This document shows positions 1-64,000 of a DNA stretch of 64,000 nucleotides, piece after piece; within the stretch, counting starts at the first letter, position 1, and each line of letters opens with the position of its first letter. A program made the position numbers and the translations under genes. The stretch spans positions 434,001-498,000 of the forward strand of contig NZ_LT629777.1 in the NCBI RefSeq assembly GCF_900105475.1, given 5' to 3'. A model generated the notes under the pieces. That model searched no databases. It was not told where the DNA came from and was given only the letters and a program-made list of their open reading frames with translations. This DNA is from Pseudomonas asplenii. Its GTDB lineage: Bacteria; Pseudomonadota; Gammaproteobacteria; Pseudomonadales; Pseudomonadaceae.

Positions 1-26
1 GTCACGACTTCCGTGATGCGACTTCG

Positions 27-1469
27 ATGGTCAATATGAACTCGCCTCCCCTCTATCGCCAACTCGCCAACCACTACCTCAACGCCATCCAGAACGGAAC
101 ACTCAAGACCGGTGAACGCTTTCCATCCATTCGCCTGATGATGGAAAAACATGCCATCAGCCTTTCCACCGCCGTCCAGGTCTGTCGTCAACTGGAAGAC
201 TACGGCGTGCTGGAAGCCCGCCCACGCTCCGGCAACTTCATTCGCCAACCGGCCAAGCCCCTGGCAATTTCGACCGCCAACGAAGCGCTGCTGCCACTGG
301 ATACCAGTCATTACGTCGGTATCCACGAGCAGGTTTCTGCGGTGGTCAAGGCCAGCCAGCAGGCCTCGATCCAGGTCAATCTCGCCAGCGCCTACTGCGG
401 CGCGCAGATCTATCCATTGAAAACACTCCAGGACCACATGATCAAGGCCTTGCGCCAGGATCCGTATCTGCTCGGCAGCCCCTCCCCGGCCAGTGGCGCA
501 CGCCCACTGCGCGACTTGCTGGCCCGGCGGGCGCTGGGTTCGAAAATCAGCATCACCGCCGACAAGATCGTCATCACCAACGGTGCCACCGAGGCCATCA
601 ATCTGGCCTTGCGCGCGGTGACTCAACCGGGAGACATCGTGGCGGTGGAATCACCGACCTTCTATGGCCTCCTGCAGATTCTCGAAAGTCTGAATCTGCG
701 CGTACTCGAAGTACCGACGACGACCAAGACCGGCATCAACCTGTTCGCCCTCGAACAACTGCTGCAGGGGCCGGAACGGATCAAGGCGCTGATCGTCATT
801 CCCAACCTGCACAACCCACTGGGCAGCGTGATGCCCGATGCACACAAGGCGCTGCTGGTACAACTGTGCGCGGATTACGACACGGTACTGATCGAAGATG
901 ACACCTACTCGGACCTGGCCGATACCGAACAGCCGTTGTCGGCCCTGAAAAGCTGGGACCGCCACGGCAACCTGATCTACTGCGCGTCCCTGAACAAAAC
1001 GCTCGCCCCCGGCCTGCGACTTGGCTGGATTGCCGCGGGGAAATGGCATGAGCGGATCGAGATGCTCAAGCACACGCAATCGCGCAACTGCGAAATGCTG
1101 CCGCAACTGGCGGTCGACGCCTTCATGAAGACACCGTCCTACGAGCGCTACCTGAGAAGGCTGCGCGGGCAACTGACGGAGCAGAGAAAGCAGATGAGCA
1201 ACGCGATCATGCAGCACTTTCCGCAAGGCACGCGCATTACCAATCCCAGTGGCGGGACCTTGCTCTGGGTGGAACTGCCCGCGGGACATTCGTCGCTGGA
1301 GCTGTTTCACCAGGCGTTGCAGCAAGGTATCTATATCTCGCCGGGGATGATCTTTTCCAACTCCCGCAGCTTCGATCATTTCATCCGCATCGGTTGTGGA
1401 ACACCCTACTCGCCCCGTATCGAGAATGCGGTGCAGATCCTCGGACGGTTGATTGCGCGACAGGGCTGA
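27..1469 (+). CDS. MocR-type PLP-binding transcriptional regulator (left flank of cluster)
   Basis: A 480-residue protein with an N-terminal GntR winged helix (about residues 8-75, ending in the typical RPRSGNF wing) fused to a fold-type I aminotransferase domain. The PLP lysine is in SLNKTLAPGLRLGW, and IEDDTYSDL matches the conserved PLP-aspartate region. Family members use PLP and an amine or amino acid ligand to sense substrate. It runs convergently to the metallo-hydrolase gene of the cluster, so it may control that cluster, but this is inference. The start is uncertain: ATG at 27 or 36, with no clear ribosome binding site. Confidence 0.9.
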   Translation: MVNMNSPPLYRQLANHYLNAIQNGTLKTGERFPSIRLMMEKHAISLSTAVQVCRQLEDYGVLEARPRSGNFIRQPAKPLAISTANEALLPLDTSHYVGIHEQVSAVVKASQQASIQVNLASAYCGAQIYPLKTLQDHMIKALRQDPYLLGSPSPASGARPLRDLLARRALGSKISITADKIVITNGATEAINLALRAVTQPGDIVAVESPTFYGLLQILESLNLRVLEVPTTTKTGINLFALEQLLQGPERIKALIVIPNLHNPLGSVMPDAHKALLVQLCADYDTVLIEDDTYSDLADTEQPLSALKSWDRHGNLIYCASLNKTLAPGLRLGWIAAGKWHERIEMLKHTQSRNCEMLPQLAVDAFMKTPSYERYLRRLRGQLTEQRKQMSNAIMQHFPQGTRITNPSGGTLLWVELPAGHSSLELFHQALQQGIYISPGMIFSNSRSFDHFIRIGCGTPYSPRIENAVQILGRLIARQG

Positions 1470-1478
1470 GCCGGTGCT

Positions 1479-1511
1479 GGGGAAGCCTCCTTATCGCCAG
1501 GAGGCCTCCCC
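1479..1511. terminator. Hairpin between convergent genes
   Basis: GGGG-AA-GCCTCC pairs with GGAGGC-CTCCCC around a 9-nt loop (one A/C mismatch). It lies in the 48-bp gap between two converging stop codons. There is no U-tract on either side, so it may be a transcript-end stabiliser rather than a classical intrinsic terminator. Confidence 0.55.
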
Positions 1512-1517
1512 ATCACG

Positions 1518-2339
1518 TTACACCCGGTCCAGCGGATGCTCATGCAGGCAGATGATGTGCGGGTCGCCATGCCAGCGCGGGAAGCGCTGGGCCACCTGCG
1601 GATCATGCCCAGGAATGACGTGATCCTCACCATCCACCAGGGCATCGATGGTGGCGAAGGCTTCCAGGGTCTGGGCCATGTCATCGAGAATCGGGAACGG
1701 GCTGCGCAGACGGATATTGGCCCACAGGTGCGCCGAATCCGAGGCCAGCACGACCCAGCCACGCTGAGTCGGCACCCGGACCACCTGGCTGCCCGGCGTA
1801 TGCCCGCCCACCGCATGGATCGTCACACCCGGGACGATCTCCGAGGTTCCCTGGTGCAGGCGCAGGCGTCCCTCGAACAATGGCGGAATCGCCGACATCA
1901 CATCGTCCACCTCGTAGGTCTTGCTGATCGCCCGATGGGTCATCTTCGGCCCGGTGCAGAAACGCAGCTCTTCCTCCTGCAAGTGGATGGTGGCCTTGGG
2001 AAACAACCCCAGGTTGCCGGCATGGTCCCAGTGCAGGTGCGTCAGGATCAAGGTCTCGACCTCGGCCGGATCGATCCCCAACCGTTGCAGCGACTCCTCT
2101 GGCAATCGGTACATCTCGCGGTTGCGGCGATCCGCCGTGGCCGGTTGGAAGCAGGTGTCCACGACCACGACGTGCCGGTCGTTGCGAATCACCCAGAAGT
2201 AATAGTCAAGCGGCATCGGCGCATTGGGATCGCCACAGCAGGCATCGTAGAGAAAGTTCTCCCTGGCGGTACGCTGGGAGTTGGCCCCGACACGGATGGC
2301 AAAGACCTCATAGATCGGCGACAGCGATGGATTCGACAT
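1518..2339 (-). CDS. Metallo-beta-lactamase-fold hydrolase (AHL-lactonase-like)
   Basis: A 273-residue protein with the zinc motif HLHWDHAGN (His101, His103, Asp105, His106), a further His in GGHTPGS (about 180), Asp in LASDSAH (about 201) and a C-terminal HVIPGHDP. This pattern fits the lactonase/AttM-AiiB branch of the MBL superfamily, which opens lactones or other esters. It is the last gene of a six-gene operon, 13 bp after the AurF-like gene, with GGAG about 8 nt before the ATG. In this setting it could process or detoxify a cyclic intermediate. Real substrates cannot be read from the sequence. Confidence 0.85.
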   Translation of the reverse strand: MSNPSLSPIYEVFAIRVGANSQRTARENFLYDACCGDPNAPMPLDYYFWVIRNDRHVVVVDTCFQPATADRRNREMYRLPEESLQRLGIDPAEVETLILTHLHWDHAGNLGLFPKATIHLQEEELRFCTGPKMTHRAISKTYEVDDVMSAIPPLFEGRLRLHQGTSEIVPGVTIHAVGGHTPGSQVVRVPTQRGWVVLASDSAHLWANIRLRSPFPILDDMAQTLEAFATIDALVDGEDHVIPGHDPQVAQRFPRWHGDPHIICLHEHPLDRV

Positions 2340-2352
2340 ACAGGGACTCTCC

Positions 2353-3321
2353 TCAGGCCGGTTGTGCGGCAGACGCCGCCTTGACGGTCGAACTGAAATC
2401 GAAATTCATGTCCGCCGTGATACCCAGGTCCTCGGCCAGTCGATACAAGCCACTGTAGTCGCGCATGATCGCGCTGCCTCGGCTGGCTTCGCGGGTGTCG
2501 CCGATGATGACGTCGACATCGGCCACCCCGAGCTGCGTCAGGATCGCCTCCCACATCGAATAGTCCTGGGCCACGAAAGCGTTCAGCGCCTCGGGCAATG
2601 TCTGTACGAAGAAACGGCGCTTCTCGGCGTCCATGTGCTCGTACATTACCTTTGCCACTTCGGCGAGCACCTTGCTGTGGGCGTACTCGTCACGGTTGTG
2701 CAGTTCGGCGACCCGCCGGTTCTGCGGCTGTATGCTCTGGTCATCGGCGAGCATGTCCAGGTAGGCATTGACGCTGATCTCGGCGACCACCGCAAAGGTG
2801 ATAGCGGCCAGATCCCGCTGCCAGGCATGGGGCAGTTGGGCACAGAGTGCCTGCAGGCGCAGGTAGGTCACCGACGGTGGCAGGTCCAGGTCCAGTTCCA
2901 GATTGCGATCGGCCTTGCTGCGCTGGATCGCCCGCAGGTGCATCAGGGTGTGATAATGCTCGTCGATCAGCGTCTGCTGCATGGCTTCGCGAAAGTGCCA
3001 GTCATCCTTGCCCAGATACTGGTTGGCGATGACGCTCAAGGCCGGGTTGACCACACATTCCTCGGCCGTGACGGTACGCAGGTTGTAGCCAATCCAGCCC
3101 CAGGTCAGCACGGCGCTTTTCAGTTCCTCGCTCAGCGCCTGAAATTTGGGATGGTGGTAGAACGGGACCATGGCTATCGGATAGTCCGGCTTGCTCGGAT
3201 CGAATACATCGATCAGCGCAAACTTGTCGCCGGCGCAGACTGTTGCCCGCTTGGTCCAGGCCTTGTTGAGTTGCACGACCAGCTTGTGGTCGACTTTGGC
3301 AATGACAATCGCTTGTTGCAT
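2353..3321 (-). CDS. AurF-type diiron N-oxygenase
   Basis: A 322-residue protein matching the AurF/p-aminobenzoate N-oxygenase family, which oxidises amines to hydroxylamine, nitroso or nitro groups using a carboxylate-bridged diiron centre. All seven expected iron ligands can be placed: Glu at 87/88 (TAEEC), Glu121 and His124 (DEHYH), Glu181 (VAEIS), His208, Glu212 and His215 (HNRDEYAH). The spacing of the last six equals that known for AurF. The start is taken as ATG 3321 (MQQAIV). An upstream in-frame extension to 3363 looks like non-coding spacer. It sits between the dioxygenase and hydrolase genes of the operon. The substrate amine is unknown. Confidence 0.88.
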   Translation of the reverse strand: MQQAIVIAKVDHKLVVQLNKAWTKRATVCAGDKFALIDVFDPSKPDYPIAMVPFYHHPKFQALSEELKSAVLTWGWIGYNLRTVTAEECVVNPALSVIANQYLGKDDWHFREAMQQTLIDEHYHTLMHLRAIQRSKADRNLELDLDLPPSVTYLRLQALCAQLPHAWQRDLAAITFAVVAEISVNAYLDMLADDQSIQPQNRRVAELHNRDEYAHSKVLAEVAKVMYEHMDAEKRRFFVQTLPEALNAFVAQDYSMWEAILTQLGVADVDVIIGDTREASRGSAIMRDYSGLYRLAEDLGITADMNFDFSSTVKAASAAQPA

Positions 3322-3392
3322 GACGTAATACCTGTAGAGCGCGCACGGCAGCCGTGCGCGCAAGCAAAGGGAAGTTGCGGGGCCTGTACGGC

Positions 3393-4142
3393 TCAGGCGA
3401 GCCAGTAGCGGGTCAGGTGCCGCTTGGGATCGCTGTACTGGCTACGGGCATGCATCAGGCGCCAGTTGTCCCAGATCAGCACACAACCATCGGGAATCAG
3501 CAAAGGCGTCGAGTGCTCCAGGAAGAACTGCTCGCCCAATGCAGCGATTCGACCCAGGGGCGTGCCGCTGTTACGTGCCTCGGGAGCGCTCAGGTCCTCG
3601 CGGGACGGATTCACGTCGCCGTAGTGGAACTGGTTGTAGCTGAAACGAAAGATGTCGCCCTCGGTATTCGCTTTGAAAATGTACTCTTCGAGGACGCGCC
3701 GGGTCGTCTCGCCGGGCTTGGCCGTGGCGTTGAAGGCCACCGGGTGGTGTTTGATCCAGTCCTTGAGATCGACGGGCAGAGTCTTGAGAAACTCCAACCC
3801 ATCAGCCAGTTGCGTGTATCCGCCACCGCAGGTCGCCTGGTGGTGACAGTGCAGTACCAGATAGTGCGGCGGCGGATCGTAGACCGGTGCTTCGGTGTGC
3901 GGACCGATGCCATTCATGCTCTGGGAATACGGCAGGTCGTCGAAGCCCGGCTTCAGAGTCACCTCGAAGGTATACAGACCGTTGAACTGCGGGATTACCC
4001 GGCCGAATGGCGCCAGCGTCTGGTACAGATCGGCACTGAGTTCCTCGGGCTGCAACAGGGTCCAGCCCTGCTCGGCGAGTTCGCGGTGATGAGGATTCAG
4101 GGCGCGTCGCGGAGCCACGTTTGCAACAATTTCTTCCAACAT
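3393..4142 (-). CDS. TauD/TfdA-type Fe(II)/2-oxoglutarate dioxygenase
   Basis: A 249-residue protein with the iron-binding facial triad His82-x-Glu84 (GPHTEAP) and His231 (LMHARS), followed by Arg241/Arg245 positioned to bind 2-oxoglutarate. The carboxylate ligand is Glu rather than the more common Asp. It is present, so hydroxylation, desaturation or ring formation is more likely than halogenation. AAAGGA lies 8 nt before the ATG, 20 bp after the aminotransferase stop. This is the second oxygenase in the operon beside the AurF-type enzyme. The substrate is unknown but presumably an amino acid or a derivative. Confidence 0.87.
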   Translation of the reverse strand: MLEEIVANVAPRRALNPHHRELAEQGWTLLQPEELSADLYQTLAPFGRVIPQFNGLYTFEVTLKPGFDDLPYSQSMNGIGPHTEAPVYDPPPHYLVLHCHHQATCGGGYTQLADGLEFLKTLPVDLKDWIKHHPVAFNATAKPGETTRRVLEEYIFKANTEGDIFRFSYNQFHYGDVNPSREDLSAPEARNSGTPLGRIAALGEQFFLEHSTPLLIPDGCVLIWDNWRLMHARSQYSDPKRHLTRYWLA

Positions 4143-4162
4143 GACGAAAGTCCTTTTTCTGA

Positions 4163-5044
4163 TCAGGCGATGACGGCAGCGGAGTAGGCGGCGATCAGAT
4201 CACGACAGGCCTGCCCGGGCTGATACTGATGCTCATCAATGCTGCGCACCGGGGTGATCTCGGCGGCGGTTCCGGTCAGGAAACACTCCTCGAAGTCACC
4301 CAGCTCCTGCGGCAGTAGCGTGCGTTCGATCACTTCGTAGTCCAGCTCACGCGCCAGGCGGATCACCGTCTGGCGCGTGATGCCATTGAGGAAGCAATCC
4401 GGCACCGGTGTATGCAGTTGCCGGCCCCTGACGAAGAAGATATTCGCGCTGGTCGCCTCGGCCACATGACCACGCCAATCGAGCATCAGCGCATCGTGGT
4501 AACCGTTGTTCTCGGCGTCGTGCTTGCTCAGGGTCGCGATCATGTAGTGCCCCGAGGCCTTGGCGTCGAACGGGCTGCTGCTCGGTGGTGGACGCCGCCA
4601 GACCGCCGTCTTGAGTTTGATTCCAGCCATCCGCGCTGCCGGGTCGAAGTAGCTCGGCCACTGCCAGCAGGCAATCGCCAGGTGGACACTGTTGAAACGG
4701 GCCGAAGTCGAGATCATTTCACTGCCGCGCCAAGCCACGGGGCGCAGGTAGCCGTCAGTCACGCCGTTGCGTTCGAGCAAGGCATGGCTGGCATCCTCCA
4801 GCGTCTGCAGGTCGTAGGGGATGGTGAAATCCATCAGTTGCGCGGAGCGATACAGGCGCTCGGAATGCGCTCGCAGCTGGAAGATCTTGCCGCCGTAGAC
4901 ACGCTCGCCCTCGTAGACCGTACTGGCGTAGTGCAGCCCATGGGTAAGCACGTGGATCTTCGCTGCCTTCCACTCGACGAACTCGCCGTCGAGCCAGATG
5001 TAGCCGTCACGCTGGTCGAAAGGAATCGCTGCCAAGCCACTCAT
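4163..5044 (-). CDS. Class IV (branched-chain-like) PLP aminotransferase
   Basis: A 293-residue protein of the IlvE/D-amino-acid transaminase fold. The PLP lysine is in AKASGHY (about residue 162), and VAEATSANIFF and LTGTAAEITPV are typical phosphate and substrate loops. Start 5044 is supported by GGAGGTGA 4 nt upstream and an ATGA overlap with the preceding gene stop, implying translational coupling. The chromosome would normally carry a separate housekeeping ilvE, so this copy probably serves the cluster, interconverting an amino acid and a 2-oxo acid. Its exact substrate is not evident. Confidence 0.88.
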   Translation of the reverse strand: MSGLAAIPFDQRDGYIWLDGEFVEWKAAKIHVLTHGLHYASTVYEGERVYGGKIFQLRAHSERLYRSAQLMDFTIPYDLQTLEDASHALLERNGVTDGYLRPVAWRGSEMISTSARFNSVHLAIACWQWPSYFDPAARMAGIKLKTAVWRRPPPSSSPFDAKASGHYMIATLSKHDAENNGYHDALMLDWRGHVAEATSANIFFVRGRQLHTPVPDCFLNGITRQTVIRLARELDYEVIERTLLPQELGDFEECFLTGTAAEITPVRSIDEHQYQPGQACRDLIAAYSAAVIA

Positions 5045-6114
5045 ACCGTCACCTCCGCGGTGTTCATCAGGACGCTGGTCACTTCCAGCCCACACAGCCG
5101 TGCCTCGGCCATCAATACGCTCGCCTCTTCCTCGGAGGCCGGGATTCCGGCAATCAGGCGATTACGCCGGGTCTGTGCCTGGGGATCGCCGGCCACATTG
5201 ATACGCTCGCCGGCCTGGGCCGGAGTCGAACGGATGGTTTCCATCAAGCCGGCAAGGCTGCTCTGGAAACTGCGCAGGTCGGTGAAGGCAGAGATATCCA
5301 GGGCGATCATGAAATGACCGATCTGACGCCCCTTGCTGAAAGAGCCGGTGTCCAGATGATCCAGTTGGTGATCCAGCGGCATGCCGGTCAGCAGGCAACT
5401 GAGCACCTGCACCATCATCGCCAGCCCCTGTCCCTTGTAGCCACCCAGAGGGGACAGCGAAACCACCTCATCCGGCTCGGCGGTATCGTTGCCATCCTTG
5501 TCCAGCGCCCATCCCAGCGGCAGCGACAGACCGAGCTTGCGGTAATGCTTGACCTGGGAGTAGGAGATCTGACTGGTTGCCATGTCGAGCACGAACGGTT
5601 GTTCGTCCGCCGGCGCGGTGAAACAGATCGGGTTGGTACCGAACATCGGCTGCTTGCCCTTGAACGGCGCCATACGCGCGGCAGCGCTGGTGGTGACGAT
5701 ACCGATCATGCCGCTGTTGGCGATCTCCAGTCCGTAGACCGACGCTGCGCCGAAGTGGTTGGAGTTGCCGACGCCGACTGCGGCGATGCCGCTGCTGCGA
5801 GCCTCCTGAACAGCGAGCTTGGCCGCGTACATGCCAGCCACGGTGCCCAGTGCCTGGTCGGCGTCGAGGACCATCACGTTACCGTTGCGTCGTTGCACAT
5901 GGATGTTCGGAATCGCATGGCTACGGCCTTCATCCAGCTCCCGCAGGTACAGGGGGAGCAGGCGCAGGCCATGGGTATCGACCCCCATCAGCGAAGTGTC
6001 CACAAGGGCATTGGCGAACCATTTGGCGTGCTCCGTCGACACGCCGCGGCGTTTGACCGCCTGGGCACAGACCTGGCGAGCAGTGTGCGGATTCAGATAA
6101 ATCATGGTGTTCAT
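5041..6114 (-). CDS. Ldh2/malate-lactate dehydrogenase family oxidoreductase
   Basis: About 357 residues, PF02615-like: the GNSNHFGAASVY segment carries the catalytic His, and YKGQGLAMMVQVLS and the C-terminal RINVAGDPQ segment are typical. The family reduces 2-oxo acids or cyclic imines (Delta1-piperideine- or pyrroline-2-carboxylate) with NAD(P)H. Placed between a radical SAM enzyme and an aminotransferase, it could reduce a 2-oxo acid or imine made by transamination; this is inference. The likely start is ATG 6114 (MNTMIYL); an in-frame TTG at 6138 would overlap the upstream stop. Its end overlaps the aminotransferase start. Confidence 0.85.
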   Translation of the reverse strand: MNTMIYLNPHTARQVCAQAVKRRGVSTEHAKWFANALVDTSLMGVDTHGLRLLPLYLRELDEGRSHAIPNIHVQRRNGNVMVLDADQALGTVAGMYAAKLAVQEARSSGIAAVGVGNSNHFGAASVYGLEIANSGMIGIVTTSAAARMAPFKGKQPMFGTNPICFTAPADEQPFVLDMATSQISYSQVKHYRKLGLSLPLGWALDKDGNDTAEPDEVVSLSPLGGYKGQGLAMMVQVLSCLLTGMPLDHQLDHLDTGSFSKGRQIGHFMIALDISAFTDLRSFQSSLAGLMETIRSTPAQAGERINVAGDPQAQTRRNRLIAGIPASEEEASVLMAEARLCGLEVTSVLMNTAEVTV

Positions 6115-6134
6115 TCCATCGAATGGGTTTGAGA

Positions 6135-7481
6135 TCAAACGGCTTCCAGCACGGCGGGAATCAGTTTCGGCGGCGCGGTACTCTCGTTCTGGAAGAAGAA
6201 GAGCTCTTCGCCGAAGGCCGGGACCAATTCATCGAACCAGGTCGCCTGCGGATCGAACTTGGCGTAGAAGGTTCGCAATACCCACTGTGGATCGCGGGCC
6301 TGGAGAAATTGCAGGACGAAGACTTTCTCACCGGCCACGGTCTCGATCCCGTTGATCACCACCTTGCCGTAGAACGTACTCATCGACGGTCCGCGCACGG
6401 TGCGCGCCAACCCGGAAACCGTACGATAAGCCGACTGGTAGATCTCGAAGGCGCGGTACAACGGCATCGCGAAGTAGTGGCTGGGACCGGTATCGCGCTC
6501 GACGAAGAAGTAGTAGGGAATAGCGCCCAGCCGTACCCCTTCGGTCCACAGCGCCGCCCAGTCGGCCGGATCTTCGTTGATGTGGCGAATCAGCGGCGCC
6601 TGGATCCGCAGGGTCGCGCCGGACGAGCGGATCCGCTGGATGGCCTGGCGGGCCATGTCCTGCCTGATCTCTACCGGATGGTTGTAGTGCCCCATCACCG
6701 ACAGATTCTTGCCACTGGCCACCACCCGCCTGAACAGATCGATCAGGGCGTCGGCATCCTTGTCCGTGACAAAGCGTTGTGGCCAGTAGGCGACCGACTT
6801 GGTACCCAGGCGGATACTCTTGATATGCGCCATGTCCGGCGCCAGCAGCGGCTCGATGTACTCGGCCAGGGAGCGGGTGTTCATGATCAGCGGATCACCA
6901 CCAGTGATCAGCACGTCCGTGACCTCGGTATGCACCCGCAGGTAAGCCGCCAGTTCCTGGGATTCGCGGGCGTTGAACTTGAGCTCATCCTCACCGATGA
7001 ACTGCGCCCAGCGGAAACAGAAGGTGCAGTAGGCATGACAGGTCTGACCGGCACCGGGAAAGAACAGCACAGTTTCCCGATACTTGTGCTGGATACCCGA
7101 CAAGGGCTTGCCGTCCAGGGTCACGGTGTTATGAGTCAGTTGTCCGGCCGGATGCGGGTTCATCCGTTGCCAGACCTGTTCCACCTGACGCTTGACCGCC
7201 GCGCTGTCATCCCCATCGATCAGGGCCTTCAGAGCCTCGTACTCATGGGGATGAAGCATGTCGCGGTGGGGAAAGGTCATGCGGAAAATCGGATCGTCCG
7301 GAATATTGTTCCAGTCGATCAGGGTACTGAGCACGTAATCGTTGGTGCGAAACGGCATGACCTTGGATACGACTGTCATTGCTTCCTGCAACTGCGGAGT
7401 CAGCCTTTGCCAATACACCGTATCGCGGATAGTTCGTGAATTATAAGGTTTATACTTTTGCGGTTCGGACATTCCCTGCAT
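6135..7481 (-). CDS. Divergent KamA-family radical SAM aminomutase
   Basis: A 448-residue protein with the 4Fe-4S motif Cys148-x3-Cys152-x2-Cys155 (CHAYCTFC), then VLITGGDPL, SIRLGTKS and GHYNHPVEI as in lysine 2,3-aminomutases, which use PLP plus a 5'-deoxyadenosyl radical to move an amino group from C2 to C3. The usual glycine-rich PLP-lysine motif (PGGGGK) is absent. Its position holds GPSMSTFYGKVV, with Lys373 the best candidate. It is also not EpmB-like (no CRYCFRR). It is the first gene of the operon, with AGGAG 7-8 nt before ATG 7481. Substrate could be any alpha-amino acid; the product would be a beta-amino acid. Confidence 0.85.
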   Translation of the reverse strand: MQGMSEPQKYKPYNSRTIRDTVYWQRLTPQLQEAMTVVSKVMPFRTNDYVLSTLIDWNNIPDDPIFRMTFPHRDMLHPHEYEALKALIDGDDSAAVKRQVEQVWQRMNPHPAGQLTHNTVTLDGKPLSGIQHKYRETVLFFPGAGQTCHAYCTFCFRWAQFIGEDELKFNARESQELAAYLRVHTEVTDVLITGGDPLIMNTRSLAEYIEPLLAPDMAHIKSIRLGTKSVAYWPQRFVTDKDADALIDLFRRVVASGKNLSVMGHYNHPVEIRQDMARQAIQRIRSSGATLRIQAPLIRHINEDPADWAALWTEGVRLGAIPYYFFVERDTGPSHYFAMPLYRAFEIYQSAYRTVSGLARTVRGPSMSTFYGKVVINGIETVAGEKVFVLQFLQARDPQWVLRTFYAKFDPQATWFDELVPAFGEELFFFQNESTAPPKLIPAVLEAV

Positions 7482-7733
7482 GACAGCGCTCCTGAAGATT
7501 CTGTTATGAGTTCGGCTATTTATGACTTTGAACCAGACAGATTTGCCGGATAGTTACCCGGCGATCACAGACAAAAAAAATCCCATTGCCCTGAGCGTCA
7601 TATAAACGCGGCAACTTGTTTTTATTAATTAGAGGTCATCGACCACTGCCAGCAACTTCGTGCCTATTGGGATCTTCACGCCACTCATCAAGATCAATCG
7701 ATCCTTGTCCCCAACGGATCGACCAGGGCGCTT
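7482..7733 (-). promoter_or_regulatory. Upstream region of the radical SAM operon
   Basis: This 252-bp non-coding gap should hold the promoter of the six-gene operon. It contains an inverted repeat GCCGG (7545-7549) / CCGGC (7558-7562) about 65 bp upstream of the start codon, a possible operator, and an A-tract at 7573-7580. No confident -35/-10 pair was assigned. Confidence 0.35.
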
Positions 7734-8387
7734 TCAGCTTGCAGGCAACGGCGTCACGCGCTCCTGCCCGACCCAGGCCTGGACACTGGCGCGGCTCCAC
7801 TGCCGACGGACATAGGCCGCCAATGGCTCGGGCATCTCGTCACCATTGGCCAGCAGGCGGTTGAGCATGATCGCCAAGTCCGTATCGGCAATACTCCAAT
7901 CACCGAACAGATGGCCATCGCTGTCACCCAGAAAGGTACCCGCCACCCGATACAGACGCTCTACAGCCGCCTTGGCCGCATCGGACAGGGGTTGATCGCG
8001 CTTGCCGAAATAGATCAGGTCGGCCGGCCGCTCCTGCCGGATCACCAATAGATCGCTGCGCAAACAGGCCTGCAGTTGACGGGCCCGGGCACGCTCTTGC
8101 AGACCACGGGGCAGAACCGATTTATGGCCTGCATCGGCAAATGCCTCGTCGAGGTACTCGGCGATGGCCGACGACTCGGTCAGGGCGAAACCGTTGTGCA
8201 CCAGGGTCGGCACCTTGCAGGTCAGCGACAGGTCACGATAGGCCGGCAGGTAGTTATCGCGCTTCTTGAGATCGACAGTGACGATATCAAACGGAAGTTC
8301 TTTTTCTTTCAACGCAACAAAAGCCGACATCGCAAAAGCGCTGACAAAATCGGCGCCAACATGAAGAGTTAGTTTTTGCTCAAGCAC
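7734..8387 (-). CDS. yfcF: Glutathione S-transferase, YfcF type
   Basis: A 217-residue protein with an N-terminal thioredoxin-like domain (KVPTLVHNGFALTESSAIAEYLDE carries the cis-Pro and the glutathione-binding ES pair) and an all-helical C-terminal domain (LFGDWSIADTDLAIMLNRL). It resembles E. coli YfcF, which has glutathione transferase and peroxidase activity. Start is GTG 8387 after AAGGGA. It lies between the two operon-like groups of the cluster and may protect against a reactive product, or it may be an unrelated resident gene. Confidence 0.85.
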   Translation of the reverse strand: MLEQKLTLHVGADFVSAFAMSAFVALKEKELPFDIVTVDLKKRDNYLPAYRDLSLTCKVPTLVHNGFALTESSAIAEYLDEAFADAGHKSVLPRGLQERARARQLQACLRSDLLVIRQERPADLIYFGKRDQPLSDAAKAAVERLYRVAGTFLGDSDGHLFGDWSIADTDLAIMLNRLLANGDEMPEPLAAYVRRQWSRASVQAWVGQERVTPLPAS

Positions 8388-8682
8388 AGGATGTTCCCTT
8401 CCTTCTTCAGATATATGAAAGCCTTAACCGAATTGCTCGATTAAAAACTGTCCGGCAGGCAGACAACCAGGCAACGTACAGGTGTACACCCGGTTGCCAT
8501 CACTCGAATTAACTCAGAGATACTGCCTACGAGATGGATCGTAAATAACTGCATGAACCTTCGATAGATACAGAAAATATCAGTTTGTATCGATACAGAT
8601 GACGGCTGAATGAGGGAATGCTTGCAGCGATCTTCGGGAGAGAAAGAGCGGGGCGCGGAGGGAAATAGCAGGCATGAATGCA
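8388..8682. other. Non-coding gap between GST and cupin genes
   Basis: No convincing gene is seen in this ~295-bp interval. The part nearest the GST is relatively AT-rich and could contain its promoter. Confidence 0.4.
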
Positions 8683-8714
8683 GACAGGGAGCCAGCGGAC
8701 GCTGGCTCCCTGTC
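8683..8714 (-). terminator. Perfect 14-bp stem hairpin downstream of cupin gene
   Basis: GACAGGGAGCCAGC (8683-8696), loop GGAC, GCTGGCTCCCTGTC (8701-8714): a fully paired 14-bp stem 32 bp after the cupin stop codon. There is no U-tract in either direction. It most likely marks the 3' end of the MFS-ATP-grasp-RidA-cupin transcript and separates it from the GST. Confidence 0.6.
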
Positions 8715-8745
8715 GGGGAGAACAATGAGGGGGGATTGTGCCGCG

Positions 8746-9231
8746 TTATCGGGCCTTGCTGATCCGGCCGTTCTGATCAGCAAAATTTGACAGCGCCGCC
8801 ACCTGCGGCATGTTGCTGATGTTGAGCATGACCAGTGCCTCGTCCACGGAGCCATTGACGAACCCGTGGGAGTTCCAGGCGGGCACGACGATCACGTCAC
8901 CTGCACTGACCGGCACGGGCTGGGCATCACCCAGGGTCAGTTGCCCCTGGCCCGACTGGATGATGAACAGGTGCCACCAGGTATGGGCATGCTGGTTCAG
9001 AGTGGAGCCGGGGTTCAGCCATTGCATCGAGATCACGGTACCCGGCAGGATTTCGCAACCGCCAATGCTCGACTCGCTCGACAGCGCGACGATGTCGGTA
9101 TCACCAGGTTGCATATCGCGTTGCAGGCTGGCCAGGTCCGACCCCTTCCATACCTGCGGTCGAGGTGACTCGCCCTGCAGACTGTCGCGAAAATCCTGGT
9201 AGGTGAAAAAGCTGCCTTTGAAGGTGTCCAT
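8746..9231 (-). CDS. Single-domain cupin protein
   Basis: A 161-residue protein with cupin motif 1 around PGSTLNQHAHTWWHLFII (HxH and a second His), GQGQLTLGDA between the motifs, and motif 2 SAGDVIVVPAWNSHGFVN (His conserved). The His set suggests bound metal. Cupins of this size act as isomerases, dioxygenases, epimerases or small-molecule sensors, so function cannot be fixed. It is 52 bp downstream of the RidA-family gene and appears to be in the same transcript. Confidence 0.8.
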   Translation of the reverse strand: MDTFKGSFFTYQDFRDSLQGESPRPQVWKGSDLASLQRDMQPGDTDIVALSSESSIGGCEILPGTVISMQWLNPGSTLNQHAHTWWHLFIIQSGQGQLTLGDAQPVPVSAGDVIVVPAWNSHGFVNGSVDEALVMLNISNMPQVAALSNFADQNGRISKAR

Positions 9232-9283
9232 GTGTCATTCCATTTTTTTGCGGCGAAACGTTCCCACCGCGCAGACATTGATT

Positions 9284-9781
9284 TTATAGCTGGCGCAACG
9301 CCCCTTCGTTAACCGCGGCAATGATATCGACTTCAATGGCGGCATTCTTCGGCAACTGATACACCCCAACCGTCGTCCGGGTATGCCGGCCGGCATCTCC
9401 CAATACTCGATGGAACACATCCGAAGCACCGTTGGCGACCTCACTGAGTTCGGGAAAATCCTCTGTCGACTTGACGTAGACCGTCACCCGCGCAAGGGAC
9501 TTTATGCGATCCAGCGAGCCAATGGTTTGCAGAATCAACGCCAGCCCGCGCATGGCGCTGATACCGGCAGCTTTCTGCGCCTCTTGCAGAGTCAGGTTGG
9601 CGCCGACCCGGCCGGGAAGGATCACCTTGCCGCTCATCATCGGTACAAGGCCGCTGACGAACACCTGGTCATGCAGCCGCAGTACTGGCGAGTAATGCCC
9701 TCCAGCGGTATTTTCGCCATAGATGTCATAAGCCAGTTCCTGGGCTACAGCGATAAAACGTTCATCACACGACATCGACAT
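9284..9781 (-). CDS. RidA/YjgF-family protein
   Basis: 165 residues from ATG 9781 (MSMSCDERF). RidA proteins hydrolyse reactive enamines/imines released by PLP enzymes. VFVSGLVPM, RVTVYVKSTEDFPELSEV and TTVGVYQLPKNAAIEVDIIA match the trimer-forming family. AAGGA lies 4 nt before the first ATG and 10 nt before the second (9775). An alternative GTG at 9847 overlaps the ATP-grasp stop (GTGA), follows GAAGAGG, and would add 22 residues unlike the family fold. Its placement beside PLP and ligase enzymes suggests handling of an imine intermediate. Confidence 0.85.
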   Translation of the reverse strand: MSMSCDERFIAVAQELAYDIYGENTAGGHYSPVLRLHDQVFVSGLVPMMSGKVILPGRVGANLTLQEAQKAAGISAMRGLALILQTIGSLDRIKSLARVTVYVKSTEDFPELSEVANGASDVFHRVLGDAGRHTRTTVGVYQLPKNAAIEVDIIAAVNEGALRQL

Positions 9782-9843
9782 CACTTCCTTATGAGACTGG
9801 GCAAGCTCCGGGATTGAAGACTCAAGCCATGAGCCACCGGGGT

Positions 9844-11139
9844 TCACGACAGGGCCTCTTCACGCCGGGCTGAGGGTTCGACTTCCAGCGGCGCGACAAT
9901 GATCTGCGACTCGATGGCCTTGACCAGCCTCAGCAGTTGCTCGTTGAGCATGGAATAGTCGCTGTTGAAGAGAATGACGTGGCCAATGAACGAGGTGTTG
10001 TCCGTCACCAGAGCACAAACGCGCTCACCCACGCCCTTGCTGTACAACGCCTCTATCACCTCGATACCCAGTTCGGCAGCCAACCCCCGGATGTCCGGCA
10101 GATGTTGAAGCTCACCATTGGCCGGAGCACTCAGCAGCCGTATACCACAGTAGCCTTGCGCTACCGGCTGCTGCGCCTCCATCCGCCCTTCTACCGCCCA
10201 GCGCACCCAGCTTTCCCAGGGGTTGTAGGCGGCAAAGGCTTTGCAGGCGAGGTCCCAGATGTGCATGCCACCTGGGCGCATGTTGGTTTCCACGGCCGAG
10301 GTCAGGCCGTTACGCTTGAAAAACACCTCGTTGTGATAAGCCCCATTGTGCGGCGAAACCAGCTGGCGCATATGCTCGCCCGCGGAGGCGATGGCCGTCA
10401 GGGCATCACCACTCAGCGGCGCCGGGACCACCTGCTGGATCTCGGCACGATAGGCACCTTCAGTGGTGGTTTTCTCGGTGATCCAGGAACATCCCGCTAC
10501 GCAGTCCCAACTGTATTCCCGGGCCTCCTCCACCAGCTCTTCGACAATGATGCCACCCGAGCGATACTGCTCCAGCGCGGCCCAGGCCTCGGCGCATTCG
10601 GCCAGCGAGTGAATGACCCGGCAACCCCGGCTGGCGCCCTCGCAGGCGGGCTTGATGAAGGCCTTGCCGCCCAGTGCCTGAACGCGCTGACGCAATTCAT
10701 CCAGTTGCTCGACCCGGCAGGAAAACACCGGCTGATAAGTCGCCGGTGAGCTGGGCGAAGCCGCTTCCAGGCGGCGGAAGATTTCCTTGTCCAGACCAGC
10801 ACGGGCCTCATCGGGGGTAATCCCCGGCAAGCCATGGCGCGTGGCCAGACCGGCACCGAGCAGGACTCCACGGTCGGAAAACGGCAGGACACCGATCAGG
10901 TTCCACTGTTCGAGGTCCAGGCAGCCGCACACCGCCTCCAGGGCGCAATCCAGGTGTTCGGCGGCAAGCGAGGTGGTCCAGACGTAGTCCGCCACTTCGT
11001 AGTCTTCCAACTGGACCTTCTCCACCAGCAGGATCAGCTTGGCCTGATAAAGCGACTGGCACAGCTGGCGCAGCTTGGCGATGTCATGCACGCGATTGCC
11101 GTTGTAACCGACCACGATCACACAGGGTTTTGTACTCAT
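9844..11139 (-). CDS. ATP-grasp amide/peptide ligase-like protein
   Basis: A 431-residue protein with an N-terminal Rossmann-like domain (CVIVVGYNGNR), the ATP-grasp lysine segment GKAFIKPACEGASRG, the adenine-hinge region IIVEELVEEAREYSWD and the metal-binding ETNMRPGG motif typical of L-amino-acid ligase-like enzymes. Such enzymes activate a carboxylate as acyl phosphate and join it to an amine. This is the only ligase in the cluster, so it probably conjugates the product, for example as a dipeptide. It lies 20 bp downstream of the exporter gene. Confidence 0.85.
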   Translation of the reverse strand: MSTKPCVIVVGYNGNRVHDIAKLRQLCQSLYQAKLILLVEKVQLEDYEVADYVWTTSLAAEHLDCALEAVCGCLDLEQWNLIGVLPFSDRGVLLGAGLATRHGLPGITPDEARAGLDKEIFRRLEAASPSSPATYQPVFSCRVEQLDELRQRVQALGGKAFIKPACEGASRGCRVIHSLAECAEAWAALEQYRSGGIIVEELVEEAREYSWDCVAGCSWITEKTTTEGAYRAEIQQVVPAPLSGDALTAIASAGEHMRQLVSPHNGAYHNEVFFKRNGLTSAVETNMRPGGMHIWDLACKAFAAYNPWESWVRWAVEGRMEAQQPVAQGYCGIRLLSAPANGELQHLPDIRGLAAELGIEVIEALYSKGVGERVCALVTDNTSFIGHVILFNSDYSMLNEQLLRLVKAIESQIIVAPLEVEPSARREEALS

Positions 11140-11159
11140 GTCAGATCTCCCCTGCGGAC

Positions 11160-12260
11160 TCAGTCATTCAACGGTGCGTTGAGTTTGCGATTGAGGCCGT
11201 ACCAGGCCAGGATCCCGAGGGCACCGATCAACCCCAGAACGTAGGCGTTGTAGGGATCCGGCAGTACCCGCATCAACAGCACGGTCACACCGGCACCGAC
11301 ACCCAGGGACACCTCCTTGGCGAACATGCTGTTCTGCTTCACGGAAAAGTAGTCCAGATAGCTGAACGCACACTCGGCGATGGACAGCAGGGTGACCCAG
11401 ATGAATGCGCCGAGCAGGGTCTGCACATGGAAAAGCGCAGGCGAGGAAAGCACGAGGAAGCCGGCGAAGATGATGCCGATCACGGTGAATACCTTGAACC
11501 GGCCGGTCGCCTCGATGACCCGCATCACCGGCACCTGCAGAAACACCACAACAGCACTGTTGAGGATCAGCATCAGGCCATACCAGGAGGGCAATTCGCC
11601 GGTTTCCCGCAGGATCGCCTGGGGCAGGATGGAAAACACGCCGAACAGCTTGATACCCATGATGATCCCGGCGATCACCCAGGGCAGTTTGCCCAGCCAG
11701 CCGGTACCACCCTGGCTCTTCGTCGGAGTGGAAATGACCGGCAGCTGGATGCTCGCGCCAATGGCGACCGGCAGGCACATCAGGACAAAACCGGCAGCGC
11801 CGAGAAAGAACAGGGTGGGAGTCAATTGTGGCGACAACAGGATCAGGCCGGCGATCAGGCTGCCCATGTTCATGGCCACACGGTTATACGCCGCCCCCTC
11901 CTTGGTCTGGGCTGCCTCGCTCTTGATCAGATAACCGGCGATGGCGATCCCGTAGGCGAACAGGGCCGCACCGAACATGACAATCCCCTGGTCCTTGGTC
12001 AGAGCCAGCAGTACCAATCCCCCCGCAGCGCACAGCAGGGTGACGCCGAGGGAGCGACGCCCCAGCAGCAGCAGGGTCAATGGCAACAATAGCAGGAGTG
12101 CGCGATAGCCCAACGCCAGGATACTGTTGGTGGCGGTGTCGAGCCAGACGTTGGCCTTGCCCAATACTGCGAACAGCGACACCGCAGTAATGATCCGAAT
12201 AATGAACAAGCGGACGTTAACGGCCGGCTTGGTCATCTCGGCTGTTGTTTCAAGACTCAT
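11160..12260 (-). CDS. MFS-type exporter
   Basis: A 366-residue hydrophobic protein with about 10-12 predicted membrane segments of the major facilitator superfamily. Start is ATG 12260 (MSLETT), which has GAAGAGG 6 nt upstream; a longer TTG start at 12275 is unlikely because it would include that site. It is the first gene of the MFS-ATP-grasp-RidA-cupin group and is divergent from a MocR regulator. It probably exports the cluster product or gives self-resistance; uptake of a precursor is an alternative. Confidence 0.82.
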   Translation of the reverse strand: MSLETTAEMTKPAVNVRLFIIRIITAVSLFAVLGKANVWLDTATNSILALGYRALLLLLPLTLLLLGRRSLGVTLLCAAGGLVLLALTKDQGIVMFGAALFAYGIAIAGYLIKSEAAQTKEGAAYNRVAMNMGSLIAGLILLSPQLTPTLFFLGAAGFVLMCLPVAIGASIQLPVISTPTKSQGGTGWLGKLPWVIAGIIMGIKLFGVFSILPQAILRETGELPSWYGLMLILNSAVVVFLQVPVMRVIEATGRFKVFTVIGIIFAGFLVLSSPALFHVQTLLGAFIWVTLLSIAECAFSYLDYFSVKQNSMFAKEVSLGVGAGVTVLLMRVLPDPYNAYVLGLIGALGILAWYGLNRKLNAPLND

Positions 12261-12373
12261 GGAAAACCTCTTCAATCAGAACGACACACTGGATGATGGA
12301 GTCGATACTAGTGAGCGAAGGTCTTCTTGATCAGAGCAAGTTGGACTAGAATCATCCGAACTTTATTGCTCGG
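12261..12373. promoter_or_regulatory. Divergent promoter region, MFS operon / MocR
   Basis: A 113-bp gap between divergently transcribed genes. It must contain both promoters, plus a GGATGA half-site at 12291-12296 that matches one arm of the inverted repeat at 12352-12377. No -35/-10 pair could be assigned with confidence. Confidence 0.5.
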
Positions 12374-12377
12374 ATGA
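12352..12377. promoter_or_regulatory. Candidate MocR operator, perfect 8-bp inverted repeat
   Basis: TCATCCGA (12352-12359), 10-bp spacer, TCGGATGA (12370-12377). The right arm overlaps the first possible start codon of the regulator. Position and symmetry suit autoregulation together with control of the divergent exporter operon. Confidence 0.5.
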
Positions 12378-13798
12378 CCAGTAAAATGCAGGCGCAAAGA
12401 GCCGTAATCGCTGCTATCGAGTTCGAGTCCGGCCCGCCACTGGTCCAGCAGATCGTTGAACACTTCACTTCGGCTATCAGCCAGGGATCCCTGCAACACG
12501 GAGCCAAGCTACCGCCAATACGCGAACTCTCCGAGTTGATGAGCGTCGGCAAATCGACCGTCGTCGAAGCTCTGGACCGCCTGCGGGCCAAGGGCCTGAT
12601 CGCCTCCCGGCAAGGCTCGGGACACTATGTCACGCGCCTCAGCGCGGCCGCCCATGCCGGCGTTGGCCGTGACCTGCTGCCGCAGGACACCCTCAGCGTG
12701 GTGCGGCGCGCCCTGCTGCTGGACAACGGGGCCCTGCGCCCCGGCTGCGGCTTCCTGCCCTCCTCCTGGCTGCCTGCCGAAGAATTGCTCAAGGCCGCCC
12801 GCGGCGCCCTGCGCGCAACCACCCTGCGCATGGGTGAAGCAGGCCTACCCGCCGGTTATCTACCGTTGCGCCAGGCCCTGCGGGTCAAACTGGCGAGCTT
12901 CGGTATTGAAGTTCCGGTCGAGCAGATCGTGACCACCGCCAACACGGTGCAGGCCATCGACATGCTGATGCGCCTGTTGATCAAGCCGGGCGATACGGTG
13001 CTGCTGGATGATCCCTGCTATTTCAACCTGCGTTCGAACCTGTCGCTGCATGGCGCCAAGGCGATCAGCATCGCCCGCAGTTGCGAGGGGCTGGACTTCA
13101 CCTGCCTGGAACAGTTGCTCGAACAACATCGTCCGGTGCTGTATCTGACCAACACCACGCTGCACAACCCGACCGGACACTCCTTTTCCCCGGCCCAGGT
13201 CTATCGCCTGCTGGAGTTGAGCCACCGCTATGACTTTCATATCGTCGAGGACGACCTGTACTGCGATATCCAGCACAAGCGCACACCTCGACTGGCCGCC
13301 GCCGGTGGCTTGGAAAACATCAGCTATGTGTCGGGCTTCACCAAGACGCTGAGCGCCAACAGTCGGGTCAGTTACGCCGTGCTGGCGCCACAGTTGGCGG
13401 CGCGGATGATCGCGCTGAAGATGATGAGCGGCGGCGTGACCTCGGAGCTGGCCGAACAGATGACCTACCGGATGCTCAGCGATGGCAGCTACACCCGACA
13501 TGCCCGGCGACTGGTCGACCGCCTGTACGAGTCGAATGCGCGGGTCGCGCAGTGGCTGGGCGAAGCCGGTTGCGCGGTCTCCTCCTGTCCAGGAGAGGGG
13601 CTCTTTCTCTGGACCCGCCTGCCGGCCGGCATGGACGCCGAGGTGCTGGCTCGCAAGGGCCTGGAAAATGACATCGTACTGGCGCCGGGCACCTTGCTCA
13701 GCGTGACGGACGACGCGACGAGTTTCCTGCGGTTCAACGTTGCCCACAGCGATGATGAACGTGTCCGGGAACGCTTCCTGCGATTGCTCGACGAATGA
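12374..13798 (+). CDS. MocR-type PLP-binding transcriptional regulator (right flank of cluster)
   Basis: 474 residues: GntR winged helix (about residues 20-87, RQGSGHYV wing) plus aminotransferase-like domain with IVEDDLYCDI and the PLP lysine in VSGFTKTLSANSRVSY. It is divergent from the exporter gene and is probably its local regulator, a common arrangement for MocR proteins. ATG 12374 has no ribosome binding site and lies inside an inverted repeat; ATG 12386 is an alternative start. It differs in sequence from the regulator at the left end of the cluster, so the two are not a recent duplication. Confidence 0.88.
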   Translation: MTSKMQAQRAVIAAIEFESGPPLVQQIVEHFTSAISQGSLQHGAKLPPIRELSELMSVGKSTVVEALDRLRAKGLIASRQGSGHYVTRLSAAAHAGVGRDLLPQDTLSVVRRALLLDNGALRPGCGFLPSSWLPAEELLKAARGALRATTLRMGEAGLPAGYLPLRQALRVKLASFGIEVPVEQIVTTANTVQAIDMLMRLLIKPGDTVLLDDPCYFNLRSNLSLHGAKAISIARSCEGLDFTCLEQLLEQHRPVLYLTNTTLHNPTGHSFSPAQVYRLLELSHRYDFHIVEDDLYCDIQHKRTPRLAAAGGLENISYVSGFTKTLSANSRVSYAVLAPQLAARMIALKMMSGGVTSELAEQMTYRMLSDGSYTRHARRLVDRLYESNARVAQWLGEAGCAVSSCPGEGLFLWTRLPAGMDAEVLARKGLENDIVLAPGTLLSVTDDATSFLRFNVAHSDDERVRERFLRLLDE

Positions 13799-13894
13799 GT
13801 CACCTGGCACAAGGCTTCTCGACAAGGCAGGTACCTGGACGCTTTGTGGCGGGACTCACGGCCTATTCGCCGGCAAGCGGTTGGACAACCCCAT

Positions 13895-13931
13895 AAAAAA
13901 ACCCCGCACTTCCTGGGAAGGCGGGGCTTTT
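13895..13931. terminator. Bidirectional terminator, cyoE / MocR
   Basis: CCCCGC-A-CTTCC pairs with GGAAG-GCGGGG. The stem is flanked by seven A on the left (U7 for the minus-strand cyo transcript) and CTTTT on the right. It is a strong intrinsic terminator for cyoABCDE and also suits the convergent regulator gene. Confidence 0.9.
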
Positions 13932-13947
13932 CAGTGATGCGGGTTAC

Positions 13948-14835
13948 TCAGTGCGCATAAGTCAGCAACAACTCGGTCGGCACTTTGAAATCCAGGGACA
14001 TCATCACGCTCAAGGCGGTAATGGTGAAGATCGAGAACACGAACAGCTTGCGTGCCCAGACTGTGTCATCCACTGCCTTGTAACCGGTCCAGGCCATGTA
14101 CAACCAGTACATGCCCATGGCCGCGGCGACGGCGAGGTAGCTCATGCCGGCATAGCCGCTGAAGGTCAGCATCAGCGTCGCGGCGACGAAAGCCAGGATG
14201 TAGAGCAGGATGTGCTTCTTGGCTACCATGATTCCACGCTTGACTGGCAACACCGGGATCGATGCAGCCAGGTAATCGTTGAAACGGAAGATCGCGATAG
14301 CGTAGGAATGCGGCATCTGCCACAAGCTGAACATCACCAGCAGCGTCAACGCTGCCATGTCGAAGCTGTTGCTCACCGCCACATAGCCGATCACCGGTGG
14401 CATCGCCCCCGACAGACTGCCGATCAGCGTGCCGTGAACCGACTTGCGCTTGAAGTACAGGCTGTAGAGGCCGACGTAGATGATGAAACCGATCACCGCG
14501 AACAGCGCCGCCAACGGGTTGGCGACGCGGTACAGCAAGGCCACGCCGGCCACGCCGAGCAAGGTTGCATAGACCAGTGCCAGTTTCAGGGAGATCAGTC
14601 CCTGGACCAGCACGCGGTTCTTGGTGCGTTCCATCTTCAGGTCGATGTCACGGTCGATGCAGTTGTTGAACACGCAACCGGACGCGACCACCAGCGAAGT
14701 GCCGATCATGGCCGCCAGGAAGATGGCCAGATCGACATGCCCCTTGGAGGCCAGGAAGAAACCACCCGCCACAGAAAGCACGTTACCGAAAATGATCCCC
14801 GGTTTGGTGATTTGGATAAAGTGCTTGAGCGACAT
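13948..14835 (-). CDS. cyoE: Protoheme IX farnesyltransferase (heme O synthase)
   Basis: A 295-residue integral membrane prenyltransferase that adds a farnesyl group to heme b to give heme O for the CyoB active site. The aspartate-rich motif [18 protein letters not shown] is present, with several transmembrane helices. It is the last gene of cyoABCDE, 10 bp after cyoD, and is followed by the operon terminator. Length and order match the Pseudomonas cyo operon. Confidence 0.96.
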
Positions 14836-14845
14836 CGGGTTTACC

Positions 14846-15175
14846 TCACTTCGCCATCATGACGGCGTGGATGGTGAACATGATCCACAGCGACAGACCT
14901 ACCAGCAGGACGATCACCAGCGCCGCGAAGATAAACGCGATCACGTTGTTACGTTGCGCGGCGGAGCGATCCAGGTGCAGGAAGTACACCAGATGCACCA
15001 GCACCTGGATGACTGCGAAGATCAGCACGATCCACAGGGTCGCGGCTTTAGGCAGCGACGGGTACATCACCAGGCCGAACGGGATGGCAGTCAGAATGAT
15101 CGACAGGACAAAGCCGATCATGTAGGACTTCACGCTGCCATGGTTGGCATCACTGGAATGGTGTGCATTAGCCAT
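14846..15175 (-). CDS. cyoD: Cytochrome bo3 oxidase subunit IV
   Basis: A 109-residue inner-membrane protein with three predicted helices ([21 protein letters not shown] and two downstream). The [13 protein letters not shown] stretch is typical of CyoD/CtaF. It assists assembly of the quinol oxidase. It directly follows cyoC without a gap and precedes cyoE. Confidence 0.94.
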
Positions 15176-15802
15176 TTACAGGGTCCCCATCAGGTAAACA
15201 ACGGTGAATACGCAGATCCACACGACGTCCAGGAAGTGCCAGAACAGGCTCAGGCAGCTCAGGCGGGTGGTGTTGGTCGGCGTCAGGCCTTTTTTCCAGA
15301 CCTGGTACATCATCACGGCCATCCAGATCAGGCCGCTGGTGACGTGCAGACCGTGGGTCCCGACCAGGGTGAAGAAGCCGGACAGGAAGCCGCTGCGGTT
15401 AGGACCGTAGCCTTCTTCGATCAGCTTGTGGAATTCGTTGATTTCCATGCCGATGAAGCCCAGGCCGAACAGGAAGGTGATCGCCAACCAGCCCAGTACC
15501 TGACTTTTCTTGCCCTTGAACAACGCCAGCATGGCGAAGCCGTAGGTGATCGAGCTGAGCAACAGGCAGGCGGTTTCGCCCAACACGTATGGCAGTTCGA
15601 AGATGTCGTGGCCCGACGGGCCACCCGCTACGTTGTTAACCAGTACCGCGTACGCTGCGAAGATCGACGCAAACAGGATGCAGTCGGTCATCAGGTAGAG
15701 CCAGAAACCGAATACGGTCATCTCGCCCGAGTCGTGGTGATGGTCATCGTGCCCATGGTCATGACCATGGGCGTGTCCAGCATGAGTCACTGCGTTCGAC
15801 AT
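15176..15802 (-). CDS. cyoC: Cytochrome bo3 oxidase subunit III
   Basis: A 208-residue COX3-family membrane protein with five helices; the [21 protein letters not shown] and [11 protein letters not shown] segments are diagnostic. The N-terminus is strongly histidine-rich (nine His between residues 7 and 23) before the first helix, suggesting metal binding. It lies between cyoB and cyoD in the operon. Confidence 0.95.
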
Positions 15803-15805
15803 GGT

Positions 15806-17824
15806 TTAAGCCTTTTCCAACGAGGTTTCAACACGGGAGGCCGGAATCGCCTTGGCCGCAATCAGCACTTTCTGCTGTTCGGCTTCGATGCGTTCGATGG
15901 TCTCGACCGGCACCATGTAGCCCTGATCGTCACGGGCGGCATGGATGATGAAATAGATCACGGTACCTGCAAGGCTGGCGATCGCCATCCACCAGATGTG
16001 CCAGATCATCGCGAAACCGAAGACGGTCAGCAGAGCACCCATGACCAGACCGGTCGCGGTGTTGTTCGGCATGTGGATCGGCTGGTAACGCTTGGGCACG
16101 CTGTAGGCAGTACCGTTTTCCTTGGCTTCGGTGAACGCGTCGACCTCGTCGGCCTTCGGCAGTTCGGCGAAGTTGTAGAACGGCGGTGGCGACGAAGTCG
16201 ACCATTCCAGAGTGTGGCCATTCCATGGGTCGCCGGTCACGTCCAGGTTCTGCTTGCGATCACGCACGCTGACGTAGATCTGGATCAATTGGCAGGCGAT
16301 ACCAAATGCGATCATGACGGCGCCCACGAAGGCAACGTACAGGTACGGTACCCACTCAGGGTTGGTGGTGGCGTTCAGACGACGGGTCATGCCCATGAAG
16401 CCCAGTGCATAGAGCGGCATGAACGCGACGAAGAAGCCCGAGATCCAGAACCAGAATGCAGCCTTGCCCCAGCCTTCGTGCAGCTTGAAGCCGAACGCTT
16501 TCGGGAACCAGAAGCTGAAGCCGGCGATGTAACCGAATACCGCACCGCCGATGATGACGTTGTGGAAGTGCGCGATCACGAACAGGCTGTTGTGCAGAAC
16601 GAAGTCAGCACCTGGAACAGCCAGCAGAACGCCGGTCATACCACCGATGGCGAAGGTCACCATGAAGCCCAGGGTCCACAGAACCTGGCTGGTGAAACGC
16701 AGACGGCCACGGTAGATGGTGAACAGCCAGTTGAATAGCTTCACCCCCGTCGGGATCGAGATCAGCATGGTCGCCAGGCCGAAGAAGGCGTTGACGTTGG
16801 CACCCGAACCCATGGTGAAGAAGTGGTGCAACCAAACCATGAAGCCCAGTACCGAGATCGCGCCGCTGGCGTAGATCATCGAGTGGTGGCCGAACAGTTT
16901 CTTGCCGGAGAACGTCGAGATGACTTCCGAGAACACACCGAAAGCCGGCAGGATCAGGATGTATACCTCGGGGTGGCCCCAAGCCCAGAACAGGTTGACG
17001 TACATCATCGGGTTGCCGCCGAGTTCGTTGGTGAACACGTGGAAATCCAGATAACGGTCAAGCGTCAGCAGTGCCAGGGTAGCGGTCAGGATCGGGAACG
17101 AAGCGACGATCAGCACGTTGGCCCAGGTGCAGGTCCAGGTGAAGATCGGCATGTCCATCATTTTCATGCCTGGGGTACGCATTTTCAGCACGGTGGCCAG
17201 GAAGTTGACCCCGGTCAGCGTCGTACCCAGACCCGATAGCTGTAGCGCCCAGATGTAGTAGTCCACCCCCACGCCCGGACTGTATTGCAGCCCCGACAGC
17301 GGCGGATAGGCAACCCAGCCGGTCTTGGCGAATTCGCCGACGCCCAGGGACAGGTTGATCAGCACCACGCCGGATACCAGCAGCCAGAAGCTCAGGGAGT
17401 TCAGGAACGGGTAGGCAACGTCACGCGCACCGATCTGCAGCGGCACGACGATGTTCATCAGGCCGGTGAAGAAAGGCATCGCCATGAAGATGATCATGAT
17501 CACACCGTGAGCGGTGAAGATCTGGTCATAGTGATGAGGAGGCAGGTAGCCAGGGGAACCCTCGGTGGCCATGGCCAACTGGGAACGCATCATGATCGCG
17601 TCGGCGAAGCCGCGCAGCAGCATGACCATGGCAACGACGATGTACATCACGCCGATTTTCTTGTGGTCGACCGAAGTCAGCCACTCGGACCACAGGTAGG
17701 TCCACTTCTTGAAGTAGGTGATGCCCGCGAAGACCGCCAGACCACCGAAGGCGATCATGGCGATAGTCACCATGACGATCGGTTCGTGGAACGGGACCGC
17801 GTCCCAGCTTAATTTACCAAACAT
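15806..17824 (-). CDS. cyoB: Cytochrome bo3 oxidase subunit I
   Basis: A 672-residue heme-copper oxidase catalytic subunit that oxidises ubiquinol, reduces O2 and pumps protons. [15 protein letters not shown] (CuB His and the cross-linked His-Tyr pair), HHFFTMG and the two-His segment VIAHFHNV are all present. GGAG precedes ATG 17824. It starts 3 bp after cyoA, consistent with one transcript. Length matches E. coli CyoB. Confidence 0.97.
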
Positions 17825-17827
17825 CGT

Positions 17828-18754
17828 TTACTCCTCTGCCCCGGCAGCTGAATGCGAACCTTCCGTTGCGGCCACTTCTTTCTTCTCGTGCTCGACCGGC
17901 TTGCCTGGTTTCATGCCTTCGTACTTGTCGACGATGATCTGGAACAGGTTCGGCGTGACGGAAGAATACAGCGCGACCGGGTTGTCCTGGCTCGGCTTGG
18001 AAAGTTCTGCGTATTCGGCTTGTTCAAGCTGTTTAGGTGACTGCTTGACCTCAGCTACCCAGGCATCGAAATCCGCCTGGCTGGTTGCGATCGCTTTGAA
18101 TTTCATACCGGTGAAGCCGGCGCCGCTGTAGTTGGCGGAAATCCCCTCGTACTCATGATTCTCGTTGGAGATCAGGTGCAGCTTGGTCTGCATGCCGGCC
18201 ATCGCGTAGATCTGGCCACCCAGGCCCGGGATGAAGAACGAGTTCATCACGGAGTCGGAGGTGATCTTGAAATTGACCGGGGTGTTGGCCGGGAACACCA
18301 GCTTGTTGACGGTGGCGATACCCTGGTCCGGGTAGATGAACAGCCATTTCCAGTCCAGCGAGACCACTTCGACGTTGATCGGCTTGACGTTCGATTCCAG
18401 CGGACGATACGGGTCCAGGGCGTGGGTCGACTTGTAGGTCACGATGCCCAGGAACAGGATGATGATGGCCGGAACAGCCCAGACCACGATTTCGATCTTG
18501 GTCGAGTGGTTCCATTTTGGCGCGTAGGTGGCGTCCTTGTTCGATGCACGGTATTTCCATGCAAAGGCCAGGGTCATGAAGATCACCGGCACCACGACCA
18601 ACAACATCAGCAGCGTGGCGGTGATGATCAGGTTACGTTCATCCAGGCCTACCTGACCTTTGGGGTCAAGCAAGGTCATGTTGCACCCTCCCAGCAACAA
18701 CGTGCCGAGCAGCGGCAATAAGCCTAGCAATCTGGGGTACCTAGTTTTACTCAT
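17828..18754 (-). CDS. cyoA: Cytochrome bo3 oxidase subunit II (lipoprotein)
   Basis: 308 residues from ATG 18754 (MSKTRY), preceded by AGAGG. The lipobox LLLGGC gives a lipid-modified Cys, followed by two transmembrane helices and a periplasmic cupredoxin domain. The CuA Cys and His ligands are absent, as usual for quinol oxidases. The reading frame extends upstream to 18841, but that part lacks a signal-peptide character. It is the first gene of the operon. Confidence 0.95.
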
Positions 18755-18830
18755 CTCACGACCTCTAAAGCAGCTTGCGCAATGCAGTTGGGTTTTGATC
18801 GCCAACACTTCACCCTGCCAAGGGTTGGCA

Positions 18831-18838
18831 TTTTTCTT
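18831..18838 (-). promoter_or_regulatory. Candidate Hfq/Crc A-rich motif upstream of cyoA
   Basis: On the minus strand this reads AAGAAAAA, an exact AANAANAA match, 77 bp before the cyoA start. Crc/Hfq control of cyo is plausible in Pseudomonas, but short A-rich motifs occur by chance, so confidence is low. Confidence 0.25.
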
Positions 18839-19411
18839 CAATTGAATAAGGGCCGGCTCTTCGCGCTAATCGCTGATCGGCACATCGGAGCTGGCAGTGA
18901 GTCTTATTCGATTTCGTCGGTCAAAGGCCTTGTTACAGACCAATTCCATTTGGTGCGGATACGTGAAAGGTCGCCTGCACCCGGGATCGCATGGCACCTT
19001 TTGGCCCCTGTGTGTGCTCGAAATTTGAGCCACGCAGGACACTCAGTGCGGGCGATTGTAGATATGTCGGGTTTTATAAACCATGTCTCATCCTGAAATA
19101 TTTTTTATCCAGAGGTGCAACAATCATTCACCGTTTTTGCAACGATATAGAATCGTATCGCTTTTCATTCTCAACAAAAAGCACTGATACAGGCTTCTAC
19201 CGGCCAACCCGCCCGGCTGTACAAGCGTTCCCGAAGCCCCTACGAAACCGGCCTAACCCCTGTAAAACGGGCGCCACGGCAAGTATTGGAGAGCTTCGAA
19301 GGGGCTTCTGGCGGGGGTATGGAGAAAAAGCGCCCCCGGGAACTTTCCCGAGAATTGTTGTCGATTGGACAGACCTCGTCGAGCCGAAAACGCTCAGTGC
19401 GCCCACTGCGA

Positions 19412-19428
19412 CGTGACAATATGTCGCA
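19412..19428 (-). promoter_or_regulatory. Candidate RoxR/PrrA-type redox regulator site
   Basis: The minus strand reads TGCGACATATTGTCACG, one mismatch from the PrrA/RegA-type consensus YGCGRCRNNTTNNCGCR as I recall it. RoxR is the Pseudomonas member of this family and controls terminal oxidases. It is about 660 bp from cyoA, which weakens the link. On the plus strand the same bases also form a TGCGAC/GTCGCA hairpin followed by CTTTTT. Confidence 0.28.
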
Positions 19429-19486
19429 CTTTTTCCAGGCCTTGGATTGCCCTCCATCACGGTCTTTTTTACCGGGGTGCGAATGC

Positions 19487-19522
19487 AAAAACGCCCCGGT
19501 TCCGAGCAACGGAACCGGGGCG
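19487..19522 (-). terminator. Intrinsic terminator of dsbB
   Basis: On the minus strand CGCCCCGGTTCCG and CGGAACCGGGGCG form a perfect 13-bp stem with a 5-nt loop, followed by TTTTT. It starts 14 bp after the dsbB stop. Confidence 0.93.
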
Positions 19523-19536
19523 CCACAAGAGGCTGC

Positions 19537-20046
19537 TCAGCGAGCGTTTTTACGGTTGCGGTAGATACCCAGCGGCACCAGCACCACGGTCAGCACGAAG
19601 GCCACCAGCGCCCATTGCGCCAGGGACAGGCCCAGCACCGGCGGGTAAGGGGTTTCGCAGAAACCGTCGACCTGAAAGCCCAGCGGGAACAGCTTGGCCA
19701 GCGGCAACCCGTCAACGATCGGCTGCAGCACATCGATGCCACAACTGACCTGGGGAAAAGCCTGGATATAGACATGCCGACCGGCCACGGCCAGACCGCC
19801 GATTGCGCTCAGCCAGACCAGCCCCTCCAGCACCGAAAGGCTGCGCCGGGTCGGCATCGCCGCGCCGATGAAAGCGAAGATCGCGATGAACAGCAATGCA
19901 TAGCGCTGCAGGATGCACAGCGGGCAAGGCGCCTCACCCAGCACCACCTGCATGTACAGCGCGCCGCCGATCAAGGCCAGGCAGATCACCCCGAGCAGAA
20001 CGAGAAAACGCCGTTCTCGTCCCAACCGCATCATTTCGTCATTCAT
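19537..20046 (-). CDS. dsbB: Disulfide bond formation protein DsbB
   Basis: A 169-residue inner-membrane protein with four helices. Cys pair one is in APCPLCILQRY and pair two in VSCGIDVL and GFCETPYPP. It reoxidises DsbA and passes electrons to ubiquinone. Start is ATG 20046 (MNDEMM) with AAGGGA 6 nt upstream; an open frame extends to 20130 but lacks family similarity. It is monocistronic with its own terminator. Confidence 0.94.
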   Translation of the reverse strand: MNDEMMRLGRERRFLVLLGVICLALIGGALYMQVVLGEAPCPLCILQRYALLFIAIFAFIGAAMPTRRSLSVLEGLVWLSAIGGLAVAGRHVYIQAFPQVSCGIDVLQPIVDGLPLAKLFPLGFQVDGFCETPYPPVLGLSLAQWALVAFVLTVVLVPLGIYRNRKNAR

Positions 20047-20058
20047 CCCGTTTCCCTT

Positions 20059-20199
20059 ATGACTTGTTATGGAATCGGCCGCAAGGCAGTGCTGCAGCAA
20101 CTGTTTCAGGCCGAGTTTGCCGTCGAACAACGCGCCTGGCGCCGCTCGGGCGGGGTCGATCCCTGGCTCGCCAGTCTACACGCAGGCGATGACCTTTGA
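20059..20199 (+). CDS. Possible small protein, 46 codons
   Basis: ATG 20059 to TGA 20199 on the plus strand, divergent from dsbB, would encode a 46-residue basic/aromatic peptide (for example AVEQRAWRRSGGVDPWLASL). Codon use is GC-rich and looks like that of the host. No ribosome binding site or family is recognised. A second short frame (20189-20278) overlaps its end. This could be a real small gene, a decayed gene or chance. Confidence 0.25.
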   Translation: MTCYGIGRKAVLQQLFQAEFAVEQRAWRRSGGVDPWLASLHAGDDL

Positions 20200-20330
20200 G
20201 CGTATCAAGCAGGCGATAAAGGCAGATGCGCGCATCAACTCCGGCGAATTAACGCCAAGTCGATTAAAGGCGGATTAACCATGGAGGTTTTTTGCAGAGG
20301 GTAGGCGCACAGGAGGCAGTTTTTTGTACA

Positions 20331-20354
20331 AGTCCCCCTGACACCAGGGGGACT
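20331..20354. terminator. Hairpin downstream of hmp
   Basis: AGTCCCCCTG / CAGGGGGACT, a perfect 10-bp stem with an ACAC loop, 13 bp after the hmp stop. No U-tract follows in the hmp direction. Confidence 0.55.
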
Positions 20355-20366
20355 CGAGCCAAGGGC

Positions 20367-21548
20367 TTATTCCAGTGCCGACGCCGGGCCGAAGAACTCA
20401 TGATGGCTCTGCTTTTCCGGCACGCCCAGGGCCTTCAAATGACGCTTGACCGCCCCCATGAAACCCTTGGGTCCCAGGAAATAGGCATCCAGGTCACGCT
20501 GCTCCGGCAACCACTGGGCCAGTTGCTCCTGGGTCAACAAGCCGACCTTGTCGGCAGCCGGGCTGACCCCGTCATCCTCGGCGTAGCAGTAGAAACGCTT
20601 GAGTTGCGGATGACGCTCGGCCAGGCCGTCGACCCAGTCACGAAAGGCATGCACCGCACCGTTGCGCGCGCAATGGATGAAGTGCACCGGCCGCTCGGTG
20701 GCCAGTGCCGCTTCCAGCATCGGCAGGGTCGGGGTAATCCCCACCCCGCCACTGATCAATACCAGCGGCCTGTCACTGACCGCCAGGGTGAAGTCGCCCG
20801 CAGGCGGAAACAGCTCCAGGGTCGCCCCCAGCGTCAACTGATCGTGCAGGTAGTTCGACACCCGACCGCCCGCCTCGCGTTTGACGCTGATCCGGTACTG
20901 CCCGGCCTTCGCCAGCGCCGACAGGGAATAGTTGCGGCGCAACTCCTCACCGTCGATAACCAACCTCATGCCGATGTACTGCCCTGGCTCGAAGGCCAGA
21001 ATGGCCTGACCATCGACCGGCTCGAAATAAAAGGAAGTGATTTCCGCGCTTTCTTCGACCTTCGCCACCAGCTTGAACAGCCGGCTGCCGCGCCAGCCCC
21101 CCGGTGCCACGGCCTTTTCTTCATAGATGGCGGCTTCGGCACCGATCAGGATATCGGCCAATTGGTTGTAGGCCGCGCCCCAGGCTGCAATCACTTGCGG
21201 CGTGGCGATTTCCTCGCCGAGCACTTCGCGGATGGCCCGCAACAGGCAAGCGCCGACAATCGGATAGTGCTCGGGAAGAATCTGCAGGGCGACATGCTTG
21301 TTGATGATTTTCGCCACCAGGTCGCCCAATTGATCGAGCTGGTCAATATGGCGGGCATACATCAGCACACCATTGGCCAGAGCCCTTGGCTGGTCGCCGC
21401 TGGCCTGGTGGGCCTGGTTGAACAGAGGGCGCACCTGCGGGTATTCCGACAGCATCATCCGGTAAAAATGGGTGGTCAGCGCCTCACCACCGCTTTCCAG
21501 CAAAGGCACGGTCGATTTGACGATGGCACGGTCTTGAGCGCTCAGCAT
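20367..21548 (-). CDS. hmp: Flavohemoprotein, nitric oxide dioxygenase
   Basis: 393 residues: N-terminal globin (about 1-140), FAD-binding domain with RRNYSLSA (about 210) and NAD-binding domain with LISGGVGITPTLPML and the C-terminal FFGPAS. It converts NO plus O2 to nitrate using NADH. It is divergent from norR across a 155-bp region holding NorR-type sites, so NO-dependent activation by NorR is expected. Confidence 0.97.
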   Translation of the reverse strand: MLSAQDRAIVKSTVPLLESGGEALTTHFYRMMLSEYPQVRPLFNQAHQASGDQPRALANGVLMYARHIDQLDQLGDLVAKIINKHVALQILPEHYPIVGACLLRAIREVLGEEIATPQVIAAWGAAYNQLADILIGAEAAIYEEKAVAPGGWRGSRLFKLVAKVEESAEITSFYFEPVDGQAILAFEPGQYIGMRLVIDGEELRRNYSLSALAKAGQYRISVKREAGGRVSNYLHDQLTLGATLELFPPAGDFTLAVSDRPLVLISGGVGITPTLPMLEAALATERPVHFIHCARNGAVHAFRDWVDGLAERHPQLKRFYCYAEDDGVSPAADKVGLLTQEQLAQWLPEQRDLDAYFLGPKGFMGAVKRHLKALGVPEKQSHHEFFGPASALE

Positions 21549-21581
21549 GGGTCAACTCCTGATAGGACTGTTTTATCTGAA

Positions 21582-21595
21582 TTGACCTGTATCAA
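21582..21595. promoter_or_regulatory. Candidate ANR/DNR (FNR-type) box
   Basis: TTGAC-CTGT-ATCAA, one base from the TTGAT-N4-ATCAA consensus, 34 bp upstream of the hmp start codon. It is close to the expected transcription start, so it could act as a repressor site or serve another promoter. Confidence 0.5.
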
Positions 21596-21611
21596 TCACA
21601 CTCCATGCCAA
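21596..21611 (-). promoter_or_regulatory. Weak sigma54-like promoter for hmp
   Basis: The minus strand reads TTGGCATGGAGTGTGA: a good -24 element (TTGGCA), but GA instead of GC at -12. NorR-controlled promoters are sigma54-dependent, and the NorR-like sites lie 40-80 bp upstream, as expected for enhancers. Confidence 0.4.
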
Positions 21612-21651
21612 GATATAAACTATTTAAAATCAATAACTTAAAATAATATTA

Positions 21652-21662
21652 GTCATAATGAC
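21652..21662. promoter_or_regulatory. NorR-type enhancer site 1
   Basis: GTCATAATGAC, a perfect palindrome of the GTCA-N3-TGAC form bound by NorR, in the hmp-norR divergent region. Confidence 0.65.
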
Positions 21663-21677
21663 ACGGGCTGCCTTATA

Positions 21678-21688
21678 GTCATTTCGAC
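21678..21688. promoter_or_regulatory. NorR-type enhancer site 2
   Basis: GTCATTTCGAC, a near-palindrome of the same form 26 bp from site 1 (start to start), just upstream of the norR start codon. Paired sites fit NorR multimer binding and autoregulation. Confidence 0.5.
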
Positions 21689-21703
21689 ATAAATGGAGTC
21701 AAT

Positions 21704-23254
21704 ATGACTGCAAAGCCCTTGCTGACCGCCCTACTGCCCCTGGTAGCGGATCTCTCACGGGAACTGCCCGAAAGCGAACGCTATCGGCGCCTGCTCAACG
21801 CCATGCGCGCGCTCTTGCCTTGCGACGCCGCCGCGCTGCTACGCCTGGATGGCGACTGGTTGGTGCCGCTTGCCGTCGATGGTTTGAGTCCCGACACCCT
21901 TGGCCGGCGCTTCAAGGTCAGCGAGCACCCGCGTTTCCGGATCCTGCTCGGCGCTCCCGGCCCGATACGCTTCGACAGTGACAGCGAACTGCCTGACCCT
22001 TACGACGGCCTGGTCGACGGACTGAACGAACACCTGGAAGTGCATGACTGCATGGGCTGCCCCCTGTTCATCGACGAGCGCCCCTGGGGCCTGCTGACCC
22101 TCGACGCCCTCGATCCGGAACGCTTCGAACAGATCGAACTGGATGTCCTGCAGGCGTTCGCCAGCCTCGCGGCAGCGACGGTGAACGCCGCCGAACGCAT
22201 CGAGCGCCTGGCCTTGCGCGCCGAGGACGAACACCAGCGCGCCGAACTCTATCGCCAGGCCCATGGCCCGCAACAACGCGAGATGATCGGGCAGAGCAAG
22301 GCCCACAAACGCCTGGAGGAAGAGATCAACCTGGTCGGCGGCAGCGACCTGACGGTGCTGATAACTGGCGAAACCGGGGTCGGCAAGGAACTGGTGGCGC
22401 AGGCGATCCATGCCGTCTCGCCCCGTTCGGAGAGGCCCATCATCAGCCTCAACTGCGCGGCGTTGCCGGATACCCTGGTGGAAAGCGAGCTGTTCGGCCA
22501 CGTGCGCGGCGCCTTCACTGGTGCGGTGGGCGACCGGCGCGGCAAGTTCGAGCTGGCCAATGGCGGCACACTGTTCCTCGATGAGGTCGGCGAGTTGTCG
22601 CTGAGCGTCCAGGCCAAACTGTTGCGGGTGCTGCAAAGCGGCCAACTGCAGCGGCTGGGCTCGGACCGCGAGCACCAGGTGGATGTACGCCTGATTGCCG
22701 CGACCAACCGCAACTTGGCCGAGGAAGTGCGCAACGGCCGCTACCGGGCAGACTTCTACCACCGCCTGAGCGTCTATCCATTGCAAGTACCGGCCCTGCG
22801 CGAGCGCGGTCGCGACGTGTTGCTGCTCAGTGGGTTCTTCCTTGAGCAGAACCGCTCGCGCCTGGGCCTGGGCAGCTTGCGCCTGAGCCCGGATGCCCAA
22901 ACGGCGCTGCTGGCCTACAATTGGCCGGGTAACGTGCGGGAACTGGAGCACCTGATCGGGCGCAGCGCCCTCAAGGCTCTGGGCAATTGCCGGGAGCGAC
23001 CGAAAATTCTCAGCCTGAGCGCCGCCGACCTCGACCTGCCGACAACCGCCGCCCAGACGCCTGAAGTCCAGGCGGACAGCCCGCCGAACCGGCAGACCGG
23101 GCTCGACTTACGCCAAGCCACGGAGCAGTATCAACGGCAGTTGATCGCTGACTGCCTGGAGCGTCATCAGCAGAACTGGGCCGCAGCGGCGCGGGATTTG
23201 GGCCTGGACCGGGCGAATCTGGGCCGCCTGGCCAGGCGGCTCGGGCTCAAGTGA
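21704..23254 (+). CDS. norR: NO-responsive sigma54 activator NorR
   Basis: 516 residues: N-terminal GAF domain (about 20-170) that in this family holds a non-heme iron sensing NO, a central AAA+ domain with Walker A GETGVGKE, the GAFTGA sigma54 contact loop and Walker B GGTLFLDEVG, and a C-terminal Fis-type helix-turn-helix (NWAAAARDLGLDRANLGRLARRLGL). It is divergent from its expected target hmp. TGGAG precedes the ATG. Confidence 0.96.
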   Translation: MTAKPLLTALLPLVADLSRELPESERYRRLLNAMRALLPCDAAALLRLDGDWLVPLAVDGLSPDTLGRRFKVSEHPRFRILLGAPGPIRFDSDSELPDPYDGLVDGLNEHLEVHDCMGCPLFIDERPWGLLTLDALDPERFEQIELDVLQAFASLAAATVNAAERIERLALRAEDEHQRAELYRQAHGPQQREMIGQSKAHKRLEEEINLVGGSDLTVLITGETGVGKELVAQAIHAVSPRSERPIISLNCAALPDTLVESELFGHVRGAFTGAVGDRRGKFELANGGTLFLDEVGELSLSVQAKLLRVLQSGQLQRLGSDREHQVDVRLIAATNRNLAEEVRNGRYRADFYHRLSVYPLQVPALRERGRDVLLLSGFFLEQNRSRLGLGSLRLSPDAQTALLAYNWPGNVRELEHLIGRSALKALGNCRERPKILSLSAADLDLPTTAAQTPEVQADSPPNRQTGLDLRQATEQYQRQLIADCLERHQQNWAAAARDLGLDRANLGRLARRLGLK

Positions 23255-23368
23255 GACGGCCAATGGCAAGATTCACCTAAAGCCCTTCGCGCTCAGGTCG
23301 ATAACTCTTGATAGATACCCGTTCGGGGCTGATTCGCCCCAACGCAGCTCTTTGTATAGAAGGTTTTT

Positions 23369-24271
23369 ATGTCCTCGAACAAAGCTCGCGCAGATTCACT
23401 GTCGCTTCTGCTTTTTACCTTGCGCAGCGGCAAGCTGATGGCGATCAACCTGCTTAAGGTCAGCGAAATCATCTCCTGTCCGCCGCTGACCAAGCTACCG
23501 GAATCGCACCCGCATGTCCGAGGAATCGCCACTCTGCGCGGCGCCTCGCTGTCGGTGATCGACCTGAGCCGGGCACTCGGCGAGCGCCCACTGGCGGACC
23601 CCGACGGCGGCTGCCTGATCGTCACCGATGTCAGCCGCTCCAAGCAGGGTCTGCATGTCCAGGCCGTGAGCAAGATCGTCCACTGCCTGACCACCGACAT
23701 TCGCCCGCCGCCCTTCGGCTCCGGTGGTCCCAAGGCCTTTATCACCGGGGTGACTCAGGTCGATGGCACTCTGGTGCAGGTACTGGACATCGAAAAGGTC
23801 ATCCATGTCATCGCCCCGGCACAGATCGAAGTCGCACCGACCGAGCTGAGCATGGAAGAAGCCGACCTGCTCGGCAATGCGCGGATTCTGGTGGTCGACG
23901 ACAGCCAGGTGGCACTGCAGCAATCGGTCCACACCCTGCGCAACCTCGGTCTGACCTGCCACACCGCCCGCAGCGCCAAGGATGCCATCGGCTGCCTGCT
24001 CGACCTGCAAGGCACCGCAGAACAGATCAATATCGTGGTCTCGGACATCGAGATGTCGGAAATGGACGGTTATGCGCTCACCCGCACCATACGTGAAACC
24101 CCGGACTTCAAGGACATCTACATTCTGCTGCACACCTCCCTGGACAGTGCAATGAACGCCGAGAAGGCCAGCCAGGCCGGAGCCAACGGGGTATTGACCA
24201 AGTTCTCCTCGCCGGAACTGACCAAGTGCCTGATCCTGGCCGCCAGGACCGTAGCCGAACAGGGCCTCTGA
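23369..24271 (+). CDS. cheV: Chemotaxis coupling protein CheV
   Basis: 300 residues: CheW-like domain (about 10-160) joined to a receiver domain (about 170-295). The receiver has the acidic pair in ILVVDDSQ, the phospho-acceptor Asp in VVSDIEMSEMDGY and the conserved Lys in VLTKFSSPE. It couples receptors to CheA and is tuned by phosphorylation. It is followed after 1 bp by the acetyltransferase gene, and a chemoreceptor gene lies 1.7 kb downstream. Confidence 0.93.
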   Translation: MSSNKARADSLSLLLFTLRSGKLMAINLLKVSEIISCPPLTKLPESHPHVRGIATLRGASLSVIDLSRALGERPLADPDGGCLIVTDVSRSKQGLHVQAVSKIVHCLTTDIRPPPFGSGGPKAFITGVTQVDGTLVQVLDIEKVIHVIAPAQIEVAPTELSMEEADLLGNARILVVDDSQVALQQSVHTLRNLGLTCHTARSAKDAIGCLLDLQGTAEQINIVVSDIEMSEMDGYALTRTIRETPDFKDIYILLHTSLDSAMNAEKASQAGANGVLTKFSSPELTKCLILAARTVAEQGL

Positions 24272-24272
24272 A

Positions 24273-24761
24273 ATGTCCCAGTGCCACTGCTTGCTGCTGC
24301 GCAAGGACCTCGACGGTTTGCTCGAGGTACCGCAGTGGCCGGCGGACATTCGCCTGGAGGCATTGCACCCGGAACAGATGGAGGCGGTACACGCCCTGTT
24401 GATACAGGCCCATGACGACGACCTGGAGATCGAGGACTTCTCGAACTGGCGCGAGCGTTTCACCTGCGATGCCGAATTCGATCCAAGCCTGTGCCTGCTC
24501 GCCATGGACGAACAGGGCCTGGTCGGCGTCGCCCAGTGCTGGACCAGCGCCTACATCAAGGACCTGGTGATCCACCCTCGCCGCCGTGGCGAGGGTCTGG
24601 GCCAGGCGCTGCTGCGCCATACCTTCCAGGTCTTCGCCTCGCGGGGTGAAGCGTTCGTCGATCTCAAGGTCATGGAAGACAACCTGCCGGCCCGATGCCT
24701 GTACGATGCCGCCGGCATGCGCTTCATCCAGCGCTATGAAGTCAGCCCGGCTCAGGCATAA
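24273..24761 (+). CDS. GNAT-family N-acetyltransferase
   Basis: A 162-residue protein with the acetyl-CoA motif A in VIHPRRRGEGLGQALL and motif B in VMEDNLPARCLYDAAGM. It lies 1 bp after cheV, so the two are probably co-transcribed. Its substrate (protein, amino acid or small molecule) cannot be told. Confidence 0.87.
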   Translation: MSQCHCLLLRKDLDGLLEVPQWPADIRLEALHPEQMEAVHALLIQAHDDDLEIEDFSNWRERFTCDAEFDPSLCLLAMDEQGLVGVAQCWTSAYIKDLVIHPRRRGEGLGQALLRHTFQVFASRGEAFVDLKVMEDNLPARCLYDAAGMRFIQRYEVSPAQA

Positions 24762-24798
24762 TCGCGTTTTTGCCGGATGCACCTTCAGGAGACCTGCC

Positions 24799-25122
24799 AT
24801 GAAAGCCTCCACCCTGATCTTCATCAGCCTCACCACACTGGCCAGCCAGGCCCATGCATCCGGTCCCAATGAGTGGGCGGCCTACAATAAGGCGGTGCTC
24901 GCCAGTTGCACCAAGGCCAGCAGCCTCAAGAACGTGAAAGCGCTGGGCAATCCGGCGCAGTTCGACGACAAGGTCGGCTACACCGCGGTACTGCTTCGCG
25001 GCCAATACCCTCAGGCCCACATGAAAAACCAGCCGGGCACCGAACTCTGCCTGTACAACAAGAAGAGCAAGACCGCTGCCGTGACCGAATGGGACTCGGT
25101 GATGCCGGCACGCAGCCACTGA
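24799..25122 (+). CDS. Small secreted protein of unknown function
   Basis: 107 residues from ATG 24799, with CAGGAGA 6-8 nt upstream. A Sec signal peptide is clear (MKAS, hydrophobic core, cleavage after SQAHA). The mature part is about 86 residues with two Cys (ASCTKAS and ELCLYNKK) that could form a disulfide. I do not recognise the family. It follows the acetyltransferase by 37 bp and may share its transcript. Confidence 0.8.
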   Translation: MKASTLIFISLTTLASQAHASGPNEWAAYNKAVLASCTKASSLKNVKALGNPAQFDDKVGYTAVLLRGQYPQAHMKNQPGTELCLYNKKSKTAAVTEWDSVMPARSH

Positions 25123-25220
25123 GCGACTGGCGCACAACTTGCTTCGTTCAGAGTCCATGTGGTGACGGCCTGTCGGGTTTGTGTCACTACGCCAGTCACA
25201 GCCCTGTTGTCGGTCAGTCC

Positions 25221-25973
25221 ATGAACACCCATTTCTCCTGCGTAGGCTGCGGCAAATGCTGCACCGATCACCATGTCCCGCTGACCCTGGCCGAAGCCCG
25301 GCAGTGGGCCGACGACGGCGGCCAAGTCATTGTGCTGGTGGAAGCCTTCCTGCCGGATGGCACCGGCATAACGCCGCAGCAGCGCGAACACGCGCAACGC
25401 CGATCCTGGGGAGTACCCTGCGGCAGTACCGAAGCGCGCGTGGCGATCACCTTCGCCGCCTACAATGTCGGCCCCTGCCGGAATCTTGACGAACGCTTGC
25501 TCTGCCGGATCTACGAACGGCGACCACTGGTGTGCCGCATCTATCCGATGGAAATCAATCCGCACATTCCGCTCCGGCCAACGGCCAAGGAGTGCCCGCC
25601 GGAATCATGGCTGACCGAGCAACCGCTGCTGATCAGGAGCGGCCAGTTGGTGGATGCCGGGTTGGCGCGGCTGATCGAGGATTCGCGCCAGGCCGACCGT
25701 GACGACATTCGGGCCAAGCAAGCCATCTGCGCCCACCTGGGTATTCACACCACGGCACTCAAGGGCGATGGTTTCACCGCCTACCTGCCACAGATGAATG
25801 CGTTCGCCCAGGCCATTGAGCGTGTGGAACAACAGTCGCACTGGCCTGCCGAGAACGAATGGGCGTTTCACGTCTCCGGCCACGACATTGCCGAGCAACT
25901 GCGCGCAGCGGGAGCGCGGGTGGTCAGCGATACGCCGCTGACCTATACGTTCATTCCCCTGCGCGCGGCCTGA
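25221..25973 (+). CDS. YkgJ-family cysteine-cluster protein
   Basis: 250 residues starting MNTHFSCVGCGKCC. The CxxCxxxCC motif plus later Cys in GPCRNLDERLLCRIYERRPLVCRIYP form the zinc- or iron-chelating signature of the YkgJ/PF03692 family. The biochemical role is unknown. ATG 25221 is chosen because the conserved domain begins directly there; an open frame extends further upstream through the previous gene. Confidence 0.85.
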   Translation: MNTHFSCVGCGKCCTDHHVPLTLAEARQWADDGGQVIVLVEAFLPDGTGITPQQREHAQRRSWGVPCGSTEARVAITFAAYNVGPCRNLDERLLCRIYERRPLVCRIYPMEINPHIPLRPTAKECPPESWLTEQPLLIRSGQLVDAGLARLIEDSRQADRDDIRAKQAICAHLGIHTTALKGDGFTAYLPQMNAFAQAIERVEQQSHWPAENEWAFHVSGHDIAEQLRAAGARVVSDTPLTYTFIPLRAA

Positions 25974-25984
25974 CGACCCGGCAA

Positions 25985-27574
25985 CTACACCCGGCTGCCA
26001 CGCCCCCAGAACTCCTGCGCCAGCGAGCGCAGGTCATCCGCCAGCCCGGCGACGTCGCCGGAATTGAGATGGCTCTGCTGCCCGGCGCTGACGGTCACTT
26101 CGCAGGCGTTGCGGATACTCATGATGTTGCGATTGATGTCTTCGCTGACCGCACTCTGCTCTTCCACTGCCGCGGCAATCTGCAGGCTCATCTCGGTGAT
26201 CCGGCTGACCCGTTCGTTGATGCCGCTCAGGGCCTCGGCGGCCTGCTGTACCTGCTGCACGCTGTCTTCGGCATGCTGGCTGCTTTGCCGCATGACCAGC
26301 ACCGCCTCCCGTGCACCGTCCTGCAGGTTGCTGATCATCCGCTGGATCTCGCTGGTCGATTGCTGGGTCCGCTGAGCCAGCCCACGCACCTCATCGGCCA
26401 CCACCGCGAAACCACGCCCCTGCTCGCCCGCCCGCGCCGCCTCGATGGCCGCATTCAGCGCCAGCAGGTTGGTCTGTTCGGCAATACCGCGAATCACCTC
26501 AAGCACACTGGAAATTTCGCTGCTGTGGTTTTCCAGGTGATGAATCACCTCGGTCGCCCGAGCCAGCTCTTCGGCCAGGCGCAGCACCGAACTGCGACTC
26601 TCGCCCACCAGATGATGACCGTCACGTGTCTCGCTGCCGGCCAGGTCGGCCGCCACCGAAGCCTGCTGGGCATTGCTGGCGACTTCGGCAACGCTGGCAG
26701 CCATCTCGTGAATGGCTGCCGCGACCTGATCGGTTTCCGCCTGCTGCTCCAGGGTGCTGCTGTGACTGCTCTCGATATGCCGAACCAACTCCTGCGCGTG
26801 CCCGGACAGACGCTGCGAAGCATCACCGATGCGCCCGACCACCGAACCGACCTGGGCCTCGAGCATACGCAGGGCGAACTCGATCTGGCCGAACTCATCA
26901 CTACGGCCGGTGTAGATCGCCTGGCTCAACGGATTGTCGGCCAGATCGCGCGCGCGCTCGGTCAAGCGGCCGAGCGGGCGCAAGACGCCATGAATGGTCG
27001 CGCAACACAAGGCGCTGCCCACAACCCACAAACCCAGTTCGAACAACAGCGGTTGCGGTGAAAACCATTGCCCCAACGCCAGGGCTGCGGCGAATGCCAG
27101 ACTGGACTGCAGCGCCAGCCGGTGCGACAAGCCGAGCCTTGGCAGGCGTTGGCGCCATGAGCGGCGGCCACTGCGCAATTGTTCGTAGCCACGTTCGGCA
27201 GCCTCGACCTGCGCGGCCGTGGGTTGGGTCCGCACCGACTGGTATTCGACGGTCTGGCCGCTCTTGCTCACTGGCGTGGCGTAGGCGCTGACCCAGTAAT
27301 GATCGCCGTTCTTGCAGCGGTTCTTCACCATGCCCATCCACGGGCGGCCAGCCTTGAGGCTCTGCCACAGATGGGCGAACGCTTCGGGCGGCATGTCGGG
27401 ATGGCGTAGCAGGTTATGCGCCGAGCCCAGCAACTCTTCCTGGCTGTAGCCACTGATCCGGATGAAATCCGGATTGGCGTAGGTAATGCAGCCTTTCAGA
27501 TCGGTGGTCGAAAGGATATTGGCGTCGCGAGCGACCTCGACGTTTCGGCCGGTAACCGGGAGATTGATCTTCAT
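25985..27574 (-). CDS. PAS-domain methyl-accepting chemoreceptor, Aer-like
   Basis: 529 residues from ATG 27574. The N-terminal PAS domain ([27 protein letters not shown]) has no periplasmic loop, then come two closely spaced membrane segments (about 170-215), HAMP and a methyl-accepting signalling domain with the hairpin tip [32 protein letters not shown]. The layout is that of Aer energy-taxis receptors, in which PAS binds FAD. There is no C-terminal CheR-tethering pentapeptide. An extension of the frame to 27892 is rejected as non-coding. Confidence 0.9.
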
Positions 27575-27692
27575 GAGGGACGCGCTCGGATGATGAGGTA
27601 GGGTCAGCAGGGCGTCGACTCTAAGCGGACCAAAATCCAAAACACTGATCCAGATCAGCTTCAGGCGATAAGGCCAGCGCGCCCGCAGGCCA

Positions 27693-28676
27693 TCATTTGT
27701 AGAACAGATCGACGACAACCTCGGCGGCGAATGGACCGGCCTTGGGCCGGTCGCTGTTCCACAGCAGTTCGGCATCGAACCGCGCGGTGGCGGCCTGGGT
27801 GCCGCCCAGCAGTTCGGCCAGATGAAACGAACGGTTGTACGGAATCGGCGCACCGCCGCCGGCCCTGACGATACGGATACCGACACCGTCATTGCCTTTA
27901 GGTATCAGCAAATCCCCGGCCAGGGTTCCCGACACCGGTTTCAGACGGGCATCGAGACTGAAGGCACTGTCGCAGGTACGGCTGGTGTGCAAGGCGAACG
28001 GCCGCCGTTCGACCACTTGCCCCACCACCACGTGCTGGATGGCGATCGGCCCAAAGTCGATGGTCTCGGGGATGACTTGCAATTGCGCATCACAGGCAAC
28101 GAAGCGCAAACCAGCCAGGTTATTGATCACGTAGTTGAGCGAATGGCCCTCGTTGCCTGGCCCACTGCTGCCGTCGAGCTGGAACAACCGGTAATCCTGC
28201 AACTGACTGGCCACACCCGAGGGCGGTGTCGGGCCGAACTTTTCGATGAACAGGGAAAACCCCAGATTGAAGCGCAACGGCGCACAGCCCTGCGCACCGA
28301 CACAGGCCGGCAGGCTGCGGCCGGTGGCTATGCGACCACTGCTCTGACGATAGTCGACACCTTCGTGAGTCAGCCCCAGGCGAATACCCTGGCCGACCAC
28401 CTGGCGCGCCGGGTTGAGATGGATATAGATGTCCTGGGCCGCTGTCGACTGACTATCCGTGACGCACTCGACGGCCAGGTTGAGCGGTTCAGAACGCCAG
28501 ACCAATGTGCCATTGGGCGCCGACGCAGGAATCGCCACACTGCTGCCGAGGTCGGCACTGGCCACCAGCGCCCCGCTGCCTTGCAGGGTACAGGTGAGGG
28601 CAAAGCAACTGGCGGGGCTGAACAATCCGAGCAGCAACAGGCAACGTCGCCAGGTCATGGGAGACAGCTTAATCAT
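27693..28676 (-). CDS. Fimbrial tip/adhesin-type subunit
   Basis: 327 residues with a signal peptide ([11 protein letters not shown] to about SCFA) and paired cysteines. The C-terminal pilin-like domain ends in [11 protein letters not shown], a pattern that fits donor-strand complementation. The size is twice that of a major pilin, suggesting a two-domain tip adhesin. The start overlaps the chaperone stop by 8 bp. It is the last gene of a five-gene chaperone-usher operon. The ligand is unknown. Confidence 0.82.
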
Positions 28677-29448
28677 GGGCAGATCCACTCTGTGAAAGAG
28701 AAGCGTCGCCAACCAGCGACGCACTGAAAGGAGCACCGAAATCGAATCGGGCCCGGTAGGTTCGTTGGCCGCCGTAATCGGTCAGGGCGTTGAACCGCAG
28801 CCAGGCCTGACGGGCGCCCAGGGCGCGCGAGGTCAACAGCAATTCACGGCGGCCACCCGGCGGTACCAGCAGGTCATCGCCCAGAAGATGGCGACCCTGC
28901 TCGTCGGCCAGTTCCAGACTCAGCAGCGCCGCGTGAAACGGCGTCGGGTTTTCCACCTTGAGCCGCAGCACCCCGCTGGCATCGCGTTCCAGCACCCAGC
29001 GCAGGTGTTGCGGGGTCAGCGCCGGATCACCGGCCAGCCCAGGCGGTCGGAACAGCACGTTGATCCGCTGGCGAATGGCAATGCTCAAACGGCCTTCGCC
29101 GGATGGGGCACGGGGAATTTCCATCACATAAAGATGCAACAGCGACTCGCGGCTCGTCGGCATGCCACGCCCTGCATACATCAGCCGCAAGGCTTGCCGC
29201 CCCTCGGGCACCAACCGCGAGATCGGCGGGGTCAGCACGAACGGCAAGGGGTCCGAGCGGGCCTCCTCGTGACCTTCCAGCCAGGCTTGCAGCAGCACCT
29301 CCTGGCGCCCGCGATTGCGGGCTTCGATGCTCACGTCAGGAAAACGCCCGTCGAACACCAGCCGCGTGCCACTCAGGGAGACACTCGCCAGCACCGGAGC
29401 CATCGTGACCAGGCCCAGCATCAGGAGCCACAACTGCCGACCGTTCAC
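28669..29448 (-). CDS. Periplasmic pilus chaperone (second copy)
   Basis: A 259-residue PapD-family chaperone with signal peptide. RLVFDGRFPDVSIEARN begins the immunoglobulin-like domain, and INVLFRPPGL is the conserved subunit-docking region. It overlaps the usher stop (ATGA). It sits next to the tip-type subunit, which it may serve specifically. Confidence 0.9.
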   Translation of the reverse strand: MNGRQLWLLMLGLVTMAPVLASVSLSGTRLVFDGRFPDVSIEARNRGRQEVLLQAWLEGHEEARSDPLPFVLTPPISRLVPEGRQALRLMYAGRGMPTSRESLLHLYVMEIPRAPSGEGRLSIAIRQRINVLFRPPGLAGDPALTPQHLRWVLERDASGVLRLKVENPTPFHAALLSLELADEQGRHLLGDDLLVPPGGRRELLLTSRALGARQAWLRFNALTDYGGQRTYRARFDFGAPFSASLVGDASLSQSGSAHD

Positions 29449-32009
29449 TGGCAGACCACCTGGACCCGGTCATAGGTCAGTTGCGGGTCGCGGGGCGGCA
29501 GACGGAACGGGAACTGGCAACTGCGCCCGGACCACCTAACCTGCAGCGTTCCCTCTTGCCGATCGCTGAGCACCAGTGCCCGGCTGGTCGGGTCGACCAC
29601 TGCCAACGCCTTGCCCTGCGCATCCTGGACACTGGCCCCGAACGGCAGGGCACTGCCATCGGTCAGGCGCAGCTCGAACTGCACCCGACGCCCAGTGCTG
29701 GCCTGGAACACGGCGTGGGTCGAGGAGCCACGCCGTGGCACCACCTGGGCGATAGCATTTTCCACCTCGATATCGGCGCCCAGGCGACGGGTATCCAGGC
29801 TGACCCAGTTGGCACGATAAGGCTGGACATACGGCACCACGGCAAAACCGTTGCGTCCCGTTTCAACCCCCGCGAAGCTGTTGAAACGCGCGCCCGCCAC
29901 ACCCGGCACTTCGGCCAATGTGAAGGTGTCACCCAAAGACTGCCCCAGGTTCACCCCACCCGCATGGGCGACCAGCGAGCCCCGTGCCCCCAGATTCCAA
30001 CTGTTGAAGTCCTGACCATGGCTGTAGCCGGCCTCGAACCGGCCGACCGAGGTCGTCGCATTGACACTGGCCGAACCGGTTCGACCACCACTGCCATCAT
30101 GACCGGCCAGTACCGAGTAGAAGGCATTACGGTCCAGTACACGTCCGCTCAGGCCGGCCATCACGCTGGCGTCGCCCTGGTTGTCGCGGACCGCGGTCAG
30201 CGAGGCGCGGGTCGAGCTTTCAGGGCGACCCAGCGGTAGCGACAGCGTCAGGGTCAGTTGGTGGTCGGTGGCAATCCGACCGTCGAGGTCGGTCGAACGG
30301 CTGCGATCCAGGGACAGACTGTAGCTGAGATCGCGCCAGTAACCGCCATAGGTGGCATTGAACTGCCGCGACTTGCCCGGCAGGTTCCAGAACCGCTGCT
30401 CCAGCGCGGTGAAGCTGAACGTCCCGGCCTCCAGCGGCTGACTGAGGGTGATGTCGAAGCGATCACGGGCCCGACCGATCGGATTGCGCGCCAGGTGGTC
30501 ACGCCCATCCACATGCTGTTCGAAGCTGCGGTACTGCTCGCTGGAATAACGATAACCGGCCAGGGCGAAGGTGGTTCGGGTCGCATTCAGGGTATTGGCA
30601 TAGCGCAGTCGCAGGCTCTGGCCGCCCAGATCGGTGCCGGCCTGATGGCTGACCGAATGGGTCAGGTCAGCCGAAACCGCGCCCAACCCGGTATTGACCC
30701 CGGCTCCGAGGTTGCTGGCCTCGAACGCGTCAGCCAACTGCACCCCGCCGAACCCGGTGATCCGCTCGCTCAGGCCGTAGATCAGCGTGGTGCTGGCGAA
30801 CCCGGGATTCGCCTGCCGGCTGTCGTTGCTGTCGTACTGGCCGGCCTCGATGCTGTAGCTGAAGCTTCCCTTGGGCAGCATCAATGGCAACGAGGCAAAC
30901 GCCTGGACGAAGCTGCGCTGCCGGCCGTCCGCCTCGATCACCATCACCTGCAGATCGCCGTTGGAACCGCTGGGGTAAAAGTCATTGATCTCGAACGGCC
31001 CGGGCGGCACGTTCGAGCTGTACAGCAGATAACCGCCCTGGCGAATCTCGACGGTGGCGTTGCTTTCCGCCACACCGCGAATGGTCGGCGCATAGACTCG
31101 CTCACTGTCGGGCAACATGCCGTCGTCCGACGCCACCTGGACGCCACGAAAGCGCACGCTGTCGAACACCCGTGCATCGGTGTAGGTCTCGCCGAGGGTC
31201 AGTTGGCCTTTCCAGGCGGTCAGGTCACGCTGAGCATAGGTCTGGTTGCTGGTGAAGCGCGTGGCCTGCGAGTCGCCCTGCACCAACGACGACTCGTTGC
31301 GCAGGCGCCAGGGCCCGAGGTTCAGCCCATTGCGCAGGCCCAGGTAATAACTGCTGATTTTCTGCCGGTCGAACTCGCGGCGATTGCCGTTGAAGGCATA
31401 GCTGACGAAACCGCTGTTGATACCCTGGTCCCACAATTCCGGCGACAGATAGCCACGGGCCTCGCGCCGCAGCGCGACCTGCGGCACGCCGAGGTTGAGT
31501 GCCAGGGTGTTGGGTTGATAGTCGACGCTGGCACTCTCCAGCTTGCCAAGATCGAAGCACTGCTCACCGGCGATATCCGACGGTGCTCCGGCCAGGCTGG
31601 CGAGACGGTCGGTATCCAGCCCCAGGTCCCGCAGCAGGTCCAGGGTCAGGCACGGTTCCACGCGCCCGCTCGCGCTGTCACGACTGAAGCGCACATCCCG
31701 CCGCGCACTGAGGGCCCGGTTCAGGTAGATGTCGACCCGATAGGTGCCCGGCAGCACGCTGTTGCCCTCCAGAAAGGCATGGATATCCGCTGGCTGCTCG
31801 CCGCCATGGATAAAGGCGGTGTTGAACCTGACGCGCTCCCCCACCGGCTCGGAAAATGCCAGTTCCGGAATCAGCAGGCACAGCCCGAGGGACAGCGGCA
31901 AACCGGTCTGGCGGCTCCTGCCCGGCAACAGGAAAGAGGCGGTGGTCTGTATTTTCCCGCAACACGATGGCAGCAGAACTTCCTTTGTTCTTCGGTAAAG
32001 CCAATCCAT
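29445..32009 (-). CDS. Fimbrial outer-membrane usher
   Basis: 854 residues, usual for ushers: N-terminal periplasmic domain (RVRFNTAFI, DIHAFLEGNSVLPGTYRVDIYLN), 24-strand beta-barrel with plug (GYLLYSSNVPPGPFEINDFYPSGSNGDLQV) and C-terminal domains (GASVQDAQGKALAVVD). It secretes and orders pilus subunits. The signal region is long (about 50 residues), so the true start could be downstream of ATG 32009. Confidence 0.93.
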   Translation of the reverse strand: MDWLYRRTKEVLLPSCCGKIQTTASFLLPGRSRQTGLPLSLGLCLLIPELAFSEPVGERVRFNTAFIHGGEQPADIHAFLEGNSVLPGTYRVDIYLNRALSARRDVRFSRDSASGRVEPCLTLDLLRDLGLDTDRLASLAGAPSDIAGEQCFDLGKLESASVDYQPNTLALNLGVPQVALRREARGYLSPELWDQGINSGFVSYAFNGNRREFDRQKISSYYLGLRNGLNLGPWRLRNESSLVQGDSQATRFTSNQTYAQRDLTAWKGQLTLGETYTDARVFDSVRFRGVQVASDDGMLPDSERVYAPTIRGVAESNATVEIRQGGYLLYSSNVPPGPFEINDFYPSGSNGDLQVMVIEADGRQRSFVQAFASLPLMLPKGSFSYSIEAGQYDSNDSRQANPGFASTTLIYGLSERITGFGGVQLADAFEASNLGAGVNTGLGAVSADLTHSVSHQAGTDLGGQSLRLRYANTLNATRTTFALAGYRYSSEQYRSFEQHVDGRDHLARNPIGRARDRFDITLSQPLEAGTFSFTALEQRFWNLPGKSRQFNATYGGYWRDLSYSLSLDRSRSTDLDGRIATDHQLTLTLSLPLGRPESSTRASLTAVRDNQGDASVMAGLSGRVLDRNAFYSVLAGHDGSGGRTGSASVNATTSVGRFEAGYSHGQDFNSWNLGARGSLVAHAGGVNLGQSLGDTFTLAEVPGVAGARFNSFAGVETGRNGFAVVPYVQPYRANWVSLDTRRLGADIEVENAIAQVVPRRGSSTHAVFQASTGRRVQFELRLTDGSALPFGASVQDAQGKALAVVDPTSRALVLSDRQEGTLQVRWSGRSCQFPFRLPPRDPQLTYDRVQVVCQ

Positions 32010-32122
32010 TTGCAACCTTCACTCAATGTCTTGAGATATTTGTTAAAGGCGAACGCCTACGCGCACAGGCTCTTGCGAGGGTGCGACGAACGTGAGAATG
32101 AATGGGATGCGCGACGGAGCAG

Positions 32123-32863
32123 CTAATCCTCGGCCCTCAGAGCCTGGCCGGTTTTCCAGTCGGAAAGCCGATAAGGCACGACAGCACCATGATCGTTGAT
32201 GCTCTTGAAGCTCAACCGGAGCGGCTGCCCGGTGACCGACGCGGGCAGGATGAACTCCTGCGCCTGACCGGGAGCCAGCATCGAGTTCTTGCGATGCAGC
32301 AGCCGGGTCGCGCCGTCGAACAACTCGATATCCACCAGGCTGACGTAGAACGGCGCGGGATTGCTCGCCACCAGCACGCCTGCGGGTTTCAGGCGCCAAC
32401 GCAATTGCTGCGGGGCCAGCTCGGGATCGGCCTGCAACTGACGAGGTCGATAGAACAGCTTGATTCGCTGGCGAATACCGATCTGCAGCACATTCTCCTG
32501 TTCGCTGACCTGTGGGATTTCCTGGACATTCAGCCAGAACAACGACTCCCGATCGGTCGGCATCTCGCTGCCGGAATGAATGATCCGCACCGTTTGCCGT
32601 CCGCCGGCGGGCAACGGCACCAGGGTCGGCACGACGGCGAACGGCAGGTCTGCGGCAGACGGGTCCTCGGCCTCCAGCCAGGACTGCAGCAGGATGGTGG
32701 ATCTGTTGCGGTTCGATACGCTGAGCACCGCTTCCTTGTCTTGCGCCGGATACACCAGCCGGGTGCTGTTGAGCACGATTCCGGCCTGGGCCTGACCCGC
32801 CGCCCACGTGACCAGCGTCATGCCGATCAGCGCTCTCATCAACTTGCGCATGTTGCGATCCAT
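32123..32863 (-). CDS. Periplasmic pilus chaperone (first copy)
   Basis: About 246 residues, PapD family: signal peptide ending near AAGQAQA, then STRLVYPAQDKEAVLSVSN and the docking segment IKLFYRPRQLQ. It lies between the pilin and usher genes. Start ATG 32863 or 32851; the upstream frame to 32905 lacks a signal sequence. It is related to, but clearly distinct from, the second chaperone of the operon. Confidence 0.9.
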   Translation of the reverse strand: MDRNMRKLMRALIGMTLVTWAAGQAQAGIVLNSTRLVYPAQDKEAVLSVSNRNRSTILLQSWLEAEDPSAADLPFAVVPTLVPLPAGGRQTVRIIHSGSEMPTDRESLFWLNVQEIPQVSEQENVLQIGIRQRIKLFYRPRQLQADPELAPQQLRWRLKPAGVLVASNPAPFYVSLVDIELFDGATRLLHRKNSMLAPGQAQEFILPASVTGQPLRLSFKSINDHGAVVPYRLSDWKTGQALRAED

Positions 32864-32909
32864 CTGTTCGGAAGAAACGGAGCCTTGCAGCTCCGTTCGG
32901 GACACTCAC

Positions 32910-33467
32910 TCAGTTGTAGGTCAGGACAAAAGGCACGGTGCCAGTCGCCGCGCCAGGTACGGTGGAGACACCGTTCTTGACGAAGACCGCACGCAGGGAC
33001 AAGGTACCGCTGGAGCCGGTACCGCTGGGCTGGAGGATGCCGTCGATGGTATCGGCAGGGTCCTGGATGTTCAGGAAGTTATCGCTATCGCGACGGACCA
33101 GACCGATCCCGACACCTTTGGCGGCGCCAGCGGTCGGCAGCAGGTAGGGGTCGCCCTGGTCGGCCTGGGCTGGACGGAATGACATGCTCACGGTGCTTTC
33201 AGCGGCCGGTTGCAGACACGTCACCAACAGATCGATGTCCTTGGCCGTGCCCAGTCGCGCCTCGGTACGGTTGCCGATATCGGCAAAGGAAACCCGTCCA
33301 AGGTCGACCGGGATATTGTCGGCCGAGCCGCCCCCGGACGACACATCGCAACTGGTGTTGGTCAGTGCACCGGTGAAGTTCAGCGTCCCACCGTTGGCCG
33401 CGTGGACGGAACTCGTCACGCCCAGGGCTGAACCCAATAGAACCAACATCACGGAAATCTTTTTCAT
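32910..33467 (-). CDS. Major fimbrial subunit
   Basis: A 185-residue type 1-like pilin: signal peptide to SSVHA, NGGTLNFTGALTNTSCDV with the first Cys of the pilin disulfide and VTCLQP with the second, C-terminal beta-zipper GTVPFVLTYN. It is the first gene of the pilin-chaperone-usher-chaperone-adhesin operon. AAGGA lies about 11 nt before ATG 33467. Confidence 0.93.
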   Translation of the reverse strand: MKKISVMLVLLGSALGVTSSVHAANGGTLNFTGALTNTSCDVSSGGGSADNIPVDLGRVSFADIGNRTEARLGTAKDIDLLVTCLQPAAESTVSMSFRPAQADQGDPYLLPTAGAAKGVGIGLVRRDSDNFLNIQDPADTIDGILQPSGTGSSGTLSLRAVFVKNGVSTVPGAATGTVPFVLTYN

Positions 33468-33879
33468 GCGAACACAATCCTTCGAGTTAATCGTTTGCAC
33501 CCATCAATTGGGTGGCGGCCAATATAGTCGCGGATCGTGAATTGAACTATCAGACCTGGCCTTATTCCGGGTGCCGATTCAACCCGCTGGCAAGACATCT
33601 GTCTCCGTCAGAAGAAAATGTCATTCAATGGGCACGGAAAAACGATCAGGAGCGTGTTTAAAATTAAAGCCGTCCTCTCTATGAAATCCATTACCAGTCC
33701 CTGCCCCCTGAACAAGACCAGACACTCTTCGATGATATTTTAATTATATCGATCAAAAAGTTAGATCAGCTGACCCTGACCTGAGCGAGACAGAGTCAAC
33801 TTGATGCCGGATATTTCACAGAACAGCGCTTGCCTGTATACGACCAGGCATTCGCTGATGTTCTGATACACGTACAACT
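33468..33879. other. AT-rich non-coding interval in the fimbrial locus
   Basis: About 410 bp with no convincing gene; the part at 33640-33770 is notably AT-rich for this genome. It should contain the promoter of the fimbrial operon. A TATATT-like -10 is seen on the minus strand near 33520. No invertible-repeat pair of the phase-variation type was found. Confidence 0.45.
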
Positions 33880-34203
33880 TTACAGATACGTGATAACCAC
33901 GACACCTTGGGAGGATGTCGCCTTGACGCTGGAAGCCTTGCTGGGCAAGGGCTGGAAGCGTGCATTAAAGGGCAATATGCCATTACTGCAGGCATTATGC
34001 GCAGTATCGACCAGCACCATGACGCCGGGTGCGACGTTGATTCGTTCAGAAACGCCATGACTGTTCGACGAGGTCGAGGACACTTCACACGCTGCCTCCA
34101 AAATCTGACCACTGAAACGAATCTGCCCCGCATTGGCTGCTACCACATTGGAGCAAACGCCCATCAACAACAGGACACCGAATACCGATAGTGTGTATTT
34201 CAT
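33880..34203 (-). CDS. Mini-pilin: 107-residue fimbrial-like protein
   Basis: Signal peptide (MKYTLSVFG to NVVAA), NAGQIRFSGQILEAACEVSS with the first pilin Cys, a second Cys in HNACSNGI, and a C-terminal VVVITYL. The ends match fimbrial subunits, but the middle is about 60-70 residues shorter than the major pilin. It could be a compact type 1-like subunit or an internally deleted pilin. It is separate from the main operon by 412 bp of AT-rich DNA. Confidence 0.72.
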   Translation of the reverse strand: MKYTLSVFGVLLLMGVCSNVVAANAGQIRFSGQILEAACEVSSTSSNSHGVSERINVAPGVMVLVDTAHNACSNGILPFNARFQPLPSKASSVKATSSQGVVVITYL

Positions 34204-34465
34204 ATCAGCCACTCCCAAACAGGGTGAACCCCCTATCAATTAAAGCCTACACGAGAGCACTCCACTGAAAAAACGAGGAATATCCGTAGGACTTCTTATA
34301 TTCAATTAAACATACACGCGCCTCATTCGCCCTGCTTTGCAGAAACATGTCTTTAAAAACAAGCAGCTAAAAAGCTCGTAAGTTCTTCCGGTTTATCGCC
34401 TGCACGTTTTCTTTCTTTAACGACACTTCAGACATTTGCCTGTCCGGCCGGCATCCGGCCGTAGC
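34204..34465. other. Non-coding gap between mini-pilin and RND operon
   Basis: No gene is recognised in this AT-rich gap. It presumably carries the mini-pilin promoter on the minus strand. Confidence 0.4.
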
Positions 34466-34479
34466 TGACAGCCGTGTCA
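34466..34479. promoter_or_regulatory. CusR/CopR-like box upstream of RND operon
   Basis: TGACA-GCCG-TGTCA has the same half-sites and 4-bp spacing as the CusR/PcoR box (TGACA-ANNT-TGTCA). It is 97 bp before the adaptor start. A response regulator of that family is encoded in the same operon, so autoregulation is likely. Confidence 0.6.
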
Positions 34480-34485
34480 GGTAGC

Positions 34486-34501
34486 GGTCACCGTACTGAC
34501 C
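34486..34501. promoter_or_regulatory. Second palindrome in RND promoter
   Basis: GGTCA-CCGTAC-TGACC, 6 bp after the CusR-like box. It may be a second, weaker regulator site or an independent operator. Confidence 0.35.
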
Positions 34502-34576
34502 GGGTGATGGGGTTATAAAGACGATATTGTTCTGCCAGCATTGTCCTTCCACCACTGGTTCCGGCGTTTTGACACC

Positions 34577-35740
34577 ATGCACATTCAAAAGAAAACCGTG
34601 TTGGGCCTTGTGGCGATCGTCCTGGTCGCCGCCGGTGCCTCCTGGGCCCTGAGCCGCCCTACCGCGCCCCGCCACGCCGGCAATGTGCCGATCCCGGTCA
34701 AGGTCGTCCCCGTCACGCAACGGGACGTCCCCCGTTATGCCAGTGGCATCGGTACGGTCCTGTCGTTGCACAGCGTGGTGATTCGCCCGCAGATCGATGG
34801 CATCCTGACCCGCCTGCTGGTCAAGGAAGGGCAACTGGTCAAAGAGGGCGATCTGCTGGCCACCCTCGACGATCGTTCGATCCAGGCCAGCCTGTCCCAG
34901 GCCAAGGCACAACTGGCACAGAGCCAGGCGCAGTTGCAGGTGGCGGAGGTCGATCTCAAGCGCTACAAACTGCTGAGCGCCGATAACGGCATCTCGAAAC
35001 AGACCTACGACCAGCAGCAAGCACTGGTCAACCAGCTCAAGGCTACTGCCCAGGGCAACCAGGCGGCGATTACCGCAGCGCAGGTGCAACTGTCCTATAC
35101 CCAGATCCATTCGCCGGTCACTGGCCGGGTGGGTATCCGTACCGTCGACGAAGGCAACTTCCTGCGCATGAGCGATACCCAGGGCCTGTTCTCTGTCACC
35201 CAGATCGATCCGATCGCCGTCGAGTTCTCGCTGCCCCAGCAGATGCTGCCGACCCTGCAAGGGCTGCTCGGCGCCGCCAGTCCGGCGCTGGTCGATGCCA
35301 CTCTGGGCGACGACGACCACCGCAACAGCCTGCTCGGCGCCGGCCATCTGACGCTGATCGACAACCAGGTCTCGGCGACCACCGGCACCATCAAGGCCAA
35401 GGCCGAGTTCCGCAACCCGAATCAGAAGCTGTGGCCGGGCCAACTGGTCAACATCCGGATCCAGACCGACCTCGACCACGGCGCCCTGGTCGTACCTGCG
35501 ACCGTGGTGCAGCGTGGCCTGGACGGTTACTTCGTCTACCGGGTCAAGGACAAGGGTGTGGAAGTGGTGCCGGTACGGGTGCCCTACCAGGACAGCGAGC
35601 AGAACATCATCGAGGGTGTACAAGCCGGCGACCTGCTGGTCAGCGATGGCCAGTCGCGACTCAAGCCCGGTTCCATCGTCGAAATCCTCGGCTCGCCCAA
35701 GCCGGCTGAACAGGCCGTGGCCGTGGAGCCCAAACCATGA
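34577..35740 (+). CDS. RND efflux periplasmic adaptor (MdtA-like)
   Basis: 387 residues: N-terminal membrane anchor (no lipobox), barrel-sandwich lipoyl halves around IDGILTRLLVKEGQLVKEGD and YTQIHSPVTGRVGIRTVDEG, a coiled-coil hairpin rich in Gln/Ala (about 100-165), and a C-terminal beta-barrel. It links the inner-membrane pump to an outer-membrane channel. Start is ATG 34577 (MHIQKK). Its stop overlaps the pump start (ATGA). Confidence 0.92.
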   Translation: MHIQKKTVLGLVAIVLVAAGASWALSRPTAPRHAGNVPIPVKVVPVTQRDVPRYASGIGTVLSLHSVVIRPQIDGILTRLLVKEGQLVKEGDLLATLDDRSIQASLSQAKAQLAQSQAQLQVAEVDLKRYKLLSADNGISKQTYDQQQALVNQLKATAQGNQAAITAAQVQLSYTQIHSPVTGRVGIRTVDEGNFLRMSDTQGLFSVTQIDPIAVEFSLPQQMLPTLQGLLGAASPALVDATLGDDDHRNSLLGAGHLTLIDNQVSATTGTIKAKAEFRNPNQKLWPGQLVNIRIQTDLDHGALVVPATVVQRGLDGYFVYRVKDKGVEVVPVRVPYQDSEQNIIEGVQAGDLLVSDGQSRLKPGSIVEILGSPKPAEQAVAVEPKP

Positions 35741-38700
35741 TCAAGGACAGTCGTGGCGTCTCGGCCTGGTGCATCAATCACCCGGTAGCGACCATCCTGC
35801 TCACCTTCGCCCTGGTCCTGCTCGGGCTCATCGCCTTTCCACGCCTGCCGCTGGCGCCATTGCCGGAAGCCGAATTCCCGACCATCCAGGTTTCCGCGCA
35901 ATTGCCTGGTGCCAGCCCGCAGACCATGGCCTCCTCGGTGGCGACGCCACTGGAGGTGCAGTTCAGCGCCATTCCCGGCGTGACCCAGATGACCTCCAGC
36001 AGCGCCCTGGGCACCACCACCCTGACCTTGCAGTTCACCCTGAGCAAAAGCATCGACACCGCCGCCCAGGAAGTCCAGGCGGCGATCAACACCGCTTCGG
36101 GCAAACTGCCCAAGGACATGCCGACCCTGCCGACCTGGCGCAAGGTCAACCCGGCGGACAGCCCGGTGCTGATCCTCAGCGTCAGTTCCGCGCAGATGCC
36201 CGGCACCGAACTGAGCGACTACGCCGAAACCCTGCTGGCCCGTCAGCTCAGCCAGATCGACGGCGTCGGCCAGATCAACATCACCGGCCAGCAGCGGCCG
36301 GCCATTCGCGTACAGGCCTCGGCGGACCGACTGGCGGCCATCGGCCTGACCCTGGCGGACATCCGCCTGGCAATCCAGCAGACCAGCCTCAACCTGGCCA
36401 AGGGCGCGCTGTACGGCAAATCGAGTATCTCGACGCTGTCGACCAACGACCAGTTGTTCCAGCCGGAGGAATACGGCGAACTGATCGTCTCCTACAAAAA
36501 CGGTGCGCCGGTGCAGCTCAAGGACGTCGCCCGGGTGATCCGCGGTTCCGAAGACGCCTATGTGCAAGCCTGGTCCGGCGATGTGCCGGCAGTGAACCTG
36601 GTGATTTCCCGACAGCCGAGCGCCAACATCGTCGAGACCGTGGACCGGATCAAGGCCGCCCTGCCCGGCCTGGAAGCCATGCTGCCAGCCTCGGTGGAGG
36701 TCAAGGAACTGGTCGACCGGACCCAGACCATTCGCGCCTCGCTGCATGAAGTGGAAATGACCCTGCTGATCGCCGTACTGCTGGTGGTGGCGGTGATGGC
36801 GCTGTTCCTGCGTCAACTGTCGGCCACCCTGATCGTCTCGGCGGTACTCGGCGTTTCCCTGGTGGCCAGCTTCGCGTTGATGTACGTGATGGGCTTCAGC
36901 CTCAACAACCTGACCCTGGTGGCGATCGTCATTGCCGTCGGCTTCGTGGTCGACGACGCGATCGTCGTGGTGGAAAACATCCACCGTCACCTGGAGGCCG
37001 GCGACGGCATGCGCGAGGCGGCCATCAAGGGCGCAGGAGAGATCGGCTTCACCGTGGTATCGATCAGTTTCTCGCTGATCGCCGCGTTCATCCCGCTGCT
37101 GTTCATGGGTGGCGTGGTCGGTCGGCTGTTCAAGGAATTCGCCCTGACCGCCACCTCGACCATCCTGATTTCGGTGGTGGTCTCACTGACCCTGGCGCCG
37201 ACCCTGGCCTCGCTGTTCATGCGCGCCCCGGTGCATCACGAACACACCAAGGCGACGTTCGGCGAGCGTCTGTTGGCCGTCTACGAACGTGGCCTGCGCC
37301 GCGCCCTGGCCCACCAGAAGCTGATGTTCGGCGCGTTCTGCCTGACCCTGGGCCTGGCCATCGCCGGCTACGTGTTCATTCCCAAGGGCTTTTTCCCGGT
37401 CCAGGACACCGGTTTCGTGCTGGGCACCACCGAGGCCGCCGCCGACGTGTCGTTTGACACCATGGTCGCCAAGCACAAGGCCCTGGCCGAAATCGTCGCT
37501 GCCGATCCTGCGGTTCAGGCCTTCTCCCACTCGGTGGGGGTCTCGGGGAGCAACCAGACCATCGCCAACGGCCGCTTCTGGATCGCCCTCAAGCCCCGGG
37601 ACCAGCGCGATGTTTCCGCCAGCGCCTTCATCGACCGCATCCGGCCCAAGCTGATGCAGATCCCCGGCATCGTGCTCTACCTGCGTGCCGGCCAGGACAT
37701 CAACCTCAGTTCCGGGCCGAGCCGGGCCCAGTATCAATACGTGATCAAGAGCAACGATGGCGACCTGCTGAATACCTGGACCCAGCGCCTGACCGACAAA
37801 CTGCGGAGCAACCCGGCGTTCCGCGACCTGTCCAACGACCTGCAACTGGGCGGCAGCATCACCCACATCACCATCGACCGCAGTGCCGCTGCGCGCTTCG
37901 GCCTGACCGCCAGCGATGTCGACGAAGCCCTCTATGATGCCTTCGGCCAGCGGCAGGTCAACGAGTACCAGACCGAGACCAACCAGTACAACGTGATCCT
38001 CGAACTGGATGCCGCCCAGCGCGGCAAGGCCGAGAGCCTGCACTACTTCTACCTGCGCTCGCCGCTGACTAACGAGATGGTCCCGCTGTCGGCCCTGGCG
38101 CGCTTCGACGTTCCCACCAGCGGTCCGCTGTCGATCGCCCACGATGGCATGTTTCCGGCCGCCAACCTGTCGTTCAACCTCAGCCCCGGAGTCGCCCTGG
38201 GCGATGCGGTGCTGATGCTCGACCAGGCGAAGAAGGAGATCGGCATGCCGGCCGCCATCAGCGGCAACTTCCAGGGCGCCGCGCAGGCCTTCCAGAGTTC
38301 CCTGGCCAGCCAGCCGTGGCTGATCCTCGCGGCCTTGGTGGCGGTGTACATCATTCTCGGCGTGCTCTACGAGAGCTTCGTCCATCCGCTGACGATCATT
38401 TCCACCCTGCCCTCGGCCGGCCTAGGTGCCTTGATCATGCTCTGGCTGCTGGGCCAGGATTTCTCGATCATGGCGTTGATCGGCCTGGTATTGCTGATCG
38501 GCATCGTGAAGAAGAACGGCATCCTGATGATCGACTTCGCCCTGGAAGCCCAGCGGGGCGGGCTGACACCCGAGGACGCCATCTACAAGGCCTGTATCAC
38601 CCGCTTCCGGCCCATCATCATGACCACCCTGGCGGCCCTGCTCGGTGCGCTGCCGCTGATGCTCGGCCACGGCCCAGGCGCCGAGCTGCGCCAGCCGCTG

Positions 38701-38832
38701 GGCATTGCCGTGGTCGGTGGCCTGCTGGTGAGTCAGGCGCTGACGCTGTTCACCACACCCATCATATACTTGTGGCTCGAACGGCTTTTCCATCGGCCCA
38801 AACCGGCCAGCGTGCCGGCGATCACTCATTGA
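35737..38832 (+). CDS. RND efflux pump, HAE1 family (MdtB/MuxB-like)
   Basis: A 1031-residue proton-driven pump of the AcrB/MdtBC type with 12 helices and two large periplasmic loops. The TM4 proton-relay pair is in VGFVVDDAIVVVENIHRH, and the C-terminal half has GIVKKNGILMIDFA. Sequence features are of the multidrug (HAE1) type, not the metal-pumping CusA (HME) type. No outer-membrane factor gene is adjacent. It is followed after 9 bp by a two-component system. Confidence 0.93.
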   Translation: MIKDSRGVSAWCINHPVATILLTFALVLLGLIAFPRLPLAPLPEAEFPTIQVSAQLPGASPQTMASSVATPLEVQFSAIPGVTQMTSSSALGTTTLTLQFTLSKSIDTAAQEVQAAINTASGKLPKDMPTLPTWRKVNPADSPVLILSVSSAQMPGTELSDYAETLLARQLSQIDGVGQINITGQQRPAIRVQASADRLAAIGLTLADIRLAIQQTSLNLAKGALYGKSSISTLSTNDQLFQPEEYGELIVSYKNGAPVQLKDVARVIRGSEDAYVQAWSGDVPAVNLVISRQPSANIVETVDRIKAALPGLEAMLPASVEVKELVDRTQTIRASLHEVEMTLLIAVLLVVAVMALFLRQLSATLIVSAVLGVSLVASFALMYVMGFSLNNLTLVAIVIAVGFVVDDAIVVVENIHRHLEAGDGMREAAIKGAGEIGFTVVSISFSLIAAFIPLLFMGGVVGRLFKEFALTATSTILISVVVSLTLAPTLASLFMRAPVHHEHTKATFGERLLAVYERGLRRALAHQKLMFGAFCLTLGLAIAGYVFIPKGFFPVQDTGFVLGTTEAAADVSFDTMVAKHKALAEIVAADPAVQAFSHSVGVSGSNQTIANGRFWIALKPRDQRDVSASAFIDRIRPKLMQIPGIVLYLRAGQDINLSSGPSRAQYQYVIKSNDGDLLNTWTQRLTDKLRSNPAFRDLSNDLQLGGSITHITIDRSAAARFGLTASDVDEALYDAFGQRQVNEYQTETNQYNVILELDAAQRGKAESLHYFYLRSPLTNEMVPLSALARFDVPTSGPLSIAHDGMFPAANLSFNLSPGVALGDAVLMLDQAKKEIGMPAAISGNFQGAAQAFQSSLASQPWLILAALVAVYIILGVLYESFVHPLTIISTLPSAGLGALIMLWLLGQDFSIMALIGLVLLIGIVKKNGILMIDFALEAQRGGLTPEDAIYKACITRFRPIIMTTLAALLGALPLMLGHGPGAELRQPLGIAVVGGLLVSQALTLFTTPIIYLWLERLFHRPKPASVPAITH

Positions 38833-38841
38833 GGCGGGGTC

Positions 38842-39522
38842 ATGCGTGTCCTGATTATCGAAGACGAAGAAAAAACCGCCGATTACCTGCATCGGGGTCT
38901 GACCGAGCAGGGTTATACCGTCGATCTGGCTCGGGATGGCGTCGGCGGCCTGCATCTGGCGCTGGAGAGCGATTACGCGGTGATCATCCTCGATGTGATG
39001 CTGCCGGAGCTCGATGGCTTCGGCGTGCTCAAGGCCCTGCGGGCGCGCAAGCAGACGCCGGTGATCATGCTCACCGCCCGCGAGCGGGTCGAGGATCGCA
39101 TCCGCGGCCTGCGCGATGGCGCCGATGATTACCTGGGCAAACCGTTTTCCTTTCTCGAACTGGTGGCCCGCCTGCAGGCACTCACCCGGCGTAGCGGCGG
39201 CGGCCATGAGCCGGTACAGATCAGCGTCGCCGACCTGTGGGTCGACCTGATCAGCCGCAAGGCCAGTCGCGCCGGGCAGCGCCTGGATCTGACCGCCAAG
39301 GAGTTCTCGCTGCTCAGCGTACTGGCTCGCCGCCAGGGCGAAATCCTGTCGAAGACAGCGATTGCCGAGATGGTCTGGGACATCAATTTCGACAGCGATG
39401 CCAACGTCGTCGAGGTAGCGATCAAACGCCTGCGGGCCAAGCTCGACGGGCCATTCGAACAGAAACTGCTGCACACCATCCGTGGCATGGGCTATGTGCT
39501 GGAGAACCGTGGTGTCGACTAA
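38842..39522 (+). CDS. OmpR-type response regulator, CopR/CusR/IrlR subgroup
   Basis: 226 residues: receiver (acidic pocket IIEDEEKTADYL, phospho-Asp in VIILDVMLPELDGF, Lys in GKPFSFLELVARL) and winged-helix DNA-binding domain (LTAKEFSLLSVLARRQGEILSKTAIAEMVWDINF). The heavy-metal-type regulator subgroup is suggested by ARLQALTRRS and the VWDINFDSDANVVEVAIKRLR segment. Probable targets are its own operon and the CusR-like box 4.4 kb upstream. Confidence 0.93.
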   Translation: MRVLIIEDEEKTADYLHRGLTEQGYTVDLARDGVGGLHLALESDYAVIILDVMLPELDGFGVLKALRARKQTPVIMLTARERVEDRIRGLRDGADDYLGKPFSFLELVARLQALTRRSGGGHEPVQISVADLWVDLISRKASRAGQRLDLTAKEFSLLSVLARRQGEILSKTAIAEMVWDINFDSDANVVEVAIKRLRAKLDGPFEQKLLHTIRGMGYVLENRGVD

Positions 39523-40876
39523 CTCGATTGCCCTGCGCCTGAGCGGGCTGTTCAGTCTGGTCGCGCTGGCGGTGTTCCTGCTGATCGGCGGCGCCTTGTA
39601 CCTGCAGGTGGAAAAAGGTCTGGGCCTGCTCCCCGAGGCTGAACTGGATGCGCGCTACAGTGTGCTCGAGTCCTCGATCAACCGTTTCGGCACCCCGGAC
39701 CACTGGACCAAGTTCAGCGCCAAGCTCAAACAGTTGGGCGAGGAAGACAAGCGTATCCGCTTCTGGGTGGTCAGCGGCGATCCGAACTATGAATATGGTG
39801 CACCCGACGCGCAGATCCGTGCCTTCGCTGCCGGTGCCAAGGGCATGCGCGACCTGCTCCTGCCGGGGCACGCCTACCCGTTCAAGGTGTTGCTCAACAC
39901 GATGCCGGCCAAGGACCAGCGCCCGCCTCTGCAGTTTCTGATCGGCATCGACACCGAGACCTTCCGCAAGACCCAGCACCAGTTGCTGATCGCCCTGGTC
40001 AGCCTGGCGATCGTCGGCGTACTGCTGGCCTCGGCCCTGGGCTACTGGGTAGCGCGGATCGGCCTCAAGCCGCTGATCAGGCTATCGCAGGAAGCGCGCA
40101 AACTGGCGCCACCGCGCCTGACCGGCCGCCTGCAACTGTCGCCATTGCCGCCGGAGCTGAGCCAGTTCGTCAACTCCTTCAACTCGACCCTGGAGCGCGT
40201 TGAGCAGGCCTATTCACGACTGGAATCGTTCAACGCCGATGTCGCCCACGAACTGCGCTCGCCGCTGACCAACCTGATCGGCCAGACCCAGGTGGCGCTG
40301 ACACGCGGCCGCTCTGCCGAGCATTATTTCGAAGTGCTGCAATCGAACCTGGAGGAACTGGAACGTCTGCGCTCGATCATCAATGACATGCTGTTCCTGG
40401 CCAGCGCCGACCAGGGCAGCAAGGCCACCAAACTGATCAGCACCTCGCTGGCCGCCGAGGTCGCAACGACCCTGGACTACCTCGACTTCATTCTCGAAGA
40501 CGCCCAGGTCCGGGTCGACGTCAGTGGCGATGCGCAGGTGCGGATCGAGATTGCCCATCTGCGCCGGGCATTGATCAATCTGTTGAGCAATGCGGTACAG
40601 CACACCGCGCCCGGCCAGGTAATCACGGTACACATCGACCAGGAGGGCGACCAGGTGACGATCGCGGTCTCCAACCCTGGCGAGACCATCGCCAGCGAAC
40701 ACCTGTCGCGCCTGTTCGAACGTTTCTACCGGGTCGACGCGTCACGCAGCAACAGCGGCGCCAACCACGGCCTGGGGCTGGCGATCGTCAAGGCGATCGC
40801 GCTGATGCATGGCGGTGATGTATTCGTGCGCAGTGGTGCCGGCGTCAATACCTTCGGTATCCATCTGCCCGCGTGA
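39509..40876 (+). CDS. Heavy-metal-type sensor histidine kinase
   Basis: About 455 residues with two membrane segments (about 10-35 and 160-185) flanking a periplasmic sensor, HAMP, the phospho-acceptor His in FNADVAHELRSPLTNLIG, the N-box LRRALINLLSNAVQHT and the G-box NHGLGLAIVKAIALMHGG. It resembles CusS/CopS/IrlS. Start is GTG 39509 or 39512, overlapping the regulator stop, with GGAG 4-7 nt upstream. No metal-binding His/Met cluster is obvious in the periplasmic part, so the signal is open. Confidence 0.9.
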   Translation: MVSTNSIALRLSGLFSLVALAVFLLIGGALYLQVEKGLGLLPEAELDARYSVLESSINRFGTPDHWTKFSAKLKQLGEEDKRIRFWVVSGDPNYEYGAPDAQIRAFAAGAKGMRDLLLPGHAYPFKVLLNTMPAKDQRPPLQFLIGIDTETFRKTQHQLLIALVSLAIVGVLLASALGYWVARIGLKPLIRLSQEARKLAPPRLTGRLQLSPLPPELSQFVNSFNSTLERVEQAYSRLESFNADVAHELRSPLTNLIGQTQVALTRGRSAEHYFEVLQSNLEELERLRSIINDMLFLASADQGSKATKLISTSLAAEVATTLDYLDFILEDAQVRVDVSGDAQVRIEIAHLRRALINLLSNAVQHTAPGQVITVHIDQEGDQVTIAVSNPGETIASEHLSRLFERFYRVDASRSNSGANHGLGLAIVKAIALMHGGDVFVRSGAGVNTFGIHLPA

Positions 40877-40961
40877 TGATCAACCGTCATGCGCCCTGAG
40901 CGACACCACGATTAGCGGGGCATCGTCGACTACCCGATGAATATCTTCTAGCATGCGTAAA

Positions 40962-40988
40962 GGTCAGCATCCTGATGCTGGCCTTTTT
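40962..40988 (+). terminator. Intrinsic terminator after the sensor kinase
   Basis: GGTCAGCATC and GATGCTGGCC form a 10-bp stem (one G-U) with a very short loop, followed by TTTTT. It closes the RND/two-component operon. Confidence 0.85.
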
Positions 40989-41068
40989 GCCGCTGGGGCT
41001 TTATAGAGGGGCCAATAACCCCGAACCGCTTGAGGTTTACCATCAATCATCCTTCGAACAGCTCGGCG

Positions 41069-42553
41069 ATGCCTCGCCTGCTGCTGATACTCGGCAGCGG
41101 CCTGAGTGTCAGTGCGATCCTCGGCATCGTCATCTATCTGCTGATCCGCGAGCGAGGCAGTGCAGAACTCGTCGCCATACGCGCCGCCACGAACATCGTG
41201 CAATTGATCGATGCCGACGTCCTGCGCAATGCCGAACTCTACGACAAGTCATTATTGGACCTCATCACCGCCTCGCGGCGTGAGGACCTCAAGCACGTCT
41301 CGCCACAGATTCGTCATCTGGCCCTGTTCGACAGTGCCACGGCAGCTCCGAACAAGGGCGATATCCTGTTACTCGACAAAGATGGCGAGGTGATTGCCGA
41401 CTCCTCTTCGGTCACCCCTCGGACCGGTAATTACGCCGATAGAGCGTATTTCAAGGCCCACATCGAAAACCCCAGTGACGTGATGATGATCAGCCAGCCG
41501 TTTCTCGCTCGGGAGAAATGGGTGGACTGGCGCATCAGCTTCAGCCGCCGAGTCTCGTCGCCCGAGGGCGAGTTTCTTGGCGTCGCTCGGGCCGCCATCC
41601 GTCTCAGCTATTTCAACGAGCTGTTCAGGACCCTCAATGTCGGGGCCAGCAGTACGGTCAATCTGCTCAGCAGCGACGGTATCCTGCTCGCCCAGGAACC
41701 GCTGATGAATGCCGACATGGTCGGCAAGGACTTCAGCCAGCGCCCCAATTTCCAACGCATCGTCAGCGAGGGCAACGGCAGTTTCAGCGCTATCTCCGGC
41801 ATCGACGGCAAGCAGCGCCTCTACACCTTTTCCCGGGTGGGTGACTTGCCGCTGATCGTGGTGGTGGCCCTGTCGGGGGAGGAAGTCTATTCCTCCTGGT
41901 GGCGCACCACCTGGCTGGTCGGCAGTGCCACCGGCGGGCTGTGTGTCGGCCTGCTATGGCTGAGCTGGCTGTTGGCGCGGGAGCTGCAACGACGCCAACG
42001 GGCCGAACAGGAGCTGGCCGAGCTGGCAACCACCGACGCGCTCACCGGCATCGCCAACCGCAGGGCACTGGATCAGACGTTACTACTGGAGTGGAACCGG
42101 GCACAGCGTTCGGGCCAGCCCCTATCGTTGCTGATGATCGACGCCGACCATTTCAAGGCGTTCAACGACCGTCATGGACATCCGATGGGTGACGAAGCCT
42201 TGCGCCAGATCGCTCGGGTGATCGGTGACAGTATCCGTCGTCCGGGAGACCTGGTAGCACGTTACGGCGGCGAAGAGTTCGCGGTGATCCTGCCACAAAC
42301 CGACGAAACGGGAGCCTGCTGCTTGGCCGAAAAGATCAGCAGTGCCATCCGCCAGATGCCGCCCTTGTTAGCCGATGCGTGCCCCATCACCGTCAGTATC
42401 GGCGTCAGCACCCAATGGGTTTCCCGCGAGGCGATTGCCCTCGGCGCGAGGATCGAGCAACTGCTGGAAGATGCCGACCAGGCCCTGTATCAGGCCAAGC
42501 GCAATGGTCGTGACCAATTGGTGCATGCTCGGGATATCGAACTACAGAGATAA
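41069..42553 (+). CDS. Diguanylate cyclase with periplasmic dCACHE-type sensor
   Basis: About 494 residues: TM helix (about 2-25), periplasmic sensor with YADRAYFKAHIENPSDVMMISQP-like CACHE features, second TM (about 275-295) and a GGDEF domain with active site GGEEF. The inhibitory site RPGD lies five residues upstream of GGEEF, so product inhibition is expected. It makes cyclic-di-GMP. ATG 41069 is chosen; a TTG at 41030 is possible. Neither has a strong ribosome binding site. Confidence 0.92.
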   Translation: MPRLLLILGSGLSVSAILGIVIYLLIRERGSAELVAIRAATNIVQLIDADVLRNAELYDKSLLDLITASRREDLKHVSPQIRHLALFDSATAAPNKGDILLLDKDGEVIADSSSVTPRTGNYADRAYFKAHIENPSDVMMISQPFLAREKWVDWRISFSRRVSSPEGEFLGVARAAIRLSYFNELFRTLNVGASSTVNLLSSDGILLAQEPLMNADMVGKDFSQRPNFQRIVSEGNGSFSAISGIDGKQRLYTFSRVGDLPLIVVVALSGEEVYSSWWRTTWLVGSATGGLCVGLLWLSWLLARELQRRQRAEQELAELATTDALTGIANRRALDQTLLLEWNRAQRSGQPLSLLMIDADHFKAFNDRHGHPMGDEALRQIARVIGDSIRRPGDLVARYGGEEFAVILPQTDETGACCLAEKISSAIRQMPPLLADACPITVSIGVSTQWVSREAIALGARIEQLLEDADQALYQAKRNGRDQLVHARDIELQR

Positions 42554-42578
42554 AAAAGGCCGCCCGAAGGCAGCCTTT
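42551..42578. terminator. Bidirectional terminator, diguanylate cyclase / lpxC
   Basis: AAAGGC-C-GCC, CGAA tetraloop, GGC-A-GCCTTT. On the minus strand the stem is followed by a run of T, giving a good lpxC terminator. Confidence 0.85.
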
Positions 42579-42603
42579 GAAGAACAACAAAAGGAGAAAG
42601 TCG

Positions 42604-43551
<948 letters not shown>

Positions 43552-43627
43552 TCAACAAAGGCTGGCGATAATAGCAGACCAGACCTTTGCTGAACACCAA
43601 TCACCCTAATACTCCTGATACATTCCA

Positions 43628-44824
43628 TCAATCGGCCTGGCGACGCAGGAAGGCCGGGATATCCAGATAGTCCAGATCGTCCTGCGGATTCATCTTCGCG
43701 GCAGTCGCAGCCCCGGCCTGGGCCTGGTTGCGCATGACGGTCGGACGATCCAGGTCGCGGTAGTTCACCGACGGCAGTTCCTGACGTGCGGCAGCAGGTG
43801 CCTGAGTGGCGGCCGGCTGACTGGCAGTCTGCAGGGTGTTGTCGATGACCTTCACAGGTTTCTCGATGCGGGCACCCAGACCGGTGGCGACCACGGTCAC
43901 GTGCAGCTCGTCGCGCATGTCCGGATCGATAACGGTACCGACCTTGACCATGGCGTGCTCGGAAGCAAAGGCTTCGATGATGCTACCGACGTCGGAGTAC
44001 TCACCCAGGGACAGGTCAGGACCGGCGGTGATATTCACCAGGATGCCGCGTGCACCTTGCAGGTTCACATCTTCCAGCAACGGGTTGCGGATCGCCGCCT
44101 CGGTGGCTTCACGCGCACGGTTCGGACCGCTGGCGCAGCCAGTGCCCATCATCGCCATGCCCATTTCGCTCATCACGGTGCGTACGTCGGCGAAGTCGAC
44201 GTTGATCATGCCTGGACGCTTGATGATGTCGGAGATACCGCGAACGGCACCGGCCAGTACATCGTCAGCCTTGGCGAACGCCGACAGCAGGCTGGCGTCC
44301 TTGCCCAGGATGGTCAGCAGCTTCTCGTTGGGAATGGTGATCAACGAGTCGACGCTTTCGCTCAGCGCGCGGATGCCCTCATCGGCGATCTGCATGCGCT
44401 TGCGGCCTTCGAACGGGAACGGACGGGTCACCACCGCAACGGTGAGGATGCCCATTTCCTTGGCCACTTCGGCGATGATCGGGGCTGCACCGGTACCGGT
44501 ACCGCCACCCATGCCGGTGGTGATGAAGACCATGTTGGTGCCTTGCAGCACTTCAGCGATACGCTCGCGGTCTTCCAGAGCGGCCTGACGACCGACTTCC
44601 GGGTTGGCGCCAGCGCCAAGGCCCTTGGTCACGCCGGTGCCCAGTTGCAGGATGGTCCGTGCGCCAATGTTCTTCAGCGCCTGGGCATCGGTGTTGGCGC
44701 AGATGAACTCGACGCCTTCAATGTTGCTCTTGACCATATGGTTAACGGCGTTGCCACCGCCACCGCCGACGCCGATAACCTTGATTACCGGACTTTGTGG
44801 GACGTTGTCTACGAGTTCAAACAT
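43628..44824 (-). CDS. ftsZ: Cell division GTPase FtsZ
   Basis: A 398-residue tubulin homologue that forms the Z ring. The GTP-binding motif GGGTGTG, N-terminal VIGVGGGGGNAVNHM, T7 loop region INVDFADVRTVMSEMG and the C-terminal partner-binding peptide DYLDIPAFLRRQAD are all present. It is 55 bp downstream of ftsA. Confidence 0.99.
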   Translation of the reverse strand: MFELVDNVPQSPVIKVIGVGGGGGNAVNHMVKSNIEGVEFICANTDAQALKNIGARTILQLGTGVTKGLGAGANPEVGRQAALEDRERIAEVLQGTNMVFITTGMGGGTGTGAAPIIAEVAKEMGILTVAVVTRPFPFEGRKRMQIADEGIRALSESVDSLITIPNEKLLTILGKDASLLSAFAKADDVLAGAVRGISDIIKRPGMINVDFADVRTVMSEMGMAMMGTGCASGPNRAREATEAAIRNPLLEDVNLQGARGILVNITAGPDLSLGEYSDVGSIIEAFASEHAMVKVGTVIDPDMRDELHVTVVATGLGARIEKPVKVIDNTLQTASQPAATQAPAAARQELPSVNYRDLDRPTVMRNQAQAGAATAAKMNPQDDLDYLDIPAFLRRQAD

Positions 44825-44879
44825 GTTCCCTCTCCTTTCATTCTCTAGTTTTTTCGCCTACTTCTACTGCTTTGAAACT

Positions 44880-46145
44880 TTAAAAGTTGCCCTGTACCCA
44901 GCGCTTGAGGCGCTCCAGCACAGGTGCTTTCTGTTCTTCATCGCGATAGTCGTTTCTGTTGCCGCCGTTGTAGCCGGACAGGGAAATGCCGTCCGACTGC
45001 TTTTGCAGTCCGTACAGCAACAGCCCTACCCCAGTTGAATAGATCGGGTTGCGGACCACGTCCGAGAGCCCCTTGACGGTATGCGGCACACCCAGACGCA
45101 CCGGCATGTGGAAAATTTCCTCGGCCAGCTCGACCGCGCCTTCCATCTTCGAGGTACCGCCGGTCAGCACGATGCCGGCCGGAATCAGGTCTTCATAACC
45201 GCTGCGACGCAGTTCGGCCTGGATCAGCGTGAACAGTTCGTCGTAACGCGGCTCGACCACTTCGGCCAGGGCCTGACGGGACAGCTCGCGGGGTGGACGA
45301 TCGCCAACGCTCGGAACCTTGATGGTTTCGCCGGCACCGGCCAGCTTGGCCAGGGCACAGGCGTAGCGGATCTTGATCTCTTCGGCATACTGGGTCGGGG
45401 TGCGCAACGCCATGGCGATGTCGTTGGTCACCTGGTCACCGGCAATCGGGATCACCGCGGTATGACGAATCGCACCTTCGGTGAAGATCGCGATGTCGGT
45501 GGTGCCACCACCGATGTCCACCAGGCACACGCCCAGCTCTTTCTCGTCGTCGGTCAGCACCGAATAGGCCGAAGCCAGTTGTTCGAGGATGATGTCGTCG
45601 ATTTCCAGGCCGCAACGACGCACGCACTTCTCGATGTTCTGCGCGGCATTCACTGCGCAGGTGACCACGTGGACCTTGGCCTCCAGACGTACGCCGGACA
45701 TGCCCAGGGGTTCACGCACACCTTCCTGATTGTCGATCACGTAGTCCTGCGGCAGGGTGTGCAGTACCCGCTGGTCAGCCGGGATCGCCACGGCCTGGGC
45801 GGCATCGAGCACGCGCTCCAGGTCCGCCGAGCTGACTTCGCGATCACGGATGGCGACGATACCGTGGGAGTTCAGGCTGCGGATGTGATTGCCCGCGACG
45901 CCGACGAACGCCGAGTGGATCCGGCAACCGGCCATCAGTTGCGCCTCTTCCACCGCGCGCTGGATCGACTGCACGGTGGATTCGATATTCACCACCACGC
46001 CCTTCTTCAAGCCGCGCGAAGGGTGCGTACCGATGCCGACGATTTCCACTGTGCCATCGGCCGCGACCTCGCCCACCAGCGCCACCACCTTGGAGGTGCC
46101 GATATCCAGTCCGACGATCATTTTGCCGCTTTGCACGTTTGCCAT
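44880..46145 (-). CDS. ftsA: Cell division protein FtsA
   Basis: A 421-residue actin-like ATPase that tethers FtsZ to the membrane. VGLDIGTSKVVALVGE (phosphate 1) and CLVDIGGGTTDIAIF (phosphate 2) are present, and the C-terminal amphipathic helix is LERLKRWVQGNF. Start is ATG 46145 (MANVQSG). It lies 14 bp after ftsQ. Confidence 0.98.
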   Translation of the reverse strand: MANVQSGKMIVGLDIGTSKVVALVGEVAADGTVEIVGIGTHPSRGLKKGVVVNIESTVQSIQRAVEEAQLMAGCRIHSAFVGVAGNHIRSLNSHGIVAIRDREVSSADLERVLDAAQAVAIPADQRVLHTLPQDYVIDNQEGVREPLGMSGVRLEAKVHVVTCAVNAAQNIEKCVRRCGLEIDDIILEQLASAYSVLTDDEKELGVCLVDIGGGTTDIAIFTEGAIRHTAVIPIAGDQVTNDIAMALRTPTQYAEEIKIRYACALAKLAGAGETIKVPSVGDRPPRELSRQALAEVVEPRYDELFTLIQAELRRSGYEDLIPAGIVLTGGTSKMEGAVELAEEIFHMPVRLGVPHTVKGLSDVVRNPIYSTGVGLLLYGLQKQSDGISLSGYNGGNRNDYRDEEQKAPVLERLKRWVQGNF

Positions 46146-46159
46146 GGTCCTGCCTCTTC

Positions 46160-47029
46160 TTAATTCTTCGCAACGGCGGGTTTGTCCGTCGCGGGTGCCA
46201 CAGGTTCCCGCCATCCGACGGCCAGGCCGTTGGAATAGCGCAGATCGATGCTGGCAATGTTCGTAATCTGTTCTTTCAGCGTTTTTTCATAAATGGCAAT
46301 GAAACGGCGCATCTTCTCGACCAGATGGTCGCGGCCCAGCAACAACTGAATACCCGGCCCCGAGCTGCCCGCACCAGTGGTCAGGAACCAGCTGCCGCGC
46401 TCGCGCAGTTCCAGCCGGGCGATGGAGAAGCCCAGTGGGCGCAACATCTGACTCAGCACCTGGTACTGCTGCATCACCTGCTGCTGAGCCCGCTGCGGGC
46501 CGAACAGCTGCGGTAGGTGCTCGTAGTTCGCCAGTTCCCGTGGCGCGAACGCCTGGCCCTGGTTGTTCAACAGTGCCTCGTCGCCCCAGCGGGCCACCGG
46601 CAACTGCTCTTCCAGGCGAATCACCACCTGGTCCGGCCACACCCGGCGGACTTCGGCATGGGCGATCCACGGCATGGTTTCCAGCTCGGCGCGCATGCTT
46701 GCCAGGTCGATGGTGAAGAAGCTCGCCGCGACATACGGTGCGATCCGCTGCTGTACCGCCTGCTGGCTGATATAGCTCAGGTCCCCCTGGACGTTGATCT
46801 TGCTGATCGGCCGATCCGCATAGGGCAACAGACGCTGGGCGCCTTCATAGGTGCCAAAGCCCAGGGCCACCAGCAACACCGGCCACATCAGGCGCTTGAA
46901 AAAGCCGAAATTGGCTTTTGGCAGGCGCGCAGACACCGGCTCCTTGGCCACCATTCGGCTGGCACCCCGCGGCACCGGCTTGTTACGGCCGGGACCCGGT
47001 GACTGATGACGAAACTGCGCGCCGTGCAT
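46160..47029 (-). CDS. ftsQ: Cell division protein FtsQ
   Basis: 289 residues: cytoplasmic tail, one TM helix (about 55-75), POTRA domain ([22 protein letters not shown]) and a beta domain, matching FtsQ/DivIB. It recruits FtsB/FtsL to the septum. Start is ATG 47029; a longer frame upstream overlaps ddlB and is unlikely. Confidence 0.96.
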
Positions 47030-47036
47030 GGGATCG

Positions 47037-49454
<2,418 letters not shown>

Positions 49455-49462
<8 letters not shown>

Positions 49463-50525
49463 GGGCCACCTCCAAGCAGATCTCGACGACGGTGCGGGTG
49501 GCATCGGGTTTGGCCAGGCGGCGTGCGGTGCTCGCCATGGTGTTCAGTCGTTCCGGTTGCATCAAAACCTCTGTCAGGCGTGCCGCCAGGTCGGCGGCGC
49601 CAGTCGTTCTTTGCGGCAGCAGGAAGGCAGCGCCCTCCCCGGCCAAATATTCGGCATTGCGGGTCTGGTGATCGTCGATCGCATGGGGCAAAGGCACCAG
49701 CAACGAGGGCAGACCAGCCGCAGCCAGCTCACTGACGGTCAACGCGCCTGCGCGACAGACCACCAGGTCGGCCCAGCCATAGGCTTGGGCCATGTCCTTG
49801 ATAAACGGCGCCACCTGCGCCTCGACACCCGCAGCCTGGTAGCGCTCGGAGGTCACCTGGTCATGGTTGCGACCGGCCTGATGGAAGACTTCCGGACGGA
49901 ATTCGACCGGCACCTGGGCCAGTGCTTCGGGCAGCAGTTTGTTCAGCGGTTCGGCACCGAGGCTGCCCCCCAGGATCAGCAGGCGGGCCGGGCGCCCTGC
50001 CAGCGCCTGGCGCGGGGTCTCCAGAAACAGCTCGGAGCGCACCGGGTTGCCGGTGGTGCGGCGCTTGCTCGAGGCGCCGAAGGTGTTCGGGAACGCCTCG
50101 CAGACCCGGGCAGCCAGAGGCGCCAGCAGACGGTTCGCGGTACCCGCCACGGCGTTCTGTTCGTGCACGATGACCGGTACACCGCACAGGCGCGCCGCAA
50201 CACCGCCGGGACCGGTGACATAACCACCGAAGCCCAGCACGCAGACCGGTTTCAACTGGCTCATCAGCTTGCGCGCCTGCCAGACCGCCCGCAGCAGCAC
50301 GAACGGCGCCTTGAGCAGCGACAGTTTACTCTTGCCGCGCAGACCCGCGACGTTGATCAGGTGCAACGGCAAGCCGGCATTAGGCACCAGCTCGTTCTCG
50401 ATACCGCGCGGCGTACCCAACCAGTGCACGGTGAAACCCCGCGCCTGGAACTCGCGGGCGCAGGCCAGCGCCGGGAACACGTGGCCGCCGGTGCCGCCAG
50501 CCATGATCAATACGTTAGCGCCCAT
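49455..50525 (-). CDS. murG: Lipid II synthase, N-acetylglucosaminyltransferase MurG
   Basis: A 356-residue peripheral membrane GT28 enzyme that converts lipid I to lipid [17 protein letters not shown] (G loop 1) and [24 protein letters not shown] are diagnostic. ATG 50525 overlaps the ftsW stop. Confidence 0.98.
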
Positions 50526-51729
50526 GGGGAGTGTCCTCCGCAAAGTCGCTTTCATCGAATTCCATCTCTTCGCTGCCCAAATGGGTTCGGCTCTCCCACT
50601 CGATCCGCAATAGCAGGCCGAGACAGGCACAGCAGATCACCAGGGAGCTGCCGCCATAGCTGAGGAACGGCAAGGTCAGACCCTTGGTCGGCAGCAGGCC
50701 GACGTTCACGCCGATATTGATCAGGAACTGACCAATCCACAGGAAAGCCAGGCCGTAGGCCATGTAGGCGGCAAAGAACTGCTTGGCCTTCTCGGCCCAC
50801 AGGCCGATGTACATGGCCCGCACGCTGACGAACACGAACAGCGCGACCGTGCACAGCGAACCGACCGCACCCAGCTCTTCAGCCAGTACGGAGAACACGA
50901 AGTCGGTATGGGCTTCCGGCAGGTAGAACTGCTTCTGCACGCTATTGCCCAGGCCAACGCCCAGCCATTCACCGCGACCGAAGGCGATCAGCGCCTGGGT
51001 CAACTGGTAGCCGGAGCCGAACTGGTCGGCCCAAGGGTCGGTAAAGGTGGTCAGACGCGCCATCCGGTAAGGTTGTGCCTTGATCAGCACCACCACCGCG
51101 ACCACCGCCAGCAACACCATCAGGCCGAAGCGCAACAGACCAACGCCGCCGAGAAACAGCATCGCCGCCGCCGCGCCCATCATCACCACGGTGGCGCCGA
51201 AGTCCGGCTCCATCAGCAACAGGCCAGCCATCGGCAGCAGCACAATGAACGGTTTGAAAAAGCCCATCCAGCTCTCGCGCACTTCCTTCTGGCGTCGCAC
51301 CAGATAACCGGCGAGGTAGATCACCACGAACACCTTGGCGATTTCCGAGGGCTGCACGTTGAAGAAGCTGAAACCGATCCAGCGCATCGAGCCGTTCACC
51401 TCACGGCCGATACCGGGCAGCAACACCATCACCAGCAGACCAAAGGCACACACCAGCATCATGAAACCCATGCGCTGCCAGGTGGCGATCGGCACCATCA
51501 TCGTAGCGATGCAGGCGCCCAGGCCGATCACCAGGTAAATCAGGTGGCGGATCATGTGATACAGCGCGTTGCCCGACTGCACGGCCGCCACTTCGGAGGA
51601 AGCCGAGGTAATCATCACCAGGCCAAGACCCAGCAATGCGAGGCAGCCGGCGAGCATCGGGAAATCGACATCGACACCCCGACCGGTAATGATTGGCGAC
51701 GGATACGGTTTGATAATGTTGAAAATCAT
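50515..51729 (-). CDS. ftsW: Septal peptidoglycan polymerase FtsW
   Basis: A 404-residue SEDS-family membrane protein with about ten helices. The catalytic Asp region lies in AEELGAVGSLC, and NIGVNVGLLPTKGLTLPFLSYGG is typical. It works with FtsI. The start overlaps the murD stop (ATGA). Confidence 0.97.
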   Translation of the reverse strand: MIFNIIKPYPSPIITGRGVDVDFPMLAGCLALLGLGLVMITSASSEVAAVQSGNALYHMIRHLIYLVIGLGACIATMMVPIATWQRMGFMMLVCAFGLLVMVLLPGIGREVNGSMRWIGFSFFNVQPSEIAKVFVVIYLAGYLVRRQKEVRESWMGFFKPFIVLLPMAGLLLMEPDFGATVVMMGAAAAMLFLGGVGLLRFGLMVLLAVVAVVVLIKAQPYRMARLTTFTDPWADQFGSGYQLTQALIAFGRGEWLGVGLGNSVQKQFYLPEAHTDFVFSVLAEELGAVGSLCTVALFVFVSVRAMYIGLWAEKAKQFFAAYMAYGLAFLWIGQFLINIGVNVGLLPTKGLTLPFLSYGGSSLVICCACLGLLLRIEWESRTHLGSEEMEFDESDFAEDTPHGR

Positions 51730-53072
51730 GCCAAGTCCTCCACGGCCTGGGCGAACAGGCGCCCACGCTCTTCGAAGTTCTTGAACATGTCGAGGCTTGC
51801 GCAGGCCGGTGACAGCAGCACCGCATCACCGCTGTGCGCCAGCTCGGCGCTACGCTGTACCGCCTCGTCCAGGGTCTGCACACGAATCAACGGCACCTCG
51901 TCGCCCAACGCCTGGGCCAGCAACTCGGCATCACGCCCCAGCAGGACCACGGCACGGCAGTTGGCCGCCACCGGCGCACGCAGGGCGGAAAAGTCTGCAC
52001 CCTTGCCGTCGCCACCGGCGATCAGCACCAGCTTGCCACCGATATCGGCGCCCAGGCCCTCGATGGCCGCCAGCGCAGCACCGACGTTGGTGGCCTTGGA
52101 GTCGTTGTAGTAGTTCACACCGTGACGTTCGCGCACCCACTGGCAACGATGTTCGAGGCCAGCAAAGGTGCGCAGGCTCGACAACATCGCGTCGAACGGC
52201 AACCCTACGGCGTGGCCGAGCGCCAACGCGGCCAGGGCGTTGGATTGGTTGTGGGCACCACGGATCTTCAGCTCGTGTACCGGCATCAGGTTCTGGAACT
52301 CGAAGCCCAGGTATTTCTCGCCGTTTTCCTCACGTACACCGAAGGTCTTGAAGTCCGGCTTGCCCAGACCGAAGGTCCAGCAAGGCAGGCCTTCGCTCAT
52401 CAGTGGTCGGGACAAGGCGTCCTGGCGGTTGACCACCACCTGTTTCGCCCCACGGAAAATCCGATGCTTGGCCAGGTGATAGGCAGGCAGACCGCTGTAG
52501 CGATCCATGTGGTCTTCGCTGATGTTGAGCACGGTCGCCACCTCAGCATTCAACTGCTCGGTGGTTTCCAGTTGGAAGCTCGACAGTTCGAGCACATACA
52601 GATCGATATCGTCGCCGAGCAGATCCAGCGCCGGGGTACCCAGGTTGCCACCGACCGCCACGCGCTTACCGGCGGCAGCCGCCATCTCGCCCACCAGGGT
52701 GGTGACGGTGCTCTTGGCATTGGAGCCGGTAATGGCAACGATCGGCGCCTTCGCGTTGCGCGCGAACAGCTCGATGTCACCGGACAATTTCACGCCACGG
52801 GCGGCAGCGGCCTGCAACGCCGGAGTCGCCAGGGCCAGCCCGGGGCTCACATACAGTTCATCGGCACGGCAGAGGAAGTCGACATCCAGCTCGCCACAAC
52901 GCACTTCCACCTGCGGATAGTCACGACGCAGCGTGGCCAGCTCCGGTGGATTCTCCCGCGTATCGGCCACCGCAAAGGCAACGCCCCGGTTCGCCAGGAA
53001 GCGAACCAGGGACATGCCGCTCTTGCCGAGGCCGACAACGATGCGGAAGTGGTCAGAAGCGATCAGCGACAC
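51726..53072 (-). CDS. murD: UDP-MurNAc-L-alanine--D-glutamate ligase
   Basis: A 448-residue Mur ligase adding D-Glu, with VVGLGKSGMSLVRFL, the ATP loop AITGSNAKSTVTTL and NDSKATNVGAALAAIEGL. The loop has SNAK in place of the commoner TNGK. Start is GTG 53072, 5 bp after mraY, with GAGG upstream. Confidence 0.97.
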   Translation of the reverse strand: MSLIASDHFRIVVGLGKSGMSLVRFLANRGVAFAVADTRENPPELATLRRDYPQVEVRCGELDVDFLCRADELYVSPGLALATPALQAAAARGVKLSGDIELFARNAKAPIVAITGSNAKSTVTTLVGEMAAAAGKRVAVGGNLGTPALDLLGDDIDLYVLELSSFQLETTEQLNAEVATVLNISEDHMDRYSGLPAYHLAKHRIFRGAKQVVVNRQDALSRPLMSEGLPCWTFGLGKPDFKTFGVREENGEKYLGFEFQNLMPVHELKIRGAHNQSNALAALALGHAVGLPFDAMLSSLRTFAGLEHRCQWVRERHGVNYYNDSKATNVGAALAAIEGLGADIGGKLVLIAGGDGKGADFSALRAPVAANCRAVVLLGRDAELLAQALGDEVPLIRVQTLDEAVQRSAELAHSGDAVLLSPACASLDMFKNFEERGRLFAQAVEDLA

Positions 53073-53077
53073 AGGTT

Positions 53078-54160
53078 CTACCTCAGCTTCAGGGTGGCAA
53101 GGCCGATCAGCACCAGAATCACGGTGATGATCCAGAAACGGACGATCACACGCGGCTCGGGCCAGCCCTTGAGTTCAAAGTGGTGGTGAATCGGTGCCAT
53201 GCGGAACACACGGCGCCCGGTCATCTTGAAAGAGGCGACCTGGATGACCACCGAGAGGGTCTCCATGACGAATACGCCGCCCATGATGAACAGGACGATT
53301 TCCTGACGAACGATCACTGCGATGGTGCCCAGGGCCGCGCCCAGTGCCAGGGCACCGACGTCGCCCATGAAGACCTGGGCCGGATAGGTGTTGAACCAGA
53401 GGAAGCCCAGGCCAGCACCGATCAGCGCGCCGCAGAACACGATCAACTCACCCGCGCCCGGTACGTAGGGGATCAGCAGGTATTCGGCAAATTTCACGTT
53501 ACCCGACAGGTAGCAGAAAATCCCCAGCGCGCCGCCGACCATGACCGTCGGCATGATCGCCAGGCCGTCGAGACCATCGGTCAGGTTGACCGCGTTGCTC
53601 GAACCGACGATCACGAAGTAGGTCAGGATCACGAAGCCCACGCCCAGGGGAATGCTGACATCCTTGAGCATCGGCACGATCAGGGTGGTTTCCACCGGCG
53701 TCTGTGCGGTCATGAACAGGAAAACCGCCGCGCCCAAACCGAACACCGACTGCCAGAAATACTTCCAGCGGCTCGGCAGGCCACGAGAGTTCTTCTCGAT
53801 CACCTTGCGATAGTCGTCGACCCAGCCAATGGCACCAAACAGCAGGGTGACCAGCAGGACCACCCAGACATAGCGGTTATGCAGGTCTGCCCACAGCAGG
53901 GTGCTGATGCCAATAGAGGACAGGATCAATACCCCGCCCATGGTAGGAGTGCCTGACTTGGAGAGTTGATTCTTTGGACCATCGTCGCGAATCGGCTGGC
54001 CAATCTGCCGTGTTTGAAGGGTGCGAATCATCCACGGCCCCAGGAACAGCGACAGAGACAACGCGGTCAGCACCCCAAGAATCCCGCGCAGGGTCAGGTA
54101 CTGGAAGACCGCGAAGCCTTTGTAGAACTGTTGCAGATACTCCGCTAGCAGCAGCAGCAT
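53078..54160 (-). CDS. mraY: Phospho-N-acetylmuramoyl-pentapeptide transferase
   Basis: A 360-residue ten-helix membrane enzyme that makes lipid [26 protein letters not shown] (catalytic Asp) and [16 protein letters not shown] are all present. The ATG shares one base with the murF stop (TAATG). Confidence 0.99.
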
Positions 54161-55539
54161 TAATGCGTCTCTCCCTTAACATGCGGCGCAGGCCCGCACA
54201 AAGCCGCCACGATGTTTTCCATCGCCGCGCTACGCGAACCCTTGATCAAAATGGTGGTGTTGGTGTCTTGCTCGGCGCCAAGCGCCTCGATCAGATCAGC
54301 CTGGCTGGCGAAATGACGAGCGTGCTGACCAAATGCGTCGACGGCGTGGACCATCATCGGTCCCACCGCATACAGCGCGGAAACCTTGCCTGAGGCGTAA
54401 GCCCCTACTTCACGATGACCCTGCTCCGCCCACTCGCCCAGCTCGCCGATATCTCCGAGCACCAGAACGGTGCGACCGGAAAAGTCGGCGAGTATATCAA
54501 CAGCGGCACATATTGAGGTGGGGTTCGCATTGTAGGTGTCGTCGATCACGCGAATACCGTTGGTTGCCAGTTGCGCGACTGTCCGGCCCTTGACCGGCTG
54601 GACCGCTTCCAGCCCGGCAGCGATGCCCGGCAGCGACACGCCCAGCGCATGAGCCGCCGCAGCGGCGGCCAGGGCATTGGCGACGTTGTGAGCACCCAGC
54701 AGGTTCAATTGAACCGGCACCGACCCTTCCGGGCTGTGCAGTTCGAAGCGCGGACAGCCGCGCGGATCACGGGAAATCGCGCTGGCGTGGAAGTTGGCGT
54801 TGTCGTTGTCCCGAGCAAAGGTCAGCACCTTGCGCATGCCGGCCCGGGCTTTCCAGATCGGGAAGGCCTTGTCGTCCAGATTGAGCACTGCGGTGCCATC
54901 GGCCTGCAGCCCTTCGATGATCTCGCCCTTGGCCTCGACAATTTTCTCCGGGCCACCGAACTCGCCGACATGGGCGGTTCCGGCGTTATTCAGTATCGCC
55001 ACATGGGGCCTGGTCATGGCGACGGTATAGGCGATCTCGCCAATACGCGAAGCCCCCAGCTCGATAACCGCCGCACTGTGCTCCGGTGCCAGCTCGAGCA
55101 AGGTCAGCGGCGCGCCCAGATCGTTGTTCAGGTTGCCCCGGGTCGCCAGGACCAGGCCACGGGTACGCAGGATGCTCGCCAGCATCTCCTTGACCGTGGT
55201 CTTGCCGCTGGAGCCGGTAATCGCCGCCACCGGCTGATTGAAAAGGGCGCGATTCAATGCGCCCAATTGGCCCAGGGCCAGACGGGTATCGCGCACCACC
55301 AGTTGCGGCAGCGGGCTCTCGGGAACTTCGCGTTCAACCAATGCGGCAACGGCACCTTTGGCCGCCACGTCGTCCAGATAATCATGACCATCGAAACGCG
55401 GCCCCGTCAGGGCGACGAACAACTGGCCCGGCTGAATCGACCGACTGTCGATGCTCACCCCGGAAAAACTGGCATCGGCCGCACTCAGGCGACCGGACAG
55501 GGCATTGGCAACCGCGCTCAACTTCATTGCTTCAAGCAT
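54160..55539 (-). CDS. murF: UDP-MurNAc-tripeptide--D-alanyl-D-alanine ligase
   Basis: A 459-residue Mur ligase joining D-Ala-D-Ala to the tripeptide. The ATP loop [15 protein letters not shown] and [13 protein letters not shown] are diagnostic. Start ATG 55539 (MLEAMKLS) overlaps the murE end by 8 bp; ATG 55527 is an alternative. Confidence 0.97.
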
Positions 55540-56994
55540 TGGCGGCCTCCCAGGCATCCAGAGCCTTTGTAGCCTCGACCAAGTCGGAGAAAGCATGGCG
55601 CTCGCCATTGATTTCCTGGTAATCCTCATGGCCCTTGCCGGCCAGGACGAGCACGTCGTCGACACGGGCAGCAGCGATCAGTTCGGCAATCGCCACGCCA
55701 CGGCCGGACACGAAACGCACGGCATCGGGGGTGCTGAAACCGGGGCGGATGTCATCGAAAATCTGCTGAGGATCTTCGGTACGCGGGTTGTCGTCGGTCA
55801 CCAGCACACTGTCAGCCAGGCGCTCGGCCAGCTCTGCCATCAGCGGACGCTTGCCGCGATCGCGGTCGCCGCCACAGCCGAACAGGCAATGCAGTTGTCC
55901 CTTGGCGTGCGGGCGCAAGGCCATCAGCACTTGTTCCAAAGCATCCGGGGTGTGGGCGTAATCGACCACCACCAGCGGTCGCGTACCACCGCCCAGGCGC
56001 TGCATCCGGCCGGCTGGGCCTTCCAACTGCGGCAAGACCCGGAGAATTTCATCCAGCGCGTAATCCAGCCCCAGCAAGGCGCCGACTGCTGCCAGTACAT
56101 TACTCAGGTTGAACCGGCCGAGCAGCGTGCTGCGCAGATGGTGTTCACCATGCGGAGTCACCAGAGTGGCGCGTACGCCTTCATCGCTGAACTGGGCGTC
56201 TCGGCAATACAGATACGCGGCGCTGTCCTGCAGGCTGTAGGTAATCAGCCGCGATTCAGCCTCGCGAGCGGCCAGTTGCCGGCCGAAGTCGTCGTCGAGG
56301 TTGATCACCCGGCAACGCAGGTTGGCCCAGTCGAACAGCTTGGCCTTCGCCGCACCATAGGCTTGCATGGTGCCGTGATAATCGAGGTGGTCGCGTGAGA
56401 GGTTGGTCAGCACAGCCACGTCGAACGCCAACGCGCTGACCCGACCCTGATCCAGGCCATGGGAGGAAACCTCCATCGCCACCGCCTTGGCACCGGCGTT
56501 TTTCAGGTCCGCCAGGGTCGCCTGCACGGCAATCGGGTCGGGCGTGGTGAGCATGCCGCTGTTGAGCGCGCCATGAAAACCACTGCCCAGCGTCCCGAGA
56601 ATGCCGCAATGCTGGCCGAGCAGGTCGAGGGCCTGGGCTACCAACTGACTGACACTGGTCTTGCCATTGGTGCCGGTGACCCCCACCAGGTTCAACTGCC
56701 GGCTCGGTTCGCCATAGAATCGCCCGGCGATTTCCGACAACTGTGCCGTCAGCCCCTTGACCGGAATCAGCGGCACATCAGTGATCGGCAGTACGGTAGC
56801 GCCATCAGCCTCATAGGCGACCGCCGCCGCCCCGCGCTGCAGCGCATCGGCGATGTGCTCACGGCCATCGACCTTGCCACCCGGTACCGCCAGGAACAGA
56901 TCACCGGCACGCACCTTGCGGCTGTCGAGCGCCAGCTCGCGAATCAGCAGTTCGCGGCCTGCGTGGGGGAATATCTTGTTCAGACTCAAGGACA

Positions 56995-56995
<1 letters not shown>
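55532..56995 (-). CDS. murE: UDP-MurNAc-dipeptide--meso-diaminopimelate ligase
   Basis: A 487-residue Mur ligase with the ATP loop GVTGTNGKTSVSQL and the DNPR motif in LVTDDNPRTEDP, which specifies meso-diaminopimelate over lysine. The ATG shares one base with the ftsI stop. Confidence 0.98.
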
Positions 56996-59020
<2,025 letters not shown>

Positions 59021-59024
<4 letters not shown>

Positions 59025-59968
59025 CGCAACTTCTCCGCGATGCGCATGACTGCGCTGCGTGCACGCGGGTTGGCCTTGAGTTCGGCCTCTGAAGCGAAAC
59101 GGGCCTTGCCGTGCACCTTGATGCGCGGCTCGAACGCCTGATGACGCACCGGCAGGTTACGCGGCAGGTTGTCTGCCTCGCCCTTGACCAGGCGCCGCAT
59201 GAACAGTTTGACAATGCGGTCTTCCAGCGAATGGAAGCTGATCACCACCAGCCGACCGCCGACTTCCAGAGCGTCCAGCGCGGCATCGAGGCCAGCCTCG
59301 AGATCGCCCAGCTCATTGTTGACGTGGATACGCAGCCCCTGGAAGGCCCGGGTTGCCGGGTTCTTGCCCTTTTCCCAGGCCGGGTTGGCGACCTTCAGCA
59401 CTTCGGCCAGGTCGGCCGTGCGCTCGAAAGGCTTGATTTCACGGCGCTCGACCACGGCACGGGCCATGCGTCCGGAGAACCGCTCCTCGCCATATTCCTT
59501 GAAGACGCGGGCGATTTCCTCAGCCGGCGCGGAGGCGATGAACTCGGCGGCACTGATACCCCGCGAAGGGTCCATGCGCATGTCCAGCGGCCCGTCATTC
59601 ATGAAGCTGAAGCCACGTTCCGGATCATCCAACTGCGGCGAAGACACGCCCAGGTCAAGCAGGATGCCATTGACCTTGCCGGCCATCTGCCGCTCGGCGA
59701 CCTCCGCCGCCAGCTCGGCAAAGCTGCGCTGCACAATGACAAAGCGGCCGTCTTCGGCCGCTAGCGCTTGCCCGGTGGCAATCGCCTGTGGATCCTTGTC
59801 GAAGCCGAGAAGTCGCCCCTCTGGCCCGAGCTTGCTGAGAATCAGGCGGCTATGCCCGCCGCGACCGAAGGTGCCATCCAGATAGCAGCCATCAGGACGT
59901 ACGGCGAGAGCCTCGACGGCTTCGTCAAGCAGTACGGTGATGTGGTTAAAGCCGCTATCAATAGTCAC
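59021..59968 (-). CDS. rsmH: 16S rRNA m4C1402 methyltransferase
   Basis: 315 residues with [11 protein letters not shown], the SAM-binding [34 protein letters not shown] and [13 protein letters not shown]. Start is GTG 59968, overlapping the mraZ stop (GTGA). Together with RsmI, encoded 1.2 kb away, it modifies the same nucleotide, C1402. Confidence 0.98.
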
Positions 59969-60420
59969 AGGATCAGATCACGCAGTTCATCAGGCATCGC
60001 GCCCGGTTGTTTAATGGCCACCAGGTCCGCTGCAGCAACAGCATTCCAGGCGTCCTCGTCCCACAGTTGAAACTTGTTCAGTTGGCCCACCAGCATCGCG
60101 CGCTTGTCCAGCTTCGCGTACTCGCGCAGGCGCGGCGGCACCAGGAAACGGCCGCTGCCATCGAGTTCGAGATCGACGGCATTACCAATCAGCAAACGTT
60201 GCAGACGACGGTTCTCTTCCCGCAGCGACGGCAACGCACGCAACTTGGTTTCAATCAGCTCCCACTCGTCGAGCGGATACACACACAGGCAAGGGTCAAC
60301 GGCATCGATGGTGACAATCAGTTGGCCGGAACTACGCGAATCGAGCTCGTCACGGTACCGGCTCGGCATAGCGAGACGACCCTTGGCATCGAGACTGATA
60401 GCGTTTGCTCCACGAAACAC
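59965..60420 (-). CDS. mraZ: Transcriptional regulator MraZ
   Basis: 151 residues with two AbrB-like repeats ([17 protein letters not shown] and [19 protein letters not shown]). In E. coli it represses the dcw operon through TGGG-type direct repeats, and such repeats lie just upstream here. Start is GTG 60420 after GGAG. Confidence 0.97.
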
Positions 60421-60461
60421 AGATGCGTTTCTCCAAATATTAGCGTTTTATGTCCCTGAAA

Positions 60462-60486
60462 CCCACTTCATGCCACTTTCCTCCAC
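60462..60486 (-). promoter_or_regulatory. MraZ operator: three direct repeats
   Basis: On the minus strand GTGGA, GTGGC and GTGGG occur at exact 10-bp intervals (60482-60486, 60472-60476, 60462-60466), just downstream of the promoter -10. This is the arrangement bound by MraZ rings. Confidence 0.75.
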
Positions 60487-60494
60487 TTGCGCAC

Positions 60495-60524
60495 ACTATA
60501 GGAATGCGGCCACCACACCGTCAA
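60495..60524 (-). promoter_or_regulatory. Sigma70 promoter of the dcw cluster (Pmra)
   Basis: Minus strand: -35 TTGACG (60524-60519), 18-bp spacer, -10 TATAGT (60500-60495). It is about 75 bp upstream of the mraZ start and is the only strong promoter seen before the cluster. Confidence 0.75.
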
Positions 60525-60727
60525 GGCACGGTCTTAAGGAAAACCCTTACAGAACGGAGATTTAGGAGCATAAAAGGAGAATTTGCGAGAATTGGCAGAG
60601 GCTTTTTCCAGACAAACTCAAGAAGCCTCAGAAGGTTGAGGCCAGAAGTTAAAGTGTTTTGTTAAGAGTAAGATTTTTTCGGTATTACAAATGTGCTTCT
60701 GCCAGCGATTGCGAGCAGAGAAGGAAG
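60525..60727. other. Non-coding gap between dcw promoter and rnpB
   Basis: AT-rich DNA with no gene seen. An imperfect inverted repeat (CTTCTGC near 60693 and GCAGAGAAG near 60716) lies just after the rnpB 3' end and may help terminate it. Confidence 0.4.
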
Positions 60728-61090
60728 GAGGTGGAGAGTCGATCTGTAAGCCGGGTTCTGTCGAGGACAGTCATTCCTCTACGATGGCCATCACTGGACA
60801 TCTTTAGCAACCTACCCGGTTCCAGCGCGGGCCACGCCTTGGAACCCTATTTGGTCTTGCTCCGAGTGGGGTTTACCTAGCCACGAACTGTTGCCAGACG
60901 TGCGGTGCGCTCTTACCGCACCTTTTCACCCTTACCGGCACCGAAGTGCTTAGGCGGTTATTTTCTGTGGCACTTTCCGTAGGCTCACGCCTCCCAGGCA
61001 TTACCTGGCACTCCGCCCTATGGAGCCCGGACTTTCCTCCCCCCTCTAATTTTCATAGAGGGCAGCGACTGTCCAATCGACTCTCCACCG
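60728..61090 (-). ncRNA. rnpB: RNase P RNA (M1 RNA)
   Basis: The minus strand begins GGTGGAGAGTCGATTGGACA, contains the conserved GAGGAAAGTCCGGGCTCC segment and ends near GACAGAACCCGGCTTAC, then ATCGACTCTCCACC, which pairs with the 5' end to close helix P1. Length is about 363 nt, normal for type A RNase P RNA. It matures tRNA 5' ends with RnpA. End positions are accurate to a few nucleotides. Confidence 0.95.
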
Positions 61091-61217
61091 CAAAGGTTAC
61101 CGACACATGGCCTCAAGGACAAGCTTTAAAGCCGCCCGCGACCCGAGATACCGGGACAACACAGACCGCCAAAGAGCAATCCGACATCCATCACAGAACG
61201 GTCTCACTCAAAAAATG

Positions 61218-62090
61218 TCAGTCGCTTTTCTGCTTATCCAAGGCCGCCTGGTACAGCAGGTTCTTGCGCACCCCAGTGATTTCAGCAGCGAGAGCCGCTG
61301 CGCGCTTGAGCGGCATTTCCTTGAGCAGCAGATCGAGCACACGCATGGCCTCGGCGCCCACCGCCTCGTCGCTTTGCGGAGCAGTCCAGCCAGCGACCAG
61401 CACGACGCACTCGCCACGCTGCTGGTTGCTGTCGGTTTCGACGAAGTTGCGCAGTTCGGCCAGCGGCAAACCCTTGAGCGTCTCGAAGGTCTTGGTCAGC
61501 TCACGGGCCAGCAATGCCGGGCGCTCACCGCCGAACACCGCCTCCATATCCTGCAGGCACTCGAGGATTCGATGGGGCGCTTCATAGAAGATCAGTGTCC
61601 GCGGCTCCTCACGCAACAGCTCAAGGCGCGAACGACGCCCCACGGCCTTGGCCGGCAGGAACCCTTCGAAAATGAACCGATCGGAAGGCAGGCCGGCCGC
61701 CGACAGCGCCGCGATCAGCGCACAGGCCCCCGGAACCGGCACCACCTTGATACCCGCGGCTCGCGCCTGGCGCACCAAGTGATAACCAGGATCGGAAATC
61801 AGCGGTGTGCCAGCATCAGAGATGAGGGCGACATCCTCGCCCGCCAGCAGTTTGGCGATAAACCGACTGCCTTCGTCACGCTCGTTATGCTCATGGCAGG
61901 CCGCCAGTGGCGTGGTGATACCGAAGTGCTGCAAAAGCCGCAACGAATGCCGGGTATCCTCTGCCGCGATCAACGCCACGTCGCGCAACACCTTCATCGC
62001 CCGCGCACTGATGTCATCCAGGTTGCCGATGGGCGTCGCCACCACATAAAGCGAGCCCATCGCGGAATTCAAAGCACCTGGAGCAGTCAA
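61218..62090 (-). CDS. rsmI: 16S rRNA 2'-O-methyltransferase (C1402)
   Basis: About 290 residues of the tetrapyrrole-methylase fold: SLYVVATPIGNLDDISARA, AAEDTRHSLRLLQHFGI, ALISDAGTPLISDPG and PGACALIAALSAAGLP. Start TTG 62090 (giving TAPGALNSAMGSLYVV) is preferred because GAGG lies 8 nt upstream; ATG 62060 would begin directly at the domain and has no such site. It is divergent from lpoA. Confidence 0.95.
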   Translation of the reverse strand: MTAPGALNSAMGSLYVVATPIGNLDDISARAMKVLRDVALIAAEDTRHSLRLLQHFGITTPLAACHEHNERDEGSRFIAKLLAGEDVALISDAGTPLISDPGYHLVRQARAAGIKVVPVPGACALIAALSAAGLPSDRFIFEGFLPAKAVGRRSRLELLREEPRTLIFYEAPHRILECLQDMEAVFGGERPALLARELTKTFETLKGLPLAELRNFVETDSNQQRGECVVLVAGWTAPQSDEAVGAEAMRVLDLLLKEMPLKRAAALAAEITGVRKNLLYQAALDKQKSD

Positions 62091-62287
62091 AGCGCACACC
62101 TCAAGAAGAACGAAAAACCCATTGTAGCGCGTAGAAGCCCTGCCGATACGCTCCACAAGGGCCCGGTAGAGCCCGCTGACACGCTTTGTACGACCTAAAT
62201 TAACGGTTTCACGCCAGCAACATCGCGCCCCGGCCAGTGCTTGGGTACAATTCCACGCTAATTTGATCGAGTATCAGGAACACTTAC

Positions 62288-64000
62288 ATGATCGCTTGCC
62301 TGCGGCTGTTCTCTGCCCTCTGCCTCGCTGCCTTGCTGGCGGCTTGCGCCAGCTCGCCCTCCTCCAGCCTTGGCGAACTTCCACGGACCCCGGATGCCAG
62401 CATCGAGCAACTGCTCGAACAGGCCTCTTCCAGCAAAACACCGGACCAGGCCGCCCTGCTGCGCCTGAGCGCCGCCGACCTGGCCTATCGCCAGAAAGAC
62501 AACGGTCGCGCCTCGCAGATTCTTGCCCAGGTGCAACTGGACCAGCTCAAGCCGGCCCAACAGGTATTCGCCAGCACACTGGCCGCCGAACTGGCGATGA
62601 GCCGCAACCAGCCCAAGGCCGCGCTCGCCGCCCTGAGCCATCCGAGCCTGGAACACCTGGGTGAACTGCCAGTAGACCAGCAGATCCGCACCCAGACCGT
62701 CCGCGCCCGCGCCCTCGAAGCCGACGGCCAGACCCTGGCTGCCGCGCGCGAGCGCATTTTCATCGCACCGCTGCTCAGTGGCGACGCCGCTCGTGCCAAC
62801 CACGAGGCGATCTGGGCACTGATAGCCGCCCTGCCGACCGACCAGTTGCAACCGACCGGCAACGACGACCTCAGCGGCTGGCTCAGCCTGGCTCTGACGG
62901 TGAAGACTTCCGGCACGCTGGAGCAACAACAGGCCGCGATCGATACCTGGCGCGCACAGAACCCCAAGCACCCTGCCGCCGTGCAGTTGCCACAGGCTCT
63001 GGTGAAACTCAAGGAACTGGCCAGCCAGCCGCTGAACAAGATCGCCCTGCTGCTGCCTAACGACGGCCAATTGGCCTCGGTCGGCAAGGCGCTGCGCGAA
63101 GGGTTCATGGCCGCCCAATACCAGGCACAACAGGCCGGCCAGAAGCCACCAGCGATTGAGTTCTACGACAGCTCGCGCCTGACCTCTCTCGACGATTTCT
63201 ATCGCAAGGCCCAGGCGGCCGGCGTGCAACTGGTCATCGGCCCGCTGGAGAAACCGCTGGTCAAGCAGTTGAGCGCTCGCGCGCAACTGCCGATCACCAC
63301 GCTGGCACTGAACTACAGCGAAAGCGCACAAAACCCACCACAGCTGTTCCAGTTCGGTCTTGCCGCCGAAGACGAAGCCCGCGAAGTCTCGCGTCGTGCC
63401 CGCGCCGACGGCCTGCACCGCGCCGCAGCCATGGTACCGAAGGGTGAATGGGGCGACCGCGTACTGAAAGCCTTCCGCCAGGACTGGGAAGCCAACGGCG
63501 GCACCGTGATCGGTGTCGAGCGTGTCGACCAGCCGGTAGCCTTGGCCCAGCAGATTGCCGACCTGTTCCAACTGCGCCAGAGCGAAGGTCGCGCCAAGAG
63601 CCTGCAGAGCACCGTCGGTGGCCAAGTTGCCGCGCAACCTTCGCGCCGCCAGGACATCGAGTTCATCTTCCTCGCCGCCACCCCGCAGCAGGCCCAGCAG
63701 ATCAAACCGACCCTGAACTTCCAGTACGCCGGTGACGTCCCGGTATACGGCACCTCCCACCTGTTCAGCGCAACCGGCGACATCAACCAGTACAACGACA
63801 TGAACGGCATTCGCTTCTGCGAAACGCCATGGCTGCTGGACGCCAACGACCCCCTGCGCCAACAGGTCACCGCCCAATGGCCACAGGCCGCCGGCAGCCT
63901 CGGCCGCCTGTATGCCATGGGTGTCGACGCCTATCGCCTGGCTCCGCGCCTGGGCCAGCTCAAGGCACTGCCAGACAGCCGTATCGACGGCCTCTCCGGC
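62288..64000 (+). CDS. lpoA: Penicillin-binding protein activator LpoA (partial, runs off window)
   Basis: The open frame from ATG 62288 continues without a stop to the last base (571 codons). It has a lipoprotein signal (MIACLRLF, lipobox LAAC), a helical TPR-like N-domain and a periplasmic-binding-protein-like C-domain starting NKIALLLPNDGQLASVGKALREGF. This matches the LppC/YraM/LpoA family, outer-membrane lipoproteins that stimulate PBP1a. Position divergent from rsmI is conserved in gamma-proteobacteria. Confidence 0.93.
   Translation, partial: MIACLRLFSALCLAALLAACASSPSSSLGELPRTPDASIEQLLEQASSSKTPDQAALLRLSAADLAYRQKDNGRASQILAQVQLDQLKPAQQVFASTLAAELAMSRNQPKAALAALSHPSLEHLGELPVDQQIRTQTVRARALEADGQTLAAARERIFIAPLLSGDAARANHEAIWALIAALPTDQLQPTGNDDLSGWLSLALTVKTSGTLEQQQAAIDTWRAQNPKHPAAVQLPQALVKLKELASQPLNKIALLLPNDGQLASVGKALREGFMAAQYQAQQAGQKPPAIEFYDSSRLTSLDDFYRKAQAAGVQLVIGPLEKPLVKQLSARAQLPITTLALNYSESAQNPPQLFQFGLAAEDEAREVSRRARADGLHRAAAMVPKGEWGDRVLKAFRQDWEANGGTVIGVERVDQPVALAQQIADLFQLRQSEGRAKSLQSTVGGQVAAQPSRRQDIEFIFLAATPQQAQQIKPTLNFQYAGDVPVYGTSHLFSATGDINQYNDMNGIRFCETPWLLDANDPLRQQVTAQWPQAAGSLGRLYAMGVDAYRLAPRLGQLKALPDSRIDGLSG

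Follow-up and report, generated by a model that had tools for sequence, protein, structure and literature searches.

Gene content and probable operon structure

What could be made by a gene cluster that combines a radical SAM aminomutase, an AurF-type N-oxygenase and an ATP-grasp ligase? The window, that is, the whole 64,000-nucleotide stretch of DNA analysed here, is part of a 6.53-Mb single-contig Pseudomonas genome, and Pseudomonas gingeri A6001 has an aminomutase 98% identical to the one found here. Our preferred reading, to which we give a probability of about one half, is a conserved two-operon cluster whose product, a small N-oxidised amino diacid, is probably released in dipeptide form, where both the enzyme activities and the product are predicted ones.

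Eleven co-oriented genes had been predicted to lie between two MocR genes, and this arrangement was confirmed. The reading frames of all eleven are uninterrupted on the minus strand, and open ORFs were also found for the two MocR-type regulators with GntR and aminotransferase domains in Pfam/NCBIfam, MocR1 (27..1469, plus strand) and MocR2 (12374..13798, plus strand). Of the 19 named Pseudomonas loci L031-L049, 18 have a MocR1 homologue at the corresponding position, with 69-76% identity (93% in L031); the sequence of L033, which gave a 25% match only, stops before this position.

The family names in the original prediction were supported by Pfam/NCBIfam for ten genes. These encode, starting at the MocR1 side and all on the minus strand, a lactonase-like MBL-fold hydrolase (Lactamase_B; 1518..2339) keeping HxHxDH, an AurF-type diiron N-oxygenase (2353..3321), a TauD-type Fe/2-oxoglutarate dioxygenase (3393..4142), a class IV (IlvE-like) aminotransferase (4163..5044), an Ldh2-type dehydrogenase (Ldh_2; 5041..6114), a KamA-like radical SAM/PLP aminomutase (6135..7481), a GST-like protein (7734..8387), a cupin with an HxHxxxH...H motif (8746..9231), a Rid-type protein (9284..9847, true start perhaps later) and an ATP-grasp ligase (9844..11139). 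The aminomutase was assigned to the KamA type with a Pfam Radical_SAM score under its cut-off, and the score of the ATP-grasp match is below the family cut-off. Some of the longest ORFs probably begin too early, as comparison with homologues suggests starts at 3321 for AurF, 5044 for the aminotransferase and 6114 for Ldh2 in place of 3363, 5095 and 6138. The name that did not hold was "MFS exporter" for the 371-aa polytopic membrane protein (11160..12260, minus strand; longest ORF to 12275). As this protein matched no Pfam or NCBIfam family at E 0.001 and its predicted model is poor (mean pLDDT 44.5), the label is unproven and the protein is regarded as a putative exporter.

The predicted structure of the ATP-grasp enzyme is closest to L-amino acid (dipeptide) ligases, with a fold of the BacD/RizA/BL00235 type, though the predicted fold says nothing about its substrates. 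The HxE...H iron triad of the TauD-type protein is kept in six aligned sequences. No NRPS, PKS or carrier-protein genes were found among the eleven genes of the cluster.

Two operons are likelier than one, the first comprising the MFS-like, ATP-grasp, Rid and cupin genes and the second the GST, KamA-like, Ldh2, aminotransferase, TauD, AurF and MBL genes. The spacing between the GST and aminomutase matches is 35-59 bases in 16 of the 18 loci compared and about 260 in the window and L031; since it is short in most loci, GST is probably the first gene of the second operon. A pair of TCTGTATC boxes (8564..8598, minus strand), operator-like and upstream of GST, is conserved in the cupin-GST gap of 20 loci, and a second operator-like element with an imperfect inverted repeat (12328..12366, minus strand) is conserved, also in 20 loci, in the gap between the MFS-like gene and MocR2, which is divergent from the first operon. 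Each occurs at a single place in the window. Because the upstream elements of the two operons differ, the simplest view is that each operon has its own regulator, with the two MocR proteins probably controlling one apiece.

Conservation of the cluster across Pseudomonas

Three member proteins, the aminomutase, the ATP-grasp enzyme and AurF, were used to search 398 Pseudomonas genomes, and matches at E 0.001 or better were present in 71, 59 and 267 of them, respectively. Close relatives were delimited by identities of at least 79% (aminomutase), at least 63% (ATP-grasp) and at least 73% (AurF), each cut-off being set at a gap in the match list: the next aminomutase has 65%, the next ATP-grasp matches are fragments with 44-54% and full-length proteins near 30%, and the next AurF matches are fragments with 54-65%. 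Close relatives of each protein were found in 38 genomes, and the three sets of 38 are identical. The whole region was inspected in 34 of the 38 besides the window, and in all 34 the MFS-like, ATP-grasp, Rid, cupin, GST, aminomutase, aminotransferase, TauD, AurF and MBL genes have the same order and direction. As the genome sets are identical and a single ten-gene order recurs in 34/34 loci, the ten genes travel together more than expected by chance, in genomes that are related and thus not independent. The co-occurrence of the two gene groups across genomes, the lack of which had been named as grounds for refuting the original prediction, is confirmed.

The eleventh gene, Ldh2, is present in only one of the 34 other loci (G044), and is an accessory gene rather than a conserved member of the cluster. 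In three further genomes inspected near the aminomutase only (G021, G241 and G232; loci L012, L006 and L030), the aminotransferase gene adjoins the aminomutase gene with no Ldh2, and AurF in G232 is on a different contig from the aminomutase. The copy in G316 (L132) is broken, with two separate pieces for each of AurF, the aminotransferase and MocR1. All ten genes are present in 19/19 of the named loci L031-L049, and cyoE flanks one side in 17 of them, L033 and L048 being too short to reach it. A search for the ATP-grasp protein in 369 genomes across the class (E limit 1e-20) found the window's own copy alone, and a search of plasmids gave seven records with 22-31% identity. In the papers searched, a set apart from MIBiG and antiSMASH, no published cluster was recognised as a match.

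The aminomutase and its N-oxygenase partners

The aminomutase scored 133 against a cut-off of 199 for the KamA family in NCBIfam, and 109.8 of 525.4 for lysine, 93.2 of 600 for arginine and 92.9 of 650 bits for the clostridial-type glutamate 2,3-aminomutase equivalog (TIGR04368), low scores for each of the specific models. C148, C152 and C155 (the CxxxCxxC cluster motif, as expected of the KamA family) are invariant in 21 sequences including three approximately 50% identical proteins from actinobacterial plasmids, and Arg329, Arg363 and Lys373 are invariant in the same set. In a profile alignment with lysine aminomutase (2a5h), Arg329 falls on Asp293, whereas a single-sequence alignment places Glu328 there. 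Arg363 presumably falls on Asp330 by hand alignment against a motif, and Lys373, which lies downstream of the end of the tool alignment, may be the counterpart of the PLP-binding Lys337 of KamA. Where lysine aminomutase has aspartates to hold the lysine side chain, this enzyme thus probably has arginines, and for this reason the substrate is likely an acidic amino acid of the glutamate type. Many relatives carry the database name "lysine 2,3-aminomutase".

For AurF, E87, E121, H124, E181, H208, E212 and H215 (P0241 numbering) are invariant in 17 relatives and align with the positions that we take to be the metal ligands of AurF. The two nearest solved relatives, 4-aminobenzoate N-oxygenase and a second diiron enzyme, presumably CmlI, are both arylamine enzymes.

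AurF is not the only N-oxygenase gene found beside such aminomutases. In sister clusters of Streptomyces, Kitasatospora, Pantoea, Burkholderiaceae and some Pseudomonas, the aminomutase and MBL genes stand beside a homologue of aspartate N-hydroxylase, without AurF. The flavoprotein of one of these (L098) matches 8cp2 across its length, and the others were assigned by 44-67% identity to the L098 protein. PMC10404684 describes 8CP2 as an L-aspartate N-hydroxylase that forms nitrosuccinate by three hydroxylations. A total of 99 loci from L031 on, excluding the short loci L001-L030, were tabulated with an aminomutase match of at least 45% and the other genes within 9 kb. AurF, MBL and cupin were found in 24, flavoprotein, MBL and cupin in 11, flavoprotein and MBL in 7, flavoprotein alone in 3 and none of the four in 54. 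None of the 99 loci had both N-oxygenases, and all 42 loci with MBL had one of them. These loci are not independent: L131 and L046 are seemingly from one genome, as are L132 and L049, the aminomutases of L077 and L079 are identical, and those of L088 and L092 nearly so. The presence of a flavin N-oxygenase in place of AurF lends separate support to N-oxidation as the predicted chemistry.

In an aminomutase tree of 61 rows, made by a quick method and with long branches flagged (L097 included), the 14 AurF-type rows lie on one side of a single branch (SH-aLRT 99), the AurF-type label of three (P0007, P0008 and P0029) being based on an AurF match seemingly from the same contig. Rows without either N-oxygenase adjoin the AurF-type clade (88), and the flavin-type rows are elsewhere. 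An unlabelled Acinetobacter protein lies inside the AurF-type clade. Outside Pseudomonas, the Trinickia terrae locus carries the aminomutase, Ldh2, aminotransferase, TauD, AurF, MBL, cupin and GST together with a different MFS, and the Rid, ATP-grasp and MFS-like genes have no match there; the ligase and Rid are therefore not core to that version.

Proposed pathway, alternatives and known systems

An N-oxidised beta-amino acid or a dipeptide of it, as originally guessed, remains the best reading, with the change that the amino acid is now predicted to be acidic and of the glutamate type. From its family and residues, the KamA-like enzyme would shift the alpha-amino group of an acidic amino acid, likeliest L-glutamate, to C3, giving beta-glutamate. 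The AurF-type enzyme would then oxidise the beta-amine, perhaps to the nitro group of 3-nitroglutarate and perhaps only to a hydroxylamine or oxime. In a speculative third step, the TauD-type enzyme may hydroxylate C2, the alcohol may be oxidised to the ketone by Ldh2 where present and otherwise by an enzyme yet to be assigned, and the class IV aminotransferase may add an alpha-amino group to give 3-N-oxidised glutamate. The order TauD, Ldh2, aminotransferase is based on chemical reasoning only, and the third step has a gap and is weakened because Ldh2 is missing from 33 of the 34 other loci. The ATP-grasp enzyme would couple 3-N-oxidised glutamate to another amino acid, and the membrane protein would export the dipeptide. 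MBL, cupin, GST and Rid are candidate tailoring or protective proteins, GST and Rid being predicted as protective. Beta-hydroxyamino acids can undergo ring closure, and as the MBL protein has weak similarity to AHL lactonases, it may act as a lactonase that reopens such a ring.

A more specific version of this scheme is possible, though we consider it less likely than not. Aminomutase-made beta-glutamate would be converted to a nitro diacid by one of two exchangeable, unrelated enzymes, which is of the diiron AurF type in Pseudomonas and flavin-dependent in actinomycetes, Pantoea and Burkholderiaceae; in Pseudomonas, the carbon next to the nitro-bearing carbon would be hydroxylated, oxidised and aminated to give 3-nitroglutamate, a Trojan-horse antimetabolite that the dipeptide would conceal.

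Other readings were weighed against the N-oxidised diacid. It is unlikely that an aromatic amine is the substrate of the AurF homologue, as it is for the enzymes of aureothin and chloramphenicol biosynthesis, while the aminomutase supplies a beta-amino acid partner for ATP-grasp coupling. The nearest solved AurF relatives are indeed arylamine N-oxygenases, but Pfam/NCBIfam found no aromatic-amine precursor gene among the eleven, unlike two annotated clusters with more distant relatives that carry pabB (L116 and L117), and the sister clusters place the aspartate N-hydroxylase relative at the same position; an arylamine pathway was rejected for want of these precursor genes. A beta-lysine peptide, with the aminomutase making beta-lysine, is very doubtful. 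The naming of many relatives fits it, as does lysine having the highest of the three specific NCBIfam scores, yet that score is far under its cut-off, Arg329 or Glu328 stands at Asp293, and both arginines are invariant, so that lysine specificity was rejected.

We also consider it very unlikely that the N-oxidised diacid is a nitrite carrier, losing its nitro group so that the cell can use nitrite or a reactive nitrogen species, as in the aspartate-nitrosuccinate pathway. The family of the sister flavoprotein does yield nitrosuccinate for a lyase that frees nitrous acid (PMC10404684), but no fumarase/aspartase-type lyase was found among the eleven genes by Pfam/NCBIfam, and the ligase and putative exporter are conserved. 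Degradation or detoxification of a nitro or amino compound under MocR control is highly improbable: proteins of the GST, Rid and MBL families often serve in detoxification, but the N-oxygenase and aminomutase, together with a ligase of dipeptide-ligase fold, indicate synthesis. A hydrazine pathway like that of a Rhodococcus relative (L113) was rejected because its class I tRNA ligase-like, SidA-like and saccharopine dehydrogenase-like genes are absent from the eleven.

The cluster is found in many soil Pseudomonas, among them P. jessenii DSM 17150 (L045). If the N-oxidised diacid reading is true, the cluster reaches an aliphatic nitro or oxime amino acid by a short route, with neither NRPS nor PKS genes of its own, and AurF-type chemistry extends to aliphatic amines; if the 3-nitroglutamate dipeptide is also correct, this is a new natural-product pathway whose AurF enzyme takes an aliphatic beta-amino diacid as substrate. 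One aminomutase and N-oxygenase core would then link orphan clusters of Pseudomonas, Streptomyces, Kitasatospora, Pantoea and Burkholderiaceae, and the common lysine label on the aminomutase family would need correcting.

Among known systems, IdnL4 of incednine is, like the window enzyme, a radical SAM/PLP protein proposed to make beta-glutamate, which in incednine goes into the macrolactam starter unit; the review PMC11284099, on whose description this likeness is based, regards it as a likely glutamate 2,3-aminomutase from gene disruption and feeding, with no in vitro activity. A type I PKS cluster, presumably for a macrolactam, holds a 50% identical relative of the window aminomutase (L112), and IdnL4 presumably belongs to the same aminomutase family. 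Unlike incednine, the window has no PKS or carrier protein among its eleven genes. A homologue of the FzmM/CreE L-aspartate N-hydroxylase of the fosfazinomycin and cremeomycin pathways accompanies this type of aminomutase and MBL in the sister clusters, whereas the window has AurF instead, with no nitrosuccinate-type lyase among the eleven genes. The diiron N-oxygenases AurF and CmlI are homologous to the window enzyme, with the seven metal ligands kept, but the eleven genes include none for an arylamine precursor and the substrate is predicted to be aliphatic. The window ligase has approximately 15% identity to the L-amino acid ligases BL00235 (3vot), RizA (4wd3) and BacD/YwfE (3vmm, 3wnz). 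A possible product class is represented by nitropeptin, a nitro dipeptide antibiotic named in a title that PMC5138215 cites, and which serves here only as a lead.

Loci lacking the cluster between cyoE and MocR2

In four Pseudomonas genomes (L133-L136), the cluster is gone from the place between cyoE and the gene for the MocR-type regulator MocR2. MocR2 is retained in these genomes despite the loss, at 82-83% identity to MocR2 of the window, and is conserved among the four. A single open frame of 221-230 aa, in which the start of the ATP-grasp protein is joined to the second half of the AurF-type N-oxygenase, is left at this place (L133:8320-9006; L134 from 8850, plus strand; L135 from 9450, minus strand; L136 from 8475, plus strand). 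Pairwise dN/dS among the four loci was 0.26-0.39 for the fusion frame, 0.09-0.15 for the adjoining MocR2 and 0-0.05 for cyoE, and one AurF ligand Glu is replaced by His in all four frames. On these dN/dS values and the ligand replacement, the frame is either decaying slowly as a relic or has taken on a new role as a chimera.

Remainder of the window

In the window, cyoE comes after the cluster. Ten further proteins scanned between 13948 and 58734 were all of ordinary kinds: a sigma-54 activator, a CheW/receiver protein, a chemoreceptor, a pilus usher, an RND pump, a GGDEF protein, three Mur ligases and one penicillin-binding protein.

Aminomutase relatives in other settings

Many Oxalobacteraceae loci, L055, L057 and L061-L074 among them, pair the aminomutase with an MFS gene of 45-52% identity to its Pantoea counterpart and have neither an N-oxygenase nor the MBL-fold hydrolase. 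Perhaps beta-glutamate is made at these loci and then exported or used as a solute. In the Pantoea and Rahnella clusters with a flavin-type N-oxygenase (L092:6365-9868 and L088), an ATP-grasp gene is present, and the aminomutase gene is accompanied by a second radical SAM gene of KamA-like type. On a Rhodococcus plasmid (L113:9007-17713), an aminomutase relative adjoins cupin, SidA-like, class I tRNA ligase-like and saccharopine dehydrogenase-like genes, a combination known from hydrazine biosynthesis.
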